Assembly: GCA_943328785.2 (NCBI GenBank)
Contig: CALQBJ020000010.1
Coordinates: 1-34,028 of the forward strand
Length of the DNA: 34,028 nucleotides
Direction: 5' to 3'
Origin: Bifidobacterium breve
Lineage (GTDB): Bacteria; Acidobacteriota; Vicinamibacteria; Vicinamibacterales; CAVVIG01
In this document: in pieces, positions 1 to 34,028 of the stretch
Layout: each line of letters starts with the position of its first letter
How positions within the stretch are numbered: the stretch's first letter is position 1
The notes under the pieces: model-generated
Seen by the model: the letters and a program-made list of their open reading frames with translations, nothing else
Databases searched by the model: none
What the model was told of the DNA's origin: nothing
Position numbers and translations under genes: made by a program

Positions 1-407
1 ATCGCTGTCTCGGTGTTCGCCGCCAGCACCGCGCGTCCGGCCGGCACATCGTCTGGCAGCACGTGCAGCGCGGTGGCCGGGACGACAAAGCGCGTCTGGT
101 GTGGAAAGAGCGAGAACACCAGGCGGCCCACGAGTTCGGCCGGCCCTGCCTCAACCTCGCCGACGTTGCAGTAGCCGTACTTCACCGGCGCTGGAAAATC
201 GCCCGACTGGAACGGCGCGCGCATGCGCTGACGCTCGGCCTCCGGCACGCGTCCGCTGAAGACCAGCGACTCGGTGCCGCGGCTGATGCCGCTGTAGCGG
301 GTGCGGACGATGGCGTCGGTGGCTGCGGGGAGGGGCAGCGGTTCGTCGTGAATCGCCCCATGGCCGGGTGCGGTGACCCAGAATGCCCGGGCCTGTTCGG
401 ATGTCAC
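1..407 (-). CDS. Zinc-type (MDR) alcohol dehydrogenase-like protein, N-terminal part
   Basis: The reading frame leaves the window at its 3' end, so only about 135 N-terminal residues are visible. It starts at a GTG at 407 ([15 protein letters not shown]). The segment reads as the GroES-like domain of a medium-chain dehydrogenase of the COG1063 type: [13 protein letters not shown], then [15 protein letters not shown], then [15 protein letters not shown] and [19 protein letters not shown], where this family enters its nucleotide-binding fold. The usual catalytic Cys at the 'CGSD' position is replaced by the SRGTES sequence, as in the subfamily often annotated 'zinc-binding dehydrogenase' with unknown substrate. 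It is divergent from a CDP-alcohol phosphatidyltransferase and a sulfatase-fold gene, with about 70 bp between the starts. The substrate is not predictable from this fragment. The family call is firm and the GTG start is reasonable. Confidence 0.85.
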
Positions 408-416
408 TGCCCTGTA

Positions 417-445
417 TTCTCAGGCTTTCCCGCACGGGATACAAT
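417..445 (+). promoter_or_regulatory. Possible sigma-70-type promoter for the phosphatidyltransferase/sulfatase pair
   Basis: TTCTCA (417-422, four of six matches to TTGACA) is separated by 17 bp from TACAAT (440-445, five of six matches to TATAAT). This lies in the short divergent gap, 30 bp before the ATG at 476. It is a pattern match only. Confidence 0.4.
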
Positions 446-475
446 CAGGGCGCGTCACGCCTCCATTTCCCTCTA

Positions 476-1207
476 ATGTCCTGGCACCTTCCCCCGCAGC
501 CGTTGCGGCGCCGCACGCTCATCCCGTTCGCCTTCGGGACGCTCGCGGCCCTGCAACTGGCCACCATGCTGTCGCCCCGACTGGGCGCCTCTGCCGCCTA
601 TCCGGTAAAGGCGATGCTGGTGTTTGGGGTGGCGGCGGTCGTCGCGGCCGGGCAGCTGGCCTCGACCCATCCATTCGATCGGCTCGGCCCGGCGAACCTG
701 GTGACCACGCTGCGCCTGCTGCTGCTCAGTCTCGTCGCGGCGCTGGTCGGCGAGGGGCCAACCATTACGGTCGCCTGGGGCGGCGCGCTGCTGGCGGTGG
801 TCATCACCACGCTCGACGGAGTGGACGGATGGCTGGCTCGCCGCACGCGCTTCGCCAGCGAGTTCGGCGCGCGGTACGACATGGAGACCGACGCGCTGCT
901 CATCCTCGCGCTCGCCGTCCTCGCGTGGCAGTTCGACAAGGCAGGCATCTGGATCGTGCTCGCGGGCGCCATGCGCTACCTGTTCGTCGCCAGCGGATAC
1001 CTGTGGCCGTGGATGAACGCCGCGCTGCCGGACAGCCAGCGGCGCAAGACGGTGTGCGTGGTGCAGATTGTCGGGCTCATCTTCGTCGTGTCGCCAGTCG
1101 CCACCGCGCCTGGCAGCGTGGCGGTGGCAGCATTCACCCTGCTGACGCTGACGTGGTCGTTCGGCGTCGACGTGCGCTGGCTGCACCAGCACCGGCAGGA
1201 ACACTGA
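476..1207 (+). CDS. CDP-alcohol phosphatidyltransferase family membrane protein
   Basis: This 243-residue polytopic membrane protein carries the complete CDP-alcohol phosphotransferase signature DGx2ARx8Gx3Dx3D: D117, G118, A121, R122, G131, D135 and D139. Enzymes of this family transfer a phosphoalcohol between CDP-activated lipid and an alcohol acceptor, using divalent metal bound by the aspartates. Hydrophobic segments flank the motif on both sides, as expected. The ATG at 476 was chosen because upstream in-frame starts lie in the divergent promoter region. The stop at 1205-1207 is one base before the ATG of the sulfatase-fold gene, so the two are almost certainly co-transcribed. The acceptor alcohol cannot be inferred; it is not obviously PgsA or PssA. 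Family call firm, product unknown. Confidence 0.9.
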   Translation: MSWHLPPQPLRRRTLIPFAFGTLAALQLATMLSPRLGASAAYPVKAMLVFGVAAVVAAGQLASTHPFDRLGPANLVTTLRLLLLSLVAALVGEGPTITVAWGGALLAVVITTLDGVDGWLARRTRFASEFGARYDMETDALLILALAVLAWQFDKAGIWIVLAGAMRYLFVASGYLWPWMNAALPDSQRRKTVCVVQIVGLIFVVSPVATAPGSVAVAAFTLLTLTWSFGVDVRWLHQHRQEH

Positions 1208-1208
1208 C

Positions 1209-2864
1209 ATGCGCCGCCTGATTGCTCCCGTCATCGCGCTGCTCTTGCTCGACGCCTCGGTCACCTTCAGCAACTGGTGGCCGACGCCCGCGGTCTACTG
1301 GCACGGCGCGCCGTCGGTGGAACTCGCGGTCCTGCTGCTGTCGCTGGTCATCGCCACCGCCTGCCGGTGGGTCGGCGGGTCGAGGACCAACGACCAACGA
1401 CCCAGGACCAACGACCAACGACCAACGACTAACGACCACCTCGTGCGCTGGCTCAGCGCCGCGTGGGTCGTCCTCATGCTGGGGCGCTACGTCGACGTCA
1501 CCGCGCCGGCGCTGTGGGGACGGGAGCTGAACTTCTACTGGGATCTCCGTTTCCTGCCAGACGTGGCGGCCATGCTGCTCGGTGCGACCAGGCAGGCCGT
1601 CCTCATCGGCAGCGTCGCCGCCGTGGCCATCGCCCTGCTGCTGACGCTGCTCTACCTCGCGGTGCGCTGGGCGTTCCGCCAGGTGCTGCCGCTCCTCGAC
1701 AACCAGACGCCGCGCCGGACACTCGGCACCGTGGCCGCACTTGGCGTGGTGCTGTTCGCGATGCAGGCGGCAGGGCTGTTCGGTCGCGACTACCTTGGTG
1801 AACCGTGGCGCCTCTTCCCACGACCGGTGACGCAGGTGTACGCGCGGCAGGCCCGGCTCGTGATGCAGGCGATGTCGACGCAGACCACGCTGCCGCCGAG
1901 CCCGGCGCTCGACGCCAACCTCGCGCGTGTGCAGGGTGCGGACGTCTTCGTGTTCTTCATCGAGTCGTACGGCAGGGTGACGTTCGACAACCCGGCCTTC
2001 GATGCACGACTGCGTCATCCCCGCGCGGCGTTCGACGCGGCCATCCACGAGACCGGCCGCGACGTGGTGTCGGCCTTCGTCACGTCGCCGACGTTCGGTG
2101 GCTCGTCGTGGTTCGCGCACATCACGTTCCTGTCGGGCCTCAAGGTCGGCGATCCGGACGTGAACGCGCTGCTGATGACCGAGCGGCGCTCGACGCTGCC
2201 GACCAACTTCGCCCAGCGCGGCTATCGCACGGTGGCGATGATGCCGGGGCTCTGGTATCCATGGCCTGAAGGCGCGTTCTACGGCTTCCAGGAGACCTAC
2301 AACGGCCCGCGCATGGACTACAAGGGACCGTCGTTCGGCTGGTGGGACATGCCCGATCAGTTCACGCTGGCCAAGCTCGACGAGCAGGAGACGTCGAAGA
2401 CGTCGCGTCCGCCGCTGTTCGTCTTCTACCCGACCACGAGCACGCACACACCGTTCAGCCCGCTACCGCCCTATCAGCCTGACTGGCCCAAGATGCTGAC
2501 GGGAAATCCGTACACGGATGCCGAGCTCGAAAAGGCCTATGTGGGCGAGCCCGACTACATGGACCTCGGCCCCGGCTACGCCGACGCGGTGGCCTACGCC
2601 TACGAGACGTTTGCCGGCTACCTGCGGCAGCGCGCCGGACGCGACTACGTGATGATCCTCATCGGCGATCACCAACCGCCCGCGCTCGTCAGCGGAGAAG
2701 GCGCTCCGTGGGACGTGCCGATGCACGTCATCACCAACCGGCCCGCCATCCTCGACAGCCTCGCCGCTCAGGGGTTCACGCGCGGGATGACGCCAGCGCG
2801 GCAGACGCTCGGCGACATGCACCAGGCGGTGCCGCGCCTGCTGCGCGCCTTCTCGGAGCCGTAG
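1209..2864 (+). CDS. Membrane-anchored sulfatase/alkaline-phosphatase superfamily hydrolase or phosphotransferase
   Basis: The 551-residue protein has several N-terminal membrane helices (about residues 1-200), followed by a periplasmic sulfatase-fold domain. Recognisable elements are FFIESYG (E252, a likely metal ligand), the nucleophile region TFGGSSWFAH (S299/S300) and the metal-binding IGDHQPP (D487, H488). The layout resembles lipoteichoic acid synthase and phosphoethanolamine transferase-like enzymes, which transfer a phosphoalcohol from a phospholipid. Together with the CDP-alcohol phosphatidyltransferase directly upstream (1-bp spacing), this suggests a pair making and then using a phospholipid head group. 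That pairing is inference. Residues about 59-77 are encoded by a tandem heptanucleotide array, giving a hydrophilic TNDQRP-repeated loop between membrane segments. A substrate cannot be named. Confidence 0.85.
   Translation: MRRLIAPVIALLLLDASVTFSNWWPTPAVYWHGAPSVELAVLLLSLVIATACRWVGGSRTNDQRPRTNDQRPTTNDHLVRWLSAAWVVLMLGRYVDVTAPALWGRELNFYWDLRFLPDVAAMLLGATRQAVLIGSVAAVAIALLLTLLYLAVRWAFRQVLPLLDNQTPRRTLGTVAALGVVLFAMQAAGLFGRDYLGEPWRLFPRPVTQVYARQARLVMQAMSTQTTLPPSPALDANLARVQGADVFVFFIESYGRVTFDNPAFDARLRHPRAAFDAAIHETGRDVVSAFVTSPTFGGSSWFAHITFLSGLKVGDPDVNALLMTERRSTLPTNFAQRGYRTVAMMPGLWYPWPEGAFYGFQETYNGPRMDYKGPSFGWWDMPDQFTLAKLDEQETSKTSRPPLFVFYPTTSTHTPFSPLPPYQPDWPKMLTGNPYTDAELEKAYVGEPDYMDLGPGYADAVAYAYETFAGYLRQRAGRDYVMILIGDHQPPALVSGEGAPWDVPMHVITNRPAILDSLAAQGFTRGMTPARQTLGDMHQAVPRLLRAFSEP
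1385..1440 (+). repeat. Heptanucleotide tandem array, 8 units, inside the sulfatase-fold gene
   Basis: Eight consecutive 7-bp units run without interruption: GACCAAC, GACCAAC, GACCCAG, GACCAAC (x3), GACTAAC, GACCACC. Three units equal seven codons, so the array stays open in frame and encodes repeats of T-N-D-Q-R-P. The same unit appears, shorter, at 4917-4930 and, inverted, at 8600-8620. Confidence 0.9.
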
Positions 2865-2891
2865 CGGGCGTGCCTGACACTACGTAGCCGG

Positions 2892-2905
2892 GCACCTGTA
2901 GGTGC
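2892..2905. repeat. Short REP-like hairpin between convergent genes
   Basis: GCACCT-GT-AGGTGC forms a 6-bp stem preceded by GTAGCCGG. It lies in the 53-bp gap between the convergent sulfatase-fold gene and the ABC ATPase gene. It resembles the dispersed GTAGC-flanked hairpins at 6934-6988. There is no T-tract, so a terminator role is uncertain. Confidence 0.45.
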
Positions 2906-2917
2906 GCTTGCAGCAGT

Positions 2918-3721
2918 CTACGCGTGGGCGCTGTAGTACCCCTTGGACTGCGTGACAGATATCGGCGCGCCGAAAAGGGCGCTCAGACACTCGCCCGTCA
3001 GCATGTCTGCGGTCGCCCCTTCAGCAGCCACCCGGCCGCTCTTCAGCAGCACCACATGCCCGATCTCGGGGATGACCTCTTCCACGTGGTGTGTGATGAG
3101 GATGATTGTCGTCCCCTCGCGCGCCACCGTCCGCACCATCTCGAGGAACGTGTGCCGTGCCACCACGTCGAGCCCGGTCGTCGGTTCGTCCAGCACCAGC
3201 GCGCGCGGACGACGCACGAGCGCCCTGGCGATCAGCACGCGGCGCGCTTCGCCGGTGGACATCGCGTCGAGCGTCTTGCGCGCAAGGTGCGCGGCGTCCA
3301 CGCGGGCCAGCGCCTCGCGCGCGGCGGTCCGCATCGCCTCCGTGACCTCGACGTAGAGCAGCATCCCCTGTGTCGCGAAGAAGCCGGAGACCACCGCGTC
3401 CTCACCGGTGATCGTGCCCGAACTGTGGCCGTGGACGAAGCGGCCATGCAGCGCGCCGGAGACGATGCCAATCTGGGCACGCAGCTCGAACACCGGCCAG
3501 TTGTCGCGGCCGAAGACCCGTACGGTTGGCGGCGCGCCAAGCGGCGCGAGCGGCCGGTCCTCGAACGTCAGCAGGTTGAGCAGCGTCGTCTTGCCGGCGC
3601 CGTTCGGGCCAAGGATGGCCGTGTGCTCGCCTTCGTGGATGGTGAGCGACAGTCCGTCAACGGCTCGTGTGGAGCCCTTGAGGACTGTCGCGCCTGAGAT
3701 TTGGAGGAGAGGCAGGGGCAT
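2918..3721 (-). CDS. ABC transporter ATP-binding protein (ModF/COG1119-like)
   Basis: This 267-residue stand-alone ABC ATPase contains Walker A GPNGAGKTT (residues 38-46), a signature loop degenerate to MSTGEARR, Walker B ALVLDEPTTGLD and the switch histidine in LITHH. The modest divergence of the signature and the early FGRDNW segment are reminiscent of the ModF-like ATPase group (COG1119). No permease or binding protein is adjacent, so the partner is unknown. The start at 3721 (MPLPLLQISG) avoids overlap with the upstream VOC gene, whose stop is 19 bp away; the two probably form an operon. No good Shine-Dalgarno sequence is visible, which fits translational coupling. The ATPase call is firm and the transported substrate is unknown. 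Confidence 0.85.
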   Translation of the reverse strand: MPLPLLQISGATVLKGSTRAVDGLSLTIHEGEHTAILGPNGAGKTTLLNLLTFEDRPLAPLGAPPTVRVFGRDNWPVFELRAQIGIVSGALHGRFVHGHSSGTITGEDAVVSGFFATQGMLLYVEVTEAMRTAAREALARVDAAHLARKTLDAMSTGEARRVLIARALVRRPRALVLDEPTTGLDVVARHTFLEMVRTVAREGTTIILITHHVEEVIPEIGHVVLLKSGRVAAEGATADMLTGECLSALFGAPISVTQSKGYYSAHA

Positions 3722-3740
3722 GGAAGCCGCTGTCGCGCAG

Positions 3741-4820
3741 TTACGCGACGGGCGGGCAGGCATCGCCGAGGTAGCCGCCGCCGCCGCAGTACTTCACGTC
3801 CTGCAACTGACCGAGCAGTCCGTCCGGATCGGTGAAGTACAGCTCCGGGGTGCCGTTCGGTGCGCCGCCGCGGTTCTCGCCGCGCATGCTGACGTAGTAG
3901 CGCATCGGGCCGACCGGGCCGGTCGGGCTCTCGCGCGGCTTGAGGCCGAAACTCTCGAGTGCCTTGATCGCCTCGTCGGGATTGAAGTTCTCGAGGTTCA
4001 GGCAGTAGTGGTTGATGCTGGCCGGACGCGGCGTCGCGGTCGGCGCGCCGCCCCCCGTGTACATGAGGAACGCGTTGCCGACGCCGATGGCGTTGGTCGG
4101 CGCCGTCGGTCCCTGGTACGACCGGATGCCTGCCCCGAATACGTCCTTGTAGAACTGGTTCGAACGCTTCGCATCGGTGGCGAAGACGGTGAAGTGGTTG
4201 TAGGCCTTCAGCTTGATCAGCCCGGGTTTCGCAACCGGCTCCGGCGAGCACGCATCACCGAGCACGCCACCACCGCCGCAGTAGCGCGGGTCCTGCAGTT
4301 GCACGACGATGCCGTCGGGGTCGCCGACGTAGATTTCTGGGGTGCCGCCCGGTGCACCGCCCGACTCCGGGCCACGCATCCGCACACGCACCTTCATGGC
4401 GCCGCCAGCCAGGCCGCCGCCGGTCGCCTCGGCTTTCGACACGCCGTGGTCGGCCAGCACCTTCAGCACGCGGTCGACGTTGAAGTCTTCCACCGTCACG
4501 CAGTAGTGATTGATGCCGACGGCGTTCTGCCCGGCCGCGCTGACCGCGATGAACTGCGGGCCGTCACCAACGCGCAGCAGTGTGGTGGCGCCCTGGTGGG
4601 CATGCACCGGCATGCCGAAGAGTCCCTGGTAGAACTCCAGCGAGCGCTTCGGATCGGAGACGCTGAGCGTCATGTGGTTGAACGCGCGGATCTTCAGCGT
4701 GCTCGCCCCCTGTGCCGTCAGCACCGACCGCGCCATGGCCACCGCCGGCAGGGCCAGCAGCAGGCTGCGCCGCGTGATACGTGTGTCGAAACCGGCGGGC
4801 GTCTGTCCTTCAGCGCTCAT
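3741..4820 (-). CDS. Exported tandem-domain VOC (glyoxalase-fold) protein
   Basis: The 359-residue protein starts at 4820, where a GGAG Shine-Dalgarno lies 11 bp upstream. The N-terminus contains TRRSLLLALPAVAMA, a twin-arginine-like signal. Two vicinal-oxygen-chelate halves follow (about residues 43-185 and 198-355). They are clear internal duplicates: each begins IRAFNHMTL or LKAYNHFTV, each has GGAPxGTPEIY or GGAPNGTPELY followed by DPDG, and each ends in a YCGGGG(V/Y)LGDAC block. VOC proteins bind a metal and catalyse isomerisation, ring cleavage or resistance reactions; the substrate here is unknown. The paired conserved Cys near the end of each half could be structural in the periplasm. 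It is followed after 19 bp by the ABC ATPase gene. Confidence 0.85.
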   Translation of the reverse strand: MSAEGQTPAGFDTRITRRSLLLALPAVAMARSVLTAQGASTLKIRAFNHMTLSVSDPKRSLEFYQGLFGMPVHAHQGATTLLRVGDGPQFIAVSAAGQNAVGINHYCVTVEDFNVDRVLKVLADHGVSKAEATGGGLAGGAMKVRVRMRGPESGGAPGGTPEIYVGDPDGIVVQLQDPRYCGGGGVLGDACSPEPVAKPGLIKLKAYNHFTVFATDAKRSNQFYKDVFGAGIRSYQGPTAPTNAIGVGNAFLMYTGGGAPTATPRPASINHYCLNLENFNPDEAIKALESFGLKPRESPTGPVGPMRYYVSMRGENRGGAPNGTPELYFTDPDGLLGQLQDVKYCGGGGYLGDACPPVA

Positions 4821-5202
4821 ATCTCGTGTCGCTCCTTTGGCGCCCGGCAGTTCGTCCGGGCGTCGCCATGTTCCTTTAGCTGGCATCAGGAATCAATGGC
4901 TATGGCCGGATGGGCTCACCAACGACCAACGTCTCGCCTCACTCTGGCCGATGCCGGCTACGGGACCGACGTTGTCGCCGCGCACGCCGGCGCGGCGCCG
5001 GGCAGAGTGATTCGGAGAGGCGCGACCCAGTCGCACTGACGGAGCTGCCGGCCTTGAGGTCGGCGGAGCGAAAACCGTCGAGGCCGTGGCGGTGGTGTGG
5101 CCCAGACGCAGCGACAGCAGCCGCGTCCAGGTCACCTCGTAGATAAGCCCCGCGGCCCCGGATGCTCCGGAGGCCGCGAGGAAGCGTTTCTGCGTCAGAG
5201 CG
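4821..5202. other. Intergenic stretch without a convincing gene
   Basis: About 380 bp. I see no supported coding sequence on either strand. It holds two heptamer units (CACCAAC, GACCAAC at 4917-4930), an imperfect REP-like hairpin at 5047-5064 (GCCGGCC-TTGA-GGTCGGC) and a GC-rich hairpin at 5151-5178 just past the stop of the M20 gene. Confidence 0.6.
5151..5178 (-). terminator. GC-rich hairpin downstream of the M20 hydrolase gene
   Basis: CGCGGCC-C-CGGA pairs with TCCG-GA-GGCCGCG about 25 bp after the stop codon of the minus-strand M20 gene. The stem is strong but lacks a following U-tract, so intrinsic termination is only possible. Confidence 0.35.
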
Positions 5203-6888
5203 TCAGTTCGCCGTGGAGCTCTTGCGGATAGTCGGGTACTCGATGCCGAGCTGCTCGAGGTAGGTCTTGAACTTGGTCGGATCGAAGTAGTACTTCTTCA
5301 TCTCCGGCCGGTACTTGTCCATCGTCTCCTTGTTCAGCCAGATGGCCGGCTTGTCTTCGGGACGCAGCAGCGGGACGTACTTCTTGTCCTTGGTCTGCAC
5401 GTTCTTGAAGTAGTCCCAGGCCTGCGAGACCAGTTCGGGACGCGTCATCAGGTCGAGCACCGTGAGCGCCTGCACCTTTGCGCCGGCGGTCGTGCCCTTG
5501 TGCGCGATCGGCGTCGCCATCGAGACCGCGTTGGCCCAGTTATGGCCAGGACCGGCCGCAATGTTCGCCGGGTAGTTCAGCGTGACCGTCGGCACCGTCC
5601 AGGAGACGTCGCCGATGTCATCCGAGCCGCCGCCGCGCTTGTCCTCGTCCGGAATCTCTTCGCGGCCACGCAGTTCGTTGATCTTGGTGCGCAGACCGAT
5701 TTCCGGCACCTTCACTTCCTTCTGCAGCGCCTTCGCCAGCGTCTGATCGGCTGCCGACCACATCGGCATGCCGACCAGCTCCATGTTCGAGTGCATCGTC
5801 TCGGCCACGGTCTTGTTCATGTGCGAGGGCCAGGCCGAGCCGAGCACGCGCGAGGTGACCGTGGTGTCGGTCATCAGCGTGGCGCCCTTGGCCATGTTGT
5901 CGGCCACTTCCCAGAGGTCCTTGATGTGGGCGTAGTCGGTCTCACGGAAGTAGTACCAGATGGCGGCCGTCGGCGGCACGACGTTCGGCTGGTCGCCGCC
6001 GTCGCTGTAGACCGAGTGGGAGCGCTGCTGCAGGCGCAGGTGCTCGCGCTTGTACTGCCAGCCGATGTCCATCAGCGCCGCGGCGTCGAGCGCCGACTTG
6101 CCGCGCCACGGTGCGCTCGCCGCGTGGGCGCTCTCGCCCTTGAACAGATATTCGACCGAGATGAGCCCGTTGCTCATGCCGTCGCCCCAGTTCACGTTCA
6201 TCGCGTCGCCCACATGGGCGAACAGCGCGATGTCGACGTCCTTGAACGCGCCGTCGCGCACGTAGTACGCCTTCGTGCCGAGCAGTTCTTCCGCGACACC
6301 TGGCCACAGCTTGATGGTGCCCGGCAGGTGGTCGCGCTCCATGATCTTCTTCACGGCGAGGGCCGCGGTGATGTTGAGCGGCATGCCGGAGTTGTGGCCT
6401 TCACCATGACCGGGCGCGCCCTGGATCATCGGTTCATGCCAGGCGACACCAGGCTTCTGCGACGCCTGCGGGATGTCGTCGATGTCCGAGCCGAGCGCGA
6501 TGACCGGCTTGCCCGAGCCCCAGCTCGCCATCCACGCGGTCGGGATGCCGGCGAGGTTCTCCTGGATCGTGAAGCCGTTCTTCTTCAGGATGTCGGTCAG
6601 GTACTTGGTGGTCTCGAACTCCTGGAAGCCGAGCTCACCGTAGCTGAAGACCTGGTCGATCATCTGCTGCGTGAACACCGACATGTTTTCGACGTCGGCG
6701 ACCACTTCCTTCTTGTAGCCATCCAACTTCGGATTCGGCGCCGGCACCTTGGCGGCCGTCGCCGCCGCGGGACGCTGTCCCTGCGCGGCGGGCCGGGCCG
6801 CCTGGCCCTGCGCACTCAGTGTCGGGGCCAGGACGCCAAGGGTGGCGGTCAGGGCCGCCGCAGTCGTCCACGAACTTCTCGCCTTCAT
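5203..6888 (-). CDS. Exported M20-family amidohydrolase, AbgB-like
   Basis: The 561-residue protein starts at 6888, behind GAGGAG with good spacing. It has a signal peptide (MKARSSWTTAAALTATLGVL, cleaved near LSAQG). The body resembles the AbgB/p-aminobenzoyl-glutamate hydrolase branch of M20: GYLGF-like YGELGFQEFETTKYL, then IALGSDIDDIP, the metal-ligand block GHGEGHNSGMP (around residue 160), EELLGTKAYYVRDG, and late PGHNWANAVSMATPIAHKG. M20 enzymes hydrolyse amide bonds with one or two zinc ions. Export suggests scavenging of an extracellular or periplasmic amide or dipeptide rather than folate breakdown. The gene stands alone, with a REP-like double hairpin upstream. Family call firm, substrate unknown. 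Confidence 0.88.
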   Translation of the reverse strand: MKARSSWTTAAALTATLGVLAPTLSAQGQAARPAAQGQRPAAATAAKVPAPNPKLDGYKKEVVADVENMSVFTQQMIDQVFSYGELGFQEFETTKYLTDILKKNGFTIQENLAGIPTAWMASWGSGKPVIALGSDIDDIPQASQKPGVAWHEPMIQGAPGHGEGHNSGMPLNITAALAVKKIMERDHLPGTIKLWPGVAEELLGTKAYYVRDGAFKDVDIALFAHVGDAMNVNWGDGMSNGLISVEYLFKGESAHAASAPWRGKSALDAAALMDIGWQYKREHLRLQQRSHSVYSDGGDQPNVVPPTAAIWYYFRETDYAHIKDLWEVADNMAKGATLMTDTTVTSRVLGSAWPSHMNKTVAETMHSNMELVGMPMWSAADQTLAKALQKEVKVPEIGLRTKINELRGREEIPDEDKRGGGSDDIGDVSWTVPTVTLNYPANIAAGPGHNWANAVSMATPIAHKGTTAGAKVQALTVLDLMTRPELVSQAWDYFKNVQTKDKKYVPLLRPEDKPAIWLNKETMDKYRPEMKKYYFDPTKFKTYLEQLGIEYPTIRKSSTAN

Positions 6889-6933
6889 AAGACTCCTCAC
6901 ACAGGACATTTACGGCTCGCCTTCCAGATGTAT

Positions 6934-6988
6934 GTAGCTGCCGACCCTCAGGTCGGCCCGTTTCGCGAACTTGAAGGTTCGCGGCTAC
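6934..6988. repeat. REP/BIME-like double hairpin
   Basis: An outer inverted pair GTAGC (6934-6938) and GCTAC (6984-6988) encloses two hairpins: GCCGACC-CTCA-GGTCGGC (6940-6957) and CGCGAAC-TTGAAG-GTTCGCG (6964-6983). The first hairpin recurs, with small changes, at 5047-5064 and 17928-17945. This looks like a dispersed intergenic palindromic element; no transposase of the REP-associated type is in the window. Confidence 0.75.
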
Positions 6989-7009
6989 ACCACACTGACT
7001 TCGGAACGT

Positions 7010-8597
<1,588 letters not shown>

Positions 8598-8599
8598 TC

Positions 8600-8620
8600 G
8601 TTGGTTGTTGGTCGTTCGTC
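8600..8620 (-). repeat. Heptamer array behind argG
   Basis: Three 7-bp units read on the minus strand as GACGAAC, GACCAAC, AACCAAC. They begin two bases after the argG stop codon. The middle unit is identical to the one inside the sulfatase-fold gene at 1385-1440. Confidence 0.7.
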
Positions 8621-8850
8621 TGTCTGCGGTGTCAGGCGACAGCATCGGCTCGATGTTCACGCACCTCATCGTCCGCAACCGGGTCTGCTGGTCGCTGCCG
8701 GCGATGCTGGCGCCGCTCGTGATGCGGGTGGCCTGACGAACAGGCGGGCGTCGCCGAGGCGCTGCGAGCGTTCGAGCGGGACGCCATCCAGACACGGCTG
8801 GGGAAGCCGCTCGAGGAAGCTCCAATCGCGAATCGCGGAACGGAGACAGT
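8621..8850. other. Intergenic stretch, possibly decayed coding DNA
   Basis: No intact gene. A plus-strand frame around 8640-8740 reads GSMFTHLIVRNRVCWSLP and soon stops, and a later stretch reads EALRAFERDAIQTRLGKPLEE. Both look protein-like in composition, but I cannot assign them to a family. Confidence 0.3.
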
Positions 8851-8853
8851 GAA

Positions 8854-8893
8854 CAAAAAAAGGGCGGCCTGGGGAATCCCCAAGCCGCCCTTC
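8854..8893 (-). terminator. Rho-independent terminator of the TonB receptor gene
   Basis: The strong stem GGGCGGC..TGGGG / CCCCA..GCCGCCC (loop AAT) is followed on the minus strand by a run of seven T (seven A on the plus strand, 8855-8861). It lies about 65 bp after the stop of the minus-strand receptor gene. It could also stop plus-strand transcripts weakly. Confidence 0.88.
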
Positions 8894-8902
8894 TTCATTT
8901 CA

Positions 8903-8949
8903 GACTTCAGACTTCAGATTGAAGTTCTGACTTCTGACTTCCAACTTCA
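8903..8949 (+). repeat. Heptamer array behind a TonB receptor gene
   Basis: Units GACTTCA, GACTTCA, GATTGAA, a broken GTTCT, then GACTTCT, GACTTCC, AACTTCA. The array lies between the stop codon at 8958 (minus-strand gene) and its terminator. Confidence 0.75.
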
Positions 8950-8957
8950 GAACGCCG

Positions 8958-11936
8958 TTACCAGCGCGTCTGGAGGCCGAGACGGAAGAGACGGCCCTGC
9001 AGGATGGACGAGGGCACGCCGAGTCGGCTGCCGACCGTCTGCACGCTCTGCAGCACCACGCCGGAGTTGAGGGCGTTGTACGCATCGGCCTGCGCTTCGA
9101 GCGACAGGCGGCCGATCTGGAACGTGCGCTTCACGCGGATGTCGGCCTGGTTCTGGCGGCCGAGCAGCTTCTGGCCGGGCTCGACCAGTTGCACGTTCAC
9201 CGACGACTGCGTCAGCGGGACGCCGGCGCCGTTGTTGTAGCCGGCCTTGGCCGTGGCGGCCAGGAAGTCGGCGCGGGCGACGTTCCAGATCACACGCAGC
9301 GATGGGTCGACCATGCTGGTCGCCGGGATGGCGAGGTCGTTGGTGCCGTTACGCGCATCGCCGTTGTAGCTCTGGATCGACGCAGCCACCGAGATCTTCC
9401 AGGGGAGCTGGTACGAGCCGTTCAGCTTGAACTGCGTGTACATCGGGATGTCGTACTGGCTCTGGTCGCAGAACGCGAGGTTGTTCGGATCCTCAGTCTG
9501 GCAGGTCACGGCAATCGTGTGACCGGCGCTGAAGCCACCGAAGAGGTTCAGGTTCTTGACACGGCTCTGGAAGCTGACGTCGTAGCCGTTGTAGTAGCGC
9601 TTGTTGTCCGACGAGTTCTGGTCGACGGCGCTGAACGCCGTGGCCTTCGCCGTGCTCAGGTTGTAGATGTCCACGGTCTTGGAGGCGTCGACCGCGCTCG
9701 CCACCGTGTACTTCGTGTAGTCCGACGCATTGACCAGCGTGTTGTCCGACCAGATCAGGTTCTTGTAGTCGCGACGCTTGAACGAGAAGGTGACCGACGT
9801 GCCGGGCACCACTTCGCGCTGCACGCTGGCGTTCATCTCGTACTGGTACGGACGCTTGATCTCCTTGTCGAACGTCTGCTGCGGCTTGGTGCCGAAGGTG
9901 GACGACAGGGTCGAGAAGTCGATCTCGCAGCCGGCCGTGCGGAAGACACACGCCGTGCGGGCGCCGTTCGCGGCGTAGTTGAGGCCCCCCTGCGCGATGT
10001 TGTCGCTGTTCAGGTCGGCCCAGGTGAGTGTGGCGGAGGTGAAGAAGTTCGGGTCATAGGCGTCGGCGAAGCCGGACGAGTACGCACGCACGTACTTGCC
10101 GAGGCCAGCCTTCACTGCGGTCTTGCCGTTGCCCTGCACGTCCCACGCGATGCCGAAACGCGGCGAGATGTCGTTCCAGTTCGGCACGTCCTTGACGTCC
10201 GGGAACGTGCGTTCCGGCACGAAGCGGCCGGCGCCGACCGAGCGGCCGCCGATGGAGCTGTTGAAGTGCTCGAAGCGCACGCCCGGGTTGATCGTCAAGC
10301 GGCCCAGCGCCCACGAGTCCTGGAGGTAGATGCCCTGGTCGGCGTTCATGTCGCTCTGGCTGCTCTGCGGGGTGTTGTAGATGATCACCTGCGACGGCGC
10401 GCCGTTGCGATAGAGCTGCACCGCGTCGGCCGCCATGCGGCGCTGACGCCAGAAGTAGCCGTAGCCGTACTGCATGCCGAGCTTGATGTTGTGCGAACCG
10501 GTCACGTACGACGCGGAGGCCATGAAGGTCTTGCGGATCGGCTCGCGGTAGTAGATGCCGCCGTCGTACTGGTCGAACGCCGTCTGCAGCGTCACGTCGC
10601 GCTTCGGGATGAAGAGCGCGTTGGTCGGTGCCTGACCGCCCTGTTCGAGCTGCGGCACCGAGTCGACGTTCAGCGGCGTCAGGTCGTAGCTCTCGTTGTT
10701 GATGGCAAAACCGGTTTCGAAGAGGAACTTGCTCGACAGCGTGCCGGTGTACTTGACTTCGCCGGTGTAGTACTGCTTCGGCGCGCGGATGTCGGTGGCC
10801 TCACCGGCAATCGCATAGCCCGCCGGCGCCGAGTTCTCGTGACCGCGGAACTTGCGGATGCGGTCGAGGTAGCCGGCAATCTTGTGCTTCTGGCCGATGC
10901 GCGTCGTGAGACGGGTCATGCCGCTGGTGATACGCGCGTCGTCGATCGTCTGCTGACCGGCCTCAGCGCCATAGCGGAAGAAGCTGTTGGCGATGAACTG
11001 TTCCACGCCCCAGTCGCGGAACGAGCTGAAGAACCACAGCTTGTCCTTCTTGAGCGGACCGCCCTGGGCGAGGTTGAGGTCCCACACCTTGCTGAGCGAG
11101 TCACCGGCCGCGAGGCCCAGCTTCTTGGCCTCGGTGGTGTTGTCCGACTGGAAGCTCTTGTTGCCGGCCGAGAAGAAGCCGTTCCCCTTGAACTGGTTGC
11201 CGCCGTCCTTCGGAATCATGTTGGCGCGCACACCGCCCGCCGACGTTTCCGCGCTGATGGCGCTCGTCTGGTAGCTGACTTCTTCGAACATGGCGTCGTT
11301 GAAGTAGCTCTGGACCGAACCGTCACCCTCGATGCCGTTCAGGATCATGCCGTCCACCATGAAGGTGGTGTCCCGGCCGTCCGAACCGTGCACGGTGAGG
11401 TCGCGGTTCTGCATGCCCGAGGTGCCGCCGACGTCCGGCAGCGCGAGCCGCGCACCGGTCAGCATGGCGCCGAGCGAGGGAACCGAGCGGCCCGTCGGGA
11501 CCGCGTCGAGCACGGCGCGACTGAGCACCTGCTGCTGCACGGCCGACGACGTGTCGACGACGGGCGACTGGCCCGACACGGTAATCGTTTCCTCGAGGGA
11601 GCCGACCTTCATGTCGCCATTGATCGTGGCCGTGAAGCCGCTCGGCAGTTCAACGCCGTCGCGCTTGACGGTGCTGAAGCCTTCGAGGGAGAAAGTGATG
11701 CTGTAGACACCGGGACGAAGGTCGACGATGTTGTAGCGGCCTTCGCCGTCGGTCGTGACGGCCCTGGTCTTTTCGATGAGGGCCGGGCTCGCGGCCTCGA
11801 CGGTCACACCGGGCAGCACAGCCCCGGACGTGTCACGTGCCACACCTGCAATTGCACTCTGCGCGTGGGCCAGGCTGGGTAGGGCCACCAGGGCCGCCAA
11901 CATGGCAAACGCCACTCTCCACTTGCTTGAAAACAT
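8958..11936 (-). CDS. TonB-dependent receptor, Oar-like, with carboxypeptidase-regulatory-like domain
   Basis: The 992-residue outer-membrane protein starts at 11936, six bases after GGAGG. A signal peptide (MFSSKWRVAFAMLAALVALP, cleaved after AHA) is followed by an Ig-like carboxypeptidase-regulatory domain (about residues 30-110: IAGVARDTSGAVLPGVTVEA, RYNIVDLRPGVYSITF). A plug domain follows (VHGSDGRDTTFMVDGM) and then a long beta-barrel rich in alternating aromatic residues. It ends in the expected terminal aromatic signature RLFRLGLQTRW. This architecture is that of Oar/SusC-like receptors abundant in Acidobacteria and Myxococcota, thought to import or bind oligosaccharides, peptides or chelates. 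The substrate is not predictable. It is a paralogue of, and divergent from, the receptor at 12257-15283. Confidence 0.93.
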   Translation of the reverse strand: MFSSKWRVAFAMLAALVALPSLAHAQSAIAGVARDTSGAVLPGVTVEAASPALIEKTRAVTTDGEGRYNIVDLRPGVYSITFSLEGFSTVKRDGVELPSGFTATINGDMKVGSLEETITVSGQSPVVDTSSAVQQQVLSRAVLDAVPTGRSVPSLGAMLTGARLALPDVGGTSGMQNRDLTVHGSDGRDTTFMVDGMILNGIEGDGSVQSYFNDAMFEEVSYQTSAISAETSAGGVRANMIPKDGGNQFKGNGFFSAGNKSFQSDNTTEAKKLGLAAGDSLSKVWDLNLAQGGPLKKDKLWFFSSFRDWGVEQFIANSFFRYGAEAGQQTIDDARITSGMTRLTTRIGQKHKIAGYLDRIRKFRGHENSAPAGYAIAGEATDIRAPKQYYTGEVKYTGTLSSKFLFETGFAINNESYDLTPLNVDSVPQLEQGGQAPTNALFIPKRDVTLQTAFDQYDGGIYYREPIRKTFMASASYVTGSHNIKLGMQYGYGYFWRQRRMAADAVQLYRNGAPSQVIIYNTPQSSQSDMNADQGIYLQDSWALGRLTINPGVRFEHFNSSIGGRSVGAGRFVPERTFPDVKDVPNWNDISPRFGIAWDVQGNGKTAVKAGLGKYVRAYSSGFADAYDPNFFTSATLTWADLNSDNIAQGGLNYAANGARTACVFRTAGCEIDFSTLSSTFGTKPQQTFDKEIKRPYQYEMNASVQREVVPGTSVTFSFKRRDYKNLIWSDNTLVNASDYTKYTVASAVDASKTVDIYNLSTAKATAFSAVDQNSSDNKRYYNGYDVSFQSRVKNLNLFGGFSAGHTIAVTCQTEDPNNLAFCDQSQYDIPMYTQFKLNGSYQLPWKISVAASIQSYNGDARNGTNDLAIPATSMVDPSLRVIWNVARADFLAATAKAGYNNGAGVPLTQSSVNVQLVEPGQKLLGRQNQADIRVKRTFQIGRLSLEAQADAYNALNSGVVLQSVQTVGSRLGVPSSILQGRLFRLGLQTRW

Positions 11937-12179
11937 CCGTGCCTCCATTGGGGGGGTACTTCACCGACAGGGAACCAACACAACTGCCTATCAGAAGCGC
12001 CGACCCGGATACGACGCCGCTTCATGGCGAGAACGAGGCTACGTGGCCGGGCGGCCTACGTCAACACGCATGGACCGTGGATCGCGCATTTGCAAACCGA
12101 AAGGAATAGATAACTCCAAACTTATGAATCGACCCGGTCCGTGGGGTGGCTCCTCAGCGATTTAGCAGGCATTTTCTCC

Positions 12180-12207
12180 TTGGCCAGCGTCGCGGCAAGG
12201 GTAAATT
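12180..12207 (+). promoter_or_regulatory. Possible sigma-70 promoter for the second TonB receptor
   Basis: TTGGCC (12180-12185) and TAAATT (12202-12207) are separated by 16 bp. They lie 50-80 bp before the ATG at 12257, inside the 320-bp divergent region between the two receptor genes. Each box matches the consensus at four of six positions. I see no other gene in 11937-12256. Confidence 0.35.
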
Positions 12208-12221
12208 ATCCCGTCACATAT

Positions 12222-12238
12222 CAGGCCGATTCGGCCTG
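12222..12238 (+). promoter_or_regulatory. Leader hairpin upstream of the second TonB receptor
   Basis: CAGGCCG-ATT-CGGCCTG is a perfect 7-bp stem with a 3-nt loop. It ends 5 bases before the AGGAGG Shine-Dalgarno of the gene at 12257. It could be an operator or a translational control element. Confidence 0.45.
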
Positions 12239-12256
12239 TTTGCAGGAGGCTTACGA

Positions 12257-15200
12257 ATGATTCGGAAACTCGTGTTGGCTGGAGCCGCCGCCCTGGCGTG
12301 CGTCCTCTGGCTGCCCACCGCCGCCCTGGCCCAGAGCGCCATTGCCGGCGTGGTGAAGGACACCTCTGGCGCTGTGCTCCCGGGCGTCACCGTCGAAGCG
12401 TCGAGCAACGTGCTCATTGAAAAGACCCGCTCGGTCATCACCAACGGGGAAGGCGCCTACCGCATCGTCGATCTGCGGCCCGGCTCCTACAGCGTCGTGT
12501 TCACCCTGCCGGGCTTCCAGACCTTCAAGCGCGAAGGGCTCGACCTGCCGGGTAACTTCACCGCGACCATCAACGCCGACATGAAGGTGGGCGCGCTCGA
12601 AGAGTCGGTCACCGTGTCGGGCGCGTCCCCGGTGGTCGACGTGAGCTCCAACGCGAAGTCGCAGGTGCTGAACCGCGAAGTGCTCGACGCGGTGCCGAGC
12701 GCCAAGACGATTCAGAGCCTCGGCCAGCTGGTGGTCGGCGTGAACCTGAGCTCGCCGGACGTCGGCGGCAGCCGCGCGATGCAGCAGACCTACTTCGCGG
12801 TCCACGGCGTCGGCGCGTCCGGCACGATGGTCACCGTCGACGGCCTCATCACCAACGGCACCATGGGTGACGGCGCGGTGCAGGCGTATCACAACGAAGC
12901 GATGATTCAGGAAGCGGTCTACCAGACCGCTGGCGGCGCTGCGGAAACCATCACCGGCGGCCTGAACATGAACCTTGTGCCCAAGGACGGCGGCAACAAG
13001 TTCTCGGGGGGCATCAAGTTCGCCAAGTCGCCGCAGCAGTGGCAGGGAAACAACCTGACCGACGACCTCAAGGCCATGGGCGTCACCGGCGTCGACCGCA
13101 TCGCCAACTTCTACGAAGTCAACGTCGAACAGGGCGGCCCGATCGCCAAGGACAAGCTCTGGTTCTACGGCGCTTTCCGCAAGGCGCAGTACGACAAGCC
13201 GATTGCCAACACCTTCGTCACGCCGGCCGGCGTGGCGTTCCCGCAGGGCTACGCCACCTGCGCCGCCAACCCGGGCACCTGCGAACAGGGGGTCTCGGAC
13301 GAGAAGATGAACAACCCGATCGTCCGCCTCACCTGGCAGGTGTCGCCGAAGAACAAGTTCGCGGTGTTCAACGACCGGGCGATGCGCCTGCGCGGCCACG
13401 CGATGGGCGCCCTCACCGACCCGACGACGGCCTCGGTGAAGTGGAACACCCCGACGTTCGCGACCGGCTCGGCGAAGTGGACTTCGACGCTCACCCCGCG
13501 CCTGCTGTTCGAAGGCGGCGTGTCGTTCAACCGTGAGCGGTACGACAACCTCTACCAAGCCGGCATTCTCGCCGAGCGCGGTACGCCGGCCTGGTACAAG
13601 AACGTCCGCAAGAGCGACAACTCGCTCGGCTACCTGTGGAACGCGTCGAGCCAGCAGCTCGGTAATTACCCGGACCGCTACAACGTGTCCGCCTCGACGT
13701 CCTACGTCACCGGCTCGCACAACATCAAGCTGGGCATGCAGGACTCGTTCGGTCCCTACCGCCGCTACAACAACGCCAACGCCGACCTCTATCAGGTCTA
13801 CAACAACCTGGTGCCACTGCAGGTGACGGTGCTCAACACGCCGCTCGAAGTGCAGGAATACCTCGATGCGAACCTCGGCCTCTACGCGCAGGATTCGTGG
13901 AAGCTGAACAAGCTGACGGTCAACGTCGGCCTCCGCTTCGACCACGTCAAGCAGCACATCGACGGACAGAAGGCCCAGAGCGGCCGGTTCGCCTCCTCGC
14001 CGGCGTATGACGACATCACCATGCCGGTGTGGAACACGCTGTCGCCCCGCGCGTCGGTGGTCTACGACGTCTTCGGCAACGGCAAGACCGCCATCCGCGG
14101 CGGCTTCAACAAGTTCGTCACGGCGGCCACGACCGGGTTCGCGCAGCTCTACAACCCGACCGGGTCGATCACGCAGACGCTGCCCTGGACCGACGTGAAC
14201 GGCGACGACATGGCGCAGGGCGAGCGCGGCTGCGCCTACCTGACAACCGGCTGCGAGATCAACTTCTCGACCCTGCCAGCCAACTTCGGTGTCCGCTCGC
14301 TGGCCCGCTTCGATGAGAACCTGAAGCGTCCCTACCAGTTGGCGTTCAACGTCGGTGTGTCGCACGAAATCCTCCCGGGCTTCGCCGTGACGACCGAGTA
14401 TTTCCGCAGCAGCTTCAAGAACATGATCGTCCGCAACAACATGGCGCTGTCCGTGTCGGACTACACGCCAGTGACGATCTACAACCCGATGACCGGCGGC
14501 ACGGTCACGGCCTACAACCTGTCGGCGGCGAAGGCGAGCGCCAGCGACCTGCTGGACTCGAACGATTCCGAGCTGAAGCGCAGCTACGACGGTCTCGAGA
14601 TCAACTTCAACGCCAAGCTCCCGGGCGGCGCCCGCCTCTTCGGCGGCACGTCGACCGAGCGCACGGTGGCCAACGCCTGCAGCGCGGCGGCTCACAACCC
14701 GAACCTGCTCGCCTTCTGCGACCAGACCCAGTTCGACATCCCGTTCACGACGTCGTTCAAGCTGGCGGGCACCTACCCGCTGCCCTTCTACGGCTTCACG
14801 TTCAGCGGTTCGATGCAAGCGCTCGCGGGCGCGCTGCTCGGCGCTGACGCCCTGCCCTACGGCGTCTTCACGGCCGGCACCGGCTTCGACCCGTCGGGTA
14901 ATGCGGCCGGCCCCAACGGCCGCGGCACCTACCTGCTGGTCACGCCGAGCACCAACTGGGCCGCGGCGACCTGCAAGGACTCGTCGAAGTGCACCATCGG
15001 TCAGCGCATCATCCCGGGCATGACCCAGGCCGGCCTGACCATTCCGCTCGTGGCGGCGCAGACCGAGTACGCCCCGCGCCTGCTGCAGGTGGACTTCTCG
15101 CTTGCCAGGAGCTTCATCGTCGGCGGCGTCCGCATCAACCCGAAGCTCGACCTGTTCAACGCGCTGAACTCGGACGACTACACGGCCGTCACCTCGACCC

Positions 15201-15283
15201 AGTACGGTGCGGCCACCTACCTGCGTCCCTCGACGATCCTGCAGGGCCGCGTCATCCGCGTCGGCGCCGACCTGAAGTGGTAA
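12257..15283 (+). CDS. TonB-dependent receptor, Oar-like, with carboxypeptidase-regulatory-like domain
   Basis: The 1008-residue paralogue of the divergent receptor starts at 12257, with AGGAGG seven bases upstream. It has a signal peptide (MIRKLVLAGAAALACVLWLP, cleaved after ALA), a carboxypeptidase-regulatory-like domain (IAGVVKDTSGAVLPGVTVEA, YRIVDLRPGSYSVVF) and a plug with VHGVGASGTMVTVDG. A barrel of about 800 residues ends in GRVIRVGADLKW, a terminal strand with the canonical aromatic end. Paired Cys occur in extracellular-loop candidates (YATCAANPGTCEQ; ERGCAYLTTGCEIN), as in the sister protein. The N-terminal 120 residues are strongly similar between the two, while the barrels differ more, suggesting old duplication and different ligands. 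A strong terminator follows. Confidence 0.93.
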   Translation: MIRKLVLAGAAALACVLWLPTAALAQSAIAGVVKDTSGAVLPGVTVEASSNVLIEKTRSVITNGEGAYRIVDLRPGSYSVVFTLPGFQTFKREGLDLPGNFTATINADMKVGALEESVTVSGASPVVDVSSNAKSQVLNREVLDAVPSAKTIQSLGQLVVGVNLSSPDVGGSRAMQQTYFAVHGVGASGTMVTVDGLITNGTMGDGAVQAYHNEAMIQEAVYQTAGGAAETITGGLNMNLVPKDGGNKFSGGIKFAKSPQQWQGNNLTDDLKAMGVTGVDRIANFYEVNVEQGGPIAKDKLWFYGAFRKAQYDKPIANTFVTPAGVAFPQGYATCAANPGTCEQGVSDEKMNNPIVRLTWQVSPKNKFAVFNDRAMRLRGHAMGALTDPTTASVKWNTPTFATGSAKWTSTLTPRLLFEGGVSFNRERYDNLYQAGILAERGTPAWYKNVRKSDNSLGYLWNASSQQLGNYPDRYNVSASTSYVTGSHNIKLGMQDSFGPYRRYNNANADLYQVYNNLVPLQVTVLNTPLEVQEYLDANLGLYAQDSWKLNKLTVNVGLRFDHVKQHIDGQKAQSGRFASSPAYDDITMPVWNTLSPRASVVYDVFGNGKTAIRGGFNKFVTAATTGFAQLYNPTGSITQTLPWTDVNGDDMAQGERGCAYLTTGCEINFSTLPANFGVRSLARFDENLKRPYQLAFNVGVSHEILPGFAVTTEYFRSSFKNMIVRNNMALSVSDYTPVTIYNPMTGGTVTAYNLSAAKASASDLLDSNDSELKRSYDGLEINFNAKLPGGARLFGGTSTERTVANACSAAAHNPNLLAFCDQTQFDIPFTTSFKLAGTYPLPFYGFTFSGSMQALAGALLGADALPYGVFTAGTGFDPSGNAAGPNGRGTYLLVTPSTNWAAATCKDSSKCTIGQRIIPGMTQAGLTIPLVAAQTEYAPRLLQVDFSLARSFIVGGVRINPKLDLFNALNSDDYTAVTSTQYGAATYLRPSTILQGRVIRVGADLKW

Positions 15284-15293
15284 ACCTTCGGTA

Positions 15294-15314
15294 GTCGCAA
15301 GACGCAAGACGCAA
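15294..15314 (+). repeat. Heptamer array behind the second TonB receptor
   Basis: Units GTCGCAA, GACGCAA, GACGCAA lie 10 bp after the stop codon and directly before the terminator stem. Confidence 0.65.
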
Positions 15315-15317
15315 GGC

Positions 15318-15354
15318 GGGCGGGCCGGAGGCAACCTCTGGCCCGCCCTTTTTT
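15318..15354 (+). terminator. Rho-independent terminator of the second TonB receptor gene
   Basis: GGGCGGGCC-GGAGG-CAA-CCTCT-GGCCCGCCC forms a long GC-rich stem followed by TTTTTT, 35 bp after the stop at 15283. It ends just before dut. Confidence 0.92.
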
Positions 15355-15363
15355 ATTGCGGCA

Positions 15364-15825
15364 ATGGACTACGATCACCCTGTGCCTCCCCTCATCGTTT
15401 CGATCCAGCGACTCTCGCCGAACGCCACGCTGCCCGCCTACGCCACGCCTGGCGCGGCCGGCATGGACCTCTCCGCCGCCATCGACAACCCGGTGGTCCT
15501 CGAACCCGGGCGCACGGCGCTGGTGCCGTGTGGCTTCGCCATTGCCCTGCCGCACGGCTTCGAGGCGCAGATCCGCCCGCGCTCGGGGCTGGCCGCCAAA
15601 CATGGGGTGACGGTGCTGAACGCACCGGGCACGATCGATTGCGACTACCGCGGAGAGGTGAAGGCCATCCTGATCAATCACGGCAGCGAGCCGTTCACGA
15701 TTGCGCCGGGCATGCGCGTGGCCCAGATGGTGGTCGCCGCCGTGGAGCAGGTAGTATGGGCGCCGGCCGACACGTTGCCAGATACGGTGCGCGCCGACGG
15801 CGGCTTCGGCCACACCGGGCACTAG
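15364..15825 (+). CDS. dut: Deoxyuridine 5'-triphosphate nucleotidohydrolase
   Basis: dUTPase hydrolyses dUTP to dUMP and pyrophosphate, keeping uracil out of DNA and feeding dTMP synthesis. The 153-residue product carries all five trimeric-dUTPase motifs: AGMDLSA (motif 1), [11 protein letters not shown] (2), [11 protein letters not shown] (3), RVAQMV (4) and a C-terminal GGFGHTG (5), the glycine-rich lid. Motif 5 with His, as in the E. coli enzyme, is normal. The ATG at 15364 follows the terminator of the receptor gene by 9 bp. An in-frame GTG at 15382 is also possible, and neither has a clear Shine-Dalgarno. A promoter would have to lie within or around the terminator. Function is certain; the exact start is not. 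Confidence 0.96.
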
Positions 15826-15826
15826 G

Positions 15827-15847
15827 GAATCGCGGATTGCGGATTGC
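15827..15847 (+). repeat. Heptamer array behind dut
   Basis: Units GAATCGC, GGATTGC, GGATTGC begin one base after the dut stop codon. The sequence differs from the GACYNNN arrays but has the same 7-bp period and the same position. Confidence 0.6.
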
Positions 15848-15897
15848 CAGATGCTGATTTGGAGCCGCGCTCGTCGAGCCTGCCGGACCTCCCGCCT

Positions 15898-16647
15898 CTA
15901 ACCTTGAGTTCGAGTCCTCGCCTCGACCTGCAGGCGCACGTAGTCGGCGGTCCACTGGCCTGTCGCGTCGCAGAGTGTCGGGCGCAGCAGCTCCAGCACG
16001 CCCTGCTCGACACGCGCCACCAGCGTCTCCGGTACGGCTGCAAAGATCGAGACACCGAAGGTGCGCAGCCACCCGAGCATGCCGGTCGGCAGCGGCGTCG
16101 GTCTCGGCACGAGGCGGATGTCGTCGACGATGAAGCCGGCGGCGTCGAGCCTGGCGCGGTACTCGTCTGGCGACGGGTAGTACCAGGGCGACTGGAACGT
16201 GAGGTCGTGGCTGGCGAACGCCGCCCGCAAGGCCACGACGATAGCCGCCACGTTGGTGTGACCGCCGAACTCCGCCACGAACCGCCCCCCTGGCGTGAGC
16301 GCGCGGGCCACGCCCGCGAGCACGGCGTCGGCCTCGGGAATCCAGTGCAACACCGCGTTCGAGAACACGGCATCGAACTCCGCCGTGAACGTGAGCGCCC
16401 GCGCGTCCATCACCCGCGCCGCGATGCCGCGCGCCACAGCCGCCGCCACCATCGGCGCCGAGGCGTCCACCGCCACGACCGCCGCGCCGCTCGACACCAG
16501 GTCCGCCGTCAGGGCGCCGTCGCCGCAGCCGAGATCGAGGATGCGCTCACCGGCCTGCGGCGCCAGCCTGGCCAGGATCGTCGCGCCGAGTGCGGCCACG
16601 AACGCCGCGTGGTGCTGATAGTCGGTGGGTGACCAGGTCTGGGACAT
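15898..16647 (-). CDS. Class I SAM-dependent methyltransferase (trans-aconitate methyltransferase-like)
   Basis: The 249-residue cytosolic protein has a Rossmann methyltransferase fold: motif I ILDLGCGDGAL (about residues 36-46), an acidic strand-2 end VVAVDASAPM, motif around MDARALTF, and post-motif FDAVFSNAVLHWIPEADAVLAGVARALTPGGRFVAEFGG. The WSPTDYQHHAAFVAALGATIL N-terminus and the FSNAVLHW segment resemble the Tam group, which methylates trans-aconitate. The C-terminal half (WYYPSPDEYRARLDAAGF) also fits that group, but substrate assignment from sequence alone is weak. It is upstream-adjacent to TerC on the same strand, with 23 bp between that gene's stop and this start, so transcription from terC through this gene is likely. 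Confidence 0.85.
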   Translation of the reverse strand: MSQTWSPTDYQHHAAFVAALGATILARLAPQAGERILDLGCGDGALTADLVSSGAAVVAVDASAPMVAAAVARGIAARVMDARALTFTAEFDAVFSNAVLHWIPEADAVLAGVARALTPGGRFVAEFGGHTNVAAIVVALRAAFASHDLTFQSPWYYPSPDEYRARLDAAGFIVDDIRLVPRPTPLPTGMLGWLRTFGVSIFAAVPETLVARVEQGVLELLRPTLCDATGQWTADYVRLQVEARTRTQG

Positions 16648-16670
16648 CTATCGCTCCTGATCCGGACCGG

Positions 16671-17417
16671 CTACTCGCGCTCGGCGACGTAGGGCTGATG
16701 CAACTGCACGGGCCTGGCGCCGCCGCGCACCCGCAGGTTCACCATCTCCACACACACCGAGAACCCCATCGCGAAGTAAATGTAGCCCTTCGGGATGTGC
16801 ATGCCGAGGCCGTCGCCAAGCAGCGACACGCCGATCAGCAGCAGGAACGAGAGGGCCAGCACCTTGACGGTCGGATGACGGCTCACGAAGGCACTGATCG
16901 GTTCGGCCGCGAACATCATGATGGCGACCGACAGCACCACCGCCGCGACCATGACCGACACGTTGTCGGCCATGCCGACCGCGGTAATCACCGAGTCGAG
17001 CGAGAACACGATATCGAGCAGCATGATCTGCCCGATGACCGCGGCAAATGACGGCGCCACGCGCGACGATTCATGCCCCGCCTCGCCTTCCAGCCGCTCG
17101 TGAATCTCGGTTGTGGCCTTCCCCATCAGGAAGAGGCCGCCGCCAAGCATGATGAGGTCGCGCCCGGAGATCTCCTGCGCGAAGACGGTGAAGAGCGGCG
17201 CGGTCAGCCGCACGATCCAGGCAATCGACATCAGCAGCAGGATGCGCATCCCCATGGCGGCGAGCAACCCGGTGCGGCGCGCGCGCAACTGCTCCGATGC
17301 GGGCAGCTTGCCGGACAGGATCGAGATGAAGATGACGTTGTCCACGCCGAGAATGATCTCGAGGAACGTCAGCGTCACGAGCGCCAGCAGGCCGTCGGAG
17401 GTCAGGAATGCGTCCAT
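16671..17417 (-). CDS. TerC-family integral membrane protein
   Basis: The 248-residue protein has about seven membrane helices and the TerC family hallmarks: LEIILGVDNVIFISILSGKLP near the start, with acidic residues in the membrane, and LLDIVFSLDSVITAVGMADN in the middle. It then has IPKGYIYFAMGFSVCVEMVNL near the end. TerC proteins of this size include manganese exporters such as Alx and MeeF/MeeY of other bacteria, and the conserved intramembrane Asp/Asn pairs are thought to bind the metal. No tellurite genes are near. I did not recognise a yybP-ykoY manganese riboswitch in the upstream sequence. Probably co-transcribed with the methyltransferase gene. Confidence 0.9.
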   Translation of the reverse strand: MDAFLTSDGLLALVTLTFLEIILGVDNVIFISILSGKLPASEQLRARRTGLLAAMGMRILLLMSIAWIVRLTAPLFTVFAQEISGRDLIMLGGGLFLMGKATTEIHERLEGEAGHESSRVAPSFAAVIGQIMLLDIVFSLDSVITAVGMADNVSVMVAAVVLSVAIMMFAAEPISAFVSRHPTVKVLALSFLLLIGVSLLGDGLGMHIPKGYIYFAMGFSVCVEMVNLRVRGGARPVQLHQPYVAERE

Positions 17418-18066
17418 CCGATCAACTTAGCATTTCTTTAGACGCAGCTGAACAGCCGGCTGCCCCGCGCGTTCACAGCCGTGCTCGCGGCCGTGGCGGC
17501 TGTCGCCCTGACGGAACCGATCGAACACGTGCGGCAGCAACGACGGCGTCGAGCACGCGGCCGCGCAGCACGAGCGATTCGTTGACCGGCACTCGCGACC
17601 GCCGTGTCGATCTTCATCCTGATGGACCGTTTCTGGATACCGTTCTGGGTGACCGCGCTCTGCTACTACGTCGGCGGCATCCGCGTGCTGGGCAACAGTC
17701 CCTGCGGGTACCCGTTCGCGCCGGTTCCGTCGGGACCGTACGCGGGCGCTGCATCACGACTCGGAAGTTCTTTCCTAGAGTGTTTCCCAATTCTGTCTGG
17801 TGCAGCCGCGAACCCTCACGTATCAGCATGGGGCCAGCATCACGAGGGGTACGAAGAACAACTGGGCCGTCCCAAGGCGAGACCTTCGTGCTCTTCGTGA
17901 AGGAGTGGCTACCGTTCGCTGGGCCGGGCCGACCTGCAGGTCGGCAGCGACACGCATCTGGACAATGCTCTAGCCCCCTGACCGCCGAAAGCCGGACGGT
18001 GGCCCGTCCGGCTCTCCAGCCTTGCCATTCGACGCGCGTGCCCACAGGGCGGAGACGCGCCGTCTG
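17418..18066. other. 650-bp stretch without a convincing gene; possible decayed coding DNA
   Basis: No frame gives a convincing full protein. A plus-strand frame near 17455-17530 reads RLPRAFTAVLAAVAAVALTEP, and near 17604-17690 FILMDRFWIPFWVTALCYYVGG, which look membrane-protein-like, but stops and frame changes separate them. The second half contains repeated CTTCGTG-type words (17884-17901) and a perfect 18-bp palindrome at 17928-17945. Confidence 0.4.
17928..17945. repeat. REP-like perfect 18-bp palindrome
   Basis: GCCGACCTGCAGGTCGGC is a perfect palindrome. It is closely related to the hairpin at 6940-6957 and the imperfect one at 5047-5064, and is preceded by GTGGCTACC much as the others are flanked by GTAGC/GCTAC. 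Confidence 0.7.
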
Positions 18067-18822
18067 TCAGTTGCCGCGGTTCGCGATCCTGGACATCAGC
18101 TTCTCGACCCGCACCTGGGCGATCTTGAGGTGCTCGTCGAGTTCCGCGTAGACGAACTTGTGCCCCGCGTTGATGGCGCGGGTCATTGGCACGCTGGCCT
18201 GTTCGTATTCGTCCAGGAGCGAGGCGCGGCGCGTCTTGTCGTCCACCTTCTTGATCATGGCGTTAGCGAGCTTGAGCTGTTCGCGCACCGCGTTCAGGCT
18301 TTCATACATCGCCCTGGCGTTCCGGGCACGCTCGGCGCGCGGTGCCACTTCCTTGGCGCCGTGGCAGTGCGAGCACTGCTTCTCGAGCGCGGCTGGCGAC
18401 AGCAGGTTGCCGGCAACGGCGTCGTGACAGGTCGAGCAGGTCGGGCCATGCGAGTCGCCGGTCTTCAGCAACTCGAAGTGACGGGTGTCCTGGAAGGCCA
18501 CGAAGGGGCCGACATGGCAGCCACCACAGGTGGCCGGCAGGTTAGCGCGGTTGACGGGACTCTTGGCGTTGCCCGAGTTCAGGATGCCGCGGTGCGCGAG
18601 CGCCGCTTCGAACACGGTGCTGTTACCACCGTGGCACTTCTCACAACCAACGTTGTTGCGCGCGTGCGGTGAGCGATCCCAGTCGAAGAGATGATCCGGG
18701 GCTGGGACGTTGTTCTGAGCGAAGTGACAGTCGGCACAGCGGCTAGTCTGCTGTGCGCTGACAGGAGTTGCGAAGAAGAACAGACCGACGAGACAGGCAG
18801 TCGCGACACCGAGGCGGTTCAT
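18067..18822 (-). CDS. Periplasmic pentaheme cytochrome c
   Basis: The 251-residue protein has a signal peptide (MNRLGVATACLVGLFFFATP, cleaved after VSA). It has five CXXCH heme c sites: C29-H33 (CADCH), C60-H64 (CEKCH), C99-H103 (CGGCH), C129-H133 (CSTCH) and C150-H154 (CSHCH). Scattered His residues (H53, H77, H115, H125) could be distal ligands. The last 80 residues are heme-free, Arg/Lys-rich and probably helical. It fits the doubled-CXXCH/cytochrome c3-like class that carries electrons in the periplasm; a partner enzyme is not in the window. The start at 18822 has a G-rich Shine-Dalgarno. A sigma-54-type promoter sits 26-41 bp upstream, and the tonB gene lies 109 bp upstream on the same strand. 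Confidence 0.92.
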   Translation of the reverse strand: MNRLGVATACLVGLFFFATPVSAQQTSRCADCHFAQNNVPAPDHLFDWDRSPHARNNVGCEKCHGGNSTVFEAALAHRGILNSGNAKSPVNRANLPATCGGCHVGPFVAFQDTRHFELLKTGDSHGPTCSTCHDAVAGNLLSPAALEKQCSHCHGAKEVAPRAERARNARAMYESLNAVREQLKLANAMIKKVDDKTRRASLLDEYEQASVPMTRAINAGHKFVYAELDEHLKIAQVRVEKLMSRIANRGN

Positions 18823-18847
18823 ATGCCACCCCCCTTGCCCGAGGTAC

Positions 18848-18863
18848 CGCAAGCGGCATACCG
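18848..18863 (-). promoter_or_regulatory. Sigma-54 (-24/-12) promoter-like site for the cytochrome gene
   Basis: The minus strand reads CGGTATGCCGCTTGCG, with GG and GC at the canonical 10-bp separation and an intact TTGC. The expected start near 18838 gives a leader of about 16 nt that still holds the G-rich Shine-Dalgarno. It closely resembles the site before tonB (CGGCATGCCACTTGCC). Confidence 0.6.
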
Positions 18864-18905
18864 CCGCTATTCCCGGTGCAATTCAGACAGCTGTGCGGTG
18901 CGATA

Positions 18906-18917
18906 CCGGATATCCGG
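18906..18917. promoter_or_regulatory. Palindrome upstream of the cytochrome promoter
   Basis: CCGGATATCCGG is a perfect 12-bp palindrome centred about 74 bp upstream of the predicted start of the cytochrome transcript. It is a candidate activator-binding site, by position only. Confidence 0.35.
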
Positions 18918-18931
18918 CGGAGGACCAGGGC

Positions 18932-19660
18932 TCAGCCTTCCTTCACGCTGAAGTTCAGGGTGACCGAGAGCACGAACGGCGTCGCCGTGCCGTTCAGCAC
19001 CAGCGGCGCGTAGCGCCACTGCTTCACCGCGTCAACCGCCGCCTGGTCGAGGAACTTCACAGAGCGGAGCACGCGCACTTCCTGCACCGTGCCGTCCGCA
19101 CCAACCGACGCTTCGAGAATGACGAGGCCGGTCACCTTGGCCACGAGCGCGAGTTCGGGGTAGGTCGGCTCGACGCGCTTCACGAGCTGCGGTGCCTGGA
19201 TGTTGCCGCCAATGCGCACCAGCTTCGGCGCGGGCGGTGGCGGCGGCGGGGGCGGCGGCGGCGGCGCGGCCATCAGGCCACCCACGATGCCACCCTGCAC
19301 ACCTCCGACCACGCCACCCTCGACGCCACCGTCACGCGGGGCGACGGGTAGGTCTGGCGGCTCCGGCAGAATCTGCGACGGGGCCTCGACCGGGGCCGCA
19401 AACGCGTCGGCCGGCAGCATCTTTGGCGGCTCCGCCGCCGTGGTCGTCGGCGGAGGTGGCGGCGGCGGAGGTGGCGGCGGCGTCGCCGGCATCTCGGCCG
19501 TGAAGGCCATCATGCTGGGCACCTGCGGCATGGAATCCGTCGCATACAGTATTGGGATGACGACAACCGCCAGGGCCAGCACAACGTGGCCGGTGATCGA
19601 GATGACCACAGGCGTTGCGGCCATGGATTGTCGTGATTTGCCGTCGAATACATCAAACAT
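18932..19660 (-). CDS. TonB family energy-transducing protein
   Basis: The 242-residue inner-membrane-anchored protein has one N-terminal helix (about residues 18-40, VVISITGHVVLALAVVVIPI). A periplasmic linker follows with two runs of 11 prolines (after residues 60 and about 134) separated by an unusual Gly-Val repeat (GGVEGGVVGGVQGGIVGGL). The C-terminal TonB domain shows VKRVEPTYPELALVAKVTGLV, VGADGTVQEVRVLRS and AVKQWRYAPL. TonB couples the proton-motive force, through ExbB/ExbD, to outer-membrane receptors; ExbB/D are not in this window. The start at 19660 follows GGAGGAGGG. A sigma-54-like promoter lies at 19774-19789. The two Oar-type receptors further left are possible clients. Confidence 0.93.
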   Translation of the reverse strand: MFDVFDGKSRQSMAATPVVISITGHVVLALAVVVIPILYATDSMPQVPSMMAFTAEMPATPPPPPPPPPPPTTTAAEPPKMLPADAFAAPVEAPSQILPEPPDLPVAPRDGGVEGGVVGGVQGGIVGGLMAAPPPPPPPPPPPAPKLVRIGGNIQAPQLVKRVEPTYPELALVAKVTGLVILEASVGADGTVQEVRVLRSVKFLDQAAVDAVKQWRYAPLVLNGTATPFVLSVTLNFSVKEG

Positions 19661-19773
19661 GACACCCTCCTCCAAGACGACCGACGCTTCCGTTTCCCCT
19701 GACGCCGACGACCGGCGCCTGGAAACGTGGGTCGTTACACCCCGACGCGTGCTGCTGCCGATGCTTCACAGAG

Positions 19774-19789
19774 GGCAAGTGGCATGCCG
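19774..19789 (-). promoter_or_regulatory. Sigma-54 (-24/-12) promoter-like site for the tonB gene
   Basis: The minus strand reads CGGCATGCCACTTGCC: GGCA, five spacer positions after the -24 box, then TTGC, in canonical spacing. The predicted start near 19763 gives a leader of about 100 nt before the ATG at 19660. Confidence 0.65.
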
Positions 19790-19808
19790 CGAGGGACACA
19801 CACGCATA

Positions 19809-19836
19809 CGCACGAAACCATTGGTGTTTTCGTGCG
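19809..19836. promoter_or_regulatory. Inverted repeat upstream of the tonB promoter
   Basis: CGCACGAAA (19809-19817) and TTTCGTGCG (19828-19836) are perfect 9-bp arms. The centre contains a smaller ACCA-T-TGGT palindrome. It is centred about 60 bp upstream of the predicted sigma-54 start, a plausible regulator site. Confidence 0.45.
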
Positions 19837-19928
19837 AGCGCGGCGGAATGTCGTCAACAGGCGACGACTGGTTGGGGGATTTCGCGAAGGGTTGTGAGGA
19901 AAAACCCGCGACGGGAACGCCGCGGGGC

Positions 19929-20315
19929 TCAGGCGACGAGCGAGGTGACTTCCTGCAACTCGAACGGCTTGTGCAGCACCGTGAAGGCGCCGCGCTCGAG
20001 CGCTTCGTTCGTGAGTTCCGGCGTGCCGTACTCGGTCATCAGGATCACACGCCCCTCGGGCACCATGCGGATGATGCGTTCGAGCAGATTGAGGTCCGTC
20101 GAGTCAGGCAGGCGGAAATCGAGGAGGACAACGTCCGGCAGCTCGGTTGCGTCCGAGAGCGTCCGTACAGCACCCTGTCCGTCCTCGGCTTCGAGGACGG
20201 TGTATCCGTGGTCGCTGAGCGTCTCGCACAGCGACCAGCGAATGAGCAGTTCATCGTCGACCACGAGGACCCGGCGAACCGGCGTGGTCCGTGTCGCCGC
20301 GTGGCCTGGACTCAT
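19929..20315 (-). CDS. Stand-alone response-regulator receiver protein
   Basis: The 128-residue protein is a single CheY-like receiver domain with the acidic pair D20/D21 (VLVVDDE), the phosphorylatable D66 (VVLLDFRLPD), T94 (ILMTEYG) and K116 (VLHKPFEL). It has no output domain. Its ATG overlaps the stop of the upstream sigma-54 activator gene by four bases (ATGA at 20312-20315). The activator and its receiver are thus separate but translationally coupled proteins, which suggests the phosphorylated receiver acts on that receiver-less activator. Sequence around D66 and the C-terminus closely resembles the second stand-alone receiver at 23409-23879 (LPD..DL.LL; VILMT..GTPE; FTVL.KPFEL), indicating duplication. 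Confidence 0.92.
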   Translation of the reverse strand: MSPGHAATRTTPVRRVLVVDDELLIRWSLCETLSDHGYTVLEAEDGQGAVRTLSDATELPDVVLLDFRLPDSTDLNLLERIIRMVPEGRVILMTEYGTPELTNEALERGAFTVLHKPFELQEVTSLVA

Positions 20316-21355
20316 GCCGTGTGGACCGCGACTGCGGACGGCGTCTCGGGCTTGTCGAGTGCACCGAGCCCGCAGCGGTTGATGCGATCGCCGAGGGTGG
20401 ACCGCTTGATTTGCAGCAGTTCCGCCGCCCGCGACTTGTTACCGCCACTGACCTTCAGGGCCCAGCCGATCAGGTTCGCTTCGACCTCGCGCAGGCGATC
20501 GTCGAGCGAGATCGGCGCCGTCGTGTCGGTGGCCGGCGTCATCGCCTGAGCCACGTCGACCGGCTGCGAGCCGGCGCGGAAAAGAATGCTGGCCGACATG
20601 CAGCCGATGCGGACGGTGCCGCAGGAGCAGGTCTGCGCAATGCGCTCGCAGGCGTTCTCCAGTTCGCGGACGTTGCCCGGCCAGGAGTAGCGCAGGAACG
20701 CCTGCCTCACGGCGTCGGAGATGGCAGGTATGTCCTCGTTGCGGCGCTTGAAGTAGCGGCTGAGGAAGTGATCCATTAGCACCGGCACGTCCTCGCGGCG
20801 CTCGCGCAGCGGCGGCAGCGTCAGTGGCAGGACGTTCAGCCGGTAGTACAGGTCTTCACGGAACTTCCCTTCGGCCACCAACTGCTTCAGGTCGCGCTTG
20901 CTGCCGGCGATGACCCGGACGTTGACCGGCACGGTCCGGGTACCACCCAGCCGCTCGACGGTGCGATTCTGCAGCACCCGCAGCAGCTTCACCTGCATCG
21001 ACAGCGGCACGTCGTCGATGTCGTCGAGGAAGATGGTGCCGCCTTCGGCCAGCTCGAAGCGGCCCAGACGGTCCTTGATGGCCCCGGTGAAGGCGCCGCG
21101 CTCATGCCCGAACAGTTCGGACTCGATGAGGGTTTCCGAGAAGAGCGCGCAACTGACCGCCACGAAGGGGTGGTGGCGCCGACGACTGTTCTGGTGAATC
21201 AGCGTCGCCGTCACTTCCTTGCCGGTGCCGCTCTCACCCGTGACCAGGACGGTGCTGTCGCTGTTGCCGATGACCCGGAGGAATTCGAAGACGGCGCGCA
21301 TACGCGCGCTGCGGCCAACGACCACCGAGTCCATGGAAATCTGGGGTGTCGTCAT
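20312..21355 (-). CDS. Sigma-54-dependent transcriptional activator without receiver domain
   Basis: The 347-residue protein consists of a short N-terminus, a complete AAA+ sigma-54 interaction domain and a Fis-type helix-turn-helix. Walker A is GESGTGKE (residues 40-47), the sigma-54-contacting loop GAFTGA is at 87-92, Walker B is GGTIFLDDID, then YYRLNVLPLTLPPLRERREDVP and the R-finger region YSWPGNVRELENACERI. The HTH is near residues 310-335 (NKSRAAELLQIKRSTLGDRI). There is no receiver, PAS or GAF domain, so control must come from another protein. The neighbouring receiver (4-bp overlap) is the obvious candidate. The start at 21355 lies seven bases after the NifU-like stop, so nifU-like, activator and receiver form one operon. 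The segment between AAA+ and HTH contains Cys residues (CERIAQTCSCG), which could sense redox or metal. Confidence 0.94.
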   Translation of the reverse strand: MTTPQISMDSVVVGRSARMRAVFEFLRVIGNSDSTVLVTGESGTGKEVTATLIHQNSRRRHHPFVAVSCALFSETLIESELFGHERGAFTGAIKDRLGRFELAEGGTIFLDDIDDVPLSMQVKLLRVLQNRTVERLGGTRTVPVNVRVIAGSKRDLKQLVAEGKFREDLYYRLNVLPLTLPPLRERREDVPVLMDHFLSRYFKRRNEDIPAISDAVRQAFLRYSWPGNVRELENACERIAQTCSCGTVRIGCMSASILFRAGSQPVDVAQAMTPATDTTAPISLDDRLREVEANLIGWALKVSGGNKSRAAELLQIKRSTLGDRINRCGLGALDKPETPSAVAVHTA

Positions 21356-21362
21356 GGCGCAC

Positions 21363-21587
21363 CTACACGAGACGCAGCGTCTCGAACTCCGGGATCTCCT
21401 CGCGAATCGCCGACTCGACGCCCACATGCAGCGTCATGTGCGCACTCGGGCACCCGGCACACATACCGGTCAGACGCACGTCAGCGGAGTTGCCGTTGAC
21501 CGTCATCAGCTCGATATCCCCGCCGTCCGCCTGCAGGAACGGGCGAACTCGGTCGAGCACCCCCTGCACGCGTTCTCTGGAAACCAT
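21363..21587 (-). CDS. NifU-like Fe-S cluster protein (Nfu domain only)
   Basis: The 74-residue protein is a single NifU C-terminal (Nfu) domain: RPFLQADGGDIELM, then VRLTGMCAGCPSAHMTL with the cluster-binding C-x2-C, and a C-terminal IREEIPEF. Nfu proteins carry a [4Fe-4S] cluster between two subunits and deliver it to apo-proteins. It is first in an operon with the receiver-less sigma-54 activator and a receiver, and has its own sigma-54-like promoter at 21650-21665. A GGGAG Shine-Dalgarno precedes the ATG at 21587. The context suggests a role in repair or sensing of Fe-S clusters linked to this regulator rather than general biogenesis; that part is inference. Confidence 0.9.
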   Translation of the reverse strand: MVSRERVQGVLDRVRPFLQADGGDIELMTVNGNSADVRLTGMCAGCPSAHMTLHVGVESAIREEIPEFETLRLV

Positions 21588-21649
21588 GGTCGTTCTCCCA
21601 AGTAAGGCCGAAAATCAGCGTGTTGAAGTATGAAGCCGCTGGCCGTAAG

Positions 21650-21665
21650 GGCAACGCACATGCCA
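21650..21665 (-). promoter_or_regulatory. Sigma-54 (-24/-12) promoter-like site for the nifU-like/activator/receiver operon
   Basis: The minus strand reads TGGCATGTGCGTTGCC, matching TGGCAYGNNNNTTGC with exact canonical spacing. The predicted start near 21639 leaves a leader of about 50 nt with the Shine-Dalgarno of the nifU-like gene. It is the best of the set and implies autoregulation by a sigma-54 activator. Confidence 0.7.
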
Positions 21666-21767
21666 GAGAGCCACTGCCGGTTTTCCGGAGCATTTGCGAG
21701 ATGTCGGCGCTGGAGCGGGTGGGAGAGCTCGGCCGGCGCGGGGAATATTCCGCGGACTGTGGGGGGG

Positions 21768-21789
21768 AACCCGCACTGGCGTGCGGGTT
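21768..21789. promoter_or_regulatory. Perfect inverted repeat between regulator genes
   Basis: AACCCGCAC-TGGC-GTGCGGGTT is a 9-bp perfect stem with a 4-nt loop. It is centred about 140 bp upstream of the predicted start of the nifU-like operon, a usual distance for a sigma-54 activator site. It is also downstream of the NtrC-type gene. No T-tract follows on either strand. Confidence 0.45.
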
Positions 21790-21859
21790 AGTCGTCAGTC
21801 GTCAGTCGCTAGTCGTCAGTCGCTAGTCGCTAGTCGCTAGTCGCTAGTCGCTAGTCGGT
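21790..21859 (-). repeat. Heptamer array, 10 units
   Basis: Ten uninterrupted 7-bp units read on the plus strand as AGTCGTC, AGTCGTC, AGTCGCT, AGTCGTC, AGTCGCT (x5), AGTCGGT. On the minus strand the period is GACTAGC or GACTGAC, that is, GACYNNN. Confidence 0.92.
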
Positions 21860-21872
21860 GGCAGCAACTGGT

Positions 21873-21928
21873 GACTCGCGACTTGTGACTTGTGACTTGT
21901 GACTTGTGACTTGTGACTTGTGACTAAC
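21873..21928 (+). repeat. Heptamer array, 8 units, opposite orientation
   Basis: Eight 7-bp units: GACTCGC, GACTTGT (six times), GACTAAC. The array ends three bases from the stop codon of the NtrC-type gene. It is separated by 13 bp from the array at 21790-21859, which has the GAC word on the other strand. Confidence 0.92.
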
Positions 21929-21931
21929 CGA

Positions 21932-23305
21932 TCAATGCGCGGTGTTGGCTCGTTCGAGGTGGAACTTCTCGATGCGGTAGCGAATCTGGTCGCGGTTCAG
22001 CCCGAGCAGCCCCGCCGCACGGGTCTGGTTCCACTGCGTCCGCTCCAGCGCCTGCACCACCAGCGACCGCTCGAGCTGCTCGAGGTCGATGCCGTTCGGC
22101 GGCAGTTCGACCCGGTCGCCCAGCCTCACGGCCGAGGCGCCGCCAATCGTGAAGTCGTCCGACTGGAGTACCTCGTTCTCGGACAGCAGCATGGCGCGCT
22201 CCACCGAGTTCCGGAGTTCGCGGATGTTGCCGGGCCAGCCGTACGACTGCAACCGCTTCATCGCATCAGGCGCCACGCCGCGCACCCGCTTCTTGAACTC
22301 GGTGTTGTACGAATCGATGTAGAACTCGGCCAGGAGCGGGATGTCGTCCGAACGGTCCCGCAGCGGCGGCAGCACGATCGGCAGCACATTCAGGCGGTAG
22401 AACAGGTCTTCGCGGAAACGGCCGGAGCGCACTTCTTCTTCGAGCTTCCGGTTCGTCGCCGCCACCACGCGCACATCGACATGGATGTCCACCGAGCCGC
22501 TCACGCGCTTGAACGTCTTCTCTTCGAGGAACCGCAGCAGCTTGGCCTGCAGGCCGGGCACCATCTCCCCGATTTCGTCGAGGAACACCGTGCCGCCGTC
22601 GGCAGTCTCGAGCAGGCCACGCTTCTGGCGATCCGCGCCCGTGAAGGCGCCCCGTTCGTGCCCGAACAGCTCGCTCTCGAGCAGCGCCTCGGGCAGCGCC
22701 GAACAGGTGATGTTCATGAACGCCTTCGATGACCGGTCGCTGTTGTAGTGGATGACCTTGGCGGCAAGGTCCTTACCGGTGCCGCTTTCCCCGTTCAACA
22801 GCACGGTGGACGCCGGGCTCGACGCCACCTTCCGCATCAGCGTCTTGATGGTGACCAGCGACTGGCTGCTGCCGACAATCCGGTCGAAGCTGTAGGGCTG
22901 CGCCTGGTTGGCGCGCAGCCTCTTGACCTCGCGCCGTAGGCGCGTGGTTTCCAGCGCCTTGTCGACCAGCAGCGCGATTTCGTCGAGATTGAACGGCTTG
23001 TTCGCGTAGTGATACGCGCCGTACTTCATCGCTTCCACCGCAGTCTCGATGCTCGAGAACGCCGTCAGGAGGATGACCAGGACGTCGGGGTCCCGCTCCT
23101 TCAGCTTCTTCAACACCTGAAGGCCGTCGCCATCCGGGAGCTTGTAGTCGAGAAGCACCAGATCTGGCCCCTCCTCGCTCTTCGCAATAGCTAAGGCGGC
23201 GGTGTCGGCTTCGATGACCCGGTAGCCCTGTTCGGTAAGTCGGTCCTTCAGGGACCAGCGGATCAGCGCCTCGTCGTCAACAACGAGGATGGTAGGAGCA
23301 GGCAT
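21932..23305 (-). CDS. NtrC-family sigma-54-dependent response regulator
   Basis: The 457-residue protein has a receiver domain (D10/D11, phosphorylatable D53, T81, K103), an AAA+ sigma-54 interaction domain and a Fis-type HTH. The AAA+ domain shows Walker A GESGTGKD near 172-179, GAFTGA at 219-224, GGTVFLDEIGEM and YGWPGNIRELRNSVERAM. The HTH reads TRAAGLLGLNRDQIRYRIEKF at the end. The layout matches ZraR/AtoC/NtrC-type activators. The start at 23305 (MPAPTILVVDDE) was chosen because a TATACT box lies just upstream, making the earlier in-frame ATG unlikely. Likely partners are the PAS histidine kinase at 23878-25314 and possibly the stand-alone receivers. Cu efflux genes next to the kinase suggest metal or envelope stress as signal; this is inference. 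Confidence 0.94.
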   Translation of the reverse strand: MPAPTILVVDDEALIRWSLKDRLTEQGYRVIEADTAALAIAKSEEGPDLVLLDYKLPDGDGLQVLKKLKERDPDVLVILLTAFSSIETAVEAMKYGAYHYANKPFNLDEIALLVDKALETTRLRREVKRLRANQAQPYSFDRIVGSSQSLVTIKTLMRKVASSPASTVLLNGESGTGKDLAAKVIHYNSDRSSKAFMNITCSALPEALLESELFGHERGAFTGADRQKRGLLETADGGTVFLDEIGEMVPGLQAKLLRFLEEKTFKRVSGSVDIHVDVRVVAATNRKLEEEVRSGRFREDLFYRLNVLPIVLPPLRDRSDDIPLLAEFYIDSYNTEFKKRVRGVAPDAMKRLQSYGWPGNIRELRNSVERAMLLSENEVLQSDDFTIGGASAVRLGDRVELPPNGIDLEQLERSLVVQALERTQWNQTRAAGLLGLNRDQIRYRIEKFHLERANTAH

Positions 23306-23315
23306 GCCGGGCACT

Positions 23316-23321
23316 AGTATA
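23316..23321 (-). promoter_or_regulatory. -10-like box before the NtrC-type gene
   Basis: The minus strand reads TATACT 11 bp before the ATG at 23305, implying a nearly leaderless transcript. I see no convincing -35 box at 16-18 bp, so this is weak. Confidence 0.35.
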
Positions 23322-23408
23322 GCGAGGCACGGCACCGGACGACGGCTCTGGACGGGAAATGGCCACCGCAGTCGTTCCTGCGCGGCGCGCCCCCGGCGCT
23401 CGAACGGG

Positions 23409-23879
23409 CTAGCTTGGTCTGGGCATCTCGAGTGCCCGCTCGATCAGCACATCCAGTTCATCGAGTTCGAACGGCTTGTCGAGGACGGTGAAGACCCCCA
23501 ACCGGCGCGCCTCGTCGAGAATCTCGGGCGTCCCGAACGCGGTCATCAGGATCACCGGCACCTTCGGCAGCAGCCGGCGCACGGCGGCGAGCAGCGACAG
23601 GTCGTCGTTGTCCGGCAGCTTGAGATCGAGCAGGACGGCGTCCGGCACGGTCGCCGAATCGCGCACCATGTCGAGCGCGCTGTGGGCGTCCGCGGCTTCG
23701 ACGATGTCGCAGCCGTGGGCACGCAAGGTCTCGGCAATCGACCAGCGCACCAGCGGCTCGTCGTCCACCACCAGCACGCGAGTCGCGGATTTCTTCCTGA
23801 CGTGGGGGAATTCCCCACCGGTTGCAAGCAGCGTCGACGGCGTGATGGCGGGAAATGAGGCCGGTATTTGAGCTAGCAT
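23409..23879 (-). CDS. Stand-alone response-regulator receiver protein
   Basis: The 156-residue protein has about 33 non-conserved N-terminal residues, then a CheY-like receiver: D39/D40 (VLVVDDE), phosphorylatable D85 (AVLLDLKLPD), T113 and K135 (VLDKPFEL). There is no output domain. It is similar to the receiver at 19929-20315 and was probably duplicated with it. The only in-frame ATG near the domain is at 23879. It overlaps the start of the divergent histidine kinase gene (both ATGs share CATG at 23877-23880), so either start may be wrong. Downstream, after 103 bp, comes the NtrC-type gene on the same strand. A role as phosphate sink or as partner of the receiver-less activator is possible. 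Confidence 0.88.
   Translation of the reverse strand: MLAQIPASFPAITPSTLLATGGEFPHVRKKSATRVLVVDDEPLVRWSIAETLRAHGCDIVEAADAHSALDMVRDSATVPDAVLLDLKLPDNDDLSLLAAVRRLLPKVPVILMTAFGTPEILDEARRLGVFTVLDKPFELDELDVLIERALEMPRPS
23805..23816. promoter_or_regulatory. GGGGAATTCCCC palindrome between receiver and kinase starts
   Basis: A perfect 12-bp palindrome, about 65 bp upstream of the kinase ATG and inside the non-conserved N-terminal codons of the divergent receiver gene. Similar GGGAAT...TCC words occur at 21741-21751 and 25347-25356 in other regulatory gaps. Confidence 0.35.
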
Positions 23880-25314
23880 GATTCCACCGCCGAAACACAA
23901 TTCAAAAGACGCTCCACATGGGTTGCGAGTGAACGCTACGCCGACCGTCCGTGACCGCATGCTGAACGGGGCGACCATTTCCGCCGCCATCCTGGCCGGC
24001 GCGATCTTCGTCATCGACCTCACGACCCCGGTGGGGCACGGCATTGCTGCGCTCTACGCCCTGCCGCTGCTCGTCGGCACCTTCAACGAGCCGCCCCGGT
24101 TCCAGCTCGTCGCCGCCGCCGTGGTCTCGGCCCTCACTCTGATTGGCGCCAGATTCGCGCCTCCCGGGCTGACCTTCGGCTTCGTCGCCACCAACCGCGG
24201 GATCGCACTCATCCTGATCTGGGCCATCGCGATGGTGCTGGCTCGCTTCCGCGCCACCTGGCTCGACCTGCGCGTGCGCACGAAGGACCTGGCCGACGTC
24301 AACTTCGCCATCGACCACTCGGCCATCGTCGCCACCACCGACACCCGCGGCCGCATCACCTACGTCAACGACAAGTTCTGCGAGATTTCCCGGTATACCC
24401 GCGAAGAATTACTCGGGCAGGACCACCGCATCCTCAACTCCAGCCATCATCCGAAGGAATTCATCCAGGAGCTGTGGGTGACCATCGCCAACGGCCGGAT
24501 CTGGCGCGGTGAACTGCGCAACCGCGCGAAGGACGGCAGCCTCTACTGGGTCGACACGACGATCGTCCCGTTCCTGGACGACCGCGGGAAGCCCTACCAG
24601 TACATGGCGCTGCGCTACGAGATCACGGCGCGCAAGACCTCGGAAGAACGGCTGCGCGAGCAGGAGGCGCTGGCACGCCTCGGCCAGATGGCCGCCGTGG
24701 TGGCGCACGAAGTGAAGAACCCGATTGCGGGCATTCGCGGCGCGCTGCAGGTGATCGCCTCCCGCATGCCGGCCGAGTCGCGCGACAAGCCGATTGTCGG
24801 CGACATCATCGCCAGGCTCGACGCGCTGAACGGCATCGTGCACGACCTCTTGGTCTTCGCGCGGCCACGTCAACTCAGGTCGGAAGCCGCGGATCTGGAC
24901 CGCCTGATCCGCAATACCCTGCACCTGCTCCAGCGCGACCCGACCTTCGCTAATCTGCACGTCGCGTTCCCGCAGACCGACGCCGTCGCGCCGGTCGACG
25001 CCGAGCAACTGCAACTGGTGTTCACCAACGTGCTGATGAACGCCGCGCAGGCCATGGGCGGCTCGGGCGAGATCCAGGTCGGCATCGAACGCCGGCTACA
25101 GCGCTTTGTCATTTCTATTACCGACCACGGCCACGGGATGCCGCCCGACGTCCGCGAGAAGGTCTTCGAGCCGTTCTTCACGACGAAACACCGTGGCACC
25201 GGCCTCGGTCTCCCGATCGCGCGACGCATCGTCGAGGCGCACGGCGGCACGCTCGAGATCGAGAACCCGGAAGCCGGCGGCACCACGGTCCTGATTTCGC
25301 TCCCGGCGAAATAG
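23878..25314 (+). CDS. Membrane PAS-domain sensor histidine kinase (NtrB/ZraS-like)
   Basis: The 478-residue kinase has three to four N-terminal membrane helices (about residues 30-120), a PAS/PAC sensor domain (about 140-255, with GRITYVNDKFCEISRYTREELLGQ and DGSLYWVDTTIVPFLDDRGKP), a HisKA domain with phospho-acceptor H277 (VAHEVKNPIAGIRGAL) and a HATPase domain. The HATPase domain has N-box NVLMNAAQAM at about 384-393, then DHGHGMPPD and GTGLGLPIARRI. This is the class that phosphorylates NtrC-type regulators, and one is encoded 570 bp to the left on the other strand. In-frame GTG (23929) and ATG (23959) are alternative starts, since the annotated one collides with the divergent receiver start. 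The Cu(I)/Ag(I)-type efflux operon follows on the same strand. Confidence 0.92.
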   Translation: MIPPPKHNSKDAPHGLRVNATPTVRDRMLNGATISAAILAGAIFVIDLTTPVGHGIAALYALPLLVGTFNEPPRFQLVAAAVVSALTLIGARFAPPGLTFGFVATNRGIALILIWAIAMVLARFRATWLDLRVRTKDLADVNFAIDHSAIVATTDTRGRITYVNDKFCEISRYTREELLGQDHRILNSSHHPKEFIQELWVTIANGRIWRGELRNRAKDGSLYWVDTTIVPFLDDRGKPYQYMALRYEITARKTSEERLREQEALARLGQMAAVVAHEVKNPIAGIRGALQVIASRMPAESRDKPIVGDIIARLDALNGIVHDLLVFARPRQLRSEAADLDRLIRNTLHLLQRDPTFANLHVAFPQTDAVAPVDAEQLQLVFTNVLMNAAQAMGGSGEIQVGIERRLQRFVISITDHGHGMPPDVREKVFEPFFTTKHRGTGLGLPIARRIVEAHGGTLEIENPEAGGTTVLISLPAK

Positions 25315-25430
25315 CGGCGCCGCGGGAAATCCGGCAACGCCCGCGCGGGATTCCCCGACGCGCCGCGACCGCCCGGCACACCGCTCCTGCTTTTCGCAGC
25401 ATTCCCGCGATTCCGGCGGGACGCGCCGAC

Positions 25431-25446
25431 TGGCACGCTGTCTGCT
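25431..25446 (+). promoter_or_regulatory. Sigma-54 (-24/-12) promoter-like site for the metal efflux operon
   Basis: TGGCACGCTGTCTGCT has a perfect TGGCACG -24 box and a -12 box with one mismatch (CTGC instead of TTGC) at canonical spacing. The predicted start near 25457 would leave 5 nt before the ATG at 25462. Translation may instead start at the ATG at 25501. Confidence 0.55.
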
Positions 25447-25461
25447 CTCTGTCTCGGCGTC

Positions 25462-25809
25462 ATGTCCATCAGTGCGCGCGCGACACACCTCTTGAGCACA
25501 ATGCTCATCGTGATCGTCGCGTGCTCTGGATCAGCCTGGACACCGACCGATCGGACGACGCACTGCCCGGCGCCGATGCATGTCTGCCACGACGTGGACG
25601 TCATCACGTGCTGCGGCCCCTCCGCGCCAGCCCCGATTGGTCAGGTCCAACTGCCGGAGTCCGCGCCGTCACTCACGCACGTGTCGACCGCGCCGCTGAT
25701 GGACGCAGCCGTGCTGCAAGCCCCGCGCGTGTGCGTCGCGCACGTCCCCTCTCAGCATTGGGTTCGCGTGCTCGACCTGCCGACACTCCACCGCTCGTTC
25801 GTCATCTGA
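25462..25809 (+). CDS. Small Cys/His-rich exported protein, putative lipoprotein, heading the efflux operon
   Basis: The 115-residue protein is not one I recognise. It has a hydrophobic signal (THLLSTMLIVIVAC) ending in a possible lipobox, with C21 as the lipidated residue. After it comes a dense cluster of soft-metal ligands: H34, C35, M39, H40, C42, H43, C50 and C51 (HCPAPMHVCH followed by a CC pair). The rest is Pro/Val-rich with one more Cys and a few His. Small Cys/His/Met-rich exported proteins often lead copper or silver resistance operons, and this one sits 150 bp before tolC/cusB/cusA-like genes. A periplasmic metal-binding or metal-sensing role is inferred. An alternative start at 25501 would shorten the signal peptide. 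Coding nature is likely but not certain. Confidence 0.6.
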   Translation: MSISARATHLLSTMLIVIVACSGSAWTPTDRTTHCPAPMHVCHDVDVITCCGPSAPAPIGQVQLPESAPSLTHVSTAPLMDAAVLQAPRVCVAHVPSQHWVRVLDLPTLHRSFVI

Positions 25810-25959
25810 TACCACCACCAGCTCTGCGCGCTTCCCGGCGTGCCCGCGCGCACGCCGACGCCGGAGGTCTGCGCCGAGCCACGCGCCCGATTGCGTCCTG
25901 CGGCCGGCGTGCGCCTGACCGCGTGATGGAACCCTCGCGAACTGCGTCCTGGTGCTGGT

Positions 25960-27213
25960 GTGACTGCTCTGCTCCGTTCCCTTCTCATCCTTCAGCTCGT
26001 GGCCGGCACGTCGACGGTCGCGGCACAGGAGCGCGTGAGCCTCTCCTCGCTCATCGACGAGGCGCTCACCGCCCATCCCACCCTGGTGGCCGCCGACGCG
26101 CGGCGCGCCGCCGCAACTGAGCGCATTGCGCAGGAGCGCGCGCTACCAGATCCGATGGTGTCGGCCGGCTACGCGTCGGTCGGCCTGCCGCTCCCCGGTG
26201 CCGGACTCCGGAGTGAGCCGCTCGCCAATCTGTCGGTGATGGTCAGCCAGACGTTTCCGTACCCGGGCACGCGCGCGCTCCGCGCGTCGGCCGCGATGCG
26301 CGAGGCCGAGGCGGTGGCGCCGCTCGTCGACATGGCTCGGCTCGACATTATCTCGCGCGTGAAGCAGCTCTATTACCGGCTCGCCAGCGTCCATGCCACC
26401 TCGGATGTGCTCGCGCGCAACGTGCAGTTGCTCGACACGTTGCTGCAGGTCAGCGAAGGGCGATACGCCGTCGGCCAGGCCGCGCAGCAGGATGTCATCA
26501 AGGCGCAGACCGAACTGAGCATCCTGGAACTGCAGCAGCGCCGGCTGAATCAGGAGCGCCTGGCGCTCGACACCGAACTGAACACGCTTCGCGGCCGGCC
26601 GCCGCTCGCTGTTGTCGGACGCCCCGACGACCTGGCGTTCGTGCCGTTCGAGGAACAGCTCGAACCGATGCTCGCCGCGGCGCGCACACACGCGCCGATG
26701 CTGCAGCGCGATCGGCTGATGATCGCCAGCGCTGAAACCAGTATCGCGCTGGCGCGGCAGGCATCGAAGCCGGACATCACGGTCTCTGGCGGCTATGCCT
26801 ACTCAGGAGCGATGCCGCGCATGTTCGAGGCGCGCGTCGACGTGAACGTCCCGTTCCGCAAGGAGCGGCGACTGGCGGCAGTGGCCGAGCAGTCGCTGCG
26901 GTTGCAGGCCGCGCAGGCCGACCTCGCCAGCAACGAACGTGGTCTCGATGCCGAGTTGCAGGCGGAGTTCCGGGCCGCCGCCACGGCCAGCGAGCTCGCA
27001 CGTCTCTATCGCGACACGGTCCTCCCCCAGGCGCGCCTCGCGCTCGAATCATCGATTTCGAGCTACGAGAGCGGCGCAGTCGACTTCCTGTCGGTCCTGA
27101 CCAACTTCTCCTCGGTGCTGCAATACGAGACGAGCTACGTCGAGGAACTGATGAATTTCCATGTGGCGACGAGCCGGGTCGAGTCGATGACCGGCGCACC
27201 GCTCGTGCACTGA
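25960..27213 (+). CDS. TolC/CusC-family outer-membrane efflux protein
   Basis: The 417-residue protein forms the outer-membrane and periplasmic channel of a tripartite efflux pump. It starts at GTG 25960, with a signal peptide (LLRSLLILQLVAGTSTVAAQ). Two outer-membrane-efflux-protein repeats follow, with long helical segments rich in Ala, Gln, Leu and Arg (LIDEALTAHPTLVAADARRAAATERIA... and a second half from about residue 230). Typical positions are SQTFPYPGTRALRASAAMREAEA, SEGRYAVGQAAQQDVIKAQTEL and SYESGAVDFLSVLTNFSSVLQYE. The gene is followed after 7 bp by the cusB-like gene. No lipobox is seen, so this is probably a TolC-like rather than lipidated CusC-like protein. Confidence 0.9.
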   Translation: MTALLRSLLILQLVAGTSTVAAQERVSLSSLIDEALTAHPTLVAADARRAAATERIAQERALPDPMVSAGYASVGLPLPGAGLRSEPLANLSVMVSQTFPYPGTRALRASAAMREAEAVAPLVDMARLDIISRVKQLYYRLASVHATSDVLARNVQLLDTLLQVSEGRYAVGQAAQQDVIKAQTELSILELQQRRLNQERLALDTELNTLRGRPPLAVVGRPDDLAFVPFEEQLEPMLAAARTHAPMLQRDRLMIASAETSIALARQASKPDITVSGGYAYSGAMPRMFEARVDVNVPFRKERRLAAVAEQSLRLQAAQADLASNERGLDAELQAEFRAAATASELARLYRDTVLPQARLALESSISSYESGAVDFLSVLTNFSSVLQYETSYVEELMNFHVATSRVESMTGAPLVH

Positions 27214-27220
27214 GGCTGCC

Positions 27221-28519
27221 ATGAGATTCCTGAAGTTCGTGCTGGCACTCGTCGTCGTCGGCGCCGCGTTCGCCGCCGGCTACGTTGTGCGCACCAACGG
27301 CACCACGACGATCGCTACCCAGCACACCGAGCGCAAAGTGCTCTACTGGGTCGATCCGATGCACCCCGCCTACACGGCGGACAAGCCAGGCACCGCGCCC
27401 GACTGCGGGATGGCCCTCGCGCCGGTCTATGCCGACGAACCCGCGCCCGTCGACCCGTCCGCATCGGCGGCCTTGAAGCGCGCGCGACCCGCAGGGACGA
27501 TCCATGTCTCGGCCGAACGGCAGCAGTTGATCGGCGTGCGCTTCGCCACCGTGACGTGGGACGACTCGGCCAGGAGCCTCCGCACGGTCGGCAAGGTCAC
27601 CTACGACGAGACGCGCGTCGCCCACGTGCATCCGCGCATCGAAGGGTGGATCGAGCAGGTCTTCGTCGACTTCACCGGCGACCTGGTGAAGAAGGGGCAG
27701 CCGATGCTCACGATCTACAGCCCGGAAATGCTGGCGTCCCAGCAGGAACTGCTGCTGGCCGCGCGCGCACGCGACCTGATGGCCGCCAACCCGCTCGCCA
27801 GCGCCGCGCGCCACGGCGACTCGCTGTTCGACGCCGCCAAGCGGCGCCTCCAGCTCTGGGACCTCAGCCCCGACCAGATTCAGCAGGTACTCGACACCGG
27901 CGAACCGTTCCACAGCATCACGCTGAGTGCGCCGGCGTCGGGATTCATCCTCGAACGCTCGGCGTTTCCGAACCAGAGGGTGACCCCGGACAGCGACCTC
28001 TACACCATCGCCGACCTGAGCCGTGTCTGGATCATGGCCGACGTCTTCGAGTCGGACATCGCCGGCCTCAGCGTCGGCAGCCAGGCGTACCTGTCCTTCC
28101 CCTACCCGGGTGCAAAGCCGCTCGGTGCGCGCGTCACCTACATCCAACCGCAGGTCGATCCGACGACGAGGACAGTGAAGGTGCGGCTGGAGGCACCCAA
28201 TCCGTCCGTCGCGCTCAAGCCGGAGATGTTCGTCAACGTCGAGTTCGGCCTCGCCGGCACGCATCGCCTCACCGTCCCGGCCGACGCGGTGCTCGACACC
28301 GGCGACCGGCAGACCGTGTTCGTCGACCTCGGTGACGGCTACCTCGAGCCACGCTCCGTCGTGGCGGGTGAGCGGACCGACGACCGGATCGTCATCATCA
28401 GCGGCGTCCAGGCGGGCGAACGCGTCGTGGCGTCGGGCACCTTCCTGATCGACTCCGAGAGCCAGTTGCGGTCCGCGGCCCGGTCGATGGGCGCGCCGTC
28501 GGAGCACGGTCATGATTGA
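27221..28519 (+). CDS. Heavy-metal RND efflux periplasmic adaptor (CusB-like) with metal-binding domain
   Basis: The 432-residue membrane-fusion protein has an N-terminal anchor (FLKFVLALVVVGAAFAAGYVV), then a heavy-metal-binding domain at residues 40-70 (YWVDPMHPAYTADKPG and DCGM, the Cys/Met/His site seen in CusB-type adaptors). The lipoyl/barrel-sandwich and helical hairpin regions follow (VAHVHPRIEGWIEQVFVDFTGDLVKKGQPMLTIYSPEML), and beta-barrel segments after that (TIADLSRVWIMADVFESDIAGL; TRTVKVRLEAPNP). The metal-binding domain points to Cu(I)/Ag(I) or related soft metals. The stop overlaps the start of the RND pump gene by eight bases, showing tight co-translation. Confidence 0.93.
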   Translation: MRFLKFVLALVVVGAAFAAGYVVRTNGTTTIATQHTERKVLYWVDPMHPAYTADKPGTAPDCGMALAPVYADEPAPVDPSASAALKRARPAGTIHVSAERQQLIGVRFATVTWDDSARSLRTVGKVTYDETRVAHVHPRIEGWIEQVFVDFTGDLVKKGQPMLTIYSPEMLASQQELLLAARARDLMAANPLASAARHGDSLFDAAKRRLQLWDLSPDQIQQVLDTGEPFHSITLSAPASGFILERSAFPNQRVTPDSDLYTIADLSRVWIMADVFESDIAGLSVGSQAYLSFPYPGAKPLGARVTYIQPQVDPTTRTVKVRLEAPNPSVALKPEMFVNVEFGLAGTHRLTVPADAVLDTGDRQTVFVDLGDGYLEPRSVVAGERTDDRIVIISGVQAGERVVASGTFLIDSESQLRSAARSMGAPSEHGHD

Positions 28520-31500
28520 CCGCATCATCGAGTTCTCGGCGCGCAACCGCTTCTTCGTGATCATGGCGGTGGCGCTAGCCACGGCGGTCGGCATCTGGTC
28601 GATGCGCACGATCCCGCTCGACGCGATCCCGGACCTCAGCGACACGCAGGTCATCGTCTACTCGAAGTGGGACCGCAGCCCCGACCTGGTCGAGGACCAG
28701 GTGACCTACCCCATCGTCACGGCCATGCTCGGCGCACCGAAGGTGAAGGCGGTCCGCGGCTTCTCCGACTTCGGCTACTCGTACGTGTACATCGTGTTCG
28801 AGGAGGGGACCGACATCTACTGGGCACGCTCACGCACGAGTGAGTACCTGTCGAGTGTGCTGCCGCGCCTGCCACAGGACGTGCGCACGGAACTCGGCCC
28901 CGACGCCACCGGCGTCGGCTGGGTGTTCCAGTACGCGCTCGTCGACACCACCGGCACGCAGAGCCTGGCCGACCTCCGCACCTATCAGGACTGGTACCTG
29001 CGCTACTACCTGAAGTCGGTGCCTGGCGTGGCGGAGGTCGCACCACTCGGTGGCTTCGTCCGCCAGTACCAGGTACAGGTCGACCCGAACCGTCTGCGCG
29101 CCTTCAACATCCCGATCGGCGCCGTCTCCGCCGCGATTCGCGCCGGCAACAACGATGCGGGCGGACGACTCGTGGAAATGACCGGCGCCGAGTACATGGT
29201 GCGCGGACGGGGCTACGCGAAGTCGGAGGCCGACATCGGCAACATCGTGCTCGCGCGCAACGACAGCGGCGTGCCGGTCCGGGTGCGAGATGTCGGCTCC
29301 GTCACCCTCGGCCCCGACCTGCGGCGCGGCGTCGCCGACCTCGACGGCACCGGCGACACGGTGTCGGGCATCGTCGTGATGCGACAGGGCGAGAACGCGC
29401 TGAAGGTGATTGCGCGCGTGAAGGCGAAGCTGAAGGACCTGGAGCCGTCACTGCCGGCCGGCACGAAGGTGATCACCACCTACGACCGCTCGGACCTCAT
29501 CCTTCGCTCGATCGACAACCTGCAGCACACGCTGCTCGAGGAACTGCTGATCGTCTCGCTGGTCATCCTCGTCTTCCTCTGGCACATCCCGAGCGCCCTC
29601 ATCCCGATCATCACCATCCCCGTGGCCGTGGCCATCGCGTTCATCCCGATGCGAATGATGGGGCTCAGCTCGAACATCATGTCGCTTGGCGGCATCGCCA
29701 TCGCTGTCGGCGCGATGGTGGACGCGGCGATCGTCGTCGTCGAGCAGACCCACAAGAAGCTCGAGGAGTGGGAGCGTAACGGCCGCGTCGAGGACTACAC
29801 CCGCGTCATCATCAACGCGGTGAAGGAGGTGGGTGGTCCGAGCTTCTTCGCCCTGCTGGTCATCGCGGTATCGTTCCTCCCCGTGCTGACGCTCGAGGCA
29901 CAGGAAGGCCGGCTGTTCCGCCCACTGGCCTACACCAAGAACTTCGCGATGATCGTCGCCGCTGTCCTCGCCATCACGCTCGATCCGGCGATGCGGTTGC
30001 TGTTCACGCACGCTGGCGAGGCCACCCGTGTCGTCACGACCGGCGTCCGTGGGTGGTTCAGCCGGGCGGTGAACGCCGTCTTCGTCGGCACCATCCACTC
30101 TGAGGACAGGCACCCGATCAGCCGAGTGCTGATTCGCGTCTACGAGCCGGTCTGTGCCTGGACGCTGCGCAGCAAGTGGCTCGTGCTCGCTGGCGCCACC
30201 GCACTCGTGTTCGCCACCGTGCCGGTCTACCTGCAACTCGGCTCCGAGTTCATGCCGCCGCTCGACGAGGGCACGCTGCTCTACATGCCGTCCACGCTGC
30301 CTGGGCTGTCGGTCACCGAGGCACAGCGCCTGCTGCAGGTGCAGGACCGCATCCTCACGCGCTTCCCGGAAGTGGCCCGGGTCTTCGGCAAGGCCGGACG
30401 CGCCGAGACCTCCACCGACTCGGCGCCGTTCTCGATGATGGAGACCATCGTCAGCCTCAGGCCACGCGACGAATGGCGTCACGTCGACACGTGGTATTCG
30501 GAGTGGGCGCCGGCCTGGCTGACGCCGGCACTGCGGCACATCACCAGCGACCGGACCTCCACCGAGCAACTGATCGCGGAGATGAACGACGCGCTGCAGT
30601 TGCCAGGCGTTACCAACGCCTGGACAATGCCGATCAAGGCGCGCACCGACATGCTGACGACCGGCATCCGCACTCCGGTCGGCATCAAGATCTACGGCAG
30701 CAACATCAAGGAGATCGAGCGGATCGGCACGGCCATCGAGCGCGCGCTGCCAGGGGTGAGCGGCACCAGGTCGGCCTTCGCGGAACGGACGTCTGGCGGC
30801 TTCTTTCTCGACGTCGACTGGAAGCGCGACGAGTTGGCGCGCTACGGGCTGTCGATCAACGATGCGCAGATGGTGGTGATGTCGGCGATCGGCGGCGACA
30901 CCGTCACGACGACCGTCGAAGGGCGCGAGCGTTACCCGGTCAGCGTGCGCTACTACCGCGACTACCGCAGCGACATGGATCGCCTGCGCCGCGTGGTGGT
31001 GCCGGCCATGGATGGACGGATGCAGGTGCCGATCGGCCAACTCGCCGACCTGCGCATCGTCAATGGTCCAGCCATGCTGCGCAACGAGAACGGCATGCTG
31101 AACGGCTACGTCTACGTCGACGTCGCCGGCCGCGACATCGGCGGCTACGTGGCCGAGGCGAAGCGGGTGGTGTCGCAGCAGGTCACGTTGCCTGCCGGCT
31201 ACACGCTGGAGTGGAGCGGCCAGTACGAAGCCATGCAGCGCGTGCGCGAGCGGCTCTTCCTCGTCGTGCCGATCACCCTGCTGCTGGTGGTGCTGCTGCT
31301 CTACGCGAACACGCGGTCGGTCTGGAAGACCGCCATCATCGTGATGGCCGTGCCGTTCTCGGCCGTCGGCGCCATCTGGCTGCTCTATGCGCTCGGCTAC
31401 AACATGAGCATCGGCGTCTGGGTCGGACTCATCGCCCTGCTCGGCGTCGATGCGGAGACCGGCGTCTTCATGCTGCTGTATCTCGACCTGGCCTACGACG

Positions 31501-31787
31501 AGGCGAAGCGCGGCGGCAGGCTTCGCTCGCTGGCCGACCTGCGGGCCGCCGTGCTGCACGGCGCGGTGCGGCGCATCCGGCCGAAGTTCATGACCGTTGC
31601 CACGATGTTCATGGGCCTCGTCCCGATCATGTGGTCCACTGGCGCCGGCGCCGACGTCATGAAACGTGTCGCGGCGCCGATGGTCGGCGGTATCTTTACG
31701 TCATTCATCCTCGAACTGATGGTCTATCCGGTCGTCTATGAAATCTGGAAGTGGCATTTCGGATTGAAACAGGAGCTGCAGTCATGA
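28512..31787 (+). CDS. cusA: Heavy-metal RND efflux pump, CusA-like
   Basis: The 1091-residue inner-membrane proton/metal antiporter has the RND plan of 12 helices and two large periplasmic loops. The proton-relay helix reads GGIAIAVGAMVDAAIVVVE, with the essential Asp. Positions matching the CusA methionine triad are conserved: M592 (LLYMPSTLPG, E. coli M573), M642 (APFSMMET, M623) and M714 (RTDMLTTGIR, M672). This supports Cu(I)/Ag(I) rather than Zn/Co/Ni specificity. About 22 extra residues lie between the second and third methionines compared with E. coli CusA, as in many environmental homologues. The gene overlaps cusB-like by eight and the TPR gene by four bases, so tolC, cusB, cusA and TPR genes form one operon. 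Confidence 0.93.
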   Translation: MIDRIIEFSARNRFFVIMAVALATAVGIWSMRTIPLDAIPDLSDTQVIVYSKWDRSPDLVEDQVTYPIVTAMLGAPKVKAVRGFSDFGYSYVYIVFEEGTDIYWARSRTSEYLSSVLPRLPQDVRTELGPDATGVGWVFQYALVDTTGTQSLADLRTYQDWYLRYYLKSVPGVAEVAPLGGFVRQYQVQVDPNRLRAFNIPIGAVSAAIRAGNNDAGGRLVEMTGAEYMVRGRGYAKSEADIGNIVLARNDSGVPVRVRDVGSVTLGPDLRRGVADLDGTGDTVSGIVVMRQGENALKVIARVKAKLKDLEPSLPAGTKVITTYDRSDLILRSIDNLQHTLLEELLIVSLVILVFLWHIPSALIPIITIPVAVAIAFIPMRMMGLSSNIMSLGGIAIAVGAMVDAAIVVVEQTHKKLEEWERNGRVEDYTRVIINAVKEVGGPSFFALLVIAVSFLPVLTLEAQEGRLFRPLAYTKNFAMIVAAVLAITLDPAMRLLFTHAGEATRVVTTGVRGWFSRAVNAVFVGTIHSEDRHPISRVLIRVYEPVCAWTLRSKWLVLAGATALVFATVPVYLQLGSEFMPPLDEGTLLYMPSTLPGLSVTEAQRLLQVQDRILTRFPEVARVFGKAGRAETSTDSAPFSMMETIVSLRPRDEWRHVDTWYSEWAPAWLTPALRHITSDRTSTEQLIAEMNDALQLPGVTNAWTMPIKARTDMLTTGIRTPVGIKIYGSNIKEIERIGTAIERALPGVSGTRSAFAERTSGGFFLDVDWKRDELARYGLSINDAQMVVMSAIGGDTVTTTVEGRERYPVSVRYYRDYRSDMDRLRRVVVPAMDGRMQVPIGQLADLRIVNGPAMLRNENGMLNGYVYVDVAGRDIGGYVAEAKRVVSQQVTLPAGYTLEWSGQYEAMQRVRERLFLVVPITLLLVVLLLYANTRSVWKTAIIVMAVPFSAVGAIWLLYALGYNMSIGVWVGLIALLGVDAETGVFMLLYLDLAYDEAKRGGRLRSLADLRAAVLHGAVRRIRPKFMTVATMFMGLVPIMWSTGAGADVMKRVAAPMVGGIFTSFILELMVYPVVYEIWKWHFGLKQELQS

Positions 31788-32449
31788 GCCACAGGAAGCA
31801 CGCCACACACACCCCTATCGCCGACGACCGCGACGACGATGAGCCGGCACGACCGTCCCAGTACACGTGGATTGTCTATGCGGTTGCCATGCTGCTCGTT
31901 GGCGGACTCGCCGGCTACGTGTTGTCGATCGTCGGCACCAGCGGCAGCGCGCCGCCGGCAGCCACCGCCCCCACGGCTGCGTCCGCTCCCGCGGCTGGCG
32001 CGCCGGCCGCCGGCATGGTGGACGATGTGGCGCTGAAGGCGTATCGCGACATCCTCGCGCGCGACCCGAAGAACCTCCAGGCCGCGGTCAGCGCCGGCAA
32101 CATGCTCTACGACGCCAGGCGCTACGAGGAGGCGATCCCCTTCTACCAGCAGGCCATGGCCGCGAACGGCCGCGACGTGAATGTGAGTACCGACCTCGGG
32201 ACCGCACTGTGGTACACCGGCCGTGCCGATGCCGCGCTGGCGCAGTACGCCGTGTCGCTCACGATCGAGCCCGGGCATGCGCAGACGCTCTTCAACGTGG
32301 GCATCGTCCGTTCGGACGGGAAGAAGGACTTCGCGGGCGCCGCGCAGGCGTGGGAGACGCTGCTGCAGACCAATCCGGCGTATCCGAACGCCGCGAACGT
32401 GCGGACGCTCATCGCGGAAGCGAAGGGCAAGGTGGGCAAGGGCAACTGA
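31784..32449 (+). CDS. Membrane-anchored TPR protein of the efflux operon
   Basis: The 221-residue protein starts at 31784, overlapping the cusA-like stop (ATGA). It has a charged His-containing N-terminus, one membrane helix (about residues 28-50), a Pro/Ala-rich linker (APPAATAPTAASAPAAGAPA) and then three to four tetratricopeptide repeats to the end (for example LAAYRDIL-like ALKAYRDILARDPKNLQAAVSAGNMLYDARRYEEAIPFYQQAM; TDLGTALWYTGRADAALAQYAVSL; AAQAWETLLQTNPAYPNA). It resembles the CcmH/CycH-type TPR proteins that dock onto membrane complexes. Its place at the end of the efflux operon suggests a scaffold for pump assembly or metal delivery, but no specific function can be assigned. Confidence 0.82.
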   Translation: MSHRKHATHTPIADDRDDDEPARPSQYTWIVYAVAMLLVGGLAGYVLSIVGTSGSAPPAATAPTAASAPAAGAPAAGMVDDVALKAYRDILARDPKNLQAAVSAGNMLYDARRYEEAIPFYQQAMAANGRDVNVSTDLGTALWYTGRADAALAQYAVSLTIEPGHAQTLFNVGIVRSDGKKDFAGAAQAWETLLQTNPAYPNAANVRTLIAEAKGKVGKGN

Positions 32450-32457
32450 CGGCGAAG

Positions 32458-32724
32458 TCAGAGGAGCAGCGTCTGCCCCTCTGGCAACTGCAGCGCGAAC
32501 AACTGGACGATGGCGTGGATGGCCGTCGGATGCGGCGGCGCGGCGGCCAGCATCTGCGACGACTCCCGGGTGAGCGCACCGATCACGTCAGCGATAATCG
32601 TCTCAGCCGACTCCCGTTCGGTGTCAGACAGGCCGGTCAACTTGCGGCGTAGCCGCTCGAGTTCCTCGCGGCACACCGCTTCGAAGTGCTCCTGCAGCAC
32701 GTCTCCGACCATCCCTCCGCTCAT
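32458..32724 (-). CDS. Small protein resembling a glutamyl-tRNA reductase dimerization segment
   Basis: The 88-residue helical protein starts at 32724, behind GGAG. The central part (FEAVCREELERLRRKLTGLSDTERESAETIIADVIGAL, then HPTAIHAI) has the spacing and residues of the C-terminal dimerization helices of HemA: EEL.R....L..L...., then a helix ending before a ..HP.... turn. There is no catalytic or NADP domain, so it is not a reductase. It is second in a minus-strand pair with the 81-residue Cys/His protein (63 bp gap) under a sigma-54-like promoter. It ends 8 bp from the convergent TPR gene. It may be an independent small helical protein that only resembles HemA. Function unknown. Confidence 0.65.
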   Translation of the reverse strand: MSGGMVGDVLQEHFEAVCREELERLRRKLTGLSDTERESAETIIADVIGALTRESSQMLAAAPPHPTAIHAIVQLFALQLPEGQTLLL

Positions 32725-32787
32725 GATTCCACTCCTGCCGGAAGTCCGGCAGCTTGATCCAGCCGCGTGTGCGCGCAGAACCCGCAG

Positions 32788-33033
32788 TCAGACGTCCCGC
32801 CGCTTGAACAGGCGGAACTCGATTCCTGGCTCACCGACACCCGTCTCGGTGAGATGACAGAGGTCGCCGCAGTCGTGCGAGAAGTGATAGCTGCCCTGAC
32901 GTTCGTCGTGCAGCACCTCTTCCCACTCATCCGACAGCCCCATGATGGCGTTGGCAGCCGCAGCGACCTGGTCGCGAGTCGCACCAGGAAAGCGCCGGCT
33001 CAGAATGGCTTCGACTTTCTGCCGGTCAAGCAT
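32788..33033 (-). CDS. Small uncharacterised protein with clustered His/Cys metal-ligand motif
   Basis: The 81-residue protein starts at 33033, behind GGAGTCTC. The N-terminal half is helical (LDRQKVEAILSRRFPGATRDQVAAAANAIMGL). The C-terminal half contains H50, H53, C55, C59 and H60 in the order H-x2-H-x-C-x3-C-H, then ends in EFRLFKRRDV. The cluster looks like a binding site for iron, zinc, heme or an Fe-S cluster. I do not recognise the family. It is first in a two-gene operon with a sigma-54-type promoter about 30-45 bp upstream. It lies beside sodC and a RIC-type di-iron protein, suggesting a part in oxidative or nitrosative stress or metal handling; this is inference. Confidence 0.72.
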   Translation of the reverse strand: MLDRQKVEAILSRRFPGATRDQVAAAANAIMGLSDEWEEVLHDERQGSYHFSHDCGDLCHLTETGVGEPGIEFRLFKRRDV

Positions 33034-33061
33034 GATGAGACTCCATCTGCCGCCACGGAGA

Positions 33062-33077
33062 GGCAAACCCGATGCCC
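33062..33077 (-). promoter_or_regulatory. Sigma-54 (-24/-12) promoter-like site for the small-protein pair
   Basis: The minus strand reads GGGCATCGGGTTTGCC: GGCA and TTGC at exact canonical spacing. The predicted start near 33051 gives an 18-nt leader with a good Shine-Dalgarno before the ATG at 33033. Confidence 0.6.
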
Positions 33078-33099
33078 GGACTTCCGCCGGATTCCCGTC

Positions 33100-33115
33100 G
33101 GGCTGAGGCTTTGCG
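33100..33115 (+). promoter_or_regulatory. Weaker sigma-54-like site for sodC
   Basis: GGGCTGAGGCTTTGCG has GG and GC at the right spacing and an intact TTGC but only GGC in the -24 box. The predicted start near 33127 lies 36 nt before the sodC ATG. It is back-to-back with the site at 33062-33077. Confidence 0.35.
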
Positions 33116-33162
33116 CTATGCTCTGATATCTGTCTGGTATGCAGGAAATCCGGGAGGATTCA

Positions 33163-33687
33163 ATGAAGCAGTTGTTTCGTGGAGTGATGGTCGGCGTCGG
33201 TCTCGGCGCCGTGATGCTGGCAGTCAACCTCGCCGCGCAGGGTCCGGTGAAGGTGGAACTGAAGGACGGCACGGGGCAGTCGGTTGGCACGGCCAGCCTG
33301 AGCGAATCGATGGGCATGGTCCACATCCAGCTCGATCTGAAGGGGCTCAAGCCCGGCGAACACGCGCTGCACGTGCACGGCACGGCGAAGTGCGAAGGTC
33401 CCGCCTTCACGACCGCCGGCGGCCACTTCAATCCGGCTGCCAAGAAGCACGGGCTGCAGAACCCGGAAGGTCCGCACGCGGGCGACATGGAGAACTTCAC
33501 CGTGGCCGCTGACGGCACGGCGAAGGGCATGCTCATGCCGAAGGGCATCTCGCTCGGCAGCGGCGCCAACTCGGTGTTCACCGGCGGCGGCACGGCCCTC
33601 GTGATCCACGCCGGTCCGGACGACATGAAGACCGACCCGGCCGGTGCAGCCGGCGACCGCATCGCCTGCGGCGTCATCACCAAGTAG
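33163..33687 (+). CDS. sodC: Periplasmic Cu/Zn superoxide dismutase
   Basis: SodC converts superoxide to oxygen and hydrogen peroxide in the periplasm. The 174-residue protein has a signal peptide (MKQLFRGVMVGVGLGAVMLA, cleaved after LAA). All metal ligands are present: Cu ligands H70, H72, bridging H88 and H149, and Zn ligands H96, H105 and D108. The disulfide pair C77-C169 and the active-site R166 (GDRIACGVI) are also present. The start at 33163 follows GGGAGGA; an in-frame ATG at 33139 lacks this. It is divergent from the small-protein operon and convergent with the RIC-type gene. Being next to a copper efflux operon fits a copper or oxidative stress setting. Confidence 0.96.
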   Translation: MKQLFRGVMVGVGLGAVMLAVNLAAQGPVKVELKDGTGQSVGTASLSESMGMVHIQLDLKGLKPGEHALHVHGTAKCEGPAFTTAGGHFNPAAKKHGLQNPEGPHAGDMENFTVAADGTAKGMLMPKGISLGSGANSVFTGGGTALVIHAGPDDMKTDPAGAAGDRIACGVITK

Positions 33688-33699
33688 CTCTCCGACGCT

Positions 33700-33727
33700 G
33701 GTCATCTGGCTTTCGAGCCAGATGACC
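33700..33727. terminator. Perfect 12-bp stem with TTCG loop between convergent genes
   Basis: GGTCATCTGGCT-TTCG-AGCCAGATGACC is a perfect inverted repeat, 12 bp after the sodC stop and 18 bp from the stop of the convergent RIC-type gene. No T-tract follows on either strand, so it is either a weak bidirectional terminator or an mRNA 3' end stabiliser. Confidence 0.6.
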
Positions 33728-33745
33728 GCTCCGCCCCACCCACCT

Positions 33746-34028
33746 TCAGCTCGCCGCCTGCCGTTGAATCGGCGGGGTTCCCATCACCGCCGCCTCCAGC
33801 GCCACCGCTTTCGGAAACAGGATGTTGTTTTCCAGGTGGATGTGTATGCGCAGGTCGCGGTCGAACGCGGCCAGTTCCTCGAAACAGACGCGATAGGTGG
33901 CGCAGCCGTCCTCGGGAACCGTGAAGTCACGGGCCAGGGCACGCACGAGGTCGAGTTCGTTACCCGCGCTCTGGTGCTCGGCCTCCATCATCCGGATCGG
34001 GTTCATCACCGTCCCGAACATGTTGGGC
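33746..34028 (-). CDS. RIC/ScdA (YtfE)-type Fe-S cluster repair di-iron protein, C-terminal part
   Basis: The frame enters from the right edge, so the N-terminal half is missing. The visible 94 residues form the end of a hemerythrin-like domain: MMEAEHQSAGNELDLVRALARDF, then TYRVCFEELAAFDRDLRIHIHLENNILFPKAVALE. The EAEH, HIHLENNILFP and spacing are those of the RIC family, whose di-iron site repairs nitrosylated or oxidised Fe-S clusters. The family normally also has an N-terminal ScdA_N (DUF542) segment, which cannot be seen here. It is convergent with sodC. Together with the NifU-like gene it gives the region two Fe-S maintenance functions. Confidence 0.88.
   Translation of the reverse strand, partial: PNMFGTVMNPIRMMEAEHQSAGNELDLVRALARDFTVPEDGCATYRVCFEELAAFDRDLRIHIHLENNILFPKAVALEAAVMGTPPIQRQAAS

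Follow-up and report, generated by a model that had tools for sequence, protein, structure and literature searches.

A small orphan protein and a stand-alone glutamyl-tRNA reductase dimerisation domain as a candidate accessory pair of a sigma-54-controlled respiratory regulon in Vicinamibacterales

The gene pair and its predicted promoter

The window, which is the whole 34,028-nucleotide stretch of DNA analysed here, carries near its end two short genes, A and B, read from the minus strand and separated by 63 bp (Table 1). A ribosome-binding sequence lies 7 nt from each ATG (GGAG for gene A, AGGAG for gene B), so that the sites described as good in the first-pass annotation hold up, and a codon model trained on the long genes of the window rates both frames as coding. 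Homologues of gene A were found in 29 of 100 related genomes (matches at E 1e-3) and stand-alone copies of gene B in 14. The dN/dS ratios are 0.06-0.14 for gene A (six pairs) and, for gene B, 0.11-0.19 in three pairs, with a further pair at 0.38. Conserved homologues together with low dN/dS exclude chance frames, and A and B are thus genes that, to judge from these comparisons, are under purifying selection.

Table 1. Features at the gene pair, numbered from the first letter of the window.
Feature	Position	Strand	Remarks
Gene A	33033..32788	minus	81 aa; ATG start; stop counted in the coordinates
Gene B	32724..32458	minus	88 aa; ATG start
Predicted sigma-54-type -24/-12 site of gene A	33077..33062	minus	GGGCATCGGGTTTGCC; 44 nt upstream of gene A
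TPR protein, membrane-anchored	31784..32449	plus	Convergent with gene B; TPR by Pfam for a relative
SodC (Cu/Zn superoxide dismutase)	33163..33687	plus	Divergent; PF00080, 1.8e-38
RIC gene	34027..33746		Hemerythrin and RIC matches; cut by the contig end

Genes were clustered across 36 gene-called stretches, namely the window and L061-L095. Gene A was called in 26 of these; the other ten were left out because gene A was not called or was interrupted, or because the stretch held a second copy or only gene B. On one side of the pair in the window lie CusA-type RND genes and on the other SodC and RIC, and these neighbours, like the TPR protein, are as first described, with the RIC gene truncated. 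The copper-efflux and SodC neighbours are local, SodC being a neighbour within this genus only: SodC stands beside gene A at two of the 26 loci (the window and the same-genus sister L061), and CusA-type genes occur near it at two (the window and L062). Gene A of L061 lies beside sodC in the absence of gene B, which means that gene B is not obligatory for gene A; the sister genome G001 has lost B. In the window, the pair has no multiheme operon next to it. The multi-CXXCH cytochrome gene nearest to it (18852..18070, minus strand; Cytochrome_C7, 7.9e-7) lies at a distance of about 14 kb.

Up to 250 nt before each called gene were scanned for the pattern NGGCAY-N5-TTGC, the start codons being our own calls. 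In the site before gene A, the GG and GC elements are correctly spaced and stand in a consensus context, and we take this site to be a sigma-54 -24/-12 promoter. The same pattern precedes gene A at 17 of 26 loci, as compared with 0.12 on average and never more than 2 across 200 dinucleotide shuffles. Before other genes of the same loci it was found in 47 of 444 cases, two of these being additional A copies (L125 and L128) that the clustering did not include; the A copies L126 and L132 have sigma-54-like sites too. Strong sites were not found before five members (L064, L078, L080, L087 and L088), and in two of these, L078 and L080, the site lies before the gene that precedes A instead. Similarly, no strong site was found for the distant A relatives L138-L140 and L159-L161, where L138 and L140 have weak ones. 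The genome of the window encodes rpoN (PF04552, 223 bits), and a sigma-54 AAA+ activator is present in the window itself (cluster C2, assigned by the scan of one representative). No sigma-70 or terminator consensus was found within 32300-33300, nor any Rfam match within 30000-34028. The sigma-54-like promoter of the first-pass annotation is upheld on consensus fit and conservation, and the assignment of the predicted promoter of gene A to the -24/-12 sigma-54 type is strongly supported.

Other carriers of the pattern are a NosL-like cluster (4/7), a NifU-like cluster (5/11) and cluster C20 (5/5). The latter comprises small proteins with no family match over cut-off (e.g. L070:611-901), all with sigma-54-like sites. 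In the window, a gene for a NifU-like protein (21569..21366, minus strand; PF01106, 3.4e-23) lies between two sigma-54 activator genes and has a sigma-54-like site 96 nt upstream.

Gene A and its proposed ligand motif

No hit above cut-off came from Pfam, NCBIfam or PDB sequence searches with gene A or with its family members one by one, and by this measure gene A represents an orphan family, matched by none of the curated families searched. HAO_bd appeared for a single member (E 0.048) and DUF1659 for 6 of the 25 members (best E 0.051); both are below cut-off and were set aside. The N-terminal helices weakly resemble the three-helix bundle dimerization domain NF046112 (9 of 25 members, best E 0.013), but gene A extends beyond this likeness with a CX3C and strand region, and the window protein remains below the cut-off of that family (14.5 vs 25 bits). 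Foldseek searches with the AlphaFold models of A and of B returned no match at E 0.001. Further, neither protein matched PF01814 (hemerythrin) or RIC at E 1.

A profile of the 25 members found gene A in 9 of 396 genomes sampled across the phylum and a wider profile in 12, while a species-genome scan gave 30 loci, whose titles all name Acidobacteria/Acidobacteriota, Terriglobia or Vicinamibacteria-type MAGs. Plasmid searches with a distant A relative and a B relative gave no match at E 0.1. The gene A copy of G070 (L016 / L113) is broken by a TAG codon and is either a pseudogene or an assembly error.

Gene A consists of an N-terminal helical hairpin, an optional CX3C (C55, C59) and a basic C-terminal strand. 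The residues invariant in the alignment of all 25 members (M1, D3, R4, K6, L11, R14, F15, P16, A24, N28, A29, I30 and G32) sit in the hairpin, and G70 and R74 near the C-terminus are nearly invariant. AlphaFold models the hairpin (4-31) confidently and the strand-helix-strand remainder unsurely (mean pLDDT 72). Neither A nor B has a CXXCH motif, a signal peptide or a membrane span; with no hydrophobic stretch of membrane length, gene A is probably a cytoplasmic accessory factor.

The first-pass annotation had proposed a five-ligand metal or heme site in gene A, made up of H50, H53, C55, C59 and H60 in the arrangement H-x2-H-x-C-x3-C-H. The full motif occurs in one of 25 members, the window protein itself, and the five-ligand site is therefore rejected. 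The histidines are conserved to very different extents, H50 being His in 14 of 25 members, H60 in two and H53 in the window protein only, and the set is not conserved as such. What recurs is the cysteine pair: C55 is Cys in 19 of 25 members, C59 in 17, and both together in 17. The motif segment is absent wholly or largely from several members of 64-75 aa. Among distant relatives from other families, L102, L103 and L140 keep a C-x-D-I-C-x-L-A core but not the histidines, and the more distant L159-L161 keep only the second Cys. As read from this alignment, the CX3C pair is a common but optional feature of gene A.

Gene B and the glutamyl-tRNA reductase dimerisation domain

Gene B had been likened to the dimerisation helices of glutamyl-tRNA reductase (GluTR, HemA), with which heme synthesis begins, and this likeness proved to be homology to PF00745 (GlutR_dimer), which the window protein matches over the curated cut-off (29.8 vs 22.9 bits; profile positions 29-99). 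PF00745 is the only domain over cut-off. Of the two profile comparisons suggested at the outset, that with HemA was positive for B, and that with hemerythrin was negative for both A and B. In contrast to GluTR, gene B is a separate 88-aa protein encoded in respiratory clusters, and both the catalytic domain (GlutR_N) and the NADPH-binding domain are absent. Profile positions 1-28, about the first quarter of the Pfam domain, are missing as well, and the start of the domain is missing from stand-alone copies throughout, which align from position 19-29 on. Compared by hhalign, a profile of ten B proteins matched the HemA encoded in the window's genome (residues 346-422) at a probability of 96.3 and E 1.5e-9. 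By its profile match, gene B is thus a new architecture of a known domain, the GluTR dimerisation domain; no description of a stand-alone version was found by title or abstract start in the open-licence PMC literature.

The 14 stand-alone copies among the 100 relatives comprise 13 over the PF00745 cut-off and that of G027, identified by protein and profile searches. In 297 phylum-wide genomes, only four stand-alone copies scored above 100 bits, all from the same order; the other 88 matching genomes scored at most 54 bits, nearly all in frames of about HemA length. A tree of 14 B domains together with 18 from HemA, which is built on 83 columns with several long branches so that the order inside B is unsure, has a branch supported at 100/100 that keeps B to one side. 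B is in this respect consistent with a single origin, as opposed to hemA having decayed several times. A full-length HemA match was found in 11 of the 14 B genomes, including that of the window (L141:2336-3673), and none was seen in G017, G037 and G047, which are 91% complete in the case of G017 and less than 90% in the other two.

The AlphaFold model of gene B has three helices (mean pLDDT 79). GluTR structures were absent from the matches of its fold search, the best VIA-align row being a helical protein (Z 8.5, rmsd 5.3, 71 aligned), a level common for helical models; this null result is no evidence against homology to the GluTR domain. Among PDB sequences, the B profile found nothing beyond one unrelated match (E 1.1).

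Respiratory context and proposed role of the pair

Around the 26 A loci, many of which are cut by contig ends so that absences are not informative, the genes found within 8 kb are a variant radical-SAM (rSAM) gene (15), a gene whose product has four or more CXXCH (12), a cytochrome b561-like gene (11), a histidine kinase (11), a NapC/NrfH-like gene (10), gene B (9), a sigma-54 activator (9), NifU-like (9), TPR (7, cluster C12), MtrB/PioB (7), PFOR (6) and NosL-like (5) genes, the cluster identities being taken from scans of representatives. The two genes that had been described as an operon do travel together, with conserved frames and B near A at the nine loci just given. In the family of the window (f1), the A-B pair lies beside TPR, kinase, sigma-54 activator, NifU-like and PFOR genes. 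Outside this family the usual order is rSAM, A, sometimes a mono-heme cytochrome c, multiheme c, cytochrome b, NapC-like, a second multiheme c and MtrB/PioB. In L077 and L086, A, a NosL-like gene, B and cytochromes are consecutive on one strand. In G058 (L143), B comes immediately after the rSAM gene, with a sigma-54 site of its own and without A, and the cytochromes come next. The rSAM protein, the most frequent neighbour of A, is represented by L070:6563-7852 and its relatives (NF045502, 187 bits; cut-off 125).

Co-occurrence across the 100 relatives gives a similar picture, with Fisher values that are indicative since the genomes are related. MtrB/PioB (PF11854) was found in 28 of the 29 genomes with A (A-plus) and in 27 of the 71 without it (A-minus; 2e-8), and the association is seen both inside f1 (3e-4) and outside it (6e-5). 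The rSAM protein, at E 1e-40, was found in 20 of 29 A-plus and 9 of 71 A-minus genomes (6e-8). All 14 B-plus genomes have MtrB/PioB, the match in the genome of the window being partial and on another contig. Gene B is absent from 18 of the 29 A-plus genomes, and three genomes have B without A.

Distant relatives of gene A occur in comparable settings. After the A relative of L140 come a cytochrome with an MtrC/MtrF domain, a decaheme protein, a beta-barrel and then a kinase and a response regulator, with a partial rSAM match at the end of the stretch. CcmF and CcmH follow the relative in L138. In L159 it comes directly after a Sec-dependent nosZ, with nosD one gene further on, and the stretch of L139 has cytochrome b and c genes that are not adjacent. 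These mtr-type, ccm and nos contexts suggest that gene A marks respiratory metalloprotein loci beyond the order to which the window belongs. In the genome of the window no clade II NosZ was found above cut-off, and N2O respiration is therefore not claimed for it; N2O reduction has been reported for a Vicinamibacteria strain (PMC13122619).

Based on these neighbourhoods, A and B very probably belong to a respiratory regulon. They neighbour and co-occur with the MtrB/PioB and multiheme cytochromes of MtrCAB- and PioAB-type outer-membrane electron conduits, but lacking CXXCH, signal peptide and membrane span they would be accessory factors and not parts of the conduit. The first-pass annotation had guessed at a link to heme supply from the adjacent genes. 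A general link to heme or respiratory metalloproteins is borne out by the conserved neighbourhoods and by co-occurrence, but its basis in the local neighbours is not: outside the genus the surroundings are multiheme respiratory genes. A more specific role, in which the pair would act with the CusA, SodC and RIC genes near it against copper, superoxide or NO stress, draws on the position of these genes on either side of the pair, and on SodC standing beside A in L061 too. It is highly improbable, however, with respiratory neighbours outside the genus and SodC and CusA-type genes at two of 26 loci each, and the proposed SodC/RIC or Fe-S/NO link is not supported.

The reading that we consider on balance probable is that A and B form a cytoplasmic accessory pair of a sigma-54-controlled, low-oxygen multiheme and MtrB/PioB respiratory regulon of Vicinamibacterales, supporting cytochrome production, with B tuning heme supply via HemA. 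The sigma-54 activator would switch the regulon on, whereupon A and B would be made and would support the production of cytochromes. As B retains the helices through which two GluTR subunits pair but no catalytic part, it would most likely dock on HemA or a HemA regulator, or compete as a decoy, and heme-precursor synthesis would thereby be matched to the heme demand of the cytochromes. B most likely tunes heme supply, with either HemA or B itself as its target; that it acts on HemA in particular is a tentative proposal. Gene A would be a small protein-protein adaptor or chaperone-like factor in which CX3C is an optional redox or metal feature and not the core, and a cytoplasmic adaptor is the favoured role. 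Against this reading stand the 18 of 29 A genomes that have no B and the three B genomes that have no A, the three of 14 B genomes in which HemA was not seen, the absence of GluTR structures from the fold search with the model of B, the lack of a multiheme operon beside the pair in the window together with the partial MtrB/PioB match on another contig of its genome, and the several A members and most distant relatives for which no strong sigma-54 site was found.

A possible precedent comes from plants, where FLU and GBP are regulators that set GluTR activity by binding GluTR, and where the TPR domain of FLU, a TPR protein, binds the GluTR dimerisation domain (PMC4726326). The parallel would be the regulation of GluTR by a protein bound to it; FLU, however, is a TPR protein, whereas B is a copy of the dimerisation domain itself. 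The TPR neighbour in the window was considered as an analogue of FLU and rejected, since its single N-terminal anchor makes it likely that the repeats are periplasmic and out of reach of B.

Gene A could alternatively be a metal- or heme-binding carrier (copper or heme) that supplies cuproenzymes or cytochromes through CX3C and a nearby histidine, with B an unrelated helper. The cysteine pair of 17 members and of three distant relatives fits this, as do the NosL-like genes near A (5/26 loci), the azurin-like gene just upstream of A in L087 and L088, the nosZ beside the distant relative L159 and the CusA-type genes in the window and L062. However, the members of 64-75 aa do without the segment, azurin-adjacent ones without the cysteine pair among them, the histidines are not conserved, and three distant members have one Cys only. 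Metal binding by gene A is unlikely in our estimate, and a carrier function quite unlikely. The frequency of the variant rSAM gene, mostly directly before A where it occurs within 8 kb, and its enrichment in A-plus genomes would also suit a gene A that is the substrate or partner of this enzyme, that is, a small modified protein or RiPP-like precursor, with B as carrier or partner protein. Yet 9 of 29 A genomes, including that of the window, have no recognisable rSAM, the examined stretches of the distant nos and ccm members gave no rSAM match, and A is conserved over its whole length including the C-terminus, unlike a variable core peptide; we regard this as very unlikely.

As for gene B, it may be a mere relic or a self-dimerising scaffold with no role in heme synthesis, given that the start of the domain and every catalytic part are missing from it, that one pair has a dN/dS of 0.38 and that G001 has lost it. 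The low dN/dS of the other three pairs (0.11-0.19), the position of B on one side of the 100/100 branch and its retention beside cytochrome genes even without A (L143) speak against this, and we consider it rather doubtful. Returning to the accessory pair of a respiratory regulon, a bolder version holds that the GluTR dimerisation domain became detached in Vicinamibacterales and turned into a dedicated regulator, itself part of the sigma-54 regulon, that docks on the HemA dimer or competes within it, heme synthesis being reset automatically whenever multiheme electron conduits are built, and that gene A represents a new family of respiratory assembly adaptors of Mtr-type, nos and ccm clusters. 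This version too strikes us as rather doubtful.

In our judgement, the way in which heme synthesis keeps pace with the large amounts of heme that multiheme cytochromes require is an open question, and no paper linking the two was found by title or abstract start. A stand-alone GluTR dimerisation domain inside a cytochrome regulon is a concrete, testable candidate for coupling heme synthesis to demand, and the pair may help to match heme supply to demand in soil Acidobacteriota. Family A appears to mark respiratory loci (Mtr-type conduits, clade II nos and ccm) in this abundant, poorly cultured soil phylum, and the predicted sigma-54 sites would trace the extent of a regulon that serves respiration in this phylum, extracellular or at low oxygen.

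The A relative between nosZ and nosD (L159:7382-7681), from a family outside the class of the window, may be an undescribed gene of the clade II nos operon. The genome of the window also contains a second, divergent full-length GluTR-like gene (L142:4581-5837, contig C127; GlutR_N 8.9e-36, GlutR_dimer 3.1e-7), surrounded by chemotaxis-looking genes and a globin-coupled receptor, which were named by eye.
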